From positions 124,001 through 188,000 of the forward strand of contig NZ_FWXJ01000001.1 in assembly GCF_900176405.1 (NCBI RefSeq): a DNA stretch of 64,000 nucleotides. Reading direction: 5' to 3'. Positions 1 through 64,000 of this stretch are shown here, piece after piece (the stretch's first letter is position 1; each line of letters begins with the position of its first letter). Made by a program: the position numbers and the translations under genes. The notes beneath the pieces were generated by a model. The model made no database searches, was not told where the DNA came from, and worked only from the letters and a program-made list of their open reading frames with translations. Origin of the DNA: Polynucleobacter kasalickyi (lineage in GTDB: Bacteria > Pseudomonadota > Gammaproteobacteria > Burkholderiales > Burkholderiaceae).

Positions 1-1
1 T

Positions 2-166
2 GGTTTGGGTGGTTGCGAAGCTTACCCCGATGTCTTTGGTGCTTTTGCAGGTTTTGCGGATGATTCGATTGTGACAGAGGGATCAATTAATTTATCTGAT
101 CGGCCAGGTATTGGATTTGAAGGGCAAAATAACCTATTTAGTCTGATGCAAACCATTACGAATTAA
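2..166 (+). CDS. Enolase-superfamily (mandelate racemase/muconate lactonizing-like) enzyme, C-terminal end only
   Basis: Partial gene entering from the left edge; only the last 54 codons and the stop are present. The tail begins GLGGCEAYPDVFGAFAGFAD and continues to a PGIGFE motif before the stop. This resembles the C-terminal end of mandelate racemase, galactonate dehydratase and related acid-sugar dehydratases, where GIGFE is a usual late motif. The catalytic barrel residues lie outside the window, so the substrate cannot be given. It reads in the same direction as the catabolic genes that follow and may belong to the same operon. Confidence 0.6.
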   Translation, partial: GLGGCEAYPDVFGAFAGFADDSIVTEGSINLSDRPGIGFEGQNNLFSLMQTITN

Positions 167-212
167 AGTCAAAAAGGCAATAACAAGGACATGATTTAAA
201 TCAGGGAGACTT

Positions 213-1109
213 ATGTTTAATCACTATAAAGAGGCAGCAAATGCCCAAGCGCAGTCAGGTATCAAATCAGCGGATCCATTAACCCAACCGTTAGAACAGG
301 CCAGGCAGCAACAAGAACAGTATTTTCAAACGCTGAATCAAGATTTGCCAGAAGTTGCAAAAATTGAGGATCGATTGATTGCAGGGCCTAGTGGCGAGAT
401 TCCAATTCGATTGGTGTATCCCCAAACAAAGGAACCTACTCGGTATTTGATTTTTATTCGGGGCGCAGGGTTTTGGGCAGGATCCTTAGATTCGCACGCA
501 AGAACAATGAGAACCTTAGCGCTGGAAAGTGGTTGCGTCGTGTGCGGGATTGATTATCGCCGCGCCCCTGATTTTCACTTTCCCGTCCAACGCAATGAAG
601 TGATTGCGGTGCTGGAGTACCTCAAATCACAACAAATGAGTCTTGGTATTCATGGTAAGCCGGTGCTCTTTGGTGAGTCTGCTGGTGCCACAATTGCCCT
701 GAGTGCTGCTCAAGCTTTAAGAGATCAAAATAACGATGCACTTGCTGGTTTAATTTTGTTTTATAACAATGCGGGTGGTTTTAAACCAGAAGCTCGGGAG
801 TATTCACAGTGGGTTTGGCAACAATACTTAGGGCCAGATACCCCTTTAGATGATGCACAGGCCACTCCCTTATTAGGCAGTGTTACTGGCTTGCCACCCA
901 TTTGGCAGGGGGTGGGAGCGGATGATCCACTCATTACGGATACCAATAAGTTAGCGCATCAATTAAAAGCGATTGGGATTGACCCTCAAGTAAAAACCTT
1001 TCCCAACTTACCACATGGTTTTTTAATGTGGACAGGTAGTTTGCAACCAGCTTTGGATGCACTGAGAGAAAGCGTGCAAGTGATGAAAGGCTTTTTTACA
1101 GCTGAGTAA
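213..1109 (+). CDS. Alpha/beta hydrolase, hormone-sensitive-lipase/esterase type
   Basis: A 298-residue cytoplasmic esterase-like protein with no signal peptide. The nucleophile elbow GESAG places Ser156 as the catalytic serine, with Asp238 (GADDPLITD) and His268 (LPHGFLMW) as likely triad partners. The oxyanion motif, usually HGGG in this family, reads RGAG at residues 83-86, so the first histidine is replaced. The start is supported by a GGGAGA ribosome site just upstream. It opens a run with a cupin, a Bug receptor, a CMD protein and an amidohydrolase, which suggests hydrolysis of an ester, lactone or cyclic intermediate. The substrate is unknown. Confidence 0.8.
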   Translation: MFNHYKEAANAQAQSGIKSADPLTQPLEQARQQQEQYFQTLNQDLPEVAKIEDRLIAGPSGEIPIRLVYPQTKEPTRYLIFIRGAGFWAGSLDSHARTMRTLALESGCVVCGIDYRRAPDFHFPVQRNEVIAVLEYLKSQQMSLGIHGKPVLFGESAGATIALSAAQALRDQNNDALAGLILFYNNAGGFKPEAREYSQWVWQQYLGPDTPLDDAQATPLLGSVTGLPPIWQGVGADDPLITDTNKLAHQLKAIGIDPQVKTFPNLPHGFLMWTGSLQPALDALRESVQVMKGFFTAE

Positions 1110-1185
1110 AATGAATCGATGCTTGAAGACGGATCAAATGTAGTATCAATAAAAAATAAAAAGTTTAATTTAAGGAGATAACAAC

Positions 1186-1782
1186 ATGCAAAGATGGACC
1201 CCAACCCAAGAAGAAATGAAAAAACAAATCGCACGTTTTAATGAAATCGTGCCTGTAAAAAAACATCATTTAGAGGAAAAGGGTATTCCGCCTGAAGTGT
1301 TAGAAATGATTATGGCGAAGACCACACGTAATGTGATGTCACCTGGGCCGTTGCCAGGTCAGTTGTCGCCCAAGCCTGCTGTAACGGGCGGTGAAGCTGG
1401 TGTGTTTCGTCTAGGAATTGCTACTTGCCCACCTAATCAAGGTCCTGGTTTACATGTCCATTACAACACTGAAGAAACCTTTATGGCCCTGACTGGTCGT
1501 TGGGAAATTCAATGGGGTGATTTTGGTGAAGAGTCGATTATTTTGGAGCACTTGGATTTAGTGGCGATGCCTAAAGGTGTGACGAGACGCTTTATTAATC
1601 GTTCTAATGAAGATGCTCATTTGATGGTCATCATTCAGGGTAAGCGCGAAGAGTTTGATGACGTTGATCGTGTACCACAAACCGCTGAAAATATTGCTAA
1701 GAAATATGGTCAAGGCATGGTAGAAAAACTACAAAGCATGGGTTGGAAATTTACGATTGGTGTTGAAGCAGAGGGACAATAA
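1186..1782 (+). CDS. Cupin-domain protein
   Basis: A 198-residue protein with one double-stranded beta-helix domain at about residues 75-160. Cupin motif 1 is clear (LHVHYNTEETFMALTGRW, with His90, His92 and Glu96/97 as metal ligands). Motif 2 reads PKGVTRRFIN, so the usual fourth ligand histidine is absent. This is common in cupins that bind metal weakly or act as isomerases or dioxygenase relatives. A strong AAGGAGATA ribosome site precedes the ATG. The stop is immediately followed by the GTG of the next receptor gene, so the two are almost certainly cotranscribed. The reaction is unknown. Confidence 0.8.
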   Translation: MQRWTPTQEEMKKQIARFNEIVPVKKHHLEEKGIPPEVLEMIMAKTTRNVMSPGPLPGQLSPKPAVTGGEAGVFRLGIATCPPNQGPGLHVHYNTEETFMALTGRWEIQWGDFGEESIILEHLDLVAMPKGVTRRFINRSNEDAHLMVIIQGKREEFDDVDRVPQTAENIAKKYGQGMVEKLQSMGWKFTIGVEAEGQ

Positions 1783-2790
1783 GTGCCAAACTTTCGACTA
1801 CGACGGAGTGTGCTACGTGCTAGCTCTTTAGCACTCGGCTATCCACTAATGAACGAAGCCAGCGCCCAGGCTGATCCTAATAAGTATCCAACGCAACCAA
1901 TTAAAGTAATTGTGCCATTTGCTGCAGGTGGTACTCTGGACGTCGCCTTGCGACCCATTAGTCAAGCGCTCCTAGAAAATTTAGGGCAACCTATCTTAAT
2001 TGATAATCGTGCTGGGGCAAATGGCATGATTGGTACTGATTTGGTTGCTAAAGCAAATCCTGACGGCTACACCCTGCTTGCAGTGACTGCTTCTTTTGCA
2101 CTGAATCCTAGTATCTATAAAGAGATGAAATATGATGTGCTCAAAGATTTCACGCCGATTACCTGCATCATGCAAGGGGTTGGCTTTGTCATGGTTGTGC
2201 ATCCGTCACTTCCCGTAAAAACGGTAGCGGAATTCATTGCCTATGAAAAGAAATCCAATCAAACGATTGCGTATAGTACGCCTGGAATAGGGAATACGAT
2301 TCATATTGCCAGTGAACTGTTTAATCAAAAGACCGGTACGCATATGTTGCATGTGCCTTATAAAGGCAGCGCACCTTCTCTGAATGCATTGGTGAGTGGT
2401 GAAGTGCAAGTTGCGATTATGCCGCCAGGCATTGTGATGCCATTTATTCGCAGTGGCAAGCTCCGTGCAATTGGTTTTACAGGCGAGAAACGCTTGCCCG
2501 AGCTACCAGAGGTGCCAACGATGGCCGAGGTAGGAATCAAAGATATGGTATTTCAGGGTACATGGATGGGACTCTTTGGCCCAGCTAATTTACCAAAAAA
2601 TATTGTAGAACGATTAAATAAAGAATTCTCACGCGTTTTACAACAACCCGTATTAAAACAAACCCTGAGTAATTCTGTGGCAGGTTATGTATCTGATGGC
2701 GGGACGCCAGAACAGATGGCGAAGTTACTACGTGATGACGTCAAAAGATATTCAGAAATTTTACAAAAATTAAATATTCAACCATCCTAA
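1783..2790 (+). CDS. Bug/TctC-family periplasmic solute receptor
   Basis: A 335-residue tripartite tricarboxylate transporter receptor. Family hallmarks are YPTQPIKVIVPFAAGG after the signal, the DNRAGANGMIGTDLVAKANPDGYTL region and the HVPYKGSAPSLNALVSGEV segment. The N-terminus has paired arginines (RLRRSVLR) before a short hydrophobic stretch and an ASAQA-type cleavage site near residue 27, so Tat or Sec export are both possible. The GTG start directly abuts the TAA of the cupin gene, implying translational coupling. It probably captures the substrate of the neighbouring hydrolase, cupin and amidohydrolase. No TctA/TctB partner is nearby. Confidence 0.92.
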   Translation: MPNFRLRRSVLRASSLALGYPLMNEASAQADPNKYPTQPIKVIVPFAAGGTLDVALRPISQALLENLGQPILIDNRAGANGMIGTDLVAKANPDGYTLLAVTASFALNPSIYKEMKYDVLKDFTPITCIMQGVGFVMVVHPSLPVKTVAEFIAYEKKSNQTIAYSTPGIGNTIHIASELFNQKTGTHMLHVPYKGSAPSLNALVSGEVQVAIMPPGIVMPFIRSGKLRAIGFTGEKRLPELPEVPTMAEVGIKDMVFQGTWMGLFGPANLPKNIVERLNKEFSRVLQQPVLKQTLSNSVAGYVSDGGTPEQMAKLLRDDVKRYSEILQKLNIQPS

Positions 2791-2812
2791 ATGAAAGACG
2801 AATGAGCACCCT

Positions 2813-3376
2813 ATGACGAATACCACACCACGCTTTCCACATCTTCCAGTAGAAGCTTTATCACCAGCCCAAAAAGTAGTCTATGACAAATTAGTGAACG
2901 GCCCTCGTAAAGGGATTCGTGGGCCATTTGGCGCTTTACTCCGTAACCCACAACTCGCTGATCGAGTCAGTCAGTTAGGTGATAGCGTTCGCTTTGAAAG
3001 TAGTTTGCCGGACACCCTGCGCGAAATGATGATTTTGATGGTCGCCAGATTTTTTAAAGCCAGATATGAATGGCATGCGCATGGCATGATTCTGAAAGGG
3101 CTTGGTTTTGCTGATGAGAAAATTGCTGCAATTGGCCACCGTCAGCGTCCACAGGGGCTCACTGAGGATGAAACGATTGTGTTTGATTTTGTGACCGAGC
3201 TACTCAATGATGGGGAAATCACCGACCCAACTTTTGATAAAGCGATGGCTCGTTTTGGTGAAGTAACCGTGTTAGATATCTTAGCAACGGCAGGTTACTT
3301 TGGTTTTGTATCCATGATCCTGAATGCCATTCGTTTACAAGTTCCTGAAGGCGGCATGATCATGCCAGAAGATTAA
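2813..3376 (+). CDS. Carboxymuconolactone decarboxylase (CMD/AhpD-like) family protein
   Basis: A 187-residue all-helical protein of the CMD family. The core LREMMILMVARFFKARYEWHAH lies at about residues 69-90. The protein contains no cysteine, so the CxxC of AhpD-type peroxidases is absent and a lactone decarboxylase or hydratase-like role is more plausible. It starts 22 bases after the receptor stop and belongs to the same transcription unit. Two related genes occur at 23931 and 60329, each beside a receptor. Confidence 0.85.
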   Translation: MTNTTPRFPHLPVEALSPAQKVVYDKLVNGPRKGIRGPFGALLRNPQLADRVSQLGDSVRFESSLPDTLREMMILMVARFFKARYEWHAHGMILKGLGFADEKIAAIGHRQRPQGLTEDETIVFDFVTELLNDGEITDPTFDKAMARFGEVTVLDILATAGYFGFVSMILNAIRLQVPEGGMIMPED

Positions 3377-3489
3377 GTTAACACTCTTTCTACTGAGTGA
3401 AAACCCCTATATCGCCCTGCTTTGAATTGATTAAGATGGTTTGAGTAAAAATCTTTTGTATTACTAACTATAACTATCATGGAGACAAC

Positions 3490-4680
3490 ATGACATCAAG
3501 ACGTTCCTTTATTAAAAATTCAGTATTTTCTGGTATCGCTTTTTGTTCTTGCGGTATGTTAGACCGTGCGTTTGCACAGTATCCATTGACTGAGGAGCAA
3601 AAACGCTTAGTTGCGATCACCAAAGACGCTGGGAATGATCCTAAAAATAATTACCGCCATCCCAATATGGGCAATAAACGCAAACCTACATTTATTGATG
3701 GTAGACGAATTAATACCATTGATACACATGCCCATTGTTTCTTTCCAGAAGCAGTTGCTTTAGCTGGTGAAGGCGCCAATATTAATGCTTCTGTTAAAGG
3801 TGGTCCACAACATTACATTCCGATGTCCAATCGTGAGGCAGTTCAGTACCGTTTAGATACGATGGACGCCATGGGCATTGACATGCAGGTTTTGTCAGTG
3901 AATGTTTTTTGGTATAACAAAACCAGAGAAGTCGCGACCGAAATTTGTCGGATTAATAATGAAAATCTCGCTGCCTTGTGCATGGCGCATCCGGGTAGAT
4001 TTGCGGCATTTGGTTCCATTGCGATGCAATTCCCAGACTTAGCAGTCAAACAGTTGGAAGCACTGATGAAAATGCCTGGCATGAAAGGTGCTGCCATTCA
4101 AGCGAAGATGCTGGAAACAGATTACTCCCACCCGATGTTTGAGCCCGTGTTAGCCAAAGCTGAAGAACTAGGCGCGGTATTATTTATGCACCCACAGAGC
4201 ACTCCGCAACTGGCGAATCGCTTCAAAGGGAATGGTTGGTTATCGAATACGATTGGTAATCCATTAGATACAACGATTGCCCTAGAACACTTAATCTTTG
4301 ATGGCACATTAGACAAGTTCCCGAATTTAAAAATACTCGCCCCACACGGTGGTGGATTCTTAGGTTCCTACGCCCCTAGAATGGATGTGACTTGTTTTAT
4401 CTCACCAACCAACTGCGACCCTAAAATTGTTCTTAAGAAAAAACCAACCGATTATCTGAAGCAAATTTACTTTGACTCTTTAGTATTTACTCCTGAAGCT
4501 TTACGCCATTTAGTGGCAGAAGTCGGCGCAAGCCAAGTCATGATTGGTACCGATCAGCCAATTCCTTGGAATGATGATCCAATTACCCATATTTTAAGTA
4601 CGCCACTCTCGAATAAAGAGAAGGCACAAATTTTGGGCTTAAATGCGGCGCAGTTACTCAAAGTACAAGGTATTTTCTAA
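3490..4680 (+). CDS. Tat-exported amidohydrolase (ACMSD-like, amidohydrolase 2 family)
   Basis: A 396-residue metal-dependent hydrolase or decarboxylase. It has a textbook Tat signal (SRRSFIK at residues 3-9, then a hydrophobic core and AFAQ cleavage near 30). The metal site is visible as DTHAH (His80, His82), the FMHPQ histidine, the APHGGG histidine and the late aspartate in GTDQP. Folded Tat export fits a metal enzyme loaded in the cytoplasm and working in the periplasm, which is unusual for a family best known from cytosolic decarboxylases. It is the last gene of the run and is followed by a strong terminator. The substrate is unknown but is presumably an aromatic or carboxylic acid. Confidence 0.87.
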   Translation: MTSRRSFIKNSVFSGIAFCSCGMLDRAFAQYPLTEEQKRLVAITKDAGNDPKNNYRHPNMGNKRKPTFIDGRRINTIDTHAHCFFPEAVALAGEGANINASVKGGPQHYIPMSNREAVQYRLDTMDAMGIDMQVLSVNVFWYNKTREVATEICRINNENLAALCMAHPGRFAAFGSIAMQFPDLAVKQLEALMKMPGMKGAAIQAKMLETDYSHPMFEPVLAKAEELGAVLFMHPQSTPQLANRFKGNGWLSNTIGNPLDTTIALEHLIFDGTLDKFPNLKILAPHGGGFLGSYAPRMDVTCFISPTNCDPKIVLKKKPTDYLKQIYFDSLVFTPEALRHLVAEVGASQVMIGTDQPIPWNDDPITHILSTPLSNKEKAQILGLNAAQLLKVQGIF

Positions 4681-4696
4681 TGGATTCAGCAAGTCT

Positions 4697-4733
4697 ATCC
4701 AGGAAATAGTGGTCAAAGTTTCCTGGATTTTTT
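4697..4733 (+). terminator. Rho-independent terminator after the amidohydrolase
   Basis: A perfect 10-bp stem ATCCAGGAAA (4697-4706) with TTTCCTGGAT (4719-4728), a 12-base loop, and a run of Ts at 4729-4733. It ends the 213-4680 transcription unit and separates it from the CocE gene. Confidence 0.85.
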
Positions 4734-4786
4734 ATAACAATTGATCAAAAAAAATAGTTAATAACAAAAATTTTAAAGGAGTTGTA

Positions 4787-6529
4787 ATGAGTTTTAAAAC
4801 AGAAATTCGTGCTGGCATGAAAATCGATTGGGATGTGCCTATTCGGATGGATGATGGTATTGAGGTTCGCGCTGATATTTTCAGACCAGTAGCAGATGGC
4901 AAATATCCTGTCATTATTACTTATGGACCTTATGCAAAATATTTACATTTTGAACAACTCTATAAAACTTGCTGGGATCGAATGATTGAGACTTTCCCGG
5001 AAGTTGGGGATGGTTCCACGAATCAATTCCAATCTTGGGAAGTCGTTGATCCAGAAAAATGGGTGCCGGATGGTTATATTTGTATTCGCGTTGATTCACG
5101 TGGTTGCGGCAGATCTCCAGGTTATGTAGAACTCTGGAGTGCCCGTGAGGCGCAAGACTTTGCAACTTGTATCGATTGGGCTGGTGTCCAGCCTTGGTCT
5201 AACGGTAAAGTCGGGATTAATGGTATCTCGTATTACGGTATGAATCAATGGCAAGTGGCTGCGTTACAACCAAAACATTTAGCTGGTATTTGTATTTGGG
5301 AAGGTGCGAATGACTTTTATCGCGACTTAGCGCATCATGGCGGTATTTTATGTAACTTTATTGAAAACTGGTACGACATGCAGGTGAAGTCAGTACAGTA
5401 TGGCTTAGGTAAAAATGGCTATCGTAGTAAGTTAACCGGTGACTGGGTTTCTGGTCCTGAGACCTTAACTACGGAAGAACTTGGTGCCAATCGATTTGAT
5501 TTTGGCGGACTCGCTTTTGAGCACGAATTTGATGATGAGTTTTGGAAAAGTCGTACCCCAGACTACAGCAAAATCAAAGTGCCGCTTCTGTCCGCAGGGA
5601 ACTGGGGTGGACAAGGTTTACACACGCGCGGTAACGTCGAAGGATTTTTGAATGCCGCTTCCGAAGATAAGTGGTTAGAAATGCATGGTATTGAGCATTG
5701 GACGCATTTTTATACAGATTATGGCCGTAATCTTCAAAAACGCTTTTTTGATTACTTCCTCAAAGGCGAACAAAATGATTGGCGTAGTCAACCGAAAGTC
5801 TATTTACAAGTGAGACATCCGGGTGAAAAGTTTGTGGCTCGTGCTGAAACATCATGGCCACTCGCTTCTACCCAGTGGACCAATATGTACCTGGATGCGA
5901 ACAATCAAACTTTGCAACCTAATGCAGTACAAACGTCTGCTCAAGTATCTTATCGTGGTTTGTCAGAGGGTTTAACCTTTTTGACGCAGCCTACCGATCA
6001 AGATATGGAAATTACCGGTCAACTTGCTGCCAAGTTATTTGTATCTTCTAGTACGCAGGATGCGGATTTATTCTTAATCGTACGTTTGTTTGATGCGAAT
6101 ATGAAAGAAGTGACTTTCCAGGGAGCTTTGGATCCGAACACGCCAGTTGCGCAAGGTTGGTTAAGAGCTTCTCATCGTGCTTTGGATGTAGAGAAGTCCA
6201 AGCCATATCGGCCATATCATCCACACTTGAAGCGTGAAATGCTCACCCCCGGTGAAATTTATGAGTTAGACGTTGAAATTCTACCGACTTGTATTGTGAT
6301 TCCAGCGGGATACCGTATTGGTTTAACAGTACGCGGCAAAGACTATGTCTATCCGGGTGCAACGGGCGCTAAATTGTCGAACATGAAGCATCCATTTACT
6401 GGAGTAGGACCGTTTACGCACAATCATCCAAAAGATCGTCCACCTGAAATTTTTGATGGTCAGGTGACTTTGCATACGGGAGGTGCGCATCAATCTTACC
6501 TGTTATGCCCAGTCATTCCAAAGAAATAA
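4787..6529 (+). CDS. CocE/NonD-family alpha/beta hydrolase (X-Pro dipeptidyl-peptidase-like)
   Basis: A 580-residue hydrolase of the cocaine-esterase/glutaryl-7-ACA acylase superfamily. The N-terminal alpha/beta domain carries VDSRGCGRSPG at about 102-112 and the nucleophile motif GISYYGMNQW with Ser148. The triad histidine is probably in the EHWTHFY segment. The C-terminal half (about 360-575) is the jelly-roll beta domain typical of the family. There is no signal peptide. A strong AAAGGAG ribosome site fixes the start. Terminators on both sides make it monocistronic. The substrate could be an ester or amide and cannot be told from sequence. Confidence 0.88.
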   Translation: MSFKTEIRAGMKIDWDVPIRMDDGIEVRADIFRPVADGKYPVIITYGPYAKYLHFEQLYKTCWDRMIETFPEVGDGSTNQFQSWEVVDPEKWVPDGYICIRVDSRGCGRSPGYVELWSAREAQDFATCIDWAGVQPWSNGKVGINGISYYGMNQWQVAALQPKHLAGICIWEGANDFYRDLAHHGGILCNFIENWYDMQVKSVQYGLGKNGYRSKLTGDWVSGPETLTTEELGANRFDFGGLAFEHEFDDEFWKSRTPDYSKIKVPLLSAGNWGGQGLHTRGNVEGFLNAASEDKWLEMHGIEHWTHFYTDYGRNLQKRFFDYFLKGEQNDWRSQPKVYLQVRHPGEKFVARAETSWPLASTQWTNMYLDANNQTLQPNAVQTSAQVSYRGLSEGLTFLTQPTDQDMEITGQLAAKLFVSSSTQDADLFLIVRLFDANMKEVTFQGALDPNTPVAQGWLRASHRALDVEKSKPYRPYHPHLKREMLTPGEIYELDVEILPTCIVIPAGYRIGLTVRGKDYVYPGATGAKLSNMKHPFTGVGPFTHNHPKDRPPEIFDGQVTLHTGGAHQSYLLCPVIPKK

Positions 6530-6580
6530 GTCAGTGTAGTTTGACAACTCTAGGCTTGTGTTAGCTAGATGTACCAATAG

Positions 6581-6624
6581 AACAGATTTGATCAGGAAGT
6601 TATTTCCAAGGTCAAATCTGTTTT
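6581..6624 (+). terminator. Rho-independent terminator after the CocE hydrolase
   Basis: An 11-bp stem AACAGATTTGA (6581-6591) with TCAAATCTGTT (6612-6622), an inner GGAA/TTCC extension in the loop, then a short T tract. It isolates the CocE gene from the lipid transport operon. Confidence 0.75.
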
Positions 6625-6781
6625 ACTTTGAACTCCCCCAAATATTAGAGCTTATTCGTGCACCTTGGCTATTCTTGAGCCGCATTCATCGTTAAAATAG
6701 TAAGGTATCATAAGTTTTACAATCAAAAATTCGTTTGCTAGCTCAGTACGGCAATTACCTAAAATAATCGACTTCAATTTA

Positions 6782-7972
6782 ATGAATACATTACAGTCAG
6801 CGTCGCTTCAGGCGAGTGCACTGCAGCCGATCCATGAGACCTCGATTGCCTCTTGGCAGGTAAATAGTCCAACGCTCGCCAAGTTGGTGTTACAAGGTAA
6901 TGTAACTATCCATTCGTTACAAAATGTATGGCGAACCATTCGTAACGCGCAAGATCAATGGCTCAAACTACCATCCAGTACTAAAATCCTAGAAATTCAT
7001 GCTACAAAAGTGACCTATCTAGATGGTGCAGGGGTGGCTTTTCTGATCGATATTCAACACGCTCAGCAGAAATCTCAGAGTGGGGTACAAATTATCGGCC
7101 TAGCTGAACGTTTCTTGCCACTGCTAAAACAGTTTGAACCGATAGAGCAGTTGTTCCCCGAAGAAGCTGAACCAGTAAGTGATGGGCTGATTGTTAGCCT
7201 TGGTAAAACAACTTCAAGTGCTTTGCAAGACTTGAAATTATTGGTTACCTTCATTGGGCGCTTGTTAGCCGATTTAATTTGGGCTACTACCCATCCACTC
7301 AAAGTGCGCTGGAATGATTTTGTGGTTGCCGCTGTTCAGGCTGGTATCGCCGCTTTACCCATTGTCGCATTAGTTTCTTTTCTGATTGGTGTGATTTTAG
7401 CCTTTCAGTCGGCTGTTGGGATGCGCCAATTCGGCGCGCAAACTTTTGTCGCGCCTTTAGTTTCTTTAGGTATTTTTCGTGAACTAGGGCCACTGATTAC
7501 AGCGATTTTACTGGCAGGACGCTCTTCGGCGGCCTTTGCTGCCGAGATTGGCACGATGACCGTGAATAACGAAGTGGATGCATTAGTCACAGCCGGTCTG
7601 AATCCGATGCGTTTTTTAGTCATTCCACGCGTCTTAGCTGGAGTATTAGTTGCGCCTATTTTGACCATTTTTGCGAATTTAATTAGTGTCTTTGCCGTTT
7701 GTATCACCATGACGATGTATAAAATCCCACTGATTACTTCCTATAACGGCCTATTAAATACCGTACATCTCAACGATATTTTCTCTGGGTTATTCAAGTC
7801 GATTTTATTTGGCATCGTTGTTTCGGGTGTTGGTTGTATGCGGGGTATGCAAACCGGGACCGGGGCTGCTGCAGTTGGCATTTCAACGACCCGTGCGGTG
7901 GTGAGTAGTATTGTTATGATTGTCGTCGTTGATGGCATTTTTGCCTACGTTTCTACGAAGACGGGCTTCTGA
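6782..7972 (+). CDS. MlaE-family lipid ABC transporter permease with N-terminal STAS-like domain
   Basis: A 396-residue inner membrane permease. Residues about 25-125 form a STAS-like domain (TYLDGAGVAFLIDIQH), equivalent to a fused MlaB. Residues about 160-396 are the MlaE/YrbE permease, with the conserved GRSSAAFAAEIGTM and EVDALVTAGLNPMRFLVIPR segments and several membrane spans. It heads a four-gene operon (ATPase, MCE protein, lipoprotein) with overlapping starts and stops. By homology the complex moves phospholipids or other hydrophobic molecules between the inner and outer membranes. The STAS-permease fusion is a known variant in proteobacteria. The upstream 6625-6781 region presumably holds the promoter. 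Confidence 0.92.
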   Translation: MNTLQSASLQASALQPIHETSIASWQVNSPTLAKLVLQGNVTIHSLQNVWRTIRNAQDQWLKLPSSTKILEIHATKVTYLDGAGVAFLIDIQHAQQKSQSGVQIIGLAERFLPLLKQFEPIEQLFPEEAEPVSDGLIVSLGKTTSSALQDLKLLVTFIGRLLADLIWATTHPLKVRWNDFVVAAVQAGIAALPIVALVSFLIGVILAFQSAVGMRQFGAQTFVAPLVSLGIFRELGPLITAILLAGRSSAAFAAEIGTMTVNNEVDALVTAGLNPMRFLVIPRVLAGVLVAPILTIFANLISVFAVCITMTMYKIPLITSYNGLLNTVHLNDIFSGLFKSILFGIVVSGVGCMRGMQTGTGAAAVGISTTRAVVSSIVMIVVVDGIFAYVSTKTGF

Positions 7973-8724
7973 TGAATGTGCTAGAAGTTAAAAATCTGAC
8001 GGTTGGTTACGGGACCAAAGTTCTCTCCAAAAATCTCAACTTTCAGGTGAAAGAGGGGGAAATTTTTGTGATTTTAGGGGGTTCAGGTTGCGGTAAGTCG
8101 AGCCTCTTAAAAAACCTTTTTGGCCTCTACCAACCCCTTTCTGGCGAAGTCTTGATTGATGGAGCGGATATTACCAAAGCGAGTGGTGAAGCTTTACAAG
8201 AAATCATGACGCATTTTGGTGTGATGTATCAACAGGGTGCTTTATTTGGATCGATGAGTCTCATCGATAACGTCATGTTAATGATGCAAGAGTACAGCAC
8301 CCTAGATGAGCAAGCGATTCGGTTAATTGCTAGATGTAAATTGGATTTGGTCGGGTTATTACCTTATGAGCATTTTATGCCGAGTGAGATTAGTGGTGGC
8401 ATGCAAAAAAGAGCGGCAATCGCGCGAGCCATGGCATTAGATCCCAAAATCTTGTTTCTCGATGAGCCTTCCGCAGGCCTAGATCCGGTAACTTCTGCAG
8501 AATTGGATCAAACCATCCTTGATTTATCCAGAAACCTAGGTATTACCTTTGTGATTGTGACGCATGAACTTGCTAGTATTGAAACCATTGCCGACCACAT
8601 TATTATGTTGGACAAAGAGAGTCAGGGGATTATTGCCAGAGGAGACCCTCGACAATTAAAAATAGAAAGTACCGACCCTAGAGTTCGAAAGTTTTTTAAT
8701 CGTGAAATGGATGCTAAATTGTGA
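7972..8724 (+). CDS. ABC transporter ATP-binding protein, MlaF-like
   Basis: A 250-residue cytoplasmic ATPase. It has Walker A GGSGCGKS (36-43), signature ISGGMQKRAAIARA, Walker B ILFLDEPSAGLDP and a switch histidine in VIVTHELASI. SGGM in the signature is usual for MlaF/Mkl-type ATPases of lipid transporters. Its ATG overlaps the permease stop by one base and its own stop overlaps the next start, so the subunits are translationally coupled. Confidence 0.94.
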   Translation: MNVLEVKNLTVGYGTKVLSKNLNFQVKEGEIFVILGGSGCGKSSLLKNLFGLYQPLSGEVLIDGADITKASGEALQEIMTHFGVMYQQGALFGSMSLIDNVMLMMQEYSTLDEQAIRLIARCKLDLVGLLPYEHFMPSEISGGMQKRAAIARAMALDPKILFLDEPSAGLDPVTSAELDQTILDLSRNLGITFVIVTHELASIETIADHIIMLDKESQGIIARGDPRQLKIESTDPRVRKFFNREMDAKL

Positions 8725-9647
8725 AAAATCCTAATGCTAGTTACTACCGACTGGGACTTTTTGTCTTACTTGGAATTCTGATGACGATTGTATTAACCGT
8801 GGTTTTTAGTTCTGGTAAGTTATTTAATAAAACCTATACCGTAGAAACTTACCTCGAGGGTTCGGTCACGGGGCTAGATGTGGGTGCCTCTGTGCGTTAT
8901 CGCGGTGTCAGAGTTGGCAAAATTACCTCGATTCAATTGTCTAGCGCCCTCTATGAAAATAAGTTAGCCCAGTTCGATCGTCATGATTACGTAGTGGTAA
9001 GGATGCAGCTTGAAGAAGAACAAATCAAGGAAATTCATATTGAGGATTTAATCGCCAAAGACTTAAGAACCCAAATGAAAAGCCAGGGCTTGACGGGCGT
9101 TAATTATATTGAGTTGAATGTGGTGAAAGATAGTGCGAACTATCCTGCCCTGCAATATGCTTGGCAGCCTGCCAATCCCGTCATTCCATCTTTACCTACG
9201 CAGACGGATATGGTGATTGGGGCGGTACAAAAAGCAATTAACGCAGTCGATAATTTGAATTTGGATGAAACTAAACAGCAGTTAGAGCTGTTAATTAAGA
9301 ATATGAATTTATTAATTGCCGGGGATGGCAAAAAGAATCCAGGCTTAATCACCACAGTCAATGATTTAGATCAATTGATGATCAATGTTAATAAATTATC
9401 GAATAATCCGGAGTTGAATACTATTATTAAACATACCGCTGACTCTTCGATCTTGATTCGTAATCGCTTAAGTAGTAGTGATAGCGACATACAAATGACC
9501 TTGAGTCAAATCAAAATGATGGCAGAACAACTCAACGACTTAACTCGACAACTGAGCAGGAATCCATCGGGGGCAATTTTAGGACCAGTACCTGCAAAAG
9601 TACTGATGCCGTCCAATGTAAATAATGGAAGTGAGAGCGGAAAATGA
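8721..9647 (+). CDS. MCE (MlaD-like) domain protein
   Basis: A 308-residue protein anchored by one N-terminal membrane helix (about residues 11-30) with a periplasmic MCE domain at about 38-120 (YLEGSVTGLDVGASVRYRGV). A helical C-terminal half follows, consistent with hexamer tunnel formation as in MlaD/PqiB relatives. The start is GTG within a GTGA overlap with the ATPase stop. It probably binds and passes lipids between the permease and outer partners. Confidence 0.92.
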   Translation: MKNPNASYYRLGLFVLLGILMTIVLTVVFSSGKLFNKTYTVETYLEGSVTGLDVGASVRYRGVRVGKITSIQLSSALYENKLAQFDRHDYVVVRMQLEEEQIKEIHIEDLIAKDLRTQMKSQGLTGVNYIELNVVKDSANYPALQYAWQPANPVIPSLPTQTDMVIGAVQKAINAVDNLNLDETKQQLELLIKNMNLLIAGDGKKNPGLITTVNDLDQLMINVNKLSNNPELNTIIKHTADSSILIRNRLSSSDSDIQMTLSQIKMMAEQLNDLTRQLSRNPSGAILGPVPAKVLMPSNVNNGSESGK

Positions 9648-10285
9648 AAATTTTCAAACTAGTGTTGTGTTGCACTGTTTTGGTGCTGAGCGCCTGTAGT
9701 CTGACGAAGCCAATCGATGAGGTAAAACAGTGGCGTTTAATGCCTTCTCGGTCTGCGCCACCTAATGCGTCTAAAGCGAACTTCTGGATTACCCAAGGTG
9801 GGATGACCGTGGTCACACCTTTCGATACCAAGTCTTGGGTATTTATGGTGGACGAAGCTAGGTTCCAAAAAGATTTTTACAACGAATATATTTCAATGCC
9901 TGGTGAAATGATCACGAATGCCACGCGCCAATGGTTAGAGCAGGCAGGCGTATTCCAATTTGTTAACCCCAATAACAATAACCTATATGCCAACTATGTT
10001 TTGCAAGGGAATGTGGAGGACTTATACGTTGACATTCGCCGCGACCCGAAAGTTGTCATCAAAATTAATTATTTATTAATGAGTCATTTAGATTTAGAAA
10101 ATCCAGTGGTCCACCGGAAAACCTATTCAGTCATCGAGCCGATTACCGGCAAGCTGGATAGTCGCGACATTTTAAAAGCACAGGAAATAGCGCTCAGTAA
10201 AATTTTGACGCAACTAGAGGGTGATTTAGCAAATGTTAGTCAATCTTTACAAATAATCCCTCTAAAAAATAGACGTAAAAATTAA
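9644..10285 (+). CDS. ABC-type transport auxiliary lipoprotein (PqiC/LetC-like)
   Basis: A 213-residue lipoprotein with lipobox LSAC (Cys18 approximately) directly after a short signal. The body has the ABC-type lipoprotein pattern, with a YVLQGNVEDLYVDIR core and a late QLEGDLANVSQSL helix. It starts in an ATGA overlap with the MCE gene and closes the lipid transport operon. By analogy with PqiC it may dock the MCE tunnel at the outer membrane. Confidence 0.85.
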   Translation: MKIFKLVLCCTVLVLSACSLTKPIDEVKQWRLMPSRSAPPNASKANFWITQGGMTVVTPFDTKSWVFMVDEARFQKDFYNEYISMPGEMITNATRQWLEQAGVFQFVNPNNNNLYANYVLQGNVEDLYVDIRRDPKVVIKINYLLMSHLDLENPVVHRKTYSVIEPITGKLDSRDILKAQEIALSKILTQLEGDLANVSQSLQIIPLKNRRKN

Positions 10286-10390
10286 TCCAAGTCAGGGTGT
10301 TAGTGGGCTCACTGACATCAGATTTCATCTCAAAATGTTATGATGGGACTTACTTTAATTGCTATAACCACTAAAAAACCTATTTAATTC

Positions 10391-11929
10391 ATGATAAACA
10401 AAACTGTTATTTCTGTTAGATCGACAGCCATTTTAGGTTCAGTTACGGTGCTTCTCAGCGCATGTGCTGCCGGCCCAGATTATCAGTCGCCAACTTTACC
10501 TAGTTTTTCATCCCTACAAACCGTGGTAAGCGCTAAAGAATTAACTAGCGTGCCCAATACGATTGGTGGTTCAAAGCAACGGATTGATGCCGCCTTAGCG
10601 TTCCCAACCCAGTGGTGGAGTGAATTTCACTCGGATGCTTTAAATCAACTAGTACAAGTGGCTTTAGAGAAAAATCCAACTTTAGCTGCTGCGGATAAGT
10701 CTTTATTAGCGGCCAAAGAAAATGCGAATGCTCAATATGGGGCATTGTTCCCAACCATTGCAGCGACGGGAAATGTAGCTCGTAACTCTTATCCTCCAGC
10801 AACTTATGGCCAAACGAGCGGTAACAACAATACCTACAATTTATATGGTGCAGGCGTTAATGTGAGTTATCGACTTGACTTAACGGGTGGTGTTCGGCGT
10901 CAAATTGAAAGTGCTTTGGCACAAGCAGATTTTCAGAAGTACCAACTCGAAGGTGCTTACTTAAGTTTGACATCCAATGTGGTGGCAACAGCTATTCGCG
11001 AAGCTTCCCAAAGAGAGCAGTATGAAGCACTGGCGAAAATCTTAGAATCGCAACAAGATTTTGCAAAATTAGTCGGTAAACAATTTGAAATTGGTACTGT
11101 TTCGCAAATTGATGTCAGTTCCCAAAATACACTCGTCGCAAATTCACAAAGCCAATTACTCAATTTTGAAAAGAATTTAACCATTACTCAAAATCAATTA
11201 GCTGCTTTGATGGGTGGCTATCCGGGAACTTCGAGTCCTAAGATTGATTTAAAAACTTTGCATTTGCCGGAGCAGTTACCCGCCATGGTTCCTTCTGCTT
11301 TGATCGCGCAACGACCTGATATTTTGGCCGCCGAAGCATTGGTCAAGTCGACCAATGCGCAAGTTGGAGTGGCAACAGCCAATTTACTGCCGCAAATTAA
11401 TTTAACCGCAAGTCTGGGCACTTCTGCTTTATTAAGTGATATGTTGTTTGGTCCACAGGCTACTCTTTGGACATTAGGCGCGGGTTTGACACAGCCGTTG
11501 TTTCAAGGCGGTTCTTTAACTGCAACTCGTAGGGCCGCAAAAGCCAATTATGAACAAGCGGCCTTGAATTATGAAGCGGTTGTAATTAATGCTTTCGTCG
11601 AGGTATCGAATGCCTTGAAGGCGCTTGAAGTCTCTGCTAAAAATTTAGAAGCTGCTGCTACGGCAGAAAAAAATGCTGGGATCAATTTGAATTTGGTAGA
11701 GCAACAATACCGCTTTGGTACAGCAAATTATTTGGCAGTGCTCAATTCACAAACCCAGTACCAACAAGCAAAAATTAATTTAATTAATGCTCAGGCAGAC
11801 CGCTTTGCCTACTCAGCTGCACTCTACGCTACCTTAGGTGGTGGCTGGTGGCATCGGTCAGGGCCAGTGTCCCTGCGGGCTAATGCAAATAGTAACGCGC
11901 CAATTTCTCAAACGCAATTAACGAAGTGA
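10391..11929 (+). CDS. RND efflux outer membrane lipoprotein (NodT/OprM family)
   Basis: A 512-residue outer membrane factor. It has a lipoprotein signal ending LLSAC, followed by AAGPDYQSP, the standard N-terminus of OprM-type proteins. Two internal repeats of long coiled-coil helices flank beta-strand segments. The family motifs RPDILAAEALVKSTNAQVGVA and LFQGG are present. It is first in the tripartite pump operon, two bases before the adaptor gene. Exported compounds are not predictable. Confidence 0.94.
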   Translation: MINKTVISVRSTAILGSVTVLLSACAAGPDYQSPTLPSFSSLQTVVSAKELTSVPNTIGGSKQRIDAALAFPTQWWSEFHSDALNQLVQVALEKNPTLAAADKSLLAAKENANAQYGALFPTIAATGNVARNSYPPATYGQTSGNNNTYNLYGAGVNVSYRLDLTGGVRRQIESALAQADFQKYQLEGAYLSLTSNVVATAIREASQREQYEALAKILESQQDFAKLVGKQFEIGTVSQIDVSSQNTLVANSQSQLLNFEKNLTITQNQLAALMGGYPGTSSPKIDLKTLHLPEQLPAMVPSALIAQRPDILAAEALVKSTNAQVGVATANLLPQINLTASLGTSALLSDMLFGPQATLWTLGAGLTQPLFQGGSLTATRRAAKANYEQAALNYEAVVINAFVEVSNALKALEVSAKNLEAAATAEKNAGINLNLVEQQYRFGTANYLAVLNSQTQYQQAKINLINAQADRFAYSAALYATLGGGWWHRSGPVSLRANANSNAPISQTQLTK

Positions 11930-11930
11930 A

Positions 11931-13151
11931 ATGATTATGAATATGACAACTCCTCCAACTGATTCTAGTTCGAACAAATTATCAAAGTCACCCATGCGTA
12001 AAAGAATGATTATCATGCTTGCCAGCGTTGGCATCTTGATGGGTTTGATTATTGCCTTTAATGTGTTCAAAGGCATTATGATCAAAAAATACATTGCTGG
12101 TGCTGGTATACCTCCCCAAACAGTCACATCTATTCAAGCTGAATCCTTGCTGTGGCAACCCCAATTAACGACAGTTGGTAATGTTCGAGCATTTCGGGGC
12201 GTCGAGTTGGGCACCGAAGTAACCGGCCTCGTGAAAGAGGTATTTGTTAAATCTGGCCAAGAAGTTAAAAAAGGTGATTTATTGATTGAGCTGTCACAAG
12301 ATGCTGACCGTGCTCAATTACAGGCATTGCAAGCACAAGCTGAATTAGCAAGGGTTATTAGTGAACGTGACAAGGCCCAATTAGCGATTAATGCGATTAG
12401 TAAAAATGCTTATGATTCGAGTCAGGCTGATTACAAGGCAAAATTAGCGCAAGTAGCGCAACAAACTGCCTTAGTTGAAAAGAAAAACCTACGCGCCCCA
12501 TTCAGTGGCAAAGTCGGTATCGTGTCCATTAATCCTGGACAATACATTAATACGGGTGAAAAATTGTTTACCATTCAAACGGTTGATCCTGTTTATATTG
12601 ACTTTACCATGGCACAAACCACTTCTGAAAATATCAAAGTTGGTCAAGTGGTGCATGTCAAGGCAGAAGGAATTAATCAAGATTTTTCTGGAAAAATTAC
12701 CGCGATTAGTCCAAAAGTAGACTCAAATTCTAGAAATATCCAAATTGAAGCTTTAGTGACAAATGCGAATAAGAAGCTCCTACCTGGCATGTTTACGAAT
12801 GTCAAAATTGAATCTGGTGAGAAAGTTAAATATATTACGATTCCAAATACGTCGATTGCTTACAACCCTTATGGGGCGATGGTCTATGTGGTCAAACGTG
12901 CTGAAGAACCAACCAGTGACTCCGCTAAAGATAAAGGAACTGCTGATAGTGCACCGAAGTTAGTCGCTCAGCAAATATTGGTAACGACAGGTCCTACCCG
13001 GGGCGATCAAGTAGCTATCCTGACAGGTCTTGCCGTCGGGGATGAAGTCGTTACTTCTGGACAGTTGAAATTAAATACAGGTACGCCACTCATCATTAAT
13101 AACAGCGTGATACCTGCAAATAATATCAACCCAACTCCGCAGGAAAAATAA
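11931..13151 (+). CDS. RND efflux periplasmic adaptor (HlyD/MFP family)
   Basis: A 406-residue adaptor with one N-terminal membrane segment (about residues 25-45) rather than a lipobox. The lipoyl/barrel-sandwich half GTEVTGLVKEVFVKSGQEVKKGDLL is followed by a short helical hairpin and the matching LRAPFSGKVGIVSINPGQYI half. A C-terminal membrane-proximal domain carries GDEVVTSGQLKLNTGTPL. It links the pump to the outer membrane channel. It is cotranscribed with the genes on either side. Confidence 0.94.
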   Translation: MIMNMTTPPTDSSSNKLSKSPMRKRMIIMLASVGILMGLIIAFNVFKGIMIKKYIAGAGIPPQTVTSIQAESLLWQPQLTTVGNVRAFRGVELGTEVTGLVKEVFVKSGQEVKKGDLLIELSQDADRAQLQALQAQAELARVISERDKAQLAINAISKNAYDSSQADYKAKLAQVAQQTALVEKKNLRAPFSGKVGIVSINPGQYINTGEKLFTIQTVDPVYIDFTMAQTTSENIKVGQVVHVKAEGINQDFSGKITAISPKVDSNSRNIQIEALVTNANKKLLPGMFTNVKIESGEKVKYITIPNTSIAYNPYGAMVYVVKRAEEPTSDSAKDKGTADSAPKLVAQQILVTTGPTRGDQVAILTGLAVGDEVVTSGQLKLNTGTPLIINNSVIPANNINPTPQEK

Positions 13152-13200
13152 TGTTTTGTTGTTTCGCTAAATTGTTGAATTGTATGAAAAGAGCCATTCT

Positions 13201-16200
13201 ATGAATTTCACCGACGTTTTTATTAAAAAACCAGTAATGGCTTTAGTGGTAACTTTTTTGATTGTGTTACTGGGTTATAAGTCGTTTATGAACTTACCCT
13301 TCAGCGAATATCCAAAAACTCAAAACTCCACAATCACAATTACTACCGCCTACTACGGTGCAGATCCGCAAACGATTGCTGGATTTATTACTCAACCATT
13401 AGAAGGTGCGATTGCTCAAGTTCAAGGGATTGATTTTCTTTCTTCAACCAGCGTGAATGGACTGTCTACGATTATCGCTACCTTGAAGCTGAATTATGAT
13501 GCCAATGCGGCTTTAGCGAATATCACGACCAAAATCACTTCCGTCAAAAACCAGTTACCTCCGCAAGCGCAGGCTTCAGTGATGGACATTAAAACGGGGC
13601 AATCCCTAGCGGCAATGTACATGGGATTTAATAGTGAAAATTTTGAGGCGAATAGCTTAACGGACTATCTATTACGGGTTGTTAAACCAAAGTTAGATGC
13701 GGTTGAAGGCGTTCAAAATGCTGAAATTTTAGGCGGTCGTAAGTTTGCGATTAGAGCATGGCTCGATCAAGACAAAATGGCTGGTTTAAATGTCAGTGCG
13801 AGCGATGTATACAAAGCCTTAGCAAGCAATAACTATTTGTCAGCGGTAGGTACGACTAAAGGTGATATGGTCAGTATTGACCTCAAGGCAAATACGGATT
13901 TACAAAAGCTCGAAGATTTTAATAGCCTAGTGATTAAGGCCAATGGCGCCGATATTGTGCGCTTAAATCAAATTGCAACGGTTACCTTGGGCTCAGAAGA
14001 TTACAGTATCAATGTGCAATTTAGTGGCAAACAGTCAATTTTTATTGGTATTAACGCAGCCCCTAATGCGAACGTCTTAGATGTAGCGAAAAATGTCAGG
14101 GCTGTTTTCCCAAGTTTAGTGAAAGATTTACCGCAAGGAGTTCACGGACAAATTGTGTATGACTCCACGAAGTCGATTACAGCTTCCATCAAACAAGTTG
14201 AACATACGATTATTGAAGCACTCGTGATTGTCACGGTCGTTATCTTCTTATTTATGGGCAGTTTTAGAGCGATTGTGATTCCGATTATTGCGATGCCTTT
14301 ATCCTTAATTGGTACCTTTATCATCATGTCCGCACTTGGCTATTCATTAAACCTGCTGACCTTACTGGCTTTTGTGTTAGCCATTGGCCTGGTGGTGGAT
14401 GATGCAATTATTGTGGTGGAAAACGTCGACCGCCATTTGAAGGAAGGCAAGTCTCCCATGGAGGCTGCTCTATTATCCGCTAGAGAATTAGGTGTGCCTA
14501 TCTTTGCGATGACGATTGTGTTAGTAGTGGTATTTATTCCGATTGGTTTTCAAAAAGGCATTACCGGCGCGTTGTTCTCCGAGTTTGTGTTTACCCTAGC
14601 CGGTTCCGTCGTCGTTTCTGGGATTGTTGCGTTGACCTTGTCGCCGATGATGTGCTCGAAGTTACTCAAGCATGACCATAATCCTGGTAGATTCCTCAGA
14701 ACGATTGATGGTCTTTTCTTGAAATTAGAAAATAGCTTCCGTGTTCGCCTCAGAAGCTTGCTGACCACTTGGCAGGTGCTGGTCATTATGGGCGCTTTAA
14801 TTTTGCTCTCCTTAGGCTATTTATTTGCCACTTCCAAAACGGAGTTAGCTCCTACGGAAGATCGTGGCTTGATTTATTTAAGTATGTCCGGGCCACCGAA
14901 TGCGACAGTGAATCAAATGCAGACCTATGCAAATCAAATGTATGAAATCGCTTCAAAAGAAAAAGAGTTTATGCAGATGTTCCAGTTAACGTTTGCGAAT
15001 AGTGGCTTTGGCGGTATTCTCTTAAAAGATTGGGATGAAAGATCGAAAAGCTCACTGACTTTTCAATCAGAAATTCAGCAAAAATTTTCTAGTATTGCGG
15101 GTATTAGGGCGCAGGCTTTCCATATGCCAGCTTTACCAGGGGCAACAGGCGCACCATTGCAGATGATTATTAAGACGACTGAGCCTTATGAGAACTTAAA
15201 TGAAGTGACACTCAAGGTGGTTGAAAAACTCTATAAAAGCGGTCTCTTTTTCTTCGTTGATAGTGATTTAAAAATTAATAAACCACAAGATATCTTAGAA
15301 GTTGATAAAGACAAAATTGCTGCTCTGGGAATGACACAACAGGATGTGGCCAATGAGTTGTCGATTGCGATGTCTGGTGGATATGTAAATTACTTCGCGG
15401 CAGCAGGTCGTTCTTATCGGGTGATTCCACAAGTTTTACAGGTGAACCGTTTAAACACGGATCAAATTCTTAATCAGACCATTCGTACGCCGAAGGGCGA
15501 TTTAATCCAAGTCAGAAACATTGCCAAGATTGTTCATAAAGTGATACCAAGTTCGATTAATCACTTCCAGCAGCTAAATTCTGCGCAATTGGTTGGAGCG
15601 TTTTTGCCTACAGTTTCTGAGGGTGAGATCATTGATTTCGTTACTAAAACGATTTATGAAGTGGCGCCAACAGGTTACTCCGTCGATTACTCAGGACCTA
15701 CCCGTCAGTCTGTGCAAGAATCAGGTGGCTTTGTCGGGATTATGTTGTTCTCAATCGCAATCGTCTTCTTAGTGTTAGCTGCTCAGTACAATAGCTTCCG
15801 TGACCCGATCGTTGTGTTGGTTTCAGTGCCAATGGCAATTTTCGGTGCTTTAATTTTTATTAATTTAGGCTGGACGACGATTAATATTTACACAAAAGTT
15901 GGGCTTGTGACTTTAGTTGGCCTCATTAGTAAACACGGGATTCTCATTGTTGACTTCGCCAATCACTTACAAGCGGAAGGGCGGTCAAAGTTGGAAGCCA
16001 TTATCGAAGCGACAAGTATTCGTCTCAGGCCAATTTTAATGACGACGGCGGCGATGGTTTTCGGTGTGATCCCATTGGTATTGGCCTCTGGTGCTGGAGC
16101 TGCAGGTACGAGTTCCATGGGTAAAGTGATCTTTACTGGCTTAGCACTGGGAACCCTCTTTACCCTGTTTGTGGTGCCAGCAATGTATTATTTCTTAGCG

Positions 16201-16275
16201 GCAGACCATCATCAAGCGGTCGATCACAATGCCAATGACGTAGCTCACGATGCAGAATCAGCTAGTTCACATTAA
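13201..16275 (+). CDS. RND multidrug efflux pump, inner membrane subunit (HAE-1/AcrB-MexF type)
   Basis: A 1024-residue pump from the ATG at 13201. An in-frame ATG at 13180 adds seven residues, but MNFTDVFIKKPVMA is the canonical RND N-terminus. Twelve membrane segments and two large periplasmic loops are apparent. The proton-relay aspartates in TM4 (GLVVDDAIIVVENV) and the second-half GLISKHGILIVDFAN segment are intact. It completes a full tripartite pump. No local TetR or other repressor is present, so control must be elsewhere or constitutive. Confidence 0.95.
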   Translation: MNFTDVFIKKPVMALVVTFLIVLLGYKSFMNLPFSEYPKTQNSTITITTAYYGADPQTIAGFITQPLEGAIAQVQGIDFLSSTSVNGLSTIIATLKLNYDANAALANITTKITSVKNQLPPQAQASVMDIKTGQSLAAMYMGFNSENFEANSLTDYLLRVVKPKLDAVEGVQNAEILGGRKFAIRAWLDQDKMAGLNVSASDVYKALASNNYLSAVGTTKGDMVSIDLKANTDLQKLEDFNSLVIKANGADIVRLNQIATVTLGSEDYSINVQFSGKQSIFIGINAAPNANVLDVAKNVRAVFPSLVKDLPQGVHGQIVYDSTKSITASIKQVEHTIIEALVIVTVVIFLFMGSFRAIVIPIIAMPLSLIGTFIIMSALGYSLNLLTLLAFVLAIGLVVDDAIIVVENVDRHLKEGKSPMEAALLSARELGVPIFAMTIVLVVVFIPIGFQKGITGALFSEFVFTLAGSVVVSGIVALTLSPMMCSKLLKHDHNPGRFLRTIDGLFLKLENSFRVRLRSLLTTWQVLVIMGALILLSLGYLFATSKTELAPTEDRGLIYLSMSGPPNATVNQMQTYANQMYEIASKEKEFMQMFQLTFANSGFGGILLKDWDERSKSSLTFQSEIQQKFSSIAGIRAQAFHMPALPGATGAPLQMIIKTTEPYENLNEVTLKVVEKLYKSGLFFFVDSDLKINKPQDILEVDKDKIAALGMTQQDVANELSIAMSGGYVNYFAAAGRSYRVIPQVLQVNRLNTDQILNQTIRTPKGDLIQVRNIAKIVHKVIPSSINHFQQLNSAQLVGAFLPTVSEGEIIDFVTKTIYEVAPTGYSVDYSGPTRQSVQESGGFVGIMLFSIAIVFLVLAAQYNSFRDPIVVLVSVPMAIFGALIFINLGWTTINIYTKVGLVTLVGLISKHGILIVDFANHLQAEGRSKLEAIIEATSIRLRPILMTTAAMVFGVIPLVLASGAGAAGTSSMGKVIFTGLALGTLFTLFVVPAMYYFLAADHHQAVDHNANDVAHDAESASSH

Positions 16276-16332
16276 CCAATGGATGTGCTCTAGGAAACTA
16301 TCACGTCAGCAACTGGCTGTCGTCTGTAAAAT

Positions 16333-16363
16333 AGCGAAGTGCAAGGGAATCCTTGGCTTCGCT
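16333..16363 (+). terminator. Stem-loop between RND pump and MFS genes
   Basis: A long interrupted hairpin: AGCGAAG (16333-16339) with CTTCGCT (16357-16363), and inner CAAGG (16342-16346) with CCTTG (16351-16355). It lacks a proper T tract and ends 12 bases before the MFS start. It could be a weak terminator of the pump operon or an RNA structure affecting MFS expression. Confidence 0.45.
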
Positions 16364-16375
16364 TAAAATATTGCT

Positions 16376-17620
16376 ATGCATTCAAAACAATCTACAACTA
16401 AAGCATTTAGAGACTTATTAATTTATCGGATTGCCTCCACCATCAGCTATCAAATGATGATGGTCGCAGTCGGGTGGCATATCTTTGAAATTACCCATGA
16501 CGTCATTTCATTAGGTTTAGTTGGCCTAGCAGAGCTTGTGCCTTATTTTTTATTCGCACTCTACGCTGGCCATGCTGTTGATTATTACTCGAGAAAACTG
16601 ATTGCATTTTTAGCTTGCCTGTTACACGTCCTCGTGGGGATATTTTTAATGTTGGTTGCATTGGATTATCTCCAACCTGCCACTGCCTTAATTTATCTTG
16701 GCGTTGCGCTCTTAGGTATCGGTCGCGCGCTCTTAAGACCTTCTTATCAATCACTGTTTGGCGAACTCATCCCACGTGAGGAGACCCCTAAATATTCTGC
16801 ATATGCGTCTTCAGCTTTCCAAGCATGCGTGGTGAGTGGTCCTGCTATAGCCGGTGTCTTAATTGGTTTAATTGGACTAGAGTGGACCTACCTAACGGCA
16901 GGTGTCTTTGCCATGTTTGGTATGTACGCCATTGTTTTAGTAAATGAAAAGCAACATAGTAGTTTGGAACATAAAAACCAGTTTTTCAAAAGTTTAAAGA
17001 TTGGTTTAAGTTACGTAAAAAACCACCATTTACTATTAAGCACGATGTCGCTTGATATGATGGCAGTCCTTTTTGGTGGAGCCGTGTCGATGTTACCTGC
17101 TTTTGTGAAAGAGGTACTCCATGCTGGGCCAGAGGCTTTGGGAATTTTACGCGCTGCGCCAGCTATTGGTTCGATGTTAACGGGTATTTATCTTGCCCGT
17201 CATCCGATCTTAAAGTACTCCGGTAAATATATGATTGCGGCAGTGGCCGGTTTTGGGGTATCGATTATCGGTTTTAGTTTGAGTCAAACGGTACTACTGA
17301 GCGTTGTATTTTTGACCTTAACAGGATTTTTTGATGCGATCTCCGTTGTGGTGCGTTCCGCGGTTTTTCAATTAACCACTCCTGATCAAATGCGAGGTCG
17401 GGTAAGTGCCATTAATGGCATTTTCGTGGGATCCTCGAATGAGTTAGGTGCCTTAGAGTCTGGTCTAGCAGCAAGTTTGTTGGGGCTGGTGCCATCCATT
17501 GCCTTTGGTGGAGTTGTCACAATTTTAGTAGCTGGAGCCACTTATTTTATGGCGCCTACCTTAAGAAAAATGGATTTAAAAGATTTAATTGAAGAACATG
17601 CGCAAGATCCAAAGCCATAA
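16376..17620 (+). CDS. MFS transporter (EntS/MFS_3-like exporter)
   Basis: A 414-residue, twelve-helix major facilitator. The motif-A equivalent in loop 2-3 is AGHAVDYYSRKL. The overall pattern (YQMMMVAVGWHIFEIT at the N-terminus, RGRVSAINGIFVGSSNELG in the second half) matches the EntS-like MFS_3 group of drug, siderophore and metabolite exporters. The preceding hairpin may separate it from the RND operon. The substrate is unknown. Confidence 0.88.
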   Translation: MHSKQSTTKAFRDLLIYRIASTISYQMMMVAVGWHIFEITHDVISLGLVGLAELVPYFLFALYAGHAVDYYSRKLIAFLACLLHVLVGIFLMLVALDYLQPATALIYLGVALLGIGRALLRPSYQSLFGELIPREETPKYSAYASSAFQACVVSGPAIAGVLIGLIGLEWTYLTAGVFAMFGMYAIVLVNEKQHSSLEHKNQFFKSLKIGLSYVKNHHLLLSTMSLDMMAVLFGGAVSMLPAFVKEVLHAGPEALGILRAAPAIGSMLTGIYLARHPILKYSGKYMIAAVAGFGVSIIGFSLSQTVLLSVVFLTLTGFFDAISVVVRSAVFQLTTPDQMRGRVSAINGIFVGSSNELGALESGLAASLLGLVPSIAFGGVVTILVAGATYFMAPTLRKMDLKDLIEEHAQDPKP

Positions 17621-17674
17621 ATTCCAAATATAATCGTTAAAATTCAAATAAATAAAATAATAGGAGATGTAATT

Positions 17675-18664
17675 GTGATAAACGCCCAATTGAAGCGGGT
17701 CATAGTAATTCTTTGCTGTATTTTAAGTAATCTGGCGGTAGTTGTAGGGGGAGTTCAAGCGAAGGAGAATTTTCCGACCCGTACTGTACGAGTTGTGATC
17801 CCTCATGCACCGGCAGGTCCGGCAGACACAGTGGCGAGAGAGCTCTCACATTACTTATCTTCTAAATGGGGCGAGTCCGTTATCAATGACAATCGGTCGG
17901 GGGCCAATGGTAGTATTGGCGCTGAGATTGTGGCTAAAGCCAACCCTGATGGCTATACCTTACTGCTCACTTCAATGGGGGTCGTTGCGGTAAATCCCAG
18001 CCTGAATAATTTAAAGTTTGATCCTTTAAAAGATTTAAGCCCTATCGCCCTCGTCGCTAATTCTTCAAATGTGTTGGTGGTAAATCCGAGCCTTGGCGTT
18101 AAAAATTTACAAGAATTTATTCAGTTAGTAAAAGCCAATCCTCAAAAAATGAATTTTGGTTCAGCTGGGGTCGGTACTGCTAGTCATTTATCGATGGAGC
18201 TTTTCAATCAAACGGCAGGTTTGAAAATGTTGCATGTTCCTTACAAAGGGGCATCACCAGCGGTAACGGATTTATTGAGTAACCAAATTCAAGCATTTAT
18301 GTCGGGAACTACAGGCGCACTGCCCTATATTCAAGCAGGAAAGCTGATTGCTCTTGGCGTAACTAGCTCGGAGATGATTGCCATCTTACCTAATGTGCCA
18401 CCGATAGGAAAAACTTTACCTGGTTTTGAATTGGGTAATTGGTATGGCCTGTTTGCTCCTGCTGGAACTTCTAAAGAATTAGTTCAGCAAATCAGTCAAG
18501 ATGTGCAAGGGATTTTGCAATCATCAGATGTGAAAAAGAATTTATTCAAATCTGGTTTTGAACCAGTCCCCAATCAGACTCCAGAACAATTTGCAGCGTT
18601 CGTGAAAAAAGAAGTTGAACGCTGGTCCAAGGTGGTTAAATCAAGCAATATTCAAGCTAACTAA
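17675..18664 (+). CDS. Bug/TctC-family periplasmic solute receptor
   Basis: A 329-residue receptor starting at GTG behind an AGGAGA ribosome site. It has a Sec signal ending VQAKE near residue 30, then FPTRTVRVVIPHAPAGPADTV, the NDNRSGANGSIGAEIVAKANPDGYTL block and HVPYKGASPAVTDLLSNQI. It leads an eight-gene run containing a PrpD-type enzyme, a 2-hydroxyacid dehydrogenase, a LigI-like hydrolase and an SDR. It probably imports or senses the acid they degrade. Confidence 0.93.
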   Translation: MINAQLKRVIVILCCILSNLAVVVGGVQAKENFPTRTVRVVIPHAPAGPADTVARELSHYLSSKWGESVINDNRSGANGSIGAEIVAKANPDGYTLLLTSMGVVAVNPSLNNLKFDPLKDLSPIALVANSSNVLVVNPSLGVKNLQEFIQLVKANPQKMNFGSAGVGTASHLSMELFNQTAGLKMLHVPYKGASPAVTDLLSNQIQAFMSGTTGALPYIQAGKLIALGVTSSEMIAILPNVPPIGKTLPGFELGNWYGLFAPAGTSKELVQQISQDVQGILQSSDVKKNLFKSGFEPVPNQTPEQFAAFVKKEVERWSKVVKSSNIQAN

Positions 18665-18675
18665 ATCTATTTACT

Positions 18676-20067
18676 ATGACAATTACTCAAGAACTCGTAA
18701 GACAATGCCTAGAGGTATTACCTTCTAAAATCACTAGCCTTGAACTAGACGCAGCAAAAAACTGCATGATTGATAGTATTGCTTGCGCCTATACAGCCTA
18801 TCAAGAAAAACCGATTGAAATCCTTAAATCACTTTACCTGCATGATGCTACGCATCAAGGTGAATGTACCTTGATTGGTTATGGTCAATCTGGCAGAGCA
18901 GCTGATATTGCGCTGATTAATGGCACGATGATTAGTTTGCAACTGTTTGATGATAATCAAGCAGAAATGCGCGGTCATCCTTCCGGACCTTTATTGCCCG
19001 CGGTCTTAGCGGCAGCTGAAATAGCAAACGCCAGTATCGAAGAAGCATTAAAAGCGTTTGTCATCGGTTATGAAGTGGAATGTCGTTTTGGTACCATCTT
19101 AAATCCAACCCATTATGAAAATGGTTGGCACGCAACTTGTACCCAAGGCAGTTTGGCTGCCGTTGCTGCTGCTGGATATTTATTAAAGTTAACGCCTGAG
19201 CAAATGGCGTATGCCTTTGGTATTAATGCTTCACAAGCAAGCGGTGTGCGACGTAATTTTGGCACCATGACCATGTCGATGCACAGCGGTATTGCTGCTA
19301 GTAATGGCCTCAAAGCTGCGCAATTAGCAAAATTAGGATTTACTGGGGACCCAGAAATATTCGACGGCAAAATGAGTTTCGGGGATGTCTTTGCGAAGGA
19401 TTGGAATAATGATTTATTAAAAGATAATCTACCAGAGTGGGGTGCGCCTTTTTTTATTGTAAAACCTGGACCAACTTTTAAGTTGTACCCTTGCGGTCGT
19501 CCACCACTCTTTGCGGTGGATGGCGTTTTACTCTTAAAAGAAAAATTTGGCGTCCAATTAGCTGATGTGAAGAAAATTGTGGCAGAGGTGAGTTTTCTAT
19601 ATCCAAGAACGCTCATTCATACGCGTCCTGTGAACGGGTTACAAGCAAAAGCTTCTTTAGAGTACTGTATTGCGACGAGTTTAGTTGACGAGCGTCCTGT
19701 TTTAAATTCTTTCACTGATGAAGCGGTCACTCGACCAGCTGTTAAAGAGTTGATTGAACGGATTGAAGTGGTTGTTCCACCGCATTTGTCAGAAGATATT
19801 CCGGCAGTTCGTAAAGCGCCCTTTGATCAACCTGTCACGATTCACATGCACTTGCAAGACGGCCGTGTGATTACTGAAACAGTGCCGATTCACAAAGGCT
19901 CACCGAAAAATCCTGCAAGTAGTGTGGAGTTACAAAATAAATTTAAAGATTGCTTAGGCTTATATTGTGATGAGCGTCAAATTGAGGAAGTGTTAGCTGG
20001 GATGGATCAGCCAGCAATGAAATTGCGGGATTGGATGAAATTGTTGCAGATCAAAAATAAAGGTTAA
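18676..20067 (+). CDS. MmgE/PrpD-family protein (2-methylcitrate dehydratase/aconitate isomerase superfamily)
   Basis: A 463-residue two-domain PrpD-fold enzyme. The large helical domain includes MRGHPSGPLLPAVLAAAE and GWHATCTQGSLAAVAAAG at about 95-165. The small C-terminal domain carries ASLEYCIATSLVDERP. The superfamily performs dehydration, epimerisation or isomerisation of small di- and tricarboxylic acids. No prpC or prpB is adjacent, so a methylcitrate role is unlikely here. It lies between a receptor gene and a hydroxyacid dehydrogenase gene. Confidence 0.85.
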   Translation: MTITQELVRQCLEVLPSKITSLELDAAKNCMIDSIACAYTAYQEKPIEILKSLYLHDATHQGECTLIGYGQSGRAADIALINGTMISLQLFDDNQAEMRGHPSGPLLPAVLAAAEIANASIEEALKAFVIGYEVECRFGTILNPTHYENGWHATCTQGSLAAVAAAGYLLKLTPEQMAYAFGINASQASGVRRNFGTMTMSMHSGIAASNGLKAAQLAKLGFTGDPEIFDGKMSFGDVFAKDWNNDLLKDNLPEWGAPFFIVKPGPTFKLYPCGRPPLFAVDGVLLLKEKFGVQLADVKKIVAEVSFLYPRTLIHTRPVNGLQAKASLEYCIATSLVDERPVLNSFTDEAVTRPAVKELIERIEVVVPPHLSEDIPAVRKAPFDQPVTIHMHLQDGRVITETVPIHKGSPKNPASSVELQNKFKDCLGLYCDERQIEEVLAGMDQPAMKLRDWMKLLQIKNKG

Positions 20068-20070
20068 GCG

Positions 20071-21147
20071 ATGCTGAAAATATTAGTCGAAGAGGACCGC
20101 ATCCTACGGTTGATGCAAGTGTTACTGGATCCAAGTTGTACAGCAGAGCGGTTGGCCGCTTTTGCTGACTTTAACTCTACCGACCAACCCGATTTTCAAG
20201 GGTGGCTAGAGCAGATGAGAGCAGCTTTACCAGCACTATATCCAGCTCAGATTGTATTATTTCAAACTGAAGAAGAAATGCACAGCCATCTTCCTGATAC
20301 CGATGTCTTGATTGTGGAAAGTGCCACTGTGGGGTCTACAGAATTAGGACTCGCGAAGCGCCTCAAGGTTGTTCAAAATTTTGGCCAATTAACTTTTAAT
20401 ATTGATCAATCAGCTTGTGCCCAGCAAGGTGTTGAAGTCTTTACTTTACGTCGTAGAACGAATATTGCGATGGCCGAGCATACGATGACTTTATTGCTAG
20501 CGATGGCGAAAAGAATGCCCTTGATTAGTGGCTTAGTAACAAGCAATCGATTAGCCGAAGCAGGTTTTCCGATCCGTCCATACGATAAAAGACATACGGC
20601 AGGAGCAAATTTTGGGCGTATTCCGAAGTTGCAAACTATCTCAGGAATGCGTTTAGGACTTTTGGGGCTCGGTGAAATTGGTTATGAAGTAGCCCCTTTA
20701 GCGAATGCTTTTGGCATGCAGGTGTCTTACTACAAGAGATCGCGCTTACCTGCAACCTTAGAGGAAAGTCTGCGCTTAAAGTACCTTAGTTTAGAAGCGC
20801 TTTTTTCTGAAAATGATTTTGTCAGTGTGCATATTCCTTTTAATGAAGAAACTACTGGACTGGTGAATCAGAAATTATTAGGGTTAATGCCACAAGGCGC
20901 TTTTTTAATCAATACTTCACGAGCCCAAATTGTGGACGAAAAAGATTTGATTGATGCGCTAAGTGCCGGACGATTAGGCGGGGTTGGTTTAGATGTGATG
21001 CGTCAAGAACCGGCCGCGGAAGATGATCCTTTATTACAATTTGCGGAAGTATTGGTTACCCCACATTTAGGTGGCGCTTCGAGAATGAATGGCTTAAATG
21101 ATGCACAGGAGATGTTGTTGCGAATTCAACAGCATTTAGTTCAATAA
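20071..21147 (+). CDS. D-2-hydroxyacid dehydrogenase, NAD(P)-dependent
   Basis: A 358-residue dehydrogenase. The Rossmann motif GLLGLGEIGYEV is at about residues 191-202. The catalytic set is present: NTSRAQIVDE (Arg), a QEP glutamate and TPHLGGAS (His). An unusually long N-terminal segment and an insertion (RLAEAGFPIRPYDKR) precede the NAD domain. The start follows the PrpD stop by three bases. It would interconvert a 2-hydroxy acid and a 2-keto acid in the pathway of this run. Confidence 0.9.
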   Translation: MLKILVEEDRILRLMQVLLDPSCTAERLAAFADFNSTDQPDFQGWLEQMRAALPALYPAQIVLFQTEEEMHSHLPDTDVLIVESATVGSTELGLAKRLKVVQNFGQLTFNIDQSACAQQGVEVFTLRRRTNIAMAEHTMTLLLAMAKRMPLISGLVTSNRLAEAGFPIRPYDKRHTAGANFGRIPKLQTISGMRLGLLGLGEIGYEVAPLANAFGMQVSYYKRSRLPATLEESLRLKYLSLEALFSENDFVSVHIPFNEETTGLVNQKLLGLMPQGAFLINTSRAQIVDEKDLIDALSAGRLGGVGLDVMRQEPAAEDDPLLQFAEVLVTPHLGGASRMNGLNDAQEMLLRIQQHLVQ

Positions 21148-21169
21148 ATTTAATAGATCAATAATTACT

Positions 21170-22042
21170 ATGACTGAATTAATCAAAACCTACTTAGATG
21201 AAATTGCCCCAGTAAACTTAAAATTACCTGCGCTAGCTTGTGATTCTCATTTTCATATTTTCGGCCCTGCCAGTACTTTTCCGTATATTGAGACCCGTAA
21301 TTTCACGCCGGTGGACGCCACCAAAGAGCAACTCTTTGACTTACACCATCGTCTAGGAATCCAACGAGGAGTGATTGTCCAAACTGCCCTCCATGGTTAC
21401 GATAATTCTGCAACTGCCGATGCAATTGCTACTCGACCAAAAGATTATCTAGGGGTTGCTTTAGCACCTGCAGTCACGGGCACAGACGAGTTAAAAAAAC
21501 TGTATCAACAGGGTTTTCGAGGGATTCGCTTTAACTTTATGGCGCACTTAAAAACTAAAGATTCGATGGCAGATATTTTGGCCTTAACCCATCGCTTAGC
21601 GCCTTTAGGGATGCATTTACAAATCCATTTTGAACCGAGTCTGGTTCATTCCCTCAGTGGCGAATTAAAAAAATCAGCAGTACCAGTGATGATTGATCAT
21701 ATGGGTAGAGTCGATGCTAGTTTAGGGGTGAACCACCCAGATTTCCAAGGCTTATTACAACTCCTCAAAGATCCTAAGTTTCATGTCAAAGTGAGTGGCT
21801 TAGACCGAATTTCAAAAGTTCCGCCTTATGAGGATGGAGTACCTTTTGCTAAGACTTTAGTGGATGAATTTACGGACCGATGTGTGTGGGGTACTGACTG
21901 GCCACATCCTAACCACCATCATATTCCAGACGATGGTGTTTTGGTCAATTCCATTGCTAGGATTGCTGATAATGCAGAAAAAATCGAGCATATAATGGTA
22001 AAAAATCCACACCATTTTTATGGATTTGGTAACTTAGTTTAG
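21170..22042 (+). CDS. Amidohydrolase, 2-pyrone-4,6-dicarboxylate lactonase (LigI)-like
   Basis: A 290-residue TIM-barrel hydrolase without a signal peptide. The CDSHFHIFGPASTFPY opening (His27, His29) and WGTDWPHPN ending are characteristic of the LigI/2-pyrone-4,6-dicarboxylate lactonase branch of the amidohydrolase superfamily. LigI members do not always need metal. In this run it may open a lactone or pyrone ring. The exact substrate is not established. Confidence 0.85.
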   Translation: MTELIKTYLDEIAPVNLKLPALACDSHFHIFGPASTFPYIETRNFTPVDATKEQLFDLHHRLGIQRGVIVQTALHGYDNSATADAIATRPKDYLGVALAPAVTGTDELKKLYQQGFRGIRFNFMAHLKTKDSMADILALTHRLAPLGMHLQIHFEPSLVHSLSGELKKSAVPVMIDHMGRVDASLGVNHPDFQGLLQLLKDPKFHVKVSGLDRISKVPPYEDGVPFAKTLVDEFTDRCVWGTDWPHPNHHHIPDDGVLVNSIARIADNAEKIEHIMVKNPHHFYGFGNLV

Positions 22043-22097
22043 CCAAACCCATCATCGTTAAAAACCATAGTCATATTAACTTTAGAAGAAAAACATC

Positions 22098-22901
22098 ATG
22101 AGTACAGGAAGATTAGCAGGCAAAATAGCATTAATTACTGGCGCGGGTTCTGTTGGACCAGGTTGGGGTAATGGTCGTGCTAGCGCCATTCGATTTGCTG
22201 AAGAAGGCGCCTTAGTTTTTGCGACAGATATCGATCAGTCTAGATTGGATGAGACTTTAAAGTTGGCTGGTGATTTAGCACCCAGAATCAAGACAGGACT
22301 CGTTGATATTTTGCAATCCTCTTCCATTGAGCAAATGGTTAAAGAATGTATTGCTGCTTATGGAAAGATTGATATTTTGATGAATAACGTAGGTGGTTCA
22401 GCAAAAGGTGGTCCCGTTGAAATGCCGGAAGAAGTTTGGGATACACAGGTTGACTACAACTTAAAAAGTGTCTTTTTGACCTGTAAATATGTATTGCCGC
22501 ATATGGTTGCAGCAAATTCAGGATCTATTATTAATATGGCATCCACTTCTGGCATGCGTTGGACAGGCGCCGCACAAGTTGCTTACGCGGCAACCAAGGC
22601 TGGCGTCATTCAACTCTCGAAAGTAGTGGCAGTGCAATACGCCAAGCAAAATATTCGCGTGAATACCATTGTTCCTGGACAGTTACATACCCCTATGGTC
22701 GAGACGCGTTTAGCTGGACAAAGGGCCGGCGGCGATGTGCAAGCTTTGCTCGCACAGCGTCAATCAAGAATTCCATTGCCATTTATGGGCGATGGTCGTG
22801 ATACTGCAAACGCAGCAGTGTTTTTAGCGTCTGATGAATCAAGGTTTATTACTGGCACAGAAATTGTGATTGATGGTGGTATGTCCGCTCGTTGCGATTA
22901 A
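22098..22901 (+). CDS. Short-chain dehydrogenase/reductase
   Basis: A 267-residue classical SDR. The cofactor loop [15 protein letters not shown] (14-28) has an insertion relative to TGxxxGxG, which occurs in some subfamilies. Other marks are MNNVGG (95-100), the catalytic Ser near 149-151 and Tyr163-x3-Lys167, and a PGQLHTPM segment after the active site. Asp44 after strand beta-2 favours NAD(H). It is cotranscribed with the LigI-like gene and the following receptor gene. Confidence 0.92.
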
Positions 22902-22910
22902 GGATAAATA

Positions 22911-23876
22911 ATGAAAATGATTTTGAATAAAAAATTTCTGCAACTGAGTTTGTGTGGTTTGGCGCTCTCCTTTTCGACAGCGCAAGCCCAATCGAACTCA
23001 ATTAAAATGTTAGTCGCCTTCCCGCCCGGAGGCCCGGTAGATTTTGTGGCAAGAACCATTGCTGAGCCATTAGGTAAAGAGCTAGGCGTGCAAATTGTGA
23101 TTGAAAATAAGCCTGGTGCCAATGGTGCTATTGCTGCGGAATATATGGGTGCAAACCCTGCTGATGGCAAAGTCTTATGGTTTACTAGTGCCGGTGCAGT
23201 TGCAATTAATCCTGGCTTGTATGAGAAACTTTCTTATAACCCGTTAAAAGATTTAGCAGCAATCTCTCTGGTTGTAAACAATGTGGAAGCGTTGGTAGTA
23301 AATCCGGCTAGTCCCGCCAATAATGGTTCTGAGTTAGTCGCATTAGCCAAGCAAAGAGATGTCATGATGGCCTCTTCTGGCACGGGGAGTGTGCCTCACT
23401 TAGCGATGGAGCAGTTAGCTGACTCTACGAAAGGACGCTTTTTACATGTCCCTTACAAAGGTGCCGCCCCAGCAATTACGGACGTCATGGGCGGTCATGT
23501 GGATGGCTTCTTTGGCGATATTCCTGGTTTAATTTCTTATATCAAGTCTGGCAAATTAAAAGTCATCGGCATTGCCGCACCTAAGCGTAGTGTTGTTTTA
23601 CCTGATGTAAAAACGTTTACGGAGTTAGGAATCGCCGGTGTTGACTCCAATAATTGGTATGCAATGTTCGCTAAAGCAGGTACTCCAAAATCTGAAATTG
23701 ATCGTATTAATGCCGCCGTGAAGAAGGTCTTGGCAACTGAAGCAACTAAATCCAAATTATTGGCTTCTGGTGCAGAACCGGTCGGCTCTAGTCCAGAGGA
23801 GTTAGATCATATTCTGAAGGCAGATATCGCTAAATGGACCAAATTGATCAAAGCAAAGAATATTAAACCAGAGTAA
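22911..23876 (+). CDS. Bug/TctC-family periplasmic solute receptor
   Basis: A 321-residue receptor with a clean Sec signal (cleavage after STAQA near residue 26). Hallmarks are IKMLVAFPPGGPVDFVART, ENKPGANGAIAAEYMG and LHVPYKGAAPAITDVMGGHV. It starts nine bases after the SDR stop. It is the second receptor in this run, so the operon may handle more than one solute. Confidence 0.94.
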   Translation: MKMILNKKFLQLSLCGLALSFSTAQAQSNSIKMLVAFPPGGPVDFVARTIAEPLGKELGVQIVIENKPGANGAIAAEYMGANPADGKVLWFTSAGAVAINPGLYEKLSYNPLKDLAAISLVVNNVEALVVNPASPANNGSELVALAKQRDVMMASSGTGSVPHLAMEQLADSTKGRFLHVPYKGAAPAITDVMGGHVDGFFGDIPGLISYIKSGKLKVIGIAAPKRSVVLPDVKTFTELGIAGVDSNNWYAMFAKAGTPKSEIDRINAAVKKVLATEATKSKLLASGAEPVGSSPEELDHILKADIAKWTKLIKAKNIKPE

Positions 23877-23930
23877 TGCCATTAAAGATTGAAATTATTT
23901 TTTAAAGTGTGACCTTAGAGGGTTGTTGAA

Positions 23931-24458
23931 ATGCAAAAAAGAATCTCGCCAGTAGTACCCGGTAGTCGTCCTGAATTAGCTGAAATTGAAGCGAACATCT
24001 TAAAAGAAAGAGGCAGAATCTCACCTCTTTATCAAACTTTATTGAATAGCCCCGCCATTGCGCACGGCTGGGAGACTTTATTAACGGCAATTCGTAATAA
24101 AAACTCATTACCCGCATCGCTGCGTGAGATGATTATTTTGCGTGTTGCAATTATTAACCGTGCTCCTTATGAGTTTGATGCGCATGTTCCGCATGCTTTA
24201 AAAGCAGGACTTTCTAATGAACAATTAGACGCCTTAAAAGCGCCAACATTTGAACAAATCTTACCAATTTTTAATGCGCTTGAGATGGCTGTGCTGCGTT
24301 TAACTGACGTGATGACCTTGCAAATTCAAGTGCCAGATGAAGTTTTTGCGCCGATTCGGGCTAATTACAACGATCAAGAAGTGTTGGAGGTAGTTGCCAC
24401 GATTGCTTCTTACAACATGGTCTCAAGACTTTTAAATGCATTACATGTCGGACATTAA
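23931..24458 (+). CDS. Carboxymuconolactone decarboxylase (CMD)-family protein
   Basis: A 175-residue, cysteine-free CMD-fold protein with the SLREMIILRVAIINRAPYEFDAH core (about residues 62-85). Absence of CxxC argues against an AhpD-type peroxidase. It sits between a Bug receptor and a ModA-like receptor, repeating the receptor-CMD pairing seen at 2813 and 60329. The reaction is unknown; a decarboxylase or isomerase acting on a lactone acid is the family-based guess. Confidence 0.85.
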   Translation: MQKRISPVVPGSRPELAEIEANILKERGRISPLYQTLLNSPAIAHGWETLLTAIRNKNSLPASLREMIILRVAIINRAPYEFDAHVPHALKAGLSNEQLDALKAPTFEQILPIFNALEMAVLRLTDVMTLQIQVPDEVFAPIRANYNDQEVLEVVATIASYNMVSRLLNALHVGH

Positions 24459-24498
24459 AAGAGCGTTCAATTTATAAATCATCATATGGGAGATCATC

Positions 24499-25260
24499 AT
24501 GTCACACCGAATTTTAAAAATGTTAGGTGCCTTGAGCTTTTGTTTGTTAGGAACCTTATCACAAACGATCATGGCTGCTGATCTCAATGTGATGGCTTCA
24601 GTAGCCTTTAAAGAGGCTTATTTGGAGATGCAACCTGAGTTTGAAAAAATCACAGGCAAAAAAATTAACACGCTTTGGTTGCCAACGGTTGAAATTATGA
24701 ATCGTTTGAAGGCGGGTGAAAAGTTTGATTTAGTGATTATGTCTTCAATTAACGTTGAACAACTCATGAAAGAAGGCAAGCTTTTGAATGGTACGCGTCA
24801 AGATTATGTGAAATCTGCCATTGGCGTTGGCATTCCAAAGGGTGCAAAAAAACCAGATTTAAGTACTGCGCAGTCGACGAAAGAAGCACTACTCAATGCG
24901 AAGTCGGTTGGTTATTCAACGGGTCCAAGTGGCGTTTACTTGGCCGCTTTATTTGATCGAATGGGCATTGCTGAAGCCCTAAAACCTAAATTGAAAATTG
25001 TGCAAGGTGAACCAGTTGGCGCATTAGTCGAGCGCGGTGAGATTGAGATTGCCTTACAACAAATTCCAGAAATTTTATCCGTTCCAAAAATTGATTATGC
25101 TGGCCCATTACCTGCTGAGCTCAACAGTACGACTATTTTCTCTTTTGTCTTGATGGATACGCCAAAGAGTAAAGATTTAGTGTTGGCTTGGATGGATTTT
25201 TTAAGAACACCTAAAGCAGTGCCAATTATTAAAAAATACGGACTCAATCCTGCTTGGTAA
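24499..25260 (+). CDS. ModA-like extracellular solute-binding protein
   Basis: A 253-residue periplasmic binding protein with a Sec signal (cleavage near IMAAD, residue 28). The type 2 periplasmic-binding fold is shown by LNVMASVAFKEAYLEMQPEFEK, LPTVEIMNRLKAGEKFDLVIMS and GYSTGPSGVYLAALFDRMGI. It resembles the molybdate-binding family, but no modB or modC follows and it ends a catabolic run, so an organic anion is as likely as molybdate. Confidence 0.85.
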   Translation: MSHRILKMLGALSFCLLGTLSQTIMAADLNVMASVAFKEAYLEMQPEFEKITGKKINTLWLPTVEIMNRLKAGEKFDLVIMSSINVEQLMKEGKLLNGTRQDYVKSAIGVGIPKGAKKPDLSTAQSTKEALLNAKSVGYSTGPSGVYLAALFDRMGIAEALKPKLKIVQGEPVGALVERGEIEIALQQIPEILSVPKIDYAGPLPAELNSTTIFSFVLMDTPKSKDLVLAWMDFLRTPKAVPIIKKYGLNPAW

Positions 25261-25289
25261 AGCTTTAGTGCCTGATAAAGTTTAGAAAA

Positions 25290-25324
25290 AAAAAGCTCCT
25301 GAAGTAACCATCAGGAGCTTTTTG
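25290..25324. terminator. Bidirectional Rho-independent terminator
   Basis: A 9-bp stem AGCTCCTGA (25294-25302) with TCAGGAGCT (25311-25319), followed by Ts on the plus strand and preceded by a run of As that gives Ts on the minus strand. It serves both the rightward eight-gene run and the leftward split cyclase gene. Confidence 0.88.
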
Positions 25325-25350
25325 CTATCTTCGCTTCCAGCAATCATTAT

Positions 25351-25969
25351 TTAATCAGCTTTTATTGCCGCTACAATCCGTAGTGGGCCACCGCTACCAC
25401 CAGCAATTTTCATTGGCAAAGCAATAATGTAAGCCCCGGTTACTGGTAGAGCATCTAAATTTGTTAGATTTTCAAATCCTGAAATATTGTTGCCTAACAG
25501 AATCCGGTGAGTCTGAAAATCTTTTGATTGGCCATAATCAATACTCGCCGTATCAATCCCTACCGATTTTGGTAATCTGTTTTCGACTAGCCAAGTACTT
25601 GCCTCCGGTGAAATACCCGGAAAGTGTAATTCTGGGATTGCTTCCATGCCTTTTTTATCGGTACCAAAATATTCTTTTCGGTTGGGATACAACTTGGCAT
25701 AGCCTGTATTGAATAAAACAATACTTCCCTTAGGAATCACTCCATTTGTTTTTTCCCAATCCACCAGGTCTTGAGGACTAATCAAGTAATCAGGATTACT
25801 TTGCGTCTTAGCACTCACGTTAATCACGACAGCATGGCCTGTGAGTGAACTGAGAGGAATTTGATCAACAGTCCAACCTTTTTCTGCAAAATGAATAGGC
25901 GCATCTAAATGGGTTCCACCATGCTCAGGTGTACTAATGGTATAGGACGAGTAAAAATAATTACCCGGC
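25351..25969 (-). pseudogene. Exported cyclase (kynurenine-formamidase-like), 3' part, split by IS607-like element
   Basis: The C-terminal part of a cyclase-family metal hydrolase. Read upstream of the first in-frame ATG (25827), the frame stays open and encodes SSYTISTPEHGGTHLDAPIH, which contains the metal-binding HGGTHLDAP motif. A further GIDTASIDYG segment and C-terminal strands are intact. The 5' part lies beyond the element at 28246-28448. Joining the flanks at the shared AAC restores an in-frame KGLATPGNYFY junction and a 273-residue protein. Alone, this fragment has no start or signal and is presumably not functional. The family hydrolyses N-formylkynurenine or cyclic amides and lactones. 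Confidence 0.85.
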
Positions 25970-25979
25970 GTTTGCCGTT

Positions 25980-26016
25980 AAAAAAAATATTGACTTTTAT
26001 TCCTAAAAAGGAATAA
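25980..26016 (-). ncRNA. Candidate 3' end of a TnpB guide (omega) RNA at the element right end
   Basis: On the minus strand a hairpin with 7-bp arms (TTATTCC 25997-26003, GGAATAA 26010-26016, plus-strand orientation) covers the tnpB stop codon. Eight Ts follow, about 10 bases from the inferred element end. TnpB guide RNAs are generally made from the 3' end of tnpB through the right end into flanking DNA. The position fits; the RNA itself is not demonstrated by sequence alone. Confidence 0.35.
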
Positions 26017-27628
26017 TTTGGTCAACGTCAGGCAACAGTAAACCCTGACTAACCCGTGGCATTTGCATTCCCGATACACAGTTAGCACTGCTTAAGTTCT
26101 TCATTGAGCTCAAGGGCGCAGGCAAATTACCTGACTGTGTATGCGCTTTTTGCGCGGCTATCAGACTTTTCCGAATATCAGACCAGTGACTCCATACATG
26201 TTTCCTGTGATTCCTTGCAGGTAACGGGAAAGTGACATGTGAACCATTGCGAGTTGGCACAAAGACCACTCGCTTAGTCGGGTTCTCAGAAAAGCCTAAA
26301 CCTCGCCGTGCAATGGCAATTGCAGCGGCTTGGTGAATTGATAAACCATGTGCTTGCGCGTAATTGACTGCGCCGATGGTGCTGGTAAAGGCAGGATTAA
26401 CTTCAATCACCTCGATCCCCGCTCTAAAACACGCAGCTTTAATGGTTTGGATTATTTTGTTATACGCCAAGCTGGAAAGCATCCGAGCATAATCAGGATT
26501 GGACTTGCTTAATGCTGCTTTCTTTTTAGAAAAATCCAATTGTTCCATCACGATTGGCCTGCAAGTGTTTTTGGCAAGCTCAACCAGTACCTTTACTTGA
26601 TCGCCAATGATGGCGCCTGCCTGACGGCTAGTTTTGTGATGCAAATGCAAAGGCAATTGACTACTCGATATCCAATTACCGCGATGGTCAATTTGCGATA
26701 CTGCAAGATGGTCGCTATTCAAATCAACGCCAATAGCACCACAATTGCGATTGCTGATTCTTTTGGGTGCAATGACATTGGTAGAAACAAAAAGACGATA
26801 ACCTGCTTGATCTCGCACAAAGCGGTAGGTCAACGCATTGCCTATGCGCTGTTTACCCTTTCGCATATCGCCATCCGCTCTTTCTACGCGTACACAAGAA
26901 TTGATCGCCGCAAGAATATTGTCCTTGCCATAAGCAAAATCTAAAGCGGTAATATGCAGATATTTTCCAAGATTGAGGCTATCTGGCAAGCGAAGTTGCA
27001 AACTGAAATGACCGTCGACCTGTTTTAGCTGGCAAAGCATATTGCCAGCACTCTCATCTTTAGAACCCACGAAAAAGCATTGATTGGCGCGACTAGCCCG
27101 CCAATCAGCTTGCCACTCTTCATGATTTTGATAGCCATTGGCTTCCAAATGGTATTGGGCATGAAAGAGTTTGCGTGTACCAAAGCAAATAGCATACGAT
27201 TTGATTTCTTTTTGCTTTTCAAAATCAGACAATTTGCTCATCAATATGGCTAACTTGCGCTGATACTGATGGAGGCTAAATAATTGCTTCTGAGATAAAG
27301 ACTTTCTCTTTTTAAGGTTAGTAATCTTGATCCGCATTTTGCCAATGCGAACCTTTGTCTCGCTAATATATCTTGTTAACAACTCTTTAATGGATTGTTT
27401 TTTTCCATCAATGGATATCGCAATACTATTAAACATTCGCGCAGAAATACCAAAATGTTCAATAAAGTAGCGTTTTAATTCATTACGCGTAAGATTTTCC
27501 GCTTTTTGCATAGCATACAGCTTTCGCTCTAAACGCGAATGTAAATCACAAAGCGCATCTAACGCTAACAGTTGCTCAGGGCTTAAGTCCAAGCGAGTTT
27601 GGTAAGTAAAAACCGATGATTCAGTCAT
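26003..27628 (-). CDS. tnpB: TnpB-like RNA-guided nuclease homologue, divergent RuvC
   Basis: A 541-residue protein using the ATG at 27628, which overlaps the tnpA stop by 8 bases as usual for coupled IS607 genes. An upstream ATG at 27718 would add 30 residues inside tnpA and is not preferred. RuvC-I is GAIGVDLN (Asp302), RuvC-II is PIVMEQLDF (Glu362) and the late motif NPAFTS is at 411-416. The zinc-ribbon CxxC pairs that normally follow are absent. In the RuvC-III position the sequence reads GLSIHQAAAIAIARRGLGFS, with His where most TnpBs have Asp. Remembered TnpB-related proteins from cyanobacteria share this shape, so it may be a subfamily feature rather than decay. It could be an active variant or a guide-RNA binder without cleavage. 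Confidence 0.85.
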   Translation of the reverse strand: MTESSVFTYQTRLDLSPEQLLALDALCDLHSRLERKLYAMQKAENLTRNELKRYFIEHFGISARMFNSIAISIDGKKQSIKELLTRYISETKVRIGKMRIKITNLKKRKSLSQKQLFSLHQYQRKLAILMSKLSDFEKQKEIKSYAICFGTRKLFHAQYHLEANGYQNHEEWQADWRASRANQCFFVGSKDESAGNMLCQLKQVDGHFSLQLRLPDSLNLGKYLHITALDFAYGKDNILAAINSCVRVERADGDMRKGKQRIGNALTYRFVRDQAGYRLFVSTNVIAPKRISNRNCGAIGVDLNSDHLAVSQIDHRGNWISSSQLPLHLHHKTSRQAGAIIGDQVKVLVELAKNTCRPIVMEQLDFSKKKAALSKSNPDYARMLSSLAYNKIIQTIKAACFRAGIEVIEVNPAFTSTIGAVNYAQAHGLSIHQAAAIAIARRGLGFSENPTKRVVFVPTRNGSHVTFPLPARNHRKHVWSHWSDIRKSLIAAQKAHTQSGNLPAPLSSMKNLSSANCVSGMQMPRVSQGLLLPDVDQIIPF

Positions 27629-28196
27629 CGTTGATGTCCAACTGAATAGCGCCAATCGCTTTATCGGCCTTATTTTTCGCAGAACGCTTGCCATATAGTC
27701 TTGCGCACATCGACACAATCACTTCGTGCAAATCTCGTACGATATCGTCCTGGACTTCATTTTCATCAACAACAATGATTTTGCGACCGCTAGCTTTCAG
27801 GCTTGCTTCAAGATAGCTAAATCCAAAACGCGTTAATCTATCTCGATGCTCAACAATAATGGTGTTGATATTTTTATTGGCAAGTAGGCGTAGCAATCCT
27901 TTGCGCTGACCGTTCATTCCTGAGCCGATCTCTTTAACCTTGTCGGAAATGAGGATTTGGTGTTCTATTGCATAGTCTACTAATCTTAATAGTTGCCTAT
28001 CTAAATCCTTCTTTTGGTCGCCAGAGTTGACTCTGGCATAAATGGCTGCAGTTTGCACCGGCTCATCATCGGGAAAAACAAGAATGGTGCCATTCGGCAA
28101 TTGCTCTGAACGAACGGGTAACTTATCGCTTTTATACATATTCCACGCACTGCGATAAGAGACACCTTTAGTTTTTGCCCAAACACTTAATTTCAT
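27621..28196 (-). CDS. tnpA: IS607-family serine recombinase TnpA, catalytic Ser replaced
   Basis: A 191-residue recombinase. An N-terminal MerR-like helix-turn-helix spans about residues 1-45 (WAKTKGVSYRSAWNMYKSDK), followed by a resolvase domain (IYARVNSGDQKKDLDRQL and EHRDRLTRFG). In serine recombinases the residue after the YARV motif is the nucleophilic Ser. Here it is Asn57 (codon AAC), although Ser58 follows. Arg55 and the RDRLTRFG arginines are retained. The change predicts a crippled enzyme unless Ser58 substitutes. Otherwise the gene is full length, without frameshift. Confidence 0.9.
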   Translation of the reverse strand: MKLSVWAKTKGVSYRSAWNMYKSDKLPVRSEQLPNGTILVFPDDEPVQTAAIYARVNSGDQKKDLDRQLLRLVDYAIEHQILISDKVKEIGSGMNGQRKGLLRLLANKNINTIIVEHRDRLTRFGFSYLEASLKASGRKIIVVDENEVQDDIVRDLHEVIVSMCARLYGKRSAKNKADKAIGAIQLDINDD

Positions 28197-28245
28197 GATG
28201 ATATTTTATGATGAAAGGCAATAAAAAGATATGTTTATTTATACA

Positions 28246-28448
28246 GTTGCCAACCCCTTAAATTCTTCCGTATGTTCAAAACCTTTTACATTGTTAGGCC
28301 AGTAAAGAGTGGACTGATCATAGGCATGCGATAAGTCGACCCATTTTGCTTTATTTAGATCTACCGCTGGATTATTTTTAGAAGGGGAGCAGGCATACAG
28401 TCCCAATGTAAGAATTAAAGTGAATGATATATAAGTAAATTTGCGCAT
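28246..28448 (-). pseudogene. Exported cyclase, 5' part with lipoprotein signal, split by IS607-like element
   Basis: The N-terminal part of the interrupted cyclase. It encodes a signal sequence with a lipobox-like LYAC near residue 20, then WVDLSHAYDQSTLYWPNNVKG, the usual start of cyclase-family enzymes (WxDLSH, TxYWP). The frame runs into the element and stops at TAA four codons after EFKGLATV begins to diverge (stop at 28239-28241). A lipoprotein signal would place the intact enzyme in the periplasm. The upstream 28449-28572 gap holds its promoter region, but no convincing -35/-10 pair was identified. Confidence 0.85.
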
Positions 28449-28572
28449 ATTTGTTACTCTTTCAATCCTGATTCTGAGTTAATCAATCAAAAAATTATAC
28501 ATAGAGCCTGATGGCAAAAGTTTAGGTTTAATTCATAGGCAAAACTTTTAAGTGTTGGCAAAGTCTAATGAG

Positions 28573-29772
28573 TTAGTCATCACTTGTTGTAGCTGCTTCA
28601 GGATAGAGATTTGGTAGTAAAAACTGAAGAGCCTTTAAAGGAAAGGCGAATTGGACAGGTGATTTATGGCTTTTACTTTTAATTAAACCAATTTGAATCA
28701 AACGAGATAGTAATGATCTAGCATTACGTTCACCTAGTCCGGTCATCTGTAAGAAGTCGCCTCTATTTAAGGGGCCAGTTAAATACAGGTGGTATAGGGG
28801 TATTATTGCTTCTTTGCGAATTAATTTATCCTGGCTTGACCAAAAAATGATAAGTGCTTCAATGTGATTCTTCATCTTTGTCAGTTCAAGCATTTTTTCC
28901 ATAAAACTTACTTGGTCATTTGCAATATTTAGAAACCAATCGCACCATTTCGATAAGGATTTGTCACTTAAGTTTCCTCTGCCATCTAGATCACCTTGTC
29001 TTGGTGAATCAGCTGCTGAAAGGTATGCGTAGTAAGCATCACGGTTGCGAGCAAGCCCTCGATTCATGGACCAAAGTCCCTTTGTTAGGGGAAGTAGACT
29101 TAAATGCGTCTGTAAACGTACTGCCCTCCCGTTACCATCTAGGAACGGATGAACCCACATCGCACGTTGGTGTTCGCATGCAATGGCAATGAGGCCTTGT
29201 TGAAAACTCACTGATTTTGCGTAAACATTATCCATTCTTGCTAAAAAATTAGGTACGCTAGTCCAAATTGGAGGTTCATGGATACCAACAGTTACATCTT
29301 CTTTTCGAATCTGCCCAGGCTCAATAATTCTAGCATCAGGAGTGGTTCTGTCTTGAGGTGCGAGACGACTATACAATGCCTGATGCGCATCTACTAAAAT
29401 GGAGGAACTAAGAGTGGTTTCCAATCCTAAAGTCGTAAACTTTTCAAGTTCTTTCTCCGCTTCAATGTAAGCAACTGCAATTCTTTGAAGTTTTGCAGTG
29501 TTCGGCTTATCCGAAAAATCCTTTACTAAGGCTCGTTCAATATTTACTGGATGCGTGCCTTGACCCTCGATACGGTTCGAATAATAAGAGTTCATAGACC
29601 GAACTAGTTCTTGAATCGATGCAAGAGTACTCGAGTGAATTCCAAGACCTAAACGAGAAGACCTTTCTATAATCTCAATCGCTTTCGGATTTAATGATTC
29701 CAGCTTTGTTTGTGGCAACAAAGGCTCAAATTGATGAATTTTAGAATAATGAGAAGTTATGATTTGACTCAT
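28573..29772 (-). CDS. Fic-domain AMP-transferase (class II, N-terminal inhibitory helix)
   Basis: A 399-residue Fic protein. The active motif HPFLDGNGR is at 208-216. The N-terminal inhibitory motif [S/T]xxxE[G/N] appears as SNRIEG at 65-70, marking an autoinhibited class II Fic enzyme that needs no separate antitoxin. A winged-helix C-terminal region (about 320-390: TGPLNRGDFLQMTGLGERNARSLLSRL) follows, as in many Fic proteins with DNA-binding tails. It transfers AMP or another nucleotide to a protein hydroxyl; the target is unknown. The ATG is preceded directly by an ACCGGCA repeat pair instead of a good ribosome site. It is a single gene with accessory character beside the IS element. Confidence 0.9.
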   Translation of the reverse strand: MSQIITSHYSKIHQFEPLLPQTKLESLNPKAIEIIERSSRLGLGIHSSTLASIQELVRSMNSYYSNRIEGQGTHPVNIERALVKDFSDKPNTAKLQRIAVAYIEAEKELEKFTTLGLETTLSSSILVDAHQALYSRLAPQDRTTPDARIIEPGQIRKEDVTVGIHEPPIWTSVPNFLARMDNVYAKSVSFQQGLIAIACEHQRAMWVHPFLDGNGRAVRLQTHLSLLPLTKGLWSMNRGLARNRDAYYAYLSAADSPRQGDLDGRGNLSDKSLSKWCDWFLNIANDQVSFMEKMLELTKMKNHIEALIIFWSSQDKLIRKEAIIPLYHLYLTGPLNRGDFLQMTGLGERNARSLLSRLIQIGLIKSKSHKSPVQFAFPLKALQFLLPNLYPEAATTSDD

Positions 29773-29775
29773 TTC

Positions 29776-29797
29776 TGCCGGTAAATTTGCCGGTTAA
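29776..29797. repeat. Proximal pair of TGCCGGTAAA repeats at the Fic start
   Basis: TGCCGGTAAA (29776-29785) and TGCCGGTTAA (29788-29797), start-to-start 12 bases. The pair ends three bases from the Fic ATG, where a ribosome site would normally lie. A second pair with the same 12-base spacing is 89 bases further upstream. Candidate autoregulatory operator. Confidence 0.7.
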
Positions 29798-29864
29798 AAA
29801 TTAAATAATAATCAATAATAACAGTTATTTAAGTAAATAAAAAGATAATATTTTAAATTATTTC

Positions 29865-29886
29865 TGCCGGTAAATCTGCCGGTAAA
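29865..29886. repeat. Distal pair of TGCCGGTAAA repeats upstream of Fic
   Basis: Two exact TGCCGGTAAA copies (29865-29874 and 29877-29886), with the same orientation and spacing as the proximal pair. An AT-rich tract of about 65 bases lies between the pairs and probably contains the Fic promoter. Confidence 0.7.
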
Positions 29887-29920
29887 ATCACCTCTTCTCC
29901 AACGGGAAAGAGATGATTTT
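29884..29920 (-). terminator. Terminator of the leftward catabolic operon
   Basis: A 13-bp near-perfect stem: AAAATCACCTCTT (29884-29896) with AAGAGATGATTTT (29908-29920), one non-Watson-Crick pair, Ts at the 3' end in both orientations. It lies just beyond the stop of the last leftward hydrolase and overlaps the edge of the distal Fic repeat. Confidence 0.65.
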
Positions 29921-29929
29921 CGGTAATCT

Positions 29930-30766
29930 TTACGAATGTTTTTGCATGAACTCGTGAAATTTATCTGCCATTTGTGGATAGTAGTCCTTCCACATCGGGA
30001 AATGGATCAAATCAATATCTTGATCTTCTATCGGCAACTGAAATAATTCGCTGTTGGGGATTAATTCAGCTGCAGCAATACCATTCACGCTGGCATGGGT
30101 TTTATCATTACCAGGCACCACTAAGACAGGCAGTTGATAAGCAGCTAATTCAGCGTTTTCCATCCCCATGACAGGGCTTCTAGGACCTTGCAAAAACTTG
30201 CCTAACCAGTGTTCCATTTGTGCAATATAAACCTTGGGGTCCATCTTCATTACATACTCTCGGTTCGCAGGATTGAGAGCTAATCGTTCTTGATAGGGCA
30301 GTGTTTCACAAAGTCCTGCCATGCCACCTTCTTTGACTGCATTAATGTATTGCAAATAGTACATGGTAGGTAAGCGACCTGCCGCAAATTCACCGCCCGT
30401 CACACGCATTAACAGTAAACCACGCACTGCCTCGGGGTGCCTGCGTTTTACAAGCATACAAAGCCTTGCACCTGCTGATGAGCCACTGAAAAATGCAGGC
30501 AGGGCATTTAAGCTTTTCATGAGCAGATAGAGGTCATCGGCCCAAATTTCTTCTTCGCCTTCATCACCCTCAAAGAGCATTTGGGAGGCACCTAAACTTC
30601 TGCGGTCATGAACTACTACGCGATAACCGTATTTAGCAATCGTTTGAGCAAATAACACCATCTCTTGATGGCTATTGCGTCCACCAGAATTTAAAGCTAA
30701 CCACGGACCTTGCGTTCCAATGACTTCATAAAAAATTTGTACACCACGAATATCAGCGTAAGGCAT
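29930..30766 (-). CDS. Alpha/beta hydrolase
   Basis: A 278-residue hydrolase without a signal peptide. The nucleophile elbow is SGSSAGARL with Ser97. DRRSLGAS at 54-61 matches the strand-4 loop of the family, and VVPGNDKTH probably carries the acid. A histidine in IDLIHFPMW near residue 260 could complete the triad. It is the last gene of the leftward operon starting at 37376. It resembles the enol-lactonase/meta-cleavage hydrolase branch. The substrate is unknown. Confidence 0.82.
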   Translation of the reverse strand: MPYADIRGVQIFYEVIGTQGPWLALNSGGRNSHQEMVLFAQTIAKYGYRVVVHDRRSLGASQMLFEGDEGEEEIWADDLYLLMKSLNALPAFFSGSSAGARLCMLVKRRHPEAVRGLLLMRVTGGEFAAGRLPTMYYLQYINAVKEGGMAGLCETLPYQERLALNPANREYVMKMDPKVYIAQMEHWLGKFLQGPRSPVMGMENAELAAYQLPVLVVPGNDKTHASVNGIAAAELIPNSELFQLPIEDQDIDLIHFPMWKDYYPQMADKFHEFMQKHS

Positions 30767-30809
30767 TTCGATAACTTTCTAATAGAGTATGAATGAGATA
30801 TGAAAAAAT

Positions 30810-31793
30810 TTAGTCGATTTTAATGTTGGCGTCTTTAATCACTTTGTCCCACTTGGTGACTTCACTGCGGACAAACTGTTTAAAGCTTTCAGGACTATCA
30901 CTACCGATGTCATAGCCATACGTCGCAGCTTGTGCTTTATAGGCATCAGTACTCATTACTTTATTGAGGTCAGTAAATAATTTGGTGATGACATTGGGTG
31001 GTGTCCCTTTTGGCACGAAAATACCATTCCAACCAGATGCTTCTACGCCGCTTAAACCTGCTTCTGCAAGGGTGGGCACATCCGAAATAATATTAATACG
31101 TTTCGGCCCAGCAACGCCTAATGCTTTTAATTTACCGCTTTTAATGTGCTGTGCAATCACTACTGGTGCTAAATAAGCCACCATGACATGTCCACCCAAT
31201 AAATCAGGCATTTCAGCGCCAATGGCTTTATAAGGTATTTCGGTCATTTTGATGCCAGCTCTTGATTTGGTGAGTTCACCCAATAGTTGGGTAATGGAGC
31301 CAGCACCACCTGAGGCGGAAGTGATTTTTTGTGGATCTGATTTAGCCAGTGCGAGAAATTCTTTTAAATTATTTACACCCAGGGAAGGATGAACAACCAT
31401 CACTAGAGGCACGCTCACAACGCGGGTGACTGGTTCTAAGGCATCACCCAATTTACAACAAGAATTTTTGGTTAAAAGATCATTGAGTGCATTGTTGACG
31501 TTGCCATGGAATAAGGTATACCCATCCGCCGGTGCACGGGCTGCTTCTGCGGCGCCAATGGAGCTATTAGCCCCTGGTTTGTTGTCGATAATAATTTGTT
31601 GACCAAACAATTCCGTGAGACCAGGTACTAAATCTCTTGCTGCATTATCCACAGCACTACCCGGGCCAGCTGGTTCGATAATTTTGACTACCTTGTTGGG
31701 ATAGTTTTGAGCAATACTTGGAAGTGAACTAAAAAGCATCAGCCCAGTTAAGCTGATGAATAAACCTTTACGTAAAAGTTTCTGCTGGATCAT
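30810..31793 (-). CDS. Bug/TctC-family periplasmic solute receptor
   Basis: A 327-residue receptor with a Sec signal (cleavage near SIAQN, residue 29) and an AAGGAGA ribosome site. Hallmarks are YPNKVVKIIEPAGPGSAVDN, DNKPGANSSIGAAEAARAPADGYTL and EIPYKAIGAEMPDLLGGHV. It departs from the usual VPYKG (IPYKAIG) and has a paired Cys-Cys (NSCCKLGD) in a loop, so the ligand pocket may differ from its neighbours. Confidence 0.92.
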   Translation of the reverse strand: MIQQKLLRKGLFISLTGLMLFSSLPSIAQNYPNKVVKIIEPAGPGSAVDNAARDLVPGLTELFGQQIIIDNKPGANSSIGAAEAARAPADGYTLFHGNVNNALNDLLTKNSCCKLGDALEPVTRVVSVPLVMVVHPSLGVNNLKEFLALAKSDPQKITSASGGAGSITQLLGELTKSRAGIKMTEIPYKAIGAEMPDLLGGHVMVAYLAPVVIAQHIKSGKLKALGVAGPKRINIISDVPTLAEAGLSGVEASGWNGIFVPKGTPPNVITKLFTDLNKVMSTDAYKAQAATYGYDIGSDSPESFKQFVRSEVTKWDKVIKDANIKID

Positions 31794-31853
31794 GCTGTCT
31801 CCTTGAATGAGTTTGATCGTAATTTATTATTGTTATCTTGATAATTGTTTGTC

Positions 31854-32654
31854 TTAGCCCTGAGAGACTTTGAGTAAAAAGCTCTTCATGATCTCATTAA
31901 ATCCCGCTGGATTTTGCAAGTTGGCAATATGTGCAGCTCCTGGCACAGGTGTGTAATAAGCATTCGGAATTTTTTGCGCAATCTCTCGCATAATCGGTTC
32001 CGGTCCCCCCACTTTATCTTCTGCACCACCCATCAACATGGTCGGTACTTTGATTTGTCCCAATTGATCCTCTACATCAAGTCCCACAAAGGCACTGACA
32101 ACTCCTAAATAACCTTCCGTGCTAGTACCCCGAATCATTTGCCGCACTGCTTCTAACTTTTCTGGATAGGCTTGTTTAAAGGACTCAGAAAACCATCTTT
32201 GCGCAGTGTTTTCAACAATCGCTTCAATGCCACCTTGTTTGACTGTCGCCATTAATTGATGCCACATCGCCGCAAACTCTGGCACCATTTTTGCTCTACA
32301 ACAACAAGGTAATAGGCTGAGTAAGCGCTCAGAATGATGCACACCCATCGCTAAGGCAATAGAAGCCCCGAGACCAAGACCGGTAAGGTGGCTTTGTTGA
32401 ATACCTAGGGCATCCCATAAAGCAATTAAATCGGCACTTAATAATTCGATGGAATAGGGAGCAGGCGTTGCTGAACTTTTGCCTTGGCCCCTAAGGTCGT
32501 AACGCAGAATATGAAAATCATCTTTTAAGGCAGCGACTTGATCGACCCACATGGTAGTGTCGTTTGTGATGCCGGTGACCATGGTGAGCCAAGGTCGATT
32601 GGGATTGCCATCTAACTCATAATGCATTTGAATCCCATTTGCTTCGATGAACAT
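31854..32654 (-). CDS. Alpha/beta hydrolase-fold protein lacking the nucleophile Ser
   Basis: A 266-residue protein of the 3-oxoadipate enol-lactonase-like branch (YDLRGQGKSSAT at 52-63). The nucleophile elbow reads TGLGLGAS, so the GxSxG serine is Gly94. The codon is GGT in the sequence as given. The probable acid (GGAEDKVGG) and histidine (PGAAHIANLQNP) are kept. It could be a non-hydrolytic member, a lyase or isomerase, or an inactive copy. It lies within the leftward operon between a receptor and an amidohydrolase. Confidence 0.82.
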   Translation of the reverse strand: MFIEANGIQMHYELDGNPNRPWLTMVTGITNDTTMWVDQVAALKDDFHILRYDLRGQGKSSATPAPYSIELLSADLIALWDALGIQQSHLTGLGLGASIALAMGVHHSERLLSLLPCCCRAKMVPEFAAMWHQLMATVKQGGIEAIVENTAQRWFSESFKQAYPEKLEAVRQMIRGTSTEGYLGVVSAFVGLDVEDQLGQIKVPTMLMGGAEDKVGGPEPIMREIAQKIPNAYYTPVPGAAHIANLQNPAGFNEIMKSFLLKVSQG

Positions 32655-32677
32655 AATATCTCCGTGAATTGTGTAAT

Positions 32678-33709
32678 TTATTTAAAAAAATCTTGTTTCA
32701 TGAGTTGGGCTGCATTCCCACAACATACTTTATGGATATCCTCTGGGGAAAGGCCCACAGAAAACACGGATTTAATCCCTTCCCGAATATACATCTCGCC
32801 ACCTTCGGGATCAAATGGACAGTCGCTAGCAAATACAACTTGCTCGCTACCAAAAAAATCTAAGCCACAACGCAGGGCAGAGGCAGAGCCGCCTAGAACC
32901 GTGTCGCCATAAAACATCTTAAAGTAGTCAATCGGAGCTTTTTTTAAGTTCTTTAAAACATCTTTTTCTGCACCATCGGAACTTCTTGCACCTAACTGCG
33001 CCCATAGTGTTTCTGCTCGTCCCCCGAAATAGGGCAACATGCCACCACAGTGATGAGTAATCAGTTTTAAATCAGGCACCTTATCAAATAAGCCTGAAAA
33101 AACCATCCGAGTCATCGCCAAGCTCGTCTCAGCAGGCCAGCCTAATACTTGCCAGAACTCGTATTTCGATTTTTCCTCATCGACGTAATCGGGTTTGTTG
33201 GCAAGCCTGATGGGATGCATCCAAATAGGTAACTGATAATGATTCGCCATGCGCTCAAAAATCGGCAAAAATTCAGGATTGTCGATCGCTCGACCATTCA
33301 CACTCGTTAAGATTTGAACTCCGACAGCGCCCATTTTTTCAATCGCAAATGCCATTTCCTCGAGTGCAGCAGCGGGATTATTCATGGGTAAACTAGCCAC
33401 AAAACTTGGGAACTGATCCGGCCATGTTTGACACATTTCATACATTCCCTCATTCGCAATGCGAGCTAATTGAGGAGATAAATCAGGTCCGCCTAACATT
33501 TCAGGGGAAGGCACTGCGAGAGAAAGAATTTGTTTGACATGTGGCCATTTTTTCAACATTTCTACTCGGGCAGGAATGTCCCAAAGTAATTTCAAACTAC
33601 TCATCCGTTTGGCGAGGCCAGGATCACTACTGTGAATTTTCATTTCCTCTAAGTATTTGAGAGGCATGACATGATTGTAAATATCAATACAAGGTTGATT
33701 GGTGTCCAT
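32678..33709 (-). CDS. Amidohydrolase (ACMSD-like, amidohydrolase 2 family)
   Basis: A 343-residue TIM-barrel enzyme. The first metal motif, usually IDxHxH, reads IDIYNHVMP, so Tyr11 stands in for the first His while His13 is kept. Later ligands WMHPIR, THHCGGMLPY and the aspartate in FASDCPFDP are present. The substitution may be typical for a subfamily, as FNH/YNH variants are known in this family. It probably decarboxylates or hydrolyses an aromatic or cyclic acid. There are 12 bases between the upstream receptor and this gene. Confidence 0.85.
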   Translation of the reverse strand: MDTNQPCIDIYNHVMPLKYLEEMKIHSSDPGLAKRMSSLKLLWDIPARVEMLKKWPHVKQILSLAVPSPEMLGGPDLSPQLARIANEGMYEMCQTWPDQFPSFVASLPMNNPAAALEEMAFAIEKMGAVGVQILTSVNGRAIDNPEFLPIFERMANHYQLPIWMHPIRLANKPDYVDEEKSKYEFWQVLGWPAETSLAMTRMVFSGLFDKVPDLKLITHHCGGMLPYFGGRAETLWAQLGARSSDGAEKDVLKNLKKAPIDYFKMFYGDTVLGGSASALRCGLDFFGSEQVVFASDCPFDPEGGEMYIREGIKSVFSVGLSPEDIHKVCCGNAAQLMKQDFFK

Positions 33710-33721
33710 AATTTATCTTTA

Positions 33722-34732
33722 TTAGTCTTGGGTGATGTGTGCTTGAGTTACAACATTTTTCCAGCGTTGCATGTCATTTTTCATTAAAGTACTGAGTTGT
33801 TCAGCGTTGAGAATGTTGACGAAGATCCCTTGATCTTTTAATTGTTTTTTGACATCGTCTAATTCCATGACTTCGGTGAAGTCTTTGTACAACTTATTTT
33901 GAATTTCTTTTGGGGTGCCTGCAGGAGCTAAAACACCATACCAAGGGAACAGATTTTCAAACTCTGGGATGCCCTGTTCTAAAAAAGTTGGGATTTCCGG
34001 CAATAACTCTGAACGTTTGGACCCTGTTACGGCAAGCATTTTTACTTTACCTGATTTAGCGAAAGGTAATAAAGAATTAAAAGTAGCAATCATGACTTGC
34101 ACTTGACCACCAATTAAATCTGTTTGGGCGCCTGATAAACCCTTATAAGGTACATGAACCAAATCTAGACCTTTGATACTTTTTAAAAGCTCCATCGATA
34201 GGTGATGTGGGGTCCCACTACCAGGAGAAGCATAGTTCATTTTCCCAGGCTTACTTTTGATGAGCGTAAATAAGCTATTGAGATCTTTTGCCGGTACGTC
34301 GTTGTTAATCGCTAAACCGTAACTAGCTACCGCTAATCTAGCAATTGGCGCTAAATCTCGCATTGGATCGTAGGGCAAGGATTTATAGATGGACGGTGTC
34401 ATCGTAATCGTATCAATTGCCATCAATAAAGTAAGCCCATCCGGCGGAGATTTTGCGACTTTATCAGTACCTAAGTTACCACTCGCACCAGGTTTATTAT
34501 CAACAATGACAGCTTGTTTCCAACGCTCCGCTAATTTAGGGCTAATAATCCGTGCAATCGTGTCACTGCCACTACCAGAGGTAAACGGTACCACTAAAGT
34601 AACTGGTCTACTCGGGTAGTTTTGAGCATCAGACTGAGCATGCACTACAGAAGAAAACATCGTGATGACGGAGGTGATCACCCCAAGCAATAGGAGGGGA
34701 GATTTTGGGATCCAAGTAGGGTGGTTTTTCAT
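33722..34732 (-). CDS. Bug/TctC-family periplasmic solute receptor
   Basis: A 336-residue receptor with a longer signal (cleavage after VHAQS near residue 34). Hallmarks are YPSRPVTLVVPFTSGSGSDT, DNKPGASGNLGTDKVAKSPPDGLTL and HVPYKGLSGAQTDLIGGQV. It is arranged in tandem with another receptor 21 bases upstream. Confidence 0.94.
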   Translation of the reverse strand: MKNHPTWIPKSPLLLLGVITSVITMFSSVVHAQSDAQNYPSRPVTLVVPFTSGSGSDTIARIISPKLAERWKQAVIVDNKPGASGNLGTDKVAKSPPDGLTLLMAIDTITMTPSIYKSLPYDPMRDLAPIARLAVASYGLAINNDVPAKDLNSLFTLIKSKPGKMNYASPGSGTPHHLSMELLKSIKGLDLVHVPYKGLSGAQTDLIGGQVQVMIATFNSLLPFAKSGKVKMLAVTGSKRSELLPEIPTFLEQGIPEFENLFPWYGVLAPAGTPKEIQNKLYKDFTEVMELDDVKKQLKDQGIFVNILNAEQLSTLMKNDMQRWKNVVTQAHITQD

Positions 34733-34753
34733 TAGAAGACTTTCTAGTGTTGT

Positions 34754-35725
34754 TTACTCAATCGACATTTTTGCTTGCTTGACAACGATTTCAAACTTCT
34801 TCGATTGCAGTTCTGCTTCTCTGGCGACTTCCGCAGGATTGGTAAGCCAAGGCTCAAATCCAAAAGTGGACATATTCTTCTGGACATCAGGATCTTTTAA
34901 TGCAATGAGCGTTTCTTGATTGAACTTATCAATTGCAGCTTTAGGAGTACCTTTGAGAGCGTAAATGGCAACCCACGTTTTTAGTTCAAAATTCTTTGGC
35001 CCACCAGCTTCAGAAACAGTAGGTATATCGAGGTAACCAGTTAAACGCTTGGGTGCGGCAATACCTAAAAATTTCACCTTTTTTGCCCGGTACAGCGGAC
35101 CTGCAGAAGCAGCTGTACCAAAGGCCCAATCAACTTCACCATTGGCAACAGCGTTATAGACGGAAGGCAAATCTTTATAAGGAATATGATTCATTTGCGT
35201 GCTAGTTTCGGCTTCAAACATGGCCGCGCCAACGTGTCCTGCACTACCAACACCCCAAGAGGCAAAAGTTAACGCACCACTTTTTTCTTTCGCTGAGGCA
35301 ATCAGATCACCCACGCTATTCCACTTCGAGTTTGCTGGTACAACGATAAAGAAGTTGGTCCAATAAAGAGGTGTCGCAGGTTCAAAGTCTTTATTAAAAT
35401 CAAAGGGCATTTTTTTAAATAAATGCTGTTGTAGTGAAACGTGGGTATTGTCCACTTGTAAAAAGGTGTAACCATCTGCGGGTGATTTTTTTACCGCGTC
35501 GACAGCTAACCAACCATTCGCTCCTGGACGATTATCCATAATGATGGCTTGGCCTACTTGCTTGCCCACTTTGTCGCCCACATTTCGCATCAGCGCATCT
35601 GGTCCACTACCTGCTGAAAATGAAGTGACAATCCGAACGGGTTTATCTGGATAGTTTTGTGCCTGAGCATTCAGAGCGCACGAGATGAAGCCGCAGAATA
35701 AAGCTATTTTTGTAAAAAAACGCAT
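34754..35725 (-). CDS. Bug/TctC-family periplasmic solute receptor
   Basis: A 323-residue receptor with a strong AGGAGGAGG ribosome site and Sec cleavage after LNAQA near residue 22. Hallmarks are [45 protein letters not shown] and HIPYKDLPSVYNAVANGEV. The last block is atypical (IPYKDLP). It directly follows the FAD hydroxylase gene in the operon, suggesting that its ligand feeds that enzyme. Confidence 0.93.
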   Translation of the reverse strand: MRFFTKIALFCGFISCALNAQAQNYPDKPVRIVTSFSAGSGPDALMRNVGDKVGKQVGQAIIMDNRPGANGWLAVDAVKKSPADGYTFLQVDNTHVSLQQHLFKKMPFDFNKDFEPATPLYWTNFFIVVPANSKWNSVGDLIASAKEKSGALTFASWGVGSAGHVGAAMFEAETSTQMNHIPYKDLPSVYNAVANGEVDWAFGTAASAGPLYRAKKVKFLGIAAPKRLTGYLDIPTVSEAGGPKNFELKTWVAIYALKGTPKAAIDKFNQETLIALKDPDVQKNMSTFGFEPWLTNPAEVAREAELQSKKFEIVVKQAKMSIE

Positions 35726-35762
35726 GATTGCCTCCTCCTAAAGAGAGATGATTTATTAATTT

Positions 35763-37376
35763 TTAATATTGACCACTAATTTTATATAAGAATACTTTAG
35801 CATCCTCAGGTATTTCATCAGCCGTCCAGGCTACATGTTGGTCGGGACGAATGAGGGTGAAGCGGTTTGGATAAAGTTGGCCGATGGCAGATTCGGTTGG
35901 TTGAATGACTTTGAGTGGGATTTGTAACTCTTGAGCAATGCTCATCAACCGCTGGGCTTGCCCTGTAGGATCAAGGTCGGATAGTAATAGCGTAAAACCA
36001 AGGCCAAAATGATCGTACAGTGAGGAGCCATCGTGTAGCCAAGCGTGCGGGGCCAGGCAACCAGCTCTTGAGGAAGGAACATAGTTGATGAAGTCGTTCT
36101 CAGGGTAGGGCTTGCCGTCGTACAACATGACTGGAGAATGCTCATAACGGTAACCAAGAATAACCCCTAAGGTCGTGAATTCACGCATCTTGGATTGTTC
36201 AATTTTCCGGCCTATTTGCTGTCGTAGAGACTGACCCTGTGCATTATCGTCTTCTAAGCCTTCTTGCCATAATTGGTTGCCTAATACGGCATGATTGACG
36301 ACTGCTTCATTCATCACCAGGTCATGCACAGGACGACGCTCTAGCTCATAGCTATTTAGTAATTCAGGCCCGCCCCAACCTTGAAGATTGGCAGCAATTT
36401 TCCAGCCGAGGTCAACCCCATCGGCGATTCCCATATTCATGCCGTAACCACCAAATGGTGGGTGCAGGTGACAGGCATCACCAGCTAAAAAAATGCGGCC
36501 TTGGCTATAGTGAGTGGCGATTAATCGGCTAGCAATCCATTCATCTGAGGAGAGCACTTCGTAGGGTAAGTTAATCCCAGTTGATTTTTTTATTAGTTCC
36601 GTGGCGCCATTTAAATCAAACTTTTTGTCTTTATCGACACCCGTTGGCATGAAAAACCAACGATCTCGATCCATTGGCCCGATTAAGCCTGGCGCATCTG
36701 GGTTCACTTGCCAGTACATAATGGCCGGCCCAAGTTCATGGGCTTTATCGAGGCCAGGGGCACTAAAGACAATATTGTAGTTTTTTGATAAACCCTGCTG
36801 TCCTTCCATCTTGGCGTTGATCACATCCCTTACTTTTGAGCGAGAGCCATCTGCGCCAATTAGATAATCACAATGAATCTCAGAAATCTCACCCGATTGA
36901 CGATTTTTATATTTGGCCACTACCTTTTGCGGTGAGGTTTCTACTTCTAGTAACTCGGTATTAAACAGAATTTTTACACTAGGTAAGGTCAAGGCATGGG
37001 CTCTCATCACCTCTTCGACGGTGTACTGAGGAATCCATTGTGAATGCTCCGAATAAAGAGGATTCCGACCGGGGGCACAATAAAAGGAGTTTTCAAAGCG
37101 CATTAACTCATAACCAGATAAACGCGTACAAAACACCACATTCGATGGATAGTTCAGGCCCAAAGGAGATGCTTTACGTAATTGATCCGCAATACCCCAG
37201 CGACGAAAATGCTCTCTGGTTCTGGCATTGGTTGTTTTTGCCCGCGGCGCATAACCGACCCGTTCATTGCGCTCAATTACTAAGCATGCAATTCCACGTT
37301 GGCCAAGTTCAATTGCACTGGCAAGTCCTACAGGGCCTGCACCGACGATTAATACGGCTGGCTGATTCTTGGGCAT
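35763..37376 (-). CDS. FAD-dependent aromatic monooxygenase (PheA/TfdB/MhpA family)
   Basis: A 537-residue flavoprotein hydroxylase. The N-terminal dinucleotide fold GAGPVGLASAIELGQRG is at about 10-26, the DG motif is GADGSRSKVRDV and the second FAD motif is LAGDACHLHPPFGGYGMNMG. A C-terminal thioredoxin-like domain of about 120 residues (from AGCLAPHAW) is usual for phenol-hydroxylase-type members. It would hydroxylate an aromatic ring using NAD(P)H and oxygen in the cytosol. It heads a seven-gene leftward operon and is divergent from the class II aldolase gene. Confidence 0.93.
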   Translation of the reverse strand: MPKNQPAVLIVGAGPVGLASAIELGQRGIACLVIERNERVGYAPRAKTTNARTREHFRRWGIADQLRKASPLGLNYPSNVVFCTRLSGYELMRFENSFYCAPGRNPLYSEHSQWIPQYTVEEVMRAHALTLPSVKILFNTELLEVETSPQKVVAKYKNRQSGEISEIHCDYLIGADGSRSKVRDVINAKMEGQQGLSKNYNIVFSAPGLDKAHELGPAIMYWQVNPDAPGLIGPMDRDRWFFMPTGVDKDKKFDLNGATELIKKSTGINLPYEVLSSDEWIASRLIATHYSQGRIFLAGDACHLHPPFGGYGMNMGIADGVDLGWKIAANLQGWGGPELLNSYELERRPVHDLVMNEAVVNHAVLGNQLWQEGLEDDNAQGQSLRQQIGRKIEQSKMREFTTLGVILGYRYEHSPVMLYDGKPYPENDFINYVPSSRAGCLAPHAWLHDGSSLYDHFGLGFTLLLSDLDPTGQAQRLMSIAQELQIPLKVIQPTESAIGQLYPNRFTLIRPDQHVAWTADEIPEDAKVFLYKISGQY

Positions 37377-37420
37377 AGGCTGTCTCGATGATTTTTATCG
37401 TAAATATATGTATAAATCCC

Positions 37421-37441
37421 AATGATTTGATTCAAATCATT
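37421..37441. promoter_or_regulatory. Perfect 21-base palindrome in a divergent promoter
   Basis: Arms AATGATTTGA (37421-37430) and TCAAATCATT (37432-37441) around one central T. It lies in the 192-base gap between the divergent monooxygenase and aldolase operons, within an AT-rich tract. Likely operator for a MarR-, IclR- or GntR-like regulator encoded elsewhere. Confidence 0.6.
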
Positions 37442-37568
37442 AAAATGATATGATAAATAATTATTTTAAATCTAGTATAAATTCATAAAAACATTGTTTG
37501 GGGGACAAAACTCGAATGGGTATTTCCAATTAGTCCAATCAGTGCTAATCAATTGAAAGGAATGTCAA

Positions 37569-38291
37569 ATGACCGTTTTAGTGAACCCTGATCTTGTCGA
37601 AAAAGTCGTTTTAGGCAATCGTATTTTGTATCATCTTGGCGTTTTAGACGGTTTTGGACACATTAGCTGTCGGTTAGATAACTCGCCCGAGCATTTTTTA
37701 CTTTCTGCCAACCGCGCTCCTGGGCGGGTAACCAAAGATGATATTCTTTGCTTGGACTTGAATGGAGATATCGTCAATCCCACCGATAAGCGTTCCTATT
37801 TAGAGCGTTTTATTCATAGTGAGATTTATCGTAGTCGTCCTGATGTGATGTCGATTGTCCACAGTCACTCTGCTAGCGTGATTCCTTTTGGTGTTACAGG
37901 TACTCAGTTAAAACCCATCTATCACATGAGTGGTTTCCTCGGCGGTGGTACAGCCTTGTTTGAAATTCGTGACGCAGTTGGTGAAGATAACGATCTATTA
38001 ATTAGAGATAAGTATTTGGGCGAAGCCTTGGCGAAATCTTTAGGTGGTTTTAATTGCGTTTTAATGCGTGGACATGGCGCAACGATTGTTGCCCCAAGTG
38101 TTGAAGTAGCTGTTTTCCGCTCGTACTATGCAGAATCAAATGCCAAATTGCAGTTAACTGCAATGGGTATGAATGCGCCGATTACTTATTTGCATGAAAA
38201 AGAAGCCCATAATGCGATGGTAACTAATGAAGGACAGATTAAACGGGCTTGGGACCTTTGGGTTGGCCAAGTTGCTGATCAAGTTGAGTAA
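37569..38291 (+). CDS. Class II aldolase/adducin-domain protein
   Basis: A 240-residue zinc aldolase-fold protein. Ligands are His98 and His100 in VHSHSASV, and a third His in MRGHGATIV. A probable catalytic acid is Glu85 (FIHSEIY). Relatives cleave fuculose phosphate or act as decarboxylases and aldolases on aromatic-pathway acids. An AAAGGAA ribosome site fixes the start. It leads the rightward operon divergent from the aromatic hydroxylase. Confidence 0.88.
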   Translation: MTVLVNPDLVEKVVLGNRILYHLGVLDGFGHISCRLDNSPEHFLLSANRAPGRVTKDDILCLDLNGDIVNPTDKRSYLERFIHSEIYRSRPDVMSIVHSHSASVIPFGVTGTQLKPIYHMSGFLGGGTALFEIRDAVGEDNDLLIRDKYLGEALAKSLGGFNCVLMRGHGATIVAPSVEVAVFRSYYAESNAKLQLTAMGMNAPITYLHEKEAHNAMVTNEGQIKRAWDLWVGQVADQVE

Positions 38292-38313
38292 AAACTAAAT
38301 AAGGTAGATGCCG

Positions 38314-39294
38314 ATGTTTTCTAACTATGTAAAAAACAGCCTTGCGTGCTTAATTGGTATTGTTGGCTTGAGTGCAATGAGTGTTCAAGCACAAAGTAAT
38401 TATCCTACTCGACCAATTAAAATGATTGTGCCTTATGCCACGGGTGGCGGTTCAGATATTTTAGCTCGCGCAATTGGTGCCAAACTCCAAGTACTATGGG
38501 GTCAGGGCATTGCGATTGAAAACCGCCCCGGCGCTTCAGGCAATATTGGTACAGAGGCTGTGGTTCACGCACCAAGTGACGGTTATACCTTAGTGATGCA
38601 AAATTCGACGATGGTGGGGAGTGCCGCTATTTCTGGAAAACTGAATTACGATCCTGAAAAAGATTTGACGCCGATTATGGTGCTCGGCCTTACGCCCATG
38701 TCGATTGTGGCGAGTGAGAGCTCGAAGATCAAAAATTTAAAAGATTTAGTCGCTTACTCTAAGGCCAATCCTAACTCCCTGAATTACGGTTCCTGTGGCA
38801 TCGGCTCGCCCCAACATATTTTGATGGAACTCGTGAAATTTGAAACCGGCGTGAAGGCCAATCATATTGTTTATAAAGGTTGTGCCCCAGCTGTAACTGA
38901 TGTAGTCGGGGGTCAAGTTCAGCTAGCCGTAGTGAGCGCTAATCTTGTTTCACAATATGTGAAAACAGGTCGTTTGCAATCGGTCGGCATTTCCACTGCC
39001 AAGCGTTATAACTTAATGCCACAATCATTAACCTTCGCTGAACAGGGTTTAAAGTCGATTGATGATTCGATTTGGTATGCATTAATGGGACCAGCAAATT
39101 TACCGCCTGAGATTGTAAAAAAATGGCAAACTGAGGTCACAAAAATCTTAGCTGATCCTGCTGTTAGAGAAAACTTATCGAATGCTGGCGTAGAAGCGTA
39201 TGACGGTAATCCTTATGACCTCGGGAATCTGATCAAAACTGACCTCGCTAAATTTGGTAAATTGGTGAAGTCAGCGAATATTAAAGCTGAGTAA
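38314..39294 (+). CDS. Bug/TctC-family periplasmic solute receptor
   Basis: A receptor of 326 residues from ATG 38314. The ATG at 38308 is only three bases from the AAGG ribosome site, whereas 38314 has normal spacing. The Sec signal is cleaved after VQAQS. Hallmarks are YPTRPIKMIVPYATGGGSDI, ENRPGASGNIGTEAVVHAPSDGYTL and HIVYKGCAPAVTDVVGGQV. Cysteines occur in NYGSCGIGS and KGCAP, which could form a disulphide beside the ligand pocket. Confidence 0.93.
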   Translation: MFSNYVKNSLACLIGIVGLSAMSVQAQSNYPTRPIKMIVPYATGGGSDILARAIGAKLQVLWGQGIAIENRPGASGNIGTEAVVHAPSDGYTLVMQNSTMVGSAAISGKLNYDPEKDLTPIMVLGLTPMSIVASESSKIKNLKDLVAYSKANPNSLNYGSCGIGSPQHILMELVKFETGVKANHIVYKGCAPAVTDVVGGQVQLAVVSANLVSQYVKTGRLQSVGISTAKRYNLMPQSLTFAEQGLKSIDDSIWYALMGPANLPPEIVKKWQTEVTKILADPAVRENLSNAGVEAYDGNPYDLGNLIKTDLAKFGKLVKSANIKAE

Positions 39295-39318
39295 TTCGTT
39301 AATTTCCTACTACTGCCA

Positions 39319-40332
39319 GTGATGAACCAACTCATTCGCTTCAGAGGGCTAAAGCCCTCTCAGTTGTTGATGCTGTGTGGATTGATGTTGTTTGCGAGTG
39401 CTGTTTCTAGTCAAAGTAACTCTGGTGTCAATGCATCCAATTATCCGAATAAGTCCATTCGCCTGATTTCGCCGATTCCTCCTGGCGGAGCCCCGGATCT
39501 TGTGGGACGCGCTTTAGCCAATCGTTTGACCAACCAAATGGGGGTTTCCGTATTTGTCGAGAATAAGGTTGGCTCGAATGGCAATATTGCCGCGGATGTC
39601 GTTTCTCATTCTCCTGCGGATGGTTACACCTTACTCATTGGGATGGATAGTTTATTTGTGATCAATCCCTACCTTTACCCCAAATCAATCAACGCCAATA
39701 ACGAATTTCGGCAAGTGGCTACGCTGGCAAGTAATCAATTTGTTTTAGCAATCAACAGTAAATTACCGGTGAAGAATTTAGCTGAGTTTATTGACTATGC
39801 AAAAAAGGCTAATCCTATTGCTGCTTATGCTTCGGGTGGGAATGGCAGTCAGCATCATTTAACGATGGAAATGTTGAAGGGCCGAGCTGAAATTGATTTG
39901 CTTCACGTACCTTATAAAGGTGGTGTTGAAGCCACTACGGCGACCATTGGTGGTGAAAGTATTGCGATGTTTTCAGGCACTTCGAATGCGAATTTGATTC
40001 GATCTGGGAAGCTGAAAGCGATCGCAGTTTCTGGCCTAAAACGTTCTAAGGATTTACCGGATGTACCCACCATTGCCGAGTCCTATCCAGGCTTTGATAA
40101 TACGATCTGGATTGGTTTATTTGCCCCCAAAGACACGCCGGACGCAGTCATTGTAAAGTTAAGGCAAGAAGTCAATAAGGCGCTCCTTGACCCTGAGATG
40201 GTCGAGGCGCTAGCTAAAGCCGGTGGCATAGAACCACTGATCACAACCCAAGAAGAATTTTCAAATTTAATTAAAAAAGATCAACTCAAGTACAGCAGCA
40301 TCATTAAAAAATTAAATTTAAAACTGAATTAA
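39319..40332 (+). CDS. Bug/TctC-family periplasmic solute receptor
   Basis: A 337-residue receptor. GTG 39319 and ATG 39322 are both possible starts. There is a Sec signal (cleavage near VSSQS, residue 32). Hallmarks are YPNKSIRLISPIPPGGAPDL, ENKVGSNGNIAADVVSHSPADGYTL and LHVPYKGGVEATTATIGGES. It is the second receptor of the rightward operon. Confidence 0.93.
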   Translation: MMNQLIRFRGLKPSQLLMLCGLMLFASAVSSQSNSGVNASNYPNKSIRLISPIPPGGAPDLVGRALANRLTNQMGVSVFVENKVGSNGNIAADVVSHSPADGYTLLIGMDSLFVINPYLYPKSINANNEFRQVATLASNQFVLAINSKLPVKNLAEFIDYAKKANPIAAYASGGNGSQHHLTMEMLKGRAEIDLLHVPYKGGVEATTATIGGESIAMFSGTSNANLIRSGKLKAIAVSGLKRSKDLPDVPTIAESYPGFDNTIWIGLFAPKDTPDAVIVKLRQEVNKALLDPEMVEALAKAGGIEPLITTQEEFSNLIKKDQLKYSSIIKKLNLKLN

Positions 40333-40365
40333 AAAACTTTTTTCAATCATTATTAGGAGTACGCT

Positions 40366-41355
40366 TTGGCCAATTTACCTTTATCGATAGCAGTCGGTGA
40401 TTATGATCACATGCGTGATTTAACTACTGGTAGGGTGATTCCAGACGGTATTGAAGTGCGTCCGATTAATGTGCCTACCGAAGAAATGTTTTTTCGGTTT
40501 ATTAAATTTCAAGAGTTTGATGTCTCAGAGGTTTCTTTTGCTAAAGCCTTAGCGATGGTTTCACAACCAAACCCTTGGTTGGTGTTAATCCCAGTCTTTC
40601 CCTCAAGAGCATTTAGGCACTCGTCTATTTATGTAAGACAAGATGGAGATATTAAAACTCCACAAGATTTAACTGGTAAAAAAGTTGGTATTCCGGAATG
40701 GGCGCAAACGGCTTCCATCTATTCTAGGGGGATGCTGGCACATGAATATGGCGTTGACCTGACTTCCATTGAGTGGTTCCAAGCAGGCGTGAATGATCCG
40801 GGGCGTCGCGAAAAAGTGAAATTGAACTTGCCGCAAGGCATCCGTTACACAGCCTGTCCTGATAAAAGCATCTCACAAATGTTACTGAGCGGCGAGATAG
40901 ATGCGGCGTTATCCGCGCGCGCACCAGACGCTTTTATTCATCATCCTGAGGTGGTGAAGCGCCTATTTACTAATTACCGAGAGGTAGAGTTGGAATACTG
41001 GCAACGCACACAAATTTTTCCTATCATGCATGTGATCGCCATTAAACGGACGGTTTATGAAGCGAATCCTTGGATTGCGAGAAGTTTGATGAGTGCTTTT
41101 GAATTAGCCAAAGATCGTAGTTTAGAGCGTGCTGCAGATATTACTGCTTCGTACTATCCCATTCCATGGTCTGCTGATTATGCATTAGCTTCCCAATCCA
41201 TTTTAGGTAAAGATTTTTGGCCGTATGGCTTTAATGAAAATGCGAGTACCTTGGAAGCCTTTACCCAGTATGCATTTGAGCATGGTATCACCTCAAGGAA
41301 AATGGCGATTGATGAAATTTTTGTGCCTGAGGTACGTGAAAAGGTCAAAGTTTAG
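40366..41355 (+). CDS. 4,5-dihydroxyphthalate decarboxylase-like protein (periplasmic-binding fold)
   Basis: A 329-residue protein starting at TTG behind an AGGAG ribosome site, with no signal peptide. The opening SIAVGDYDHMRDLTTGRVIP and the segments VSEVSFAKALAM, KVGIPEWAQTA and LLSGEIDAALSARAP match 4,5-dihydroxyphthalate decarboxylases. These share the type 2 binding-protein fold but work in the cytosol. It would decarboxylate a dihydroxy-aromatic acid, in keeping with the divergent aromatic hydroxylase. Its stop overlaps the stop of the convergent SGNH gene by four bases. Confidence 0.85.
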   Translation: MANLPLSIAVGDYDHMRDLTTGRVIPDGIEVRPINVPTEEMFFRFIKFQEFDVSEVSFAKALAMVSQPNPWLVLIPVFPSRAFRHSSIYVRQDGDIKTPQDLTGKKVGIPEWAQTASIYSRGMLAHEYGVDLTSIEWFQAGVNDPGRREKVKLNLPQGIRYTACPDKSISQMLLSGEIDAALSARAPDAFIHHPEVVKRLFTNYREVELEYWQRTQIFPIMHVIAIKRTVYEANPWIARSLMSAFELAKDRSLERAADITASYYPIPWSADYALASQSILGKDFWPYGFNENASTLEAFTQYAFEHGITSRKMAIDEIFVPEVREKVKV

Positions 41356-42713
41356 GGATTGAGTAGACTCTTCAGTTGAAAATCAACACTCAACTGACGA
41401 GCACTTCTTTGATAACCTAGCAGGCTCAGATGGGTTAGATCTTTGGACATGAGTGGCGCTTGTTCGAACGCCCATGTGTAGGCAGACCCTAATCCCCCCA
41501 TCGCGCTTTGCCAATCCCAAAATGAGCAACCTGCAATACCCGCTTCGGTAGCTTGAATAGCGGCAATCTGTGCATGAACTTTGGCGTATTTTAATAAATC
41601 GGCTGGCTGACGAGGTTTAGCAGCTTTTTTTGATTTCTTGGTATTCGCAACCAAAATGCCACGGTCCGGTGGGCCGATTAAGACACAAGCAGTTTTCGGG
41701 TATAAGCGCCGAAAGTTAGCTAGGCCCAGTTGAAGATCTGCTTGATACATAGCGCTATCAAATTTAGGATTATTTCCTTCATTAGTGCCAAAACCTAAAA
41801 AGACTAAATCATAGGTCGGTTTAAAACCGGCTGGCTGAGTGAGATTCGTCCAGGATTTGAAGGTTGCGCCAGGAATTGCTAAATTATCTACAATTAATTT
41901 GGCAGGTTGCGTATAACGTGGGATGAAACCGTCTAGACTTAGACTGCCATGTATCAAACGAATCTTGATGGTAGAAATTGGGAAGTCTGCATCAATCTTG
42001 ATCTGGCCTTGACTACCTACATCAATAAAGGATTCGTTGGGTAAGTCGTCTATGGTGATTGCTAAGATCGTTCGCTCCTCTGAGCCGTTTGGATTTAACA
42101 AAATTTCCAGAGACTGAAGTGGTGCATTCCCGACGTTATTCGTCCTAAAATCCAACCAAAGGTAGCTCTCTTTATTCTTGGCTTGCATTCTTAGCATACC
42201 AATCGGAAATTCCGAGGGGGTATTGTAAGCATAACTATATTTCCACCCGCCACCCAAACAAGTTTTTTTGAGGGGGAGTCTTACTCCAGCTCGACCTATA
42301 TTGGCCGCAAAAAAAGAGGGTAAAACCTCTTCCTTGGAAAAGCCAATTGATTTGATTAATTCCTCAGAAAAGAAATTAGCAGCCAGATGACTATCTCCCC
42401 AAATCCCTATTTTTATAGGTTGCTGGAGATTTTTTGCCAAATTGATAGGAGTCAGTTTTGAATGGTTATCTAAGTGTTTTTCTGGATTGTTCACTAAGGC
42501 GGTACTGATGTCGTCTAGGGTAGGAAAACTTAACTGTTCTTCTGCAACTGGCGAGGCTGCTTTCGTGTTTAAAGGTTTTTGTCCAGGACAGATCAGGGCA
42601 GCTGGCAACTGTTCCTGATTATTAAAGTGCAACTGGATTTGAGCCTGCGCGCACAGCGTAAAGGTCAGACAAAAAGCCTGCATACTAAAAATAGTGAGAA
42701 GCTTGAACCGCAT
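41352..42713 (-). CDS. Exported SGNH/GDSL-fold protein (O-acetyl transfer accessory)
   Basis: A 453-residue exported protein (Sec signal, cleavage near AQAQ, residue 25). SGNH block I is IGIWGDSHLA with Ser108, the block III Asn is in LGFGTNEGNN, and block V Asp/His is in KDLTHLSLLGY. A beta-rich insertion of about 100 residues (180-260) may be a carbohydrate-binding module. It is last in a cassette with a second SGNH protein and an MBOAT, with starts and stops overlapping. Probable role: acetyl transfer to, or removal from, an extracellular polysaccharide or peptidoglycan. Confidence 0.8.
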   Translation of the reverse strand: MRFKLLTIFSMQAFCLTFTLCAQAQIQLHFNNQEQLPAALICPGQKPLNTKAASPVAEEQLSFPTLDDISTALVNNPEKHLDNHSKLTPINLAKNLQQPIKIGIWGDSHLAANFFSEELIKSIGFSKEEVLPSFFAANIGRAGVRLPLKKTCLGGGWKYSYAYNTPSEFPIGMLRMQAKNKESYLWLDFRTNNVGNAPLQSLEILLNPNGSEERTILAITIDDLPNESFIDVGSQGQIKIDADFPISTIKIRLIHGSLSLDGFIPRYTQPAKLIVDNLAIPGATFKSWTNLTQPAGFKPTYDLVFLGFGTNEGNNPKFDSAMYQADLQLGLANFRRLYPKTACVLIGPPDRGILVANTKKSKKAAKPRQPADLLKYAKVHAQIAAIQATEAGIAGCSFWDWQSAMGGLGSAYTWAFEQAPLMSKDLTHLSLLGYQRSARQLSVDFQLKSLLNP

Positions 42714-43612
42714 TAAAACCGCTCCTTGAATGATTGAACGATTTGATTGCTCACTAAGCGATAACCGTATGGCGTAAAGTGAATACCATCATTCCCGCGG
42801 ATCAGGATAGCGCCCTTTTGAGAATCTTGTAGGTATTTTTTGAAAGGCTCATCGAGTGACCCCAAAATGCTTTCAGTAGAGATAAACTCAAAATCATATT
42901 TTTTGGTTTCAGATGCAAAAATACTATTTTGTAGAATGGCGCCATTTTTGACGCGCTCCACATCCATGTTGGGTAGCCCTACCCAAATAATATGAATCTG
43001 ATGCGCTTGGGCAAAGACTAGCACTTCATTCACACGTTGACGGTAGGCATCCTGCCATTCGTCAGATGGAAAAATATAGCGCGCTTTATTGTCATAAATA
43101 TCCCAAGGATCATTCGCGCCAAGAAAAATCACTACGGTGTTAAAGCCTTGTCGCAAACTTTCCTCTGCAATTTTCTTGGGCCAGTCAAAATACCTTCGAA
43201 CCGTTAATCCAGTACTTTGCTGCGATAAGTCAACAAATTTACCATTGGGATATATTTTTTTCAATTCGGCAATAGCAATCGGTGCAACTCCCTGCATTAA
43301 AGAGTCCCCCGCAAAGAGCACCTTAGGAACACTGCCGGTAGTCTGGCTGAACTGAATAATTGGTATTGGTGACTCTTCAGCGATATGCTTCTGTGGTTTG
43401 CTATCTGAGGTGCTGAAGGGGATCAACTTTTTTTGAAGATGCAACTGTTGAGAGGGCGAAAATAACCAATTTGGAATAAAGTTGCTGACTTGAATATGGT
43501 CTCGATTATTGAAGTAGTTGTCGAGAGAGTCCAACCAGAGTATAGAATTGGTCAAAATGATCAATCCAAATAAGATGACTAAGCGAAGGGGTGTGAAAGG
43601 TTTAGCCATCAA
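42713..43612 (-). CDS. Membrane-anchored SGNH hydrolase (DUF459-like)
   Basis: A 299-residue protein with one N-terminal membrane helix (about residues 8-28). The catalytic domain carries VLFAGDSLMQG (Ser104), LGANDPW (block III) and DGIHFTPYGY (block V Asp and His), so all triad residues are visible. Its ATG overlaps the MBOAT stop by four bases and its stop overlaps the next start by one base, indicating tight coupling. Likely the periplasmic partner that receives the acyl group from the MBOAT. Confidence 0.85.
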   Translation of the reverse strand: MMAKPFTPLRLVILFGLIILTNSILWLDSLDNYFNNRDHIQVSNFIPNWLFSPSQQLHLQKKLIPFSTSDSKPQKHIAEESPIPIIQFSQTTGSVPKVLFAGDSLMQGVAPIAIAELKKIYPNGKFVDLSQQSTGLTVRRYFDWPKKIAEESLRQGFNTVVIFLGANDPWDIYDNKARYIFPSDEWQDAYRQRVNEVLVFAQAHQIHIIWVGLPNMDVERVKNGAILQNSIFASETKKYDFEFISTESILGSLDEPFKKYLQDSQKGAILIRGNDGIHFTPYGYRLVSNQIVQSFKERF

Positions 43613-45000
43613 AACTGGTAATAAATAAACGAAGGAACTCCTTCGGGAGACAGTTCAATGAGTAAATATCCAAGCGCACATAATACTGGAATCAGGAGCC
43701 AGAAATTGATGCGGCGAACAACATCAATCCATTGAACCTCAAGCCAAGATGCATATTTACTCAGCAACATAAACAAGATACTAAATAACCAAAGATACAA
43801 CCACTCGGTCTTAAATTCACCCATTGATGCGTTGAGGCGTGACAATAAACTCAGCGCATTTTCTACGGAGGAAGCTTTAAAAAATACCCAAGCAAATGCA
43901 ACAAAAATGAAAGTAAATACTTGCCCACAAAAATTGGGCAAACGTATGGGCACATATTGGCGAGAAATATTCGACAAGACAAGCCCTAAACCATGGATGA
44001 CTCCCCAAATTAAAAAGCCTAAACCTGCACCATGCCAAATGCCACTCACCACCATGGCTATCAAAACATTACACTGTGACCATGCAAACCCTCTGCGGTT
44101 ACCACCCATTGGAATGTAGACAAAGTCTTTAATAAAGTTCGAGAGAGAAATATGCCAACGTTGCCAGAATTCTCTTAAGTTATTGGCTAGATAAGGCTGC
44201 GCAAAGTTCAACGGTAAGGTAAAACCGAGTAATAAACCAAAGCCAGTAACGATCAGGGTATAACCAGAAAAATCTAAAAAGATTTGTAAAGTGTAGGCGA
44301 GGATTGCGTGTAGTGTATCGATTGCCAAATACTCTTCAGGATACTTAAACACTGCATCCACATACTGCGTGGCGAGCCATGTGGCTAAGACCATTTTCTG
44401 AAACAGGCCTAAAAAAATAAAGTAGATCGCTTTCTGAGCCGCTAACGGTTGACCAAAGTGGCGACCATGCAGTTGCTCATGAAAATCTTTAGCCCGAATA
44501 ATCGGACCCGCAAACAAAGTGGGCCAAAAAGAAAGATATAAAAGCAGGTCTAATAAGGAGACTTTTACTTTGGATTGGTATTTCCAAAACACAAAAGTAA
44601 TCGCTTGGAAAGTGAAAAAAGAAATACCGACGGGTACGATGACATCGATGGCCGGTAGAAAAGCAGGCAAGCCAAGTTGAACTAACAGTTGAAGTAGTAA
44701 CTCTCTAAAAAACTCATAGTATTTAGTAAGAAATAAAAGAGAGAGCGCAAAGAGAAAACTAGCGGACAGTTTCCATCGTTTTGAAGTATTTACCCCTGAT
44801 TGGACCCAAGTCCCCAAAGCCCAAATGATTGCACTATAGATACCTAAAAAAATAGCGGTTTTAATTGACCAGCTTGCATATAGGCTGTAACTACCTGCGA
44901 GCAGAAATAGTTTTTGCAATGTTGGCCGACTAGATAGTAGCCAATAGATTGGAAAAAAAACGAGTGCAAGGTAGGCAAACTCAGGTGATAAAAAGCTCAA
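43609..45000 (-). CDS. MBOAT-family O-acyltransferase (AlgI-like)
   Basis: A 463-residue polytopic membrane protein with roughly ten helices. Family hallmarks are the VPVGISFFTFQAITFV segment, the NFIKDFVYIPMGGNRRG loop and the catalytic histidine in SGIWHGAGLGFLIWG. AlgI-type MBOATs carry acyl groups across the inner membrane to periplasmic SGNH transferases, which are encoded immediately downstream. No polysaccharide synthase gene is in the window, so the acceptor is unknown. It is the first gene of the cassette. Confidence 0.93.
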   Translation of the reverse strand: MSFLSPEFAYLALVFFPIYWLLSSRPTLQKLFLLAGSYSLYASWSIKTAIFLGIYSAIIWALGTWVQSGVNTSKRWKLSASFLFALSLLFLTKYYEFFRELLLQLLVQLGLPAFLPAIDVIVPVGISFFTFQAITFVFWKYQSKVKVSLLDLLLYLSFWPTLFAGPIIRAKDFHEQLHGRHFGQPLAAQKAIYFIFLGLFQKMVLATWLATQYVDAVFKYPEEYLAIDTLHAILAYTLQIFLDFSGYTLIVTGFGLLLGFTLPLNFAQPYLANNLREFWQRWHISLSNFIKDFVYIPMGGNRRGFAWSQCNVLIAMVVSGIWHGAGLGFLIWGVIHGLGLVLSNISRQYVPIRLPNFCGQVFTFIFVAFAWVFFKASSVENALSLLSRLNASMGEFKTEWLYLWLFSILFMLLSKYASWLEVQWIDVVRRINFWLLIPVLCALGYLLIELSPEGVPSFIYYQF

Positions 45001-45290
45001 GATGAAACCGCTATCGTGTTGGGAGATTGGGTTCTTAATACAAGGTTAAGAAAGAATTATGAGTATTTTTACATAAAAACCTGGAAATGAGTTTTTATTC
45101 ACAGTGAATTTTTTGCTGTTGAAATTGCCTGCCATCTGTAGATCAGCGTTCATCGAGACACTTTTATTCAAGTACGCTATGAATGGGTCAATCCTTCGAT
45201 AATATCTGCTCAAAACCATCTAAACGATAGGTGTTATTTTTGAAAATACCTATAATTGATTAATCTACAAAACCGTCAAGTGGAATCAAT
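45001..45290. other. Divergent intergenic region, MBOAT / cytochrome b561
   Basis: A 290-base AT-rich gap between divergent genes and the longest gene-free stretch seen. It must hold promoters for both directions. No ORF with a ribosome site, RNA gene or clear terminator was found; only short AT-rich runs occur. Confidence 0.6.
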
Positions 45291-45959
45291 ATGTTAAAAA
45301 AAATTCGCGTGTGGGACCTACCTACTAGATTATTTCACTGGTTATTTGCGATCGTTATTACAGGTGCTTTTATAACCATCAATTTAGATGAAACAGAATT
45401 ACATGCGAAGTTTGGGTATGCAGCCTGTATTTTGGTCATTTTCCGTATTGTTTGGGGCTTTGTCGGCCCAGAGCATGCGCGCTTTGCTAATTTTGTGCCA
45501 ACCCTTGGCCAATTAAAGGCATTTATTAAGCACCCAGTGCATGACAAGCTTGGGCATAATCCACTTGGCGCTTTGTCCGTGCTTGGGTTACTCTTGGTGG
45601 TTTTGGTGCAAACTAGCTCTGGCTTATTCACGGATGATGAAATTAGTTTCCAAGGTCCTCTGTCGCATTTCGTGTCCTCAGAAATTGCTAGTTGGTTAAC
45701 GGGGTTGCATGAGTTCAATTCGAATTTGATATACGCACTCGTTGGCTTACATTTGCTGGCTATTTTTTATTACCAAAAAGTGAAGAAGCAAGATTTAATT
45801 CGCCCTATGTTGACGGGTGATAAGGACTTGTCTTCAGAAGATACAAATACGCCAACCGCTTTAAACCCCTCAAAAGATCATTGGGGAGTTCGTGGGTTGG
45901 CGTTGGTCATACTCGTCGTGATTGCTACGGGATTTTATTTTTTGGTGATCAAAAAGTAA
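45291..45959 (+). CDS. Cytochrome b561-like membrane cytochrome (cytochrome b/b6 domain)
   Basis: A 222-residue inner membrane protein with four to five helices. The opening IRVWDLPTRLFHWLFAIVI carries a haem-ligand histidine, with further histidines in the SHF, LHEFNSN and LVGLHLLAIF segments typical of di-haem b561/hydrogenase-type b cytochromes. A final helix ends in VIKK. It faces the cytochrome c' gene tail to tail. These families often work as electron donor and acceptor pairs, so a local redox chain is plausible. Confidence 0.9.
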   Translation: MLKKIRVWDLPTRLFHWLFAIVITGAFITINLDETELHAKFGYAACILVIFRIVWGFVGPEHARFANFVPTLGQLKAFIKHPVHDKLGHNPLGALSVLGLLLVVLVQTSSGLFTDDEISFQGPLSHFVSSEIASWLTGLHEFNSNLIYALVGLHLLAIFYYQKVKKQDLIRPMLTGDKDLSSEDTNTPTALNPSKDHWGVRGLALVILVVIATGFYFLVIKK

Positions 45960-46000
45960 TGATGCACGCAATCCCATACAAACTTACAAGATGATTTCAA

Positions 46001-46456
46001 TTAACCTTTTTTCTTGAAATCATCATGGCAAGCTTTACAAGCTTGACCGGCAGCACCAAATGCTTTTTTAACTGCATCCAAGTCACCACTTTGTGCGGCT
46101 GTATTTAGAGCCGCAGTAGCTGCAGTTAATTTTTCAGAGTTGCTAGTAAATTTTGCTGTTTCAGACCAAACTGATGGTAATGCATCACCACCCTCAGTGC
46201 CAGGACCAAAACCTTGCCATGGTAAATGGGACATGGAAGCGACGATTGCTGCATTTTTAGCGACGTCTTCTTTGTTGAAAGGGACTTCACCCTTAACTAC
46301 TGCGCCAATTCTGCCAAAGTGTGTGCCCATAACAGTGAAAGCTGCTTTACGATATTTGATAGCAGCATCTGGCTTAGCAAATTGAGCATTTACGATCGTT
46401 GCAGTGAGAGCAGTAGCAGCAACCAGGGTAGAAATTGCGATTAATCTTAATTTCAT
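46001..46456 (-). CDS. Cytochrome c' (class II c-type cytochrome)
   Basis: A 151-residue periplasmic cytochrome with a Sec signal (cleavage after IVNAQ, residue 25). The haem-binding motif CKACH sits at 140-144, near the C-terminus as expected for class II four-helix cytochromes c'. The N-terminal AIKYRKAAFTVMGTHF and VWSETAKF helices match the family. Cytochromes c' bind NO or CO and can protect against nitrosative stress. It is convergent with the b561-type gene across a 41-base gap. Confidence 0.93.
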   Translation of the reverse strand: MKLRLIAISTLVAATALTATIVNAQFAKPDAAIKYRKAAFTVMGTHFGRIGAVVKGEVPFNKEDVAKNAAIVASMSHLPWQGFGPGTEGGDALPSVWSETAKFTSNSEKLTAATAALNTAAQSGDLDAVKKAFGAAGQACKACHDDFKKKG

Positions 46457-46589
46457 GATGTTTTCCTAATAATAAAAAAATTGTATAAAAATCAATCTAA
46501 ACTATTCATAGCATACCTTAGATTTTTGTCGTTTGTTAGAAGGATATTTGAAATTCCTACTGCAACTTCATTTTTGCCTTCATCTGGCC

Positions 46590-47345
46590 TTAAACATTCG
46601 ACAAAACTTTACCCCACCGAGGATCTGCTTTGGGAGCAACTAAGCCCGAAGATTTTTCATAAGCCCGCAGCGCACTTGCCGTTGTACTCAAAATGTTGAG
46701 TAAGACGGGTTTATTAAATTGATCCTCTAAGACTTTCACTGCATGAATGGCAAACCATAAGCCACCCGGCATTAAAAGGGCCTGTGCCTCGGGTGCGGCC
46801 GTCATTACTTCAGTCCCAAGCGCGATTGCTAGTTCATGATCGGCTAGGGCGCTAGCTGATTTATTTTGCGCAAGTGAGCGCCCTTTTGAACGAATCGCTA
46901 AAACGGTAATACCGGCTTGCCGTAAATACTCAGTTAATCCCTCGTTGACAGCGTCTGACCACCTTGAGGCAATGGCAATTTTTGTCACTCCAAGGTGATG
47001 GAGAGTTGCAATATGCGCTTCTAAATCGGTGTCACAAACTAGCCCAGTGCGCTTTGAGCCTTCCTCTAGCAGTTTTAACATCCGATCACGGCCAAGGGCG
47101 GCAGCCACCGGTACGCCACTTAAAGAAATGCGATCAACTGGCTTTTTGGCCAATAGGTCTAAAGCTTGATAGAAATCTGGCATTTGATCTTCTACGGAAG
47201 CTAATGTGTATTCCGCCAAATTGAGCCCCGTGGTCACGAGTAGCATGCCTTCAGGCGCTACTTTATAAAATTGGTAGGCGTCTAGATCGGTATATTTATG
47301 AGGAATAATATAACCGAGTGAATGCCATGGGCAAATGGGACTCAC
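46590..47345 (-). CDS. Asp/Glu racemase-fold protein (arylmalonate decarboxylase/maleate isomerase-like)
   Basis: About 251 residues from the GTG at 47345, which overlaps the upstream receptor's TGA (GTGA coupling). An ATG at 47384 would reach 42 bases into the receptor gene and is less likely. The fold resembles the AMDase/maleate isomerase family (GLVCDTDLEAHIATLHHLGV and ALLMPGGLW). The usual catalytic cysteines are missing: the first site reads ISLSGVP and the second MPGG, where relatives have a Cys before GG or TN. The reaction is therefore uncertain. It is paired with a Bug receptor. Confidence 0.78.
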   Translation of the reverse strand: MSPICPWHSLGYIIPHKYTDLDAYQFYKVAPEGMLLVTTGLNLAEYTLASVEDQMPDFYQALDLLAKKPVDRISLSGVPVAAALGRDRMLKLLEEGSKRTGLVCDTDLEAHIATLHHLGVTKIAIASRWSDAVNEGLTEYLRQAGITVLAIRSKGRSLAQNKSASALADHELAIALGTEVMTAAPEAQALLMPGGLWFAIHAVKVLEDQFNKPVLLNILSTTASALRAYEKSSGLVAPKADPRWGKVLSNV

Positions 47346-48319
47346 TGAACTTTGATGTCCGCTGCTTTGATGATTTTCGACCATTTAAGAGTTTCCTTAT
47401 TGATAAATTGTGTCAGTTCTTCGGGCGTGCTACCAATGGGATCAATACCACTTGAGATGAGCAATGCTGTAAAGTCAGGTTGTTTTAGGACCTTCAGAAA
47501 AGCTTGGTTGAGCTTCGCGATGATTTCTTTAGGGGTGCCAGCCGGCGCCATGACGCCGTACCAAACTCCAGAGTTGTAACCTGGGACTCCGGCTTCAGAC
47601 AGGGTTGGAATGTTGGGTAAACCTGCCGAACGATGGGATCCAGTCACAGCTAAGGCGCGTAATTTGCCACTTTGAATATGTTGGGTTGCACTGACCGGGG
47701 GCGTGAATAATACCTGGACATGACCAGCTAAAACATCGGAAAGTGCTTGTGCTCCTCCCTTATAGGGAGCATGCACCATTTTAATCTGCGTCATATTGGC
47801 TAATAACTCTGCCGCTAGGTGCGCTCCACTGCCATTGCCAGAGGTTGCATAATTTAGTTCTAATGGCTTCGCTTTAGCGAGAGCGATTAGTTCCGCTACA
47901 TTTTTGACGGGCACATTCGGATTTACGACTAACAGGTAAGGACCATCCGCCAACAGTGTAATTGGCGTGAAGTCTTTTTGTAAATCGTAGGGTAGTTTGT
48001 CAAATAAGCTGACATTGGCAGCAAGTTGAGGCGTTAAGCCGAGAATCAAGGTATAACCATCAGGGGCAGACTTCGCTACATATTCCATGGCAATGCTACC
48101 ACCCGCACCCCCTTTGTTATCCACAATCACTGATTGACCGAGCTCTGCAGTTAATTTTTGAGCTAAAGGTCTAGAAATCGTATCTGAGCCACCCCCTGCA
48201 GGGTACGGTACAACAATTTTGATGGTGCGATTTGGATACTGTGCATAGGCAAATTGTGATGTAAGGGCTGTCAACCACAATCCTAAAAGGAGTAAAGCGC
48301 GACGAGAGCGAAGCAACAT
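47342..48319 (-). CDS. Bug/TctC-family periplasmic solute receptor
   Basis: A 325-residue receptor with a Sec signal (cleavage near AYAQY, residue 26). Hallmarks are YPNRTIKIVVPYPAGGGSDT, DNKGGAGGSIAMEYVAKSAPDGYTL and HAPYKGGAQALSDVLAGHV. It is coupled to the racemase-fold gene and divergent from another receptor. Confidence 0.94.
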   Translation of the reverse strand: MLLRSRRALLLLGLWLTALTSQFAYAQYPNRTIKIVVPYPAGGGSDTISRPLAQKLTAELGQSVIVDNKGGAGGSIAMEYVAKSAPDGYTLILGLTPQLAANVSLFDKLPYDLQKDFTPITLLADGPYLLVVNPNVPVKNVAELIALAKAKPLELNYATSGNGSGAHLAAELLANMTQIKMVHAPYKGGAQALSDVLAGHVQVLFTPPVSATQHIQSGKLRALAVTGSHRSAGLPNIPTLSEAGVPGYNSGVWYGVMAPAGTPKEIIAKLNQAFLKVLKQPDFTALLISSGIDPIGSTPEELTQFINKETLKWSKIIKAADIKVQ

Positions 48320-48476
48320 ATTGGTCTCATTATTTTTCTATTGATGAAGTATTTTAATTGCTGATGAGGCATTTACCAAAATTTTTTTTGAAGTAAATGT
48401 CCTTGCATCTCACTATGGTTCTTACGGATTGTATTACATGACTTTTTCGATTAGGATGCAGAAAAAAGGAGACAAC

Positions 48477-49466
48477 ATGCAATTGAATGAATGGCTTAAA
48501 AATATTATTTATTGGCTCATTATCGGCTTGCTCTTGGTACTGATCCCTAAGGGCTTTGCCCAAACGAGTTACCCAAATCGTCCGATTAAAGTGATTGTGC
48601 CTTTTCCACCAGGCGGACCAACGGATAACTATGCCAGACTGATTGCTGCAAAAATGTCAGATTCCTTTAAGCAACCTGTTTTAGTTGAGAATAAAGCAGG
48701 CGGTACCGGCTTACCTGGCACTTTAGCTGTGATGAATGCTCCCGCGGATGGCTATACTTTATTGTTTACCTCCAACAGCGCGCACGTCATTAGTCCTTTA
48801 TTACGACAACCCATTCCCTACGATTCAGTGAAAGACTTTTCGCCGATTTCGATGGTTCTCAAGTATCCAATGTATTTACTGGTTAATCCTAATTTGGGAT
48901 TGAAGTCTTTACCTGAATTTATCCAATATGCCAAAAATAATCCTAATAAATTAAATTATTCAAGTGTTGGTATCGGGAGTGGCGGCCATCTTGCTTGTGA
49001 GCTGTTTAATAGTGCGGCCGGAACTAGCATTGTGCATGTACCCTATAAAGGGGCTGCCCCGGCACAAGCCGCCTTGATTGGTGGAGAGACGCAAATGTTT
49101 TGCGATAGTGTTGGGAACTCACAAGGGATGGTAAATATTGGCAAGATGCAAGGTTTAGCGCTTTTCTCGGAAAAAAGATCGAATGCTGCACCGACCGTGC
49201 CAACCATGGGCGAGATGGGCTTGCAAGACATGGCGGCGTATATTTGGTTAGGACTCTTAGCACCACCAAACTTACCGAAGGAGATTCAAAATAAATTAAG
49301 CACTGAAGTGATGAGAATCATGAATACCCCTGAGGTGAGCTCAATGGTTTTAAAGGGTGGTAGCGATCTCGTTGCCAACACCCCAGGCCAGTTCAGTCAA
49401 AATATGCTCGATGAGAAAGAACTTTGGGCAAAAGTTATTCGGGAAAAGAACATTAAGCCTGAATAG
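48477..49466 (+). CDS. Bug/TctC-family periplasmic solute receptor
   Basis: A 329-residue receptor from ATG 48477, chosen because AAAAAAGGAG stands just before it; an in-frame TTG at 48429 is not needed. The Sec signal spans about residues 10-25. Hallmarks are YPNRPIKVIVPFPPGGPTDN, ENKAGGTGLPGTLAVMNAPADGYTL and HVPYKGAAPAQAALIGGET. Its stop abuts the convergent FAH gene stop with no gap. Confidence 0.93.
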   Translation: MQLNEWLKNIIYWLIIGLLLVLIPKGFAQTSYPNRPIKVIVPFPPGGPTDNYARLIAAKMSDSFKQPVLVENKAGGTGLPGTLAVMNAPADGYTLLFTSNSAHVISPLLRQPIPYDSVKDFSPISMVLKYPMYLLVNPNLGLKSLPEFIQYAKNNPNKLNYSSVGIGSGGHLACELFNSAAGTSIVHVPYKGAAPAQAALIGGETQMFCDSVGNSQGMVNIGKMQGLALFSEKRSNAAPTVPTMGEMGLQDMAAYIWLGLLAPPNLPKEIQNKLSTEVMRIMNTPEVSSMVLKGGSDLVANTPGQFSQNMLDEKELWAKVIREKNIKPE

Positions 49467-50252
49467 TTATTGACCTTCTTTAAGGAAGCGATTACGTAAA
49501 ACACCAAGGCCACTAATTTCGATTTCTACGACATCATTGTGAACCAAGTTGGGTGAGGTACCTTCGGTACCCATCCACATCACATCACCCGGATAGAAGG
49601 TAATGTACTTGCTTGCTCTGCTGAGGAAATCTGCAAAGCTAAAAATCATATCTTTGGTGGCAAATTGAATTTCTTGCTTACCATTCACACGGATAGTAGT
49701 AATCGCTTGATCGATGTCAAAGTCTGTTTCAATCCATGGACCCATTGGTTTAAAGGTATCCGTATTTTTACATCGAAAGAAGGTACGATCTGTTTTTTGC
49801 CAAGTACGCTCACTGACATCATTGCCAATGGTGTAACCAAAAATACAGTCCAAGGCTTCACTTGGAGAAACATTTTTGACCTTCTTGCCAATGACCATCA
49901 CAATTTCACCTTCATATTGGACTTGCTCAGTCGCATCAGCTGGAATAATGACATCTTCATCATGGGCAATTAAGGCATTGTTGGCACGATAACCAATATC
50001 AGCACTGGTAGGTAAAACAGGTTTTTCACCCATGGCCTTAGCAATTTCTGCTACGTGAATTGCGTAATTAAAACCTGCTGCATAAAATGTTCTAGGGATA
50101 ATTGGAATTTCAATTTTGACCGCAGATAAGGGATAGGTTTCGCCGGTATCTTGCCATTCATCTAAGAAGTCACCTTGAATCACATGGACTTGTTCACCAA
50201 CTAAATAGCCGCTTTGAATTTTATTATTGACTGAAAACTGTAACCAACGCAT
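49467..50252 (-). CDS. Fumarylacetoacetate hydrolase-family protein
   Basis: A 261-residue FAH-fold enzyme. Metal ligands are in QYEGEIVMVIG (Glu-x-Glu) and the following DCIFGYTIGNDVSER segment, with the lid residues in RCKNTDTFKPMGPW. C-terminal GDVMWMGTEGTSPNLVHNDVVEIEI is typical. The family hydrolyses or decarboxylates 2-keto acids and acylpyruvates in aromatic meta-cleavage routes. It is divergent from the ThDP enzyme gene across 85 bases, so the two are likely co-controlled. Confidence 0.92.
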   Translation of the reverse strand: MRWLQFSVNNKIQSGYLVGEQVHVIQGDFLDEWQDTGETYPLSAVKIEIPIIPRTFYAAGFNYAIHVAEIAKAMGEKPVLPTSADIGYRANNALIAHDEDVIIPADATEQVQYEGEIVMVIGKKVKNVSPSEALDCIFGYTIGNDVSERTWQKTDRTFFRCKNTDTFKPMGPWIETDFDIDQAITTIRVNGKQEIQFATKDMIFSFADFLSRASKYITFYPGDVMWMGTEGTSPNLVHNDVVEIEISGLGVLRNRFLKEGQ

Positions 50253-50337
50253 GTCGAACCCTTTGAAAAATGGTCATACTGATTAAAAATAACTTTAGAA
50301 TTGAATTTATTATTACTTTAAACGAAAAATATAAAAA

Positions 50338-52005
50338 ATGAGTGAGACTAATATGCCAAATAAGCCTGCAATTCATGGTGGAAAAATTTTAGCAAATGCA
50401 CTAGCCAGTCAAGGGGTTGAATATGCCTTTGGGGTGCCTGGCGAGAGTTTTTTAGCACTTTTGGATGGCTTATATGACCAGCAGAATCAAATTGAGTTCG
50501 TGACCTGTCGGCAAGAGGGTGGGGCGGCTTATATGGCAGACGCCTATGCAAAATTAACGGGCAAAGTGGGCGTCTTAATGGTCACACGTGGACCAGGCGC
50601 TTCTAATGCGATGGTCGGTGTGCATACTGCTTATCAAGATTCAACGCCGATGGTAGTTTTTGTGGGTCAAGTGAGTTCGGAGATGATTGAGCGAGAAGCC
50701 TTTCAAGAAATGGATTTTCGGCAAACGTATAGCCAATGTGCAAAATGGGTCGGTAGTATTGATCGGGTAGAGCGTATCAATGAGTATGTATCTAAAGCCT
50801 TTCATCTAGCTCAATCGGGACGGATGGGGCCAGTGGTCTTAGCCTTACCTGAGGATATTTTGTCGAGCCTTGGCCCAGATCACGTTGCTCAGCAAGCACA
50901 GCGGATTCAGCCTGGTGTAGACCTAGATGCTTTTGAACAGGCGCAAGCATTGTTGCAACAGGCTAAAAAACCGATGATAGTGGTTGGCGGTAGTTCCTGG
51001 GATGTGAGGAGTTGCGCAGATTTGCAAGGGTGGGCTGAACAGCAGAACATCCCGGTCGTCACGTCATTTCGATATCAAGACTTAATCGATAACCATAGCA
51101 CTGCCTATGCTGGCTTTTTAGGCCTTGGCATCAATCCAAAATTAGTGCAGCGTGTGGCACAGTCTGATTTGATTTTAGTGATTGGTGATCGACTAGGTGA
51201 AATCACCACACTCGGCTATACCTTGTTTGCGTTGCCTAATCCAAAACAAGCAATGATCCACGTACATCCTGGGGCAAATGAGTTAGGCTTTGTCTATCAA
51301 CCGACCGTAGCCCTGAATTGCGCACCTACACATTTTGTAAAACAGTTGATAGCGGCCAATTTGACACTTCCCAAAAATGAGGAGTGGTATCGGCAAGCGC
51401 GTCTTGATCAAGAAGCTTTTCAAGTGCCATTACCGATTATCGGCAATATTCAATTAGCCGAAATATTTAACAAGCTGAATGAGGTTTTACCGAAGGATGC
51501 CATCCTCACGAATGGTGCCGGAAACTTTACCACTTGGTTACATCGATATTATGCTTATGGGGGCTTCAAAACCCAATTAGCACCTGCCAACGGCTCGATG
51601 GGCTATGGTTTACCTGCGGCCATTGCCGCTAAAATTGCCATGCCTGATCGTACTGTCATTTGTATCGCTGGTGATGGGGATGTGATGATGAATATTCAGG
51701 AACTAGCTACAGGTATGAGGTATCAAGCAAAACCGATTGTAATTATCTTGAATAACGGTATGTATGGCACCATCCGCATGCATCAAGAACGGGAATATAA
51801 ACAACGAATTTCAGGCACGTTTTTAACGAATCCTGATTTTGTCCTACTAGCAAAAAGCTTTGATATGGCAGGTTACCGAGTCACCAAGACGGAGGAATTT
51901 TTCCCGGCTTTACAAGAGGCGCTGGCCCATGGTCAGGGCGCTTTGATTGAGCTGCTGACTGAACCCAATGCCATCACCCCAACCAAAACATTGCAAGAGC
52001 TGTGA
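50338..52005 (+). CDS. Thiamine-diphosphate enzyme (acetolactate synthase/benzoylformate decarboxylase superfamily)
   Basis: A 555-residue three-domain ThDP enzyme. The activating glutamate is in CRQEGGAAYMADAYAK and the ThDP/Mg motif starts GDGDVMMNIQELATG and ends ILNN. The middle domain spans about 185-320. ATG 50338 or ATG 50353 are both possible starts, as neither has a strong ribosome site. No small regulatory subunit gene (ilvN) follows, so it is more likely a catabolic 2-keto acid decarboxylase or carboligase than a biosynthetic acetolactate synthase. Confidence 0.88.
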   Translation: MSETNMPNKPAIHGGKILANALASQGVEYAFGVPGESFLALLDGLYDQQNQIEFVTCRQEGGAAYMADAYAKLTGKVGVLMVTRGPGASNAMVGVHTAYQDSTPMVVFVGQVSSEMIEREAFQEMDFRQTYSQCAKWVGSIDRVERINEYVSKAFHLAQSGRMGPVVLALPEDILSSLGPDHVAQQAQRIQPGVDLDAFEQAQALLQQAKKPMIVVGGSSWDVRSCADLQGWAEQQNIPVVTSFRYQDLIDNHSTAYAGFLGLGINPKLVQRVAQSDLILVIGDRLGEITTLGYTLFALPNPKQAMIHVHPGANELGFVYQPTVALNCAPTHFVKQLIAANLTLPKNEEWYRQARLDQEAFQVPLPIIGNIQLAEIFNKLNEVLPKDAILTNGAGNFTTWLHRYYAYGGFKTQLAPANGSMGYGLPAAIAAKIAMPDRTVICIAGDGDVMMNIQELATGMRYQAKPIVIILNNGMYGTIRMHQEREYKQRISGTFLTNPDFVLLAKSFDMAGYRVTKTEEFFPALQEALAHGQGALIELLTEPNAITPTKTLQEL

Positions 52006-52038
52006 TTGAGCTCATGTTTTAGTTGGGAGATCTAGGAG

Positions 52039-53046
52039 TTATTCGACTTTAGCACCAGAATCTTTGACAACCTTGGTCCATTTAGTGATTTCATTTTTAA
52101 TGTAGTCGCTAAATTGTTCGTTGGTATTGCCGACCGGGTTTGCGCCCATCGCGAAGAATTTCTCTTTGACACTTTGACTCTTCACCGCTTTAATCACTTC
52201 ACTAGAAATTCGGTCTGCAACGTCTTTTGGTGTTTTTGCAGGAATGACTACACCAAACCAAGAGGTGGCTTCGTATCCAGGTAAATCACCTGCTTCGGCA
52301 ATGGTCGGTAGATCTGGAAATAAGGGGGAGCGTTTAGCACTCGTAACGGCGAGGGGTTTTAACTTGCCCGAACGAATAAAGTTGATGGATGAAGGTAAAT
52401 TATCAAACATAATATCGGTATTACCTGCCATCAGATCCGTCAGAGCTGGACTACTTCCCTTGTAAGGTAAATGCAGCATAAAAGTCTTCGTCATACTTTT
52501 AAAGAGTTCGCCAGCCATATGAATGGAAGTACCACTACCACTGGATGCCATATTCACTTTGCCTGGATTGGCTTTAGCGTACGCAATTAAATCCTTCACA
52601 TTATTAATTTTATTGCGTTCTGCAAAATCAGGATTAACTACCAAAACATTCGGCAATTCTGCGACTAAAGTGATTGCTTTAAAATCTGCCACTGGATCAA
52701 ATGGCAGTCGATAGTTGCCCTGATTGTAAAGGGGCGGGTTAATGCCATGGGTGCCAACCGAAGCCATTAACCAGGTATATCCATCTGCCGGGGACTTTGC
52801 CACAAAGTCGGCACCGATATTTGCGCCTGCCCCAGGTTTGTTTTCAATGACCACATTCCATCCAACGCTATTAGCGAGTTCAGCGGCGAGGGGCCTCGCA
52901 ATATTATCGGTTGCCCCAGCAGCAGGAAATGGGATGACAAAACGAATCGGACGACTAGGGTATTTTTCCTGTGCACCGACCATGTTTGTAACTGTAGCAA
53001 AATTTAGAGCGGTTAAGGAGACAATTAGCCATTTTGAAAAATGCAT
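52039..53046 (-). CDS. Bug/TctC-family periplasmic solute receptor
   Basis: A 335-residue receptor with a Sec signal (cleavage after VGAQE near residue 26). Hallmarks are [45 protein letters not shown] and [19 protein letters not shown]. It may end the leftward run that begins with the PrpB-like gene, or be separately controlled from the inverted repeats at 53079-53115. Confidence 0.93.
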
Positions 53047-53078
53047 ACTTTATTCTTTCATTTAAAGATTAATAATTC

Positions 53079-53115
53079 CGAATATACCTATATTCGAAAA
53101 AAACCATATAGGTAT
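53079..53115. promoter_or_regulatory. Nested inverted repeats upstream of a receptor gene
   Basis: CGAATATA (53079-53086) and TATATTCG (53089-53096) form a palindrome with a 2-base centre. Overlapping it, ATACCTATAT (53084-53093) and ATATAGGTAT (53106-53115) form a second inverted repeat with a 12-base spacer. The site is 33-69 bases upstream of the leftward receptor start. It could be an operator pair or alternative RNA stems. Confidence 0.5.
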
Positions 53116-53127
53116 TAACGATGAATC

Positions 53128-54117
53128 TTATTTTTGGTATTGCTTAGCAATAAAGGTCTTCACCGTTTTGCGCGCTAAATCAGTTTGCGCACTTTCTTGG
53201 GCAACCCATTCGTGCTCACTGTCTTTAAATTCAACTAATTGAATCGAGCCACCTGCATTGCGATAGGCCTGTGTAAACTTTTCTTGTAAAACCGGCAGCA
53301 CGTTATCGTCTAAATCACCATACATCAGAAGCATCGGGGGTAACTTACCATGGGGCTCTTTACGCTCTAAGATTTCCTGAGGATTCGCCTCATGAATCGA
53401 TTCAAAGGGCTTGAAGTAGGTGTAATGATTGTTGATCATGCGGTCACGTTTTAAACGGGTCGCATTCGCAAAACGGCCAAAGGGATCGCTGATTGGGGAG
53501 CGCGTCGCAATATAGGCAATACTCGCGTCAATTTTAGGGTTTTGTTCGAAGACGATGGCGTTATAACGGGCATCATTCGGTCTTAACGCTAAGAGTTGAG
53601 CAACGTGCCCACCACTAGAACTACCGTAAACACCCACTTTTGTCGTATCACCATGCCATTGCGCGGCATGATGTTTGACCCAGCGAATAGCATAACTAGC
53701 ATCTTGTAGATTCGCAGGGTAGGGTGCATCGCCAGCTAAGGTTAAATCAACGGCAACCACTAACACTCCACTTTTAGCAATTGCTTGATCCATCGGTTGT
53801 TCCGCTAAACGGTCTTTATTGTTCCAAGCTCCACCATGAAAATCAATCATGGTCGGAAATGGACCAGTGCCAATTGGCTCATAAATCCGAGCTTTTAATA
53901 CTCTACCACTGGCATTCGTACGGTAAGGTAGCTCCGTAATTTTTAACTCATATTTTGCATTGGGATTGTAGCGCGGTGTGGCAGTCTGGGAATTCGATTG
54001 TGCAGAACACCAATTCACTAAACAAAAAGTAGAAATGGTCACTAAGCCCAACTTCAACAGACTGCTACTTTTAGAAAAGACACTTACTTCTTTTTTATTA
54101 ACGGCTACTTGTATCAT
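53128..54117 (-). CDS. Exported alpha/beta hydrolase (BD-FAE/carboxylesterase-like)
   Basis: A 329-residue exported esterase. A signal helix at about residues 19-40 ends NWCSAQS; the 18 residues before it make an unusually long n-region, so a later start is possible. The oxyanion motif is DFHGGAWNN, the nucleophile elbow is GVYGSSSGGHVA, the acid is in MYGDLDDNV and the His is in DSEHEWVAQ. All triad elements are present, so an active periplasmic esterase is predicted. The substrate is unknown. Confidence 0.85.
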   Translation of the reverse strand: MIQVAVNKKEVSVFSKSSSLLKLGLVTISTFCLVNWCSAQSNSQTATPRYNPNAKYELKITELPYRTNASGRVLKARIYEPIGTGPFPTMIDFHGGAWNNKDRLAEQPMDQAIAKSGVLVVAVDLTLAGDAPYPANLQDASYAIRWVKHHAAQWHGDTTKVGVYGSSSGGHVAQLLALRPNDARYNAIVFEQNPKIDASIAYIATRSPISDPFGRFANATRLKRDRMINNHYTYFKPFESIHEANPQEILERKEPHGKLPPMLLMYGDLDDNVLPVLQEKFTQAYRNAGGSIQLVEFKDSEHEWVAQESAQTDLARKTVKTFIAKQYQK

Positions 54118-54185
54118 GTTTACGTCCCATTTGTTTTAACAGCAAAGGTTGAAGAAACTTACAAAGAGTTAAAAAGCGTGAATTC

Positions 54186-55001
54186 CTATTGGTTTTGCAG
54201 CCACTGATTGATTAAATTGGCCACCACATCTTCTTGTTGATTGTAAAAATGATCACAATCTTTAATAATTTCTACATCACAATGACCAGCACATGCTTTG
54301 GCAAAATCTTCTGCTGGATATCTGTGAACATCTTCTAAATCTCCCCGAATTGCCAGTACTGGGCAATGTATTTTTGAGGCCAGAGCAATCGTATCAGGGA
54401 CATTTTTAATGCGGTCTAAATAGCTCTCAGCTGAAATCACATACCACCAACCAGGCATCATCATTAAATCTTTTGGCTTACCCATCGCCACTAATTCTTG
54501 GGCGCGCTGTTTTAAAGCAGGACCTTGATCCATCGCAAAGAGCTTTTCACTGCCTGGCACTTGATCCTGATCAGGACCACCTTTGCCAGCAGACAGGAGA
54601 ACTAATGCAGGGGTCTGCGGATGATCGGCAACAAATTGCGTTGCCAACATACCACCATAGCTGTGACCCATCACGATCGGATTTTCAAACCCCTTTGCGG
54701 CTAACCATTTTGCGGCGTACTCATGATCACTTAGTGATTCACGCACCGTCTGAAAGGCACCACCTTCTGCGATTCGACTGTTCCGCGTGGATAAAACATC
54801 ATGACCACGACGGTTAAACGCCAAAAAGGCATAACCTGATTTTGTCAATGTGGCAGGTAAAAATCTAGCCCCACCAGTATAGAAATTCATGGTGTTGCCA
54901 TGAAAATAAATAATGGCATTTTTGATGGGGCCATCCGGCGTATAAAAGACGCCTTCTAGAGACAGGGTATCTGTTGGGATCGTAATGAGTTCTGTATGCA
55001 T
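54186..55001 (-). CDS. Alpha/beta hydrolase (serine aminopeptidase/monoacylglycerol lipase-like)
   Basis: A 271-residue cytosolic hydrolase. Features are FHGNTMNFYTGGAR near the oxyanion site, FNRRGHDVLSTR, nucleophile elbow VMGHSYGGMLA, acid in IRGDLEDVHR and His in KDCDHFYNQQ. It matches the serine aminopeptidase S33/Hydrolase_4 group, with an apparently intact triad. It lies 12 bases beyond the GalD-like gene in a leftward run. Confidence 0.87.
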   Translation of the reverse strand: MHTELITIPTDTLSLEGVFYTPDGPIKNAIIYFHGNTMNFYTGGARFLPATLTKSGYAFLAFNRRGHDVLSTRNSRIAEGGAFQTVRESLSDHEYAAKWLAAKGFENPIVMGHSYGGMLATQFVADHPQTPALVLLSAGKGGPDQDQVPGSEKLFAMDQGPALKQRAQELVAMGKPKDLMMMPGWWYVISAESYLDRIKNVPDTIALASKIHCPVLAIRGDLEDVHRYPAEDFAKACAGHCDVEIIKDCDHFYNQQEDVVANLINQWLQNQ

Positions 55002-55013
55002 TGTCGTAATGAA

Positions 55014-56096
55014 TTAAAGAATTCCAGAGGGAATACAAACTTTACCTTCCATCACCAATCTTGCAGTGCGTACGAGGGCTGCTCTACGCATAATTGGTTC
55101 TGGGACAGTAAAGTCTGCGTCGAGGTCAATGGTGATTTTTCCTGAGGGATGTTCAATATCAATCATTCCCTGCGGACCTTGATGTGAAACACCAGATAAT
55201 TGCGAAGCGACTGATCCAGGGATGGCACAAGCCGATGCAACGCAGACTGCACCAGTTACAGCATGTGCTTTATGACAAGAGTAGGGGACAAAATAGCGGG
55301 AAGTAATAGTGCCACCATGCACCGGGGAAGAGAGTAAACCTACTTTTGGCACCACCATCTTGGAGACATCGCCGAGCCCCATTAATAAGCCAGCTTTTAA
55401 CCGAATCTCTTCCATGCGGGCCATAAACGCTTTATCACCATCTAATTCTGCAGGAGTTTCATGCCCCGTTTTACCTAAATCTTTGGCATGAATATGAATC
55501 ATCGGCATTGCCACATCAATACAACTGACAGCAACGCCATCAATCATATCGACCACATTACCTGTGGGTAATAGTTTTCCTGTAACAGATCCGACGGCAC
55601 TTCTAAAGTTGAGGAGAATCGGTGCTGCTGTACCTGGCACACCATCAATTGTTGCGTCACCTTCATAGTTCACAACACCGCCCGGGGTTTGCACAATTGC
55701 GTCAACGACTGCACCCGTGTTGACGTTGTAAATGGTCACTGAGGTGGTGCCATCCTGAGCAGGAATCATGCCCTGCTCGATGGCAAACGGACCAACTGCG
55801 CCGAGCATATTGCCACAATTGGGTTTGGTGTCAACGATTTTTTCATTCACAATCACTTGTGCAAATAAATAATCGACGTCGATACCAGGGCGCTCTGATT
55901 TACTAATCATGGCGACCTTACTGGTAAACGGCGTTGCGCCACCAATCCCATCAACTTGATACTCATGCGGAGAACCCATGACTGCTAAAAGTACGGCATC
56001 TCTTTTTGCAGTATCTGCTGGTAGATCTTTGGTGTTAAAAAAAGGTCCGCGGGAAGTGCCGCCGCGCATGATGATACAAGGAATTTTTGTTTGCAT
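55014..56096 (-). CDS. galD: 4-oxalomesaconate tautomerase-like PrpF-family isomerase
   Basis: A 360-residue two-domain isomerase of the diaminopimelate-epimerase fold. CIIMRGGTSRGPFFNTKDLP, GIGGATPFTSKVAMI, PNCGNMLGAVGPFAIEQG and the VNYEGDATIDGVPGTAAPI region match GalD of gallate degradation, which tautomerises 4-oxalomesaconate. The gene name is by resemblance only. A neighbouring LigJ/GalB hydratase is not visible. Cysteine in PNCGN is the expected active-site neighbour. It sits between a hydrolase and a receptor in the leftward run. Confidence 0.8.
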   Translation of the reverse strand: MQTKIPCIIMRGGTSRGPFFNTKDLPADTAKRDAVLLAVMGSPHEYQVDGIGGATPFTSKVAMISKSERPGIDVDYLFAQVIVNEKIVDTKPNCGNMLGAVGPFAIEQGMIPAQDGTTSVTIYNVNTGAVVDAIVQTPGGVVNYEGDATIDGVPGTAAPILLNFRSAVGSVTGKLLPTGNVVDMIDGVAVSCIDVAMPMIHIHAKDLGKTGHETPAELDGDKAFMARMEEIRLKAGLLMGLGDVSKMVVPKVGLLSSPVHGGTITSRYFVPYSCHKAHAVTGAVCVASACAIPGSVASQLSGVSHQGPQGMIDIEHPSGKITIDLDADFTVPEPIMRRAALVRTARLVMEGKVCIPSGIL

Positions 56097-56128
56097 TGTT
56101 TACGATCTTAATTGAGTTTAAATTGATG

Positions 56129-57124
56129 TTATTGGGGTAAGTCTACTTTGATTTTTGCATCGGAAACAACTTTCCGCCATAAGTTCACTTCATCAGAAAT
56201 AATGGTCTTGAGCTCTTCGGAACTACTCGGAGAAGCTACATCACCAGTCGCCTTAAAAAGTTCAAGTGTTTTTTTATCTAATACCGCCACTTTCAAAGCG
56301 GCGTTTAATTTTTTCTCAATTTCTACGGGGAGATTTTTAGGTCCAATGAGCGCGTACCAAACAGTGACACCATAACCTGGTAGTCCTGACTCAGCGACCG
56401 TTGGTATTTGCGGCTCGGTAGCGCTCCGACTACTAGTAGAAACAGCGATCACTTTAATTTTTTTTGCTTGGAGATAAGGCAAAGCAGCGCCACTAGTACT
56501 GAAGAAAATATCGGTCACTCCACCCACAATATCCGTGATAGCTGGCGCAGTTCCTTTATAAGGAATATGGGTCATTTCAATACCAGCAAGCTTTAAAAAG
56601 AGTTCAGTCGATAAATGGGAAATCCCACCTTGTCCAGAGGATGCATAGGAGAGCTTACCTGGATTGGCTTTTGAATATTGAATTAATTCACTCACGTTAT
56701 TTACAGGCAAATCTTTTCTGACGGCCAGTAATAAAGGCGTTTTAGCAATTAAGCCGATAGGTGTGATGTCTTTGATTGGATCAAAATTGATTTTAAATAG
56801 ACTTGGATTGGCCGCATAACTGTTAGAAATGAGTAACACGGTATAACCATCTGCGTCCGCCTTGACGCCACTTTCGACCCCAAGTCTACCGCCAGCACCA
56901 GCCTTATTTTCGACAATCACTGGTTGGCCTAAGTGCTCTGTTAAATTCTTGGCAATCACTCTGCCAATCGCATCATTTCCACCGCCAGGTGCAAACGGCA
57001 CAATCATTTTGATGGGTTTTGTTGGGTAATCTAGGGCGAAACTTGGCAGGCAGTAGATGCCAATCATCAGCAATCCCAGCTTGAAATAAGCACGAAGATA
57101 TCCTAATTTAGTGTTGTTATTCAT
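56129..57124 (-). CDS. Bug/TctC-family periplasmic solute receptor
   Basis: A 331-residue receptor with an N-terminal signal (about residues 11-30, ending CLPSFAL). Hallmarks are YPTKPIKMIVPFAPGGGNDA, ENKAGAGGRLGVESGVKADADGYTV and HIPYKGTAPAITDIVGGVT. Its ATG lies eight bases inside the end of the upstream PrpF-type gene, showing translational coupling with the isomerase. Confidence 0.94.
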   Translation of the reverse strand: MNNNTKLGYLRAYFKLGLLMIGIYCLPSFALDYPTKPIKMIVPFAPGGGNDAIGRVIAKNLTEHLGQPVIVENKAGAGGRLGVESGVKADADGYTVLLISNSYAANPSLFKINFDPIKDITPIGLIAKTPLLLAVRKDLPVNNVSELIQYSKANPGKLSYASSGQGGISHLSTELFLKLAGIEMTHIPYKGTAPAITDIVGGVTDIFFSTSGAALPYLQAKKIKVIAVSTSSRSATEPQIPTVAESGLPGYGVTVWYALIGPKNLPVEIEKKLNAALKVAVLDKKTLELFKATGDVASPSSSEELKTIISDEVNLWRKVVSDAKIKVDLPQ

Positions 57125-58271
57125 TTTCTAGACCAATATGAGGATAGACACACCCTTCAAATAAACGCCGCGCTGTTCTGTAAAAACTACCCTTTGGAGC
57201 TTCCCACCCAGTAGGAGATTTACTCACTTGAGCACCAACGGTGAGAATTCCAGAGGGCATCCCAATCCGCACTGCCTGCCCTTGAGAGGGACTTTGTAAA
57301 ACCTCAGCAACGACACTACCTGTCATGTTGGCGGCCACTCCAAGGCATAAAGAAACAGTTAATGGCAGTGCAAGATGGGGCTGTCCATTGGAAATCGCTC
57401 TGGCGGTTAGGTCAATCCTTGTCGCATCAATCGGCATGTTACTAATGGTGACACCATTTTTTGCAGGACTCACAAAACCTACATAGGGGACAGTTTTGAT
57501 TTGAGCCGCCTCAGTTAAGTTTTTACTAATGCCCATCTTGACAGATGCTTTAAGTCGAATCTCTTCTAAAATTTGTAGAATTTCGGGACGCTGATTCAGC
57601 TCATTTGGGAACTCATCCCCCTGCAAACCAATCTCTTTGGCTTGTACAAAAACACAAGCATTCGCCGCATCAATCATGGTTACCCGAACCGAGCCAATAT
57701 TAGAAACTTCGATCAAATCAGTAATATTACCGGTGGGCAATAGTTGACCAGTCGTTGCACCACCAGGATTTAAAAAATCTAATCGAATCGGTGCACCAGT
57801 CCCAGCTACACCAGGAATTTCTAAGCTACCCTGAACCACTGGTTTGCCATTGCGCACTTCAAAAGTACTATGAATAATCTTTTTCGTATTGGTGTTGAAA
57901 ATACGAACAGTATTTTCGCCCTCTGTAACCTGAACGAGTCCTTCTGCGACAGCAAAAGGACCTACTGCGGAAGAGATATTGCCACAGTTGCCACTGTAAT
58001 CCACTTTCTTTTCATTGATCATGACTTGACCAAAGGTGTAGTCGATATCAGCGTCGGCATGCTTTGATTTTTCGAGGATGGCAACTTTTGATAAGGAGGA
58101 CACGCCGCCTCCCATCCCATTCAGTTGTCTCATATAGGGGTCGGGCGTACCCATCAGCGCTAAAAATAATTCATCCCATTCAGATGGTTCGGGTAAATCT
58201 CGGCGATGGAACATTAGGGCCTTACTCGTTCCTCCGCGCATAAATATGGCTGGAATTTTTTCGGGCAACAT
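57117..58271 (-). CDS. PrpF-family isomerase (methylaconitate/methylitaconate isomerase-like)
   Basis: A 384-residue protein of the PrpF/DUF453 family. Motifs are FMRGGTSKALMFHRRDLP, LNGMGGGVSSLSKVAIL, SGNCGNISSAVGPFAVAEG and PHLALPLTVSLCLGVAANM. PrpF moves a double bond in 2-methylaconitate; related enzymes act on itaconate or other unsaturated acids. It is five bases downstream of the PrpB-like lyase and overlaps the receptor gene, so the three probably treat the same branched acid. It is distinct from the GalD-like paralogue two genes on. Confidence 0.85.
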   Translation of the reverse strand: MLPEKIPAIFMRGGTSKALMFHRRDLPEPSEWDELFLALMGTPDPYMRQLNGMGGGVSSLSKVAILEKSKHADADIDYTFGQVMINEKKVDYSGNCGNISSAVGPFAVAEGLVQVTEGENTVRIFNTNTKKIIHSTFEVRNGKPVVQGSLEIPGVAGTGAPIRLDFLNPGGATTGQLLPTGNITDLIEVSNIGSVRVTMIDAANACVFVQAKEIGLQGDEFPNELNQRPEILQILEEIRLKASVKMGISKNLTEAAQIKTVPYVGFVSPAKNGVTISNMPIDATRIDLTARAISNGQPHLALPLTVSLCLGVAANMTGSVVAEVLQSPSQGQAVRIGMPSGILTVGAQVSKSPTGWEAPKGSFYRTARRLFEGCVYPHIGLENE

Positions 58272-58275
58272 GCAC

Positions 58276-59157
58276 TTAATCCTTTTTAAACATCGCGTCT
58301 AACTTTTGCTCAAACGCATGGTAATTGATGCTAGCGTATAGCTCTTCCCTTGTTTGCATCTGTGCGATTAACTGCTGTTGCGTACCTTCAGCACGAATCG
58401 TACGATAGACGTTATCGGCCGCCTTATTCATCGCTCTAAATGCGGACAAAGGGTACAGGGCAATATCGACGCCAACTGATCTCAGCTCTTCAAGCGTAAA
58501 CATTGGCGTTTTTCCAAACTCTGTAATATTGGCTAATACGGGTACTTTAGTAGCAGCCTTAAATTTTGCAAAGTCTGCAAGGTTGGTGACGGCTTCTGCA
58601 AAAATCATATCAGCGCCACCTTCCACATAGCGCATCGATCTTTCAATGGCGGCATCTAAACCCTCTGAGGCAATTGCATCGGTTCTCGCCATGACGATAA
58701 AATCTGGATCAGTTCTAGCATCCACCGCTGCCTTAATCCGATCGACCATTTCTAAAGTTGAAACAATTTCTTTATTGGGGCGGTGACCACAGCGCTTTGC
58801 GCCCACTTGATCTTCCATGTGAACTGCAGCAACACCTACTTTTTCGAGAGAACGAATCGTGCGTGCGATATTGAACGCAGATGAACCAAAACCCGTATCA
58901 ATATCAACTAATAGAGGTAAGTCGCATACATCGGTAATGCGCCGAGCATCAATGAGTACGTCTTCTAACTGAGAAATACCTAAATCAGGTAACCCTAAAG
59001 AACCGGCTGAGACCCCTCCACCAGAGAGATAAATTGCCTTATAACCTGCTTTTTGAGCTAATAAAGCATGATTGGCGTTAATTGCACCGATGATTTGTAA
59101 GGGAGTTTCTGAATGAAGTGCTTGTTTGAATGCTTTTCCTGCTGATGTCTGTCTCAT
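58276..59157 (-). CDS. Isocitrate lyase/PEP mutase-family lyase (methylisocitrate lyase, PrpB-like)
   Basis: A 293-residue TIM-barrel lyase. [18 protein letters not shown], the [10 protein letters not shown] metal loop and the KRCGH active-site loop, with Cys as catalytic base, are those of 2-methylisocitrate lyase. Length equals that of PrpB (about 295). No prpC or prpD/acnD is adjacent, so although PrpB itself is possible, the neighbours suggest use on a related 2-substituted malate or citrate. It is divergent from an NMT1-type receptor gene across a region with two palindromes. Confidence 0.85.
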
Positions 59158-59162
59158 AGTGG

Positions 59163-59201
59163 TTGTCTACAAAAATATTAGTCTTAGAATACTATTAGTA
59201 T
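59163..59201. promoter_or_regulatory. Two palindromes in the divergent prpB-like / receptor promoter
   Basis: TTGTCTACAA (59163-59172) is a palindrome fitting the TNGTnnACNA pattern of FadR-type GntR operators. ATACTATTAGTAT (59189-59201) is a second perfect palindrome. Both sit between the starts at 59157 and 59273, so either could control both directions. No GntR gene is in the window. Confidence 0.5.
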
Positions 59202-59272
59202 ACAACTCAGAGGATCTTTGAATGAAGTTTGCTCATGTATCATTAAACAACTTATATAACTCAGGAGATCGC

Positions 59273-60265
59273 ATGCAGCGCCGTTCATTTTTACAAAATA
59301 CCTTTGCCGGAATTTCTTTATTTACCGCTGTTCTTTTTCAGCAGCTTGGTTACGCTCAAACGAATGAAACTCTCAACATTACTGTGTTCCCTGGGGCTCA
59401 AAATTTAGCCCTTTGGGTTGCTCAAGAAAAGGGGTTTTTTCGTGAGCAGGGCTTAGATATTAACGTTACTTTAACCATGAATTCGGATGATTTACGGAAC
59501 GGATTAATTAATGGGAAATTTCAGATTGCACATTCTGCAGTAGATAATTCCGTCGCCATTGTTGTTCAAACGGGCAGTCCCTCTGTCATTTTGATGGGTG
59601 GTGATAGCAGTATGAATGAGTTATTCGTACAACCGAATATTAAAACGATGCAGGATATGCGCGGTAAAAAACTTTTAGTAGACGCTCCCAATACTGCCTA
59701 TGCATTACAAGCGATTCGTGCTCTTAGTTTGGCAGGCGTGAAAGATACCGAGTTCAGTTTAAAAATTGTTGGTCGTACTGGACTGCGCCTAGAGGAAATG
59801 TTGAAAAATCCTCAAGATAGCGGTGCCTCGACGCTGAATCCTCCTTTCTCTTTTGAAGCCAAAAAAGCAGGTTTACATAGTCTTGGACGTTTAGTTGATT
59901 TAGTCGGTCCTTATCAAGGGCAAGGAATGTTTGCTTTAAAACCTTGGGTGAATGGACATGAGGCAACGATAGAAAAATACATTACTGCTTGGGTTAAGGC
60001 GGTTCGTTTTGGTCTTGACCCAATGAATAAAACTGAAGTCATGAGCATTTTGCAAAAAAATATGAAGCAACCGCAAGATATTGTTGAGGCTTCCTATCAA
60101 ACGCTGACAACGAGTGGCTTTGGTTTAGATAAAGATGCAAAATTTTCTGAAGCAGGCTTTAAAAATTTGTTAGACATTCGTGCCGCATTCGAAAAAGCGA
60201 AGCCACTAGACCCAACCCCTTTAGTTGATCTAAGATACTATCAAAAAGCATTAAGCAAAATGTAA
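59273..60265 (+). CDS. NMT1/SsuA-like ABC transporter substrate-binding protein
   Basis: About 330 residues from ATG 59273, supported by the upstream AGGAG and by an N-terminus that is a clean Tat signal (QRRSFLQN, hydrophobic core, GYAQ). An ATG at 59222 would put 17 residues before it. The body (NITVFPGAQNLALWVAQEKG, GKFQIAHSAVDNSVAIV, DMRGKKLLVDAPNTAYAL) matches NMT1/thiamine-precursor and sulfonate receptors. No permease or ATPase gene follows; a CMD protein gene does. Confidence 0.87.
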   Translation: MQRRSFLQNTFAGISLFTAVLFQQLGYAQTNETLNITVFPGAQNLALWVAQEKGFFREQGLDINVTLTMNSDDLRNGLINGKFQIAHSAVDNSVAIVVQTGSPSVILMGGDSSMNELFVQPNIKTMQDMRGKKLLVDAPNTAYALQAIRALSLAGVKDTEFSLKIVGRTGLRLEEMLKNPQDSGASTLNPPFSFEAKKAGLHSLGRLVDLVGPYQGQGMFALKPWVNGHEATIEKYITAWVKAVRFGLDPMNKTEVMSILQKNMKQPQDIVEASYQTLTTSGFGLDKDAKFSEAGFKNLLDIRAAFEKAKPLDPTPLVDLRYYQKALSKM

Positions 60266-60328
60266 GCGGCGGTAATGGAGCGTGTCGTTAACCAGTCTTT
60301 TAATTAGCCTTTTTATTGAGGAAGTACT

Positions 60329-60961
60329 ATGCAATACTTTATTAAAAAATCCCTAGTTGCAACTAGTTTGGTGTTATTGAGTTTATCTTGTGTTGCTCAG
60401 CCTCGGATTGAACCTGTGCAACCCAGTGATTTGACTGCAGAGCAAAAAAAAGCTGCTGAAGAATTCTTTCAAAGTCGTAAAGCACCTTTAACGGGCCCCT
60501 TTTTAGTGTTACTGCATAGCCCTGAGATGCTTACCAATGCTAGTAATATGGGACTTTATTTGCGGTATCGTTCAGCGCTTGGTAACCAACTCAGCGAAAT
60601 GATTATTTTGCTAACAGCAAGACATTTCACCCAAGACTATGAATGGTTTGTGCATGCTCCAATTGCACTGCGTGAAAAGATCAGTGAAGAAATTATTGAC
60701 GCGATTCGTGATGGTAGACGTCCAACAAAAATGACTGAAGATGAGACGATGGCTTACAACTTTGCCTATGAATTGTTGCAAAATAAACGCGTCTCCGATG
60801 CGAGTTATCTGGCCGTCGAGAAACGTTGGGGGAAAAAGGGTGCGATTGATTTAACGGGGATTGTTGGCTATTACTCCTTGTTAGCCATGGAATTAAATAT
60901 GGCGAATCATCAAATCAGTGATCCTAGCAAAAAGCTGCCACGGTTTCCTAGCGATAGGTGA
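60329..60961 (+). CDS. Exported CMD-family protein
   Basis: A 210-residue CMD-fold protein with an N-terminal signal (hydrophobic core about residues 8-21, ending CVAQ), unusual for this mainly cytosolic family. The core is LSEMIILLTARHFTQDYEWFVHAP. The mature part has no cysteine, so no AhpD-type redox site. A good TTGAGGAAG ribosome site precedes it. It follows a Tat-exported receptor, consistent with joint action in the periplasm. Confidence 0.83.
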   Translation: MQYFIKKSLVATSLVLLSLSCVAQPRIEPVQPSDLTAEQKKAAEEFFQSRKAPLTGPFLVLLHSPEMLTNASNMGLYLRYRSALGNQLSEMIILLTARHFTQDYEWFVHAPIALREKISEEIIDAIRDGRRPTKMTEDETMAYNFAYELLQNKRVSDASYLAVEKRWGKKGAIDLTGIVGYYSLLAMELNMANHQISDPSKKLPRFPSDR

Positions 60962-61052
60962 GTAGCAAAATAGACGTTGATAGACACCAAGGTTTAGTTG
61001 CGAAGTATAGTCGTATGACTTAGTAATTTAAAATAACCTGTAAGGAACCGTT

Positions 61053-61883
61053 ATGGCAAAGCCCGACATTCCAGAAGTAGCTAATTTTTCACCCAATCAA
61101 AATGGGGTGAATATCTTGAGTAATGGTCATTTTGAAAATGAAATGAAATCCTTACAGGCTGAGCTTGTCAAGTTACAACGTTGGGTGATTGCTGAAGGTT
61201 TAAAAGTTTGCATTCTATTTGAGGGGCGAGATGCATCAGGTAAGGGTGGCGTCATTAAAGCAATCACTGATCGAGTAAGTCACCGCACGTTTAGGGTCTA
61301 TGCGCTCCCAGCTCCGAATGATCGGGAGAAAGGGCAGATTTATATGCAACGTTATGTGTCCTTGATGCCTACTGCAGGGGAGGTTGTATTGTTTGATCGC
61401 AGTTGGTATAACCGCGCCGGGGTGGAGAAAGTATTAGGTTTTTGTAAACCCCATGAAACAGAAGAATTCTTAATTCAAACTCCCGTGCTTGAAAAATATT
61501 TAGTGGAATCGGGCATCGTACTGATTAAATATTATTTAGAAGTGGGGCCAGAAGAGCAAAAAAAACGCTTAGAAGATCGTTATCGTGACGCTAGTAAAAA
61601 TTGGAAGCTATCAGCGATTGATGGCATGTCAATAAGCCATTGGTATGATTATTCAAGGGCTAGAGATGAGATGCTCAAAAGAACTCACACTGAATGGGCA
61701 CCTTGGCATGTGGTCGATTTTAACGATAAAAAGCGTGGTCAACTGAATCTGATTACGCATTTATTAAGTCAGTTTCAATATCGAGACTTTCCATTTGAAT
61801 TTACAAAGTTACCTAAACGACAAGCTGCTGGCGATTATGTTGAGTTGGATTTAACCCCCTATAAAATTACGCAAGTTTACTAA
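61053..61883 (+). CDS. ppk2: Polyphosphate kinase 2 family protein
   Basis: A 276-residue PPK2 enzyme. Walker A is GRDASGKGG (58-66) and Walker B FDRSWYNR (114-121), with the lid segment following (FCKPHETEEFL) and KKRLEDRYRDASKNWKLS. Length and single-domain form fit class I PPK2, which uses polyphosphate to phosphorylate nucleoside diphosphates, mainly GDP or ADP. An AAGGAA ribosome site is present. It seems unrelated to the catabolic neighbours. Confidence 0.93.
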   Translation: MAKPDIPEVANFSPNQNGVNILSNGHFENEMKSLQAELVKLQRWVIAEGLKVCILFEGRDASGKGGVIKAITDRVSHRTFRVYALPAPNDREKGQIYMQRYVSLMPTAGEVVLFDRSWYNRAGVEKVLGFCKPHETEEFLIQTPVLEKYLVESGIVLIKYYLEVGPEEQKKRLEDRYRDASKNWKLSAIDGMSISHWYDYSRARDEMLKRTHTEWAPWHVVDFNDKKRGQLNLITHLLSQFQYRDFPFEFTKLPKRQAAGDYVELDLTPYKITQVY

Positions 61884-61909
61884 AAATCACTCTAAAAAAG
61901 TTTTGTAAG

Positions 61910-63664
61910 ATGACAAAATTAACTAAAAATGAATCTCAAATAGGGCCGATAGGATTAAACAAGGGACTCACATCCTATGGTGATCAAGAGTTCTCTCTTT
62001 TTTTAAGAAAGGCTTTTATTAAAGGTGCGGGTTTTAGTGATAAAGCTTTAGATCGTCCTGTCATTGGTATTACAAATACAGGCAGTTCGTATAATCCTTG
62101 CCATGGCAATATGCCCCAGTTAATTGAAGCTGTTAAGCGAGGCGTCTTGATGGCGGGTGGTTTGCCGATGGATTTTCCGACCATCTCAATCCATGAAAGT
62201 TTTGCGAATCCTACGAGTATGTATTTGCGTAATCTCATGTCGATGGAAACAGAGGAGATGATCAAGGCGCAACCGATGGACGCGATTGTTCTGATTGGTG
62301 GTTGCGATAAGACGGTGCCAGCTCAATTGATGGGGGCTGCGAGTGCTGGTATCCCCGCTATTCAACTGATTACTGGATCGATGTTAACCGGATCTCATCG
62401 TGGTGAAAGGGTTGGAGCCTGTACAGACTGTAGAAGATACTGGGCGAAATTCAGAGCGGGCGAAATTGACCAAGAGGAAATTGTGGAAGTTAATGAGCAG
62501 TTAGTCCCTAGTGTTGGCACTTGTTCCGTGATGGGGACTGCTAGTACCATGGCATGTATTGCCGAGGCTTTAGGGATGACGGTACCTGGTGGCGCAAGTC
62601 CGCCCGCTGTTACGGCGCAGAGGATGCGCATTGCCGAACAAACTGGCGAGCAAGCCGTGCAGTTGGCAAAAGATCGATTAACGATTGATAAAATTCTGAC
62701 CCCAGCAGCCTTCGAAAACGCCTTAAGAGTCTTGTTAGCAACTGGTGGGTCCACCAATGGCTTGGTGCATTTAAGTGCGATTGCCGGACGCATGGGCGTG
62801 GCGATTGACTTGGACGCCTTTCATGCCATGGGCCAATCCACCCCGGTATTGATTGACTTAAAACCATCTGGTCAACATTACATGGAAGACTTTGATGCGG
62901 CTGGCGGCATGCCGACGTTATTACGCACACTCAAGCCACTATTGAATTTGGACGTGCTGACGGTGACAGGTCAAACCCTAGGGCAAGTGATTGATGCCTA
63001 CGGACCTACTTATCCGCAAGAAGTTGTGAAGTCCTTAGATAAGCCCATTTATCCTCAAGGCGGGATTGCAGTCTTAAGGGGGAATTTAGCACCTGGGGGA
63101 GCCATCATCAAGCAATCAGCTGCTCAAGCAAGCTTGATGGAACATACTGGCCGAGCAGTTGTTTTTGAAAATGCGCAAGATCTTGCTAACCGCATTGATG
63201 ATCCAGATTTAGATGTGCAGCCGGAGGATATTCTGGTGTTAAAAAATATTGGACCGAAAGGTGCCCCAGGCATGCCTGAGGCAGGTTACTTACCAATTCC
63301 AAAAAAATTAGCAAAACAAGGCGTGAAGGATATGGTCCGTATTTCAGATGGCAGAATGAGCGGTACTGCTTTTGGTACGATCGTGTTACATGTGACGCCT
63401 GAATCAGCGATTGGCGGTCCTTTAGCGCATGTGCAAAACGGCGATCAAATACGTTTAAGCGTTAAAAATCGTCTCATTGAATTATTAATTAGTGATCAAG
63501 AGCTTGCGCAGCGGAGTTTAAATAATCCAGTGCAAGAACCCAAGGCCACCAGGGGCTACCTAAAACTATTTTTAGATGAAGTGAATCAAGCAGATCAAGG
63601 CGTTGATTTTAATTTTTTAAGCGCTCCGATTACGGAGAAAGTACCTAAAAAGAAAAATGACTAA
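61910..63664 (+). CDS. IlvD/Edd-family dehydratase (sugar-acid dehydratase-like)
   Basis: A 584-residue iron-sulfur dehydratase. Cluster cysteines are Cys64 (SSYNPCHGNMP), Cys132 (GGCDKTVPA) and Cys205 (VGTCSVMGTASTM), and DGRMSGTAFG is near residue 480. The opening SYGDQEFSLFLRKAF and ACTDCRRYW segment resemble the arabinonate/pentonate dehydratase branch more than biosynthetic IlvD. It would dehydrate an aldonic or dihydroxy acid to a 2-keto acid. This fits with the enolase-superfamily and keto-acid enzymes elsewhere in the window, but the substrate is not settled. Confidence 0.88.
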   Translation: MTKLTKNESQIGPIGLNKGLTSYGDQEFSLFLRKAFIKGAGFSDKALDRPVIGITNTGSSYNPCHGNMPQLIEAVKRGVLMAGGLPMDFPTISIHESFANPTSMYLRNLMSMETEEMIKAQPMDAIVLIGGCDKTVPAQLMGAASAGIPAIQLITGSMLTGSHRGERVGACTDCRRYWAKFRAGEIDQEEIVEVNEQLVPSVGTCSVMGTASTMACIAEALGMTVPGGASPPAVTAQRMRIAEQTGEQAVQLAKDRLTIDKILTPAAFENALRVLLATGGSTNGLVHLSAIAGRMGVAIDLDAFHAMGQSTPVLIDLKPSGQHYMEDFDAAGGMPTLLRTLKPLLNLDVLTVTGQTLGQVIDAYGPTYPQEVVKSLDKPIYPQGGIAVLRGNLAPGGAIIKQSAAQASLMEHTGRAVVFENAQDLANRIDDPDLDVQPEDILVLKNIGPKGAPGMPEAGYLPIPKKLAKQGVKDMVRISDGRMSGTAFGTIVLHVTPESAIGGPLAHVQNGDQIRLSVKNRLIELLISDQELAQRSLNNPVQEPKATRGYLKLFLDEVNQADQGVDFNFLSAPITEKVPKKKND

Positions 63665-63724
63665 CCGTCATTTGTTGAGTAGCTCGTAATCCAGATAACT
63701 TCTATCTACAATTTACCCATAAAA

Positions 63725-63762
63725 AAGCCCCAACATTGAACTAAGCATAAATGTTGGGGCTT
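63725..63762 (-). terminator. Rho-independent terminator for the leftward gene at the right edge
   Basis: A perfect 13-bp stem AAGCCCCAACATT (63725-63737) with AATGTTGGGGCTT (63750-63762). On the minus strand it is followed by six Ts, so it ends the leftward gene at 63835. On the plus strand the T tract is weak, but it could also stop the dehydratase transcript. Confidence 0.88.
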
Positions 63763-63834
63763 GATGTCGACAAATAGTAATTAGACCTAATTAGTAGTCA
63801 TTGACTTAAAAAATTGAGCACTATAGGATAATTT

Positions 63835-63999
63835 TTAATCTTCCGCATCCATTGGACCCTCAAGAGTAAGTTCAAGTCGGTGACATTTTTCAGATAAAAC
63901 AACGCTGACTGTATCTTGATATTTGGCCGCAATCGCTAAATACTCGTCTTTGGCACGCGCATATTGTTTATTTGAATAGAAATTAAATGCTCTTTTGGT
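63835..63999 (-). CDS. Unknown protein, C-terminal end only
   Basis: An open frame running in from the right edge, 54 codons plus the stop, ending GPMDAED. The visible part is helical and charged, with a Tyr/Ala pattern (FYSNKQYARAKDEYLAIAAK) like a TPR or related helical repeat. The stop is followed by a strong terminator on this strand, which supports it being a real gene. The family is not recognised. Confidence 0.55.
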   Translation of the reverse strand, partial: TKRAFNFYSNKQYARAKDEYLAIAAKYQDTVSVVLSEKCHRLELTLEGPMDAED

Positions 64000-64000
64000 T

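What the first reader, a model, noticed from the sequence alone, without database searches (positions are those of the whole stretch)
26003..27628. TnpB homologue without zinc ribbon and with His in place of the RuvC-III Asp
Seen: RuvC-I Asp302 and RuvC-II Glu362 are present. The region after NPAFTS has no CxxC pairs, and the RuvC-III position reads SIHQAAA. Established: canonical TnpB has a four-Cys zinc ribbon and a third acidic residue. Nuclease-dead TnpB relatives acting as guided repressors and TnpBs with rearranged catalytic sites have been reported. Inference: this could be an RNA-guided binder or a nuclease with an altered active site.
Basis: partly seen in the sequence, partly recalled or inferred. 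Interest (0 to 1): 0.7.

Follow-up and report, generated by a model that had tools for sequence, protein, structure and literature searches.

The report
TnpB nuclease with histidine active site
A jumping DNA element in a bacterium carries a relative of the RNA-guided DNA cutter TnpB in which one of the three usual active-site acids is a histidine and the zinc-binding part is missing; sequence evidence suggests a working variant rather than a dead one, but no activity has been tested.

Summary
The ORF at 26003-27628 (minus strand) encodes a TnpB-like protein with RuvC-I Asp302, RuvC-II Glu362, no CxxC pair, and His432 at the RuvC-III position. It is the second gene of a complete IS607 element (25977-28253, GG core) that interrupts a cyclase gene, whole in one related genome. 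Neither oddity is a one-off. In a hand-picked set of 32 full-length relatives (five phyla plus viral contigs), Asp302 and Glu362 are invariant, none has a Cys in the ribbon place, and the RuvC-III residue is His in 24, Asp in 7, Ala in 1. The tree needs at least two H/D changes. The gene's 3' part carries its one clear peak of synonymous conservation, and in four close relatives the equivalent region covaries as an RNA ending at the transposon edge: a probable guide (omega) RNA; the window's own copy folds only weakly. A predicted RuvC core puts His432 on the C-terminal helix, at or near the place where Thermus RuvC resolvase has catalytic His143. Best reading: an active RNA-guided nuclease with a D-E-H site; a dead guided binder is less likely. 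TnpB clades with rearranged RuvC-III are already reported (RIII-r4), so this is a variant of a known kind. Cleavage is untested.

The parts
25977..28253 (-). IS607 element, tnpA then tnpB; GG core at 25975-25976 and 28254-28255
   Evidence: Related genome G1067 (L052; 85% complete, 5% contaminated) has the cyclase gene whole; read by eye, the element interrupts it between GGG and CAAACG. The second own copy L002 has matching ends.
27621..28196 (-). tnpA, IS607 serine recombinase, 191 aa
   Evidence: NF033518 transpos_IS607 178 bits over cut-off 110; Resolvase PF00239 E 1e-15.
26003..27628 (-). tnpB-like gene, 541 aa; overlaps the end of tnpA by 8 nt
26723..26725 (-). RuvC-I Asp302 codon
   Evidence: Invariant 32/32; in predicted strand 298-303.
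26543..26545 (-). RuvC-II Glu362 codon
   Evidence: Invariant 32/32; end of predicted strand 359-362.
26333..26335 (-). RuvC-III His432 codon
   Evidence: H 24, D 7, A 1 of 32; start of predicted helix 431-443.
25975..26224 (-). probable omega-RNA scaffold: 3' part of tnpB up to the right end (includes the GG core)
   Evidence: Covariation in the equivalent region of four relatives, 13 of 88 pairs changed on both sides, 0/500 shuffles as high; the window's own fold is weak, z -1.75.
26209..26224 (-). conserved nucleotide block TTACCTGCAAGGAATC inside the coding region
   Evidence: Codon identity 0.63-0.66 in the bins starting at aa 457 and 465 against 0.40 over the gene, 14 sequences.
25990..26025 (-). 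terminal hairpin next to the right end, holding the tnpB stop codon; similar sequence in the second own copy
25955..25974 (-). first 20 nt of flank that a right-end RNA would carry as guide
   Evidence: Inference from the right-end position and the known TnpB layout.
28254..28257 (-). GGGG at the left-end flank: candidate TAM, including the GG core
   Evidence: GGG directly before the left end in the 11 elements whose left end I placed by eye, partly by that motif; 5 further tnpA-bearing elements were not placed. Independent support: empty site of the window; homology of two P. silesiensis copies starts in the GGG.
28256..28448 (-). 5' part of the interrupted cyclase gene
   Evidence: read by eye against L052.
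25351..25974 (-). 3' part of the interrupted cyclase gene
   Evidence: Cyclase PF04199 E 1e-18; 82% nucleotide identity to the whole gene in L052.

Best explanation
This is the TnpB of an intact IS607 element, from a branch that has a short linker instead of the zinc ribbon and mostly D-E-H instead of D-E-D in the RuvC site. The 3' end of its own transcript is the omega RNA; its guide is read from the DNA flanking the right end, and a G-rich motif at the left-end flank serves as TAM. The ribonucleoprotein binds the empty site and cuts it with metal ions held by Asp302, Glu362 and His432, so that repair restores the element. Shown here: gene, element ends, conservation of the three residues, RNA covariation in relatives. 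Inferred: guide use, TAM, metal binding by His432, cleavage.
For: Asp302 and Glu362 are 32/32 and the third position is H or D in 31/32, although mean column identity is 28% over 17 of the rows. On the tree the D rows need two changes and D as one clade is rejected (p-AU 0.0016); the Thermus-type D clade is sister to an H clade at 100/97: H and D replace each other while the other two residues stay. 16 of 24 H-type loci have a tnpA homologue upstream, against 0 of 7 D-type and 0 of 1 A. RNA: 13 of 88 pairs changed on both sides in four relatives, no shuffle of 500 as high; synonymous conservation peak. The predicted RuvC core aligns with T. thermophilus RuvC over 296-448 to 1-159 (4ep4, Z 13.7, 2.9 A, 135 residues) and with ISFba1 TnpB (8iaz, Z 12.4, 2.9 A, 136 residues). 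Counting back from the range ends, 432 falls on 143 in the four Thermus RuvC entries. The catalytically critical residues are D7, E70, H143, D146 in TthRuvC and D7, E66, D138, D141 in EcRuvC (PMC3864405, passage). Argonautes use a DEDH/D tetrad (PMC10772731, passages).
Against: No activity is known to me for this branch. In the survey of 59 TnpBs the passages I read name an active RII-r5 protein but none of RIII-r4 (PMC10278001). TthRuvC keeps a second acid three residues on (D146); here position 435 is Ala in 31 of 32 and Ser in 1. The model rests on five sequences, pTM 0.37, with only pLDDT 65 for the block holding Glu362, and gave no coordinates to measure. Folds matched best include proteins I recall as non-nucleases (Tex, Spt6) and as naturally inactive (Cas12k), so the fold says nothing on activity. 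The same end count gives 139, not 138, for the Pseudomonas RuvC 6lw3 (and 139 for the D. radiodurans ones); sequence alone fixes the helix register to RuvC in only 10 to 17 of 32 rows. The window's own RNA folds little better than shuffles. The Calothrix member has Ala.
Confidence: 0.6

Rival explanations
1. A nuclease-dead, RNA-guided binder: His432 breaks the site, and the protein only finds and blocks DNA, as TldRs do.
For: The canonical third acid is absent; several independent inactivations of TnpB with guide and DNA binding kept are reported (PMC13418256, passages). One relative has Ala there.
Against: Asp302 and Glu362 would be expected to drift but are 32/32; the third position is H or D in 31/32, and the tree needs at least two changes between them; tnpA is present, and copies lie at different sites.
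Confidence: 0.2
2. A nuclease whose missing acid is supplied from another position, so that His432 is a bystander.
For: Positions 273, 314 and 365 are acidic in 18, 20 and 19 of 24 H-type rows and in 0, 0 and 2 of 7 D-type rows; Fanzors and RII-r TnpBs have a rearranged RuvC-II site (PMC10711439, passages; PMC10278001, passages).
Against: None of the three is conserved in all H-type rows, whereas the H/D column is H or D in 31 of 32. Position 448 is acidic in 20 of 24 H-type and 5 of 7 D-type rows, so it is no swap.
Confidence: 0.12
3. Cuts something else than double-stranded DNA, such as single-stranded DNA or RNA, or only nicks.
For: Several TnpBs process their RNA but show no activity in a double-strand screen, and other substrates were proposed (PMC10278001, section 14).
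Against: No feature seen here points to another substrate; the element layout is that of IS607 elements whose TnpBs cut double-stranded DNA (PMC11061315, passages).
Confidence: 0.06
4. A decaying or misread gene.
For: Broken copies of the family exist elsewhere, with stops inside.
Against: Open over its whole length in two own copies 61% identical, with the same three residues and similar ends.
Confidence: 0.02

Closest known systems
IS607-family TnpB (ISFba1 TnpB, RAGATH-18-guided)
   Same: Same transposon type, TnpA serine recombinase, RuvC Asp and Glu, right-end RNA, G-rich TAM at the left end (reported 5'-AGGAG or GAGGG; PMC11061315, passages).
   Different: ISFba1 is 387 aa, uses D194, E290 and D371, and its RNA lies outside the coding region; here 541 aa, His at the third place, no zinc ribbon, probable RNA overlapping the gene end, and no Rfam family reaching its gathering score in 24000-30000.
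RuvC-III-rearranged TnpB clade (RIII-r4; Altae-Tran 2023, Nety 2023)
   Same: Also defined by an unusual RuvC-III site; survey orthologues of 353 to 550 aa (PMC10278001, passages).
   Different: Cannot be compared: the defining paper is not held and the passages I saw of the other give no sequence. This family may simply be that clade.
Lalka phage TnpB with CRISPR-like array
   Same: Same zinc-ribbon-less branch by sequence and tree.
   Different: Asp at the RuvC-III place, no tnpA homologue found upstream, array of 29-nt repeats beside the gene (PMC11437467, passages).
T. thermophilus RuvC resolvase
   Same: RuvC fold, and a His among its catalytically critical residues (PMC3864405, passage).
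   Different: A Holliday-junction resolvase, not RNA-guided; keeps a second Asp on the helix where this protein has Ala435 if the register is right.
TldR nuclease-dead repressors
   Same: TnpB-derived with altered RuvC site.
   Different: Here Asp and Glu are kept and tnpA is present.

Membership tests
IS607 insertion sequence | IS607-type serine recombinase TnpA | tested here: met
   NF033518, 178 bits over cut-off 110.
IS607 insertion sequence | GG-type core, no target duplication beyond it, clean empty site | tested here: met
   L052 compared with the flanks, 82% identity over two pieces, junction read by eye; exact to within the shared G run. One genome only.
TnpB RNA-guided nuclease | RuvC-I Asp and RuvC-II Glu | tested here: met
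   32 of 32; HMM matches across RuvC-II.
TnpB RNA-guided nuclease | RuvC-III Asp | tested here: not met
   His432; the four canonical TnpBs used as yardstick (4 of 9 loci; the others broken, partial or wrongly cut out) have an invariant Asp after the ribbon.
TnpB RNA-guided nuclease | four-Cys zinc ribbon | tested here: not met
   No CxxC in the window protein, no Cys in the ribbon place in 32 rows. The four TnpB/Cas12f-type PDB alignments printed stop at the TS before the ribbon.
TnpB RNA-guided nuclease | structured right-end RNA | tested here: inconclusive
   Supported for four relatives by covariation; for the window itself only hairpin, conserved block and z -1.75.
TnpB RNA-guided nuclease | guided cleavage | not testable with these tools
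   Needs the bench.
TldR | nuclease site lost | tested here: inconclusive
   Two of three residues invariant, third replaced by His.
TldR | uncoupled from tnpA, beside non-transposon genes | tested here: not met
   tnpA overlaps tnpB.
RIII-r4 TnpB clade | position in the published tree | not testable with these tools
   Defining paper not held.
type V CRISPR effector | adjacent CRISPR array | tested here: not met
   No array in 24000-30000: one pair of direct repeats at 29738-29887 only. Two D-type relatives have arrays.

The most novel reading that the evidence does not exclude
A widespread lineage of RNA-guided DNA nucleases runs on a D-E-H metal site without a zinc ribbon, and its third ligand has switched between His and Asp more than once: a natural experiment in active-site chemistry that may change metal use or make it a nickase.
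Probability: 0.5. Interest if true: 0.7.

Novelty: new variant of a known kind. Interest (0 to 1): 0.5.

Why it matters
The expected TnpB site is Asp, Glu, Asp (PMC10278001, passages). A branch that keeps the first two and holds the third to His or Asp makes the question whether His can serve directly testable, with natural D-type and H-type relatives as controls. It also offers a TnpB scaffold without a zinc ribbon.

Tried and rejected
Sequence search of the PDB with the single protein gave no TnpB. The profile gave weak TnpB/Cas12f matches (best E 0.00026), with a coiled-coil protein of no relevance ranked among them. Profile comparison with four canonical TnpBs aligned RuvC-I only, and with the own RuvC nothing useful. 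Sequence-only register of the RuvC helix was ambiguous: 17, 10, 12 and 16 of 32 rows for four RuvC motifs; I treat the match to His143 as likely, not shown. By the same end count residue 302 falls on 7 in RuvC (4ep4) but on 196 in ISFba1, two off its D194. E448 was dropped as compensating acid. The synonymous peak is not seen in every pair: window against L023 has 2 of 9 identical codons in the block and 51 of 175 elsewhere. Wider RNA alignments (12 and 6 rows) were gappy and not folded, so covariation rests on 4 of the 16 right ends placed. Those 16 of 20 looked at were found by eye by their ending in CGG, so that ending is no independent result; the other 4 (L025, L028, L031, L038) were not placed. 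Kin searches were thin: 7 of 299 genomes of the family at E 1e-10, 1 of 349 of the phylum at 1e-20, the own genome, 2 of 369 of the class at 1e-15, own included; one genome-contig relative, 35 residues long; 55 plasmid records of 72,556 and 4 phage records of 50,697 at 1e-5. Six viral scans were answered: two found no relative, one only a locus already held, three found new ones. Rows dropped before the 32-row count: fragments and broken copies (L006, L007, L008, L011, L012, L014-L020, L024, L040), L003, and duplicates (L044, L046, L050). The 32 rows are hand-picked (22 regions fetched from the plasmid and phage hits, chosen for variety, plus full-length loci of the genome and viral searches), not a census. 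The tree has long branches, and the place of the two D rows L009/L013 is weak (53/20). Of the three state changes one is the Ala. Literature: ten searches; nine papers opened, by passages or one section only; I saw none that describes His at this place, but the central paper (PNAS 2023, 10.1073/pnas.2308224120) is not held, so no claim of first description is made. Recalled, from no call: that Tex and Spt6 are no nucleases and Cas12k is naturally inactive.

Full report
What was claimed and what is there. The reading is exact. The 541-aa protein matches NCBI's guided_TnpB and TnpB-related models (E 1e-13, below the cut-off, and 2e-12, above it), with Asp302, Glu362 and His432 where stated, and holds no CxxC pair.

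The surroundings. The gene follows, with an 8-nt overlap, an IS607 serine recombinase. Both lie in a cyclase gene. One genome of the same genus (G1067, locus L052; 1 other than the own among 121 searched) has that gene whole, 82% identical in the flanks; comparison puts the element at 25977-28253 with a GG dinucleotide on both sides. A second copy lies elsewhere in the same genome, 61% identical in TnpB and 87% in TnpA. Three copies lie at different places of one Pseudomonas megaplasmid: two share both ends, the third by blastn the right end only, and the tnpA of two is broken or shortened. The elements thus look mobile.

Is His432 an accident? I aligned 32 full-length relatives from Pseudomonadota, Bacillota, Actinomycetota, Deinococcota, Cyanobacteriota, phage and viral contigs. 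Asp302 is present in 32 of 32, Glu362 in 32 of 32. The RuvC-III column is His in 24, Asp in 7 and Ala in 1 (Calothrix); no row has a Cys between the columns of residues 412 and 432. On a tree built without the column, the D rows need two changes (three for all states, one being the Ala), and the best tree with all D rows as one group is rejected (p-AU 0.0016). The Thermus-type D rows are sister to H rows from Peptoclostridium, Ammonifex and a record labelled Klebsiella (100/97). Long branches weaken the deep part of the tree, and the other D pair, L009 and L013, is placed weakly (53/20). So His and Asp appear to have replaced each other while the other two residues stayed. A dead site would be expected to drift to many residues; this one does not.

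Is there a guide RNA? In 14 sequences, identical codons at identical residues run at 0.40 along the gene and reach 0.63-0.66 only in the bins starting at residues 457 and 465; the next highest bin has 0.53. Not every pair shows it: the window against L023 does not. The block reads TACCTGCAAGGAAT. From there to the right end, four relatives (three Pseudomonas silesiensis copies and one of strain FeN3W) share a fold in which 13 of 88 pairs changed on both sides, against a shuffled mean of 5.0 and none of 500 shuffles as high; slid structures gave 1 to 3. Only four sequences, three of them close, support this, and the structure was derived from the same alignment. The fold z-scores were -4.1, -3.2 and -1.75 for one relative, the second own copy and the window, the last being weak. 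I placed 16 right ends of 20 looked at, by eye and by their ending in CGG; the flanks after it differ, as guides would. The left-end flank ends in GGG in the 11 placed by eye; five tnpA-bearing loci were not placed. Fixed independently are the window's ends (empty site) and those of two P. silesiensis copies, whose shared sequence starts in the GGG and ends within a base of the CGG. G-rich TAMs are reported for other IS607 TnpBs (PMC11061315, passages).

Structure. Blocks of the RuvC part scored 73-92 at 291-360 and 74-91 at 391-450, but 54-65 at 361-390, which includes Glu362. Asp302 and Glu362 lie at the ends of strands, and His432 starts helix 431-443. The core matches RuvC resolvases (D. 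radiodurans 7xhj Z 14.0, 2.7 A, 135 residues; T. thermophilus 4ep4 Z 13.7), Cas12f, ISFba1 TnpB (8iaz Z 12.4), Cas12k, and also Tex and Spt6. Ranges give ends only; counting back, residue 432 falls on Thermus RuvC 143 in four entries, on 139 in the other three RuvC entries, and on 370 in ISFba1, next to its D371. TthRuvC has His143 where E. coli RuvC has Asp138 (PMC3864405, passage; sequences seen). This is a precedent for the exchange, but TthRuvC has a further Asp146, where the family has Ala in 31 of 32 rows, and sequence alone does not settle the register.

How it most likely works. It is probably an RNA-guided nuclease whose metals are held by Asp302, Glu362 and His432, guided by the flank to the empty site and thereby keeping the element in place. 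The gene, the ends, the residue pattern and the RNA covariation in relatives are shown; guide use, TAM, metal binding and cleavage are inferred.

What is known. Nety et al. 2023 describe five main TnpB clades, one of them RIII-r4 with a rearranged RuvC-III, and say that such sites need not be inactive; they report activity for an RII-r5 protein and name none for RIII-r4 in the passages I read. The defining paper is not held. This family may be that clade. The Lalka phage relatives with CRISPR-like arrays are published as a possible type V system (PMC11437467, passages); that they belong to the same zinc-ribbon-less branch, with Asp instead of His and without a tnpA homologue upstream, is seen here.

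Verdict. Observation confirmed; interpretation partly supported; new variant of a known kind; worth a bench test because natural D-type and H-type relatives give the controls.

Noticed in passing
L041:3911-4280; L049:2660-3061: CRISPR-like arrays of 7 repeats beside D-type members in Thermus phage Lalka27b and in a separate viral contig (protein 98% identical); the phage case is published (PMC11437467).
   Followed up: partly
L037:1056-3931: On an Ammonifex plasmid an annotated iscB lies directly upstream of the TnpB-like gene.
   Followed up: no
window 25977-28253 and L002: The two own copies differ far more in TnpB (61% aa identity) than in TnpA (87%).
   Followed up: partly
L026:2429-4162: The Calothrix relative has Ala at the RuvC-III place and no tnpA homologue found upstream: a candidate dead member.
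   Followed up: no
L038: The member in a record labelled Klebsiella pneumoniae groups with Ammonifex; the host label may be wrong.
   Followed up: no
L047, L048: Two closely similar D-type genes lie on one 55-kb viral contig (IMGVR_UViG_3300020567_000299).
   Followed up: no
window 28573-29772: A Fic-domain gene beside the interrupted cyclase gene; the same neighbours are kept in L052.
   Followed up: no
window 29738-29887: A 61-nt direct repeat in two copies, 72% alike, at and just upstream of the start of the Fic gene.
   Followed up: no
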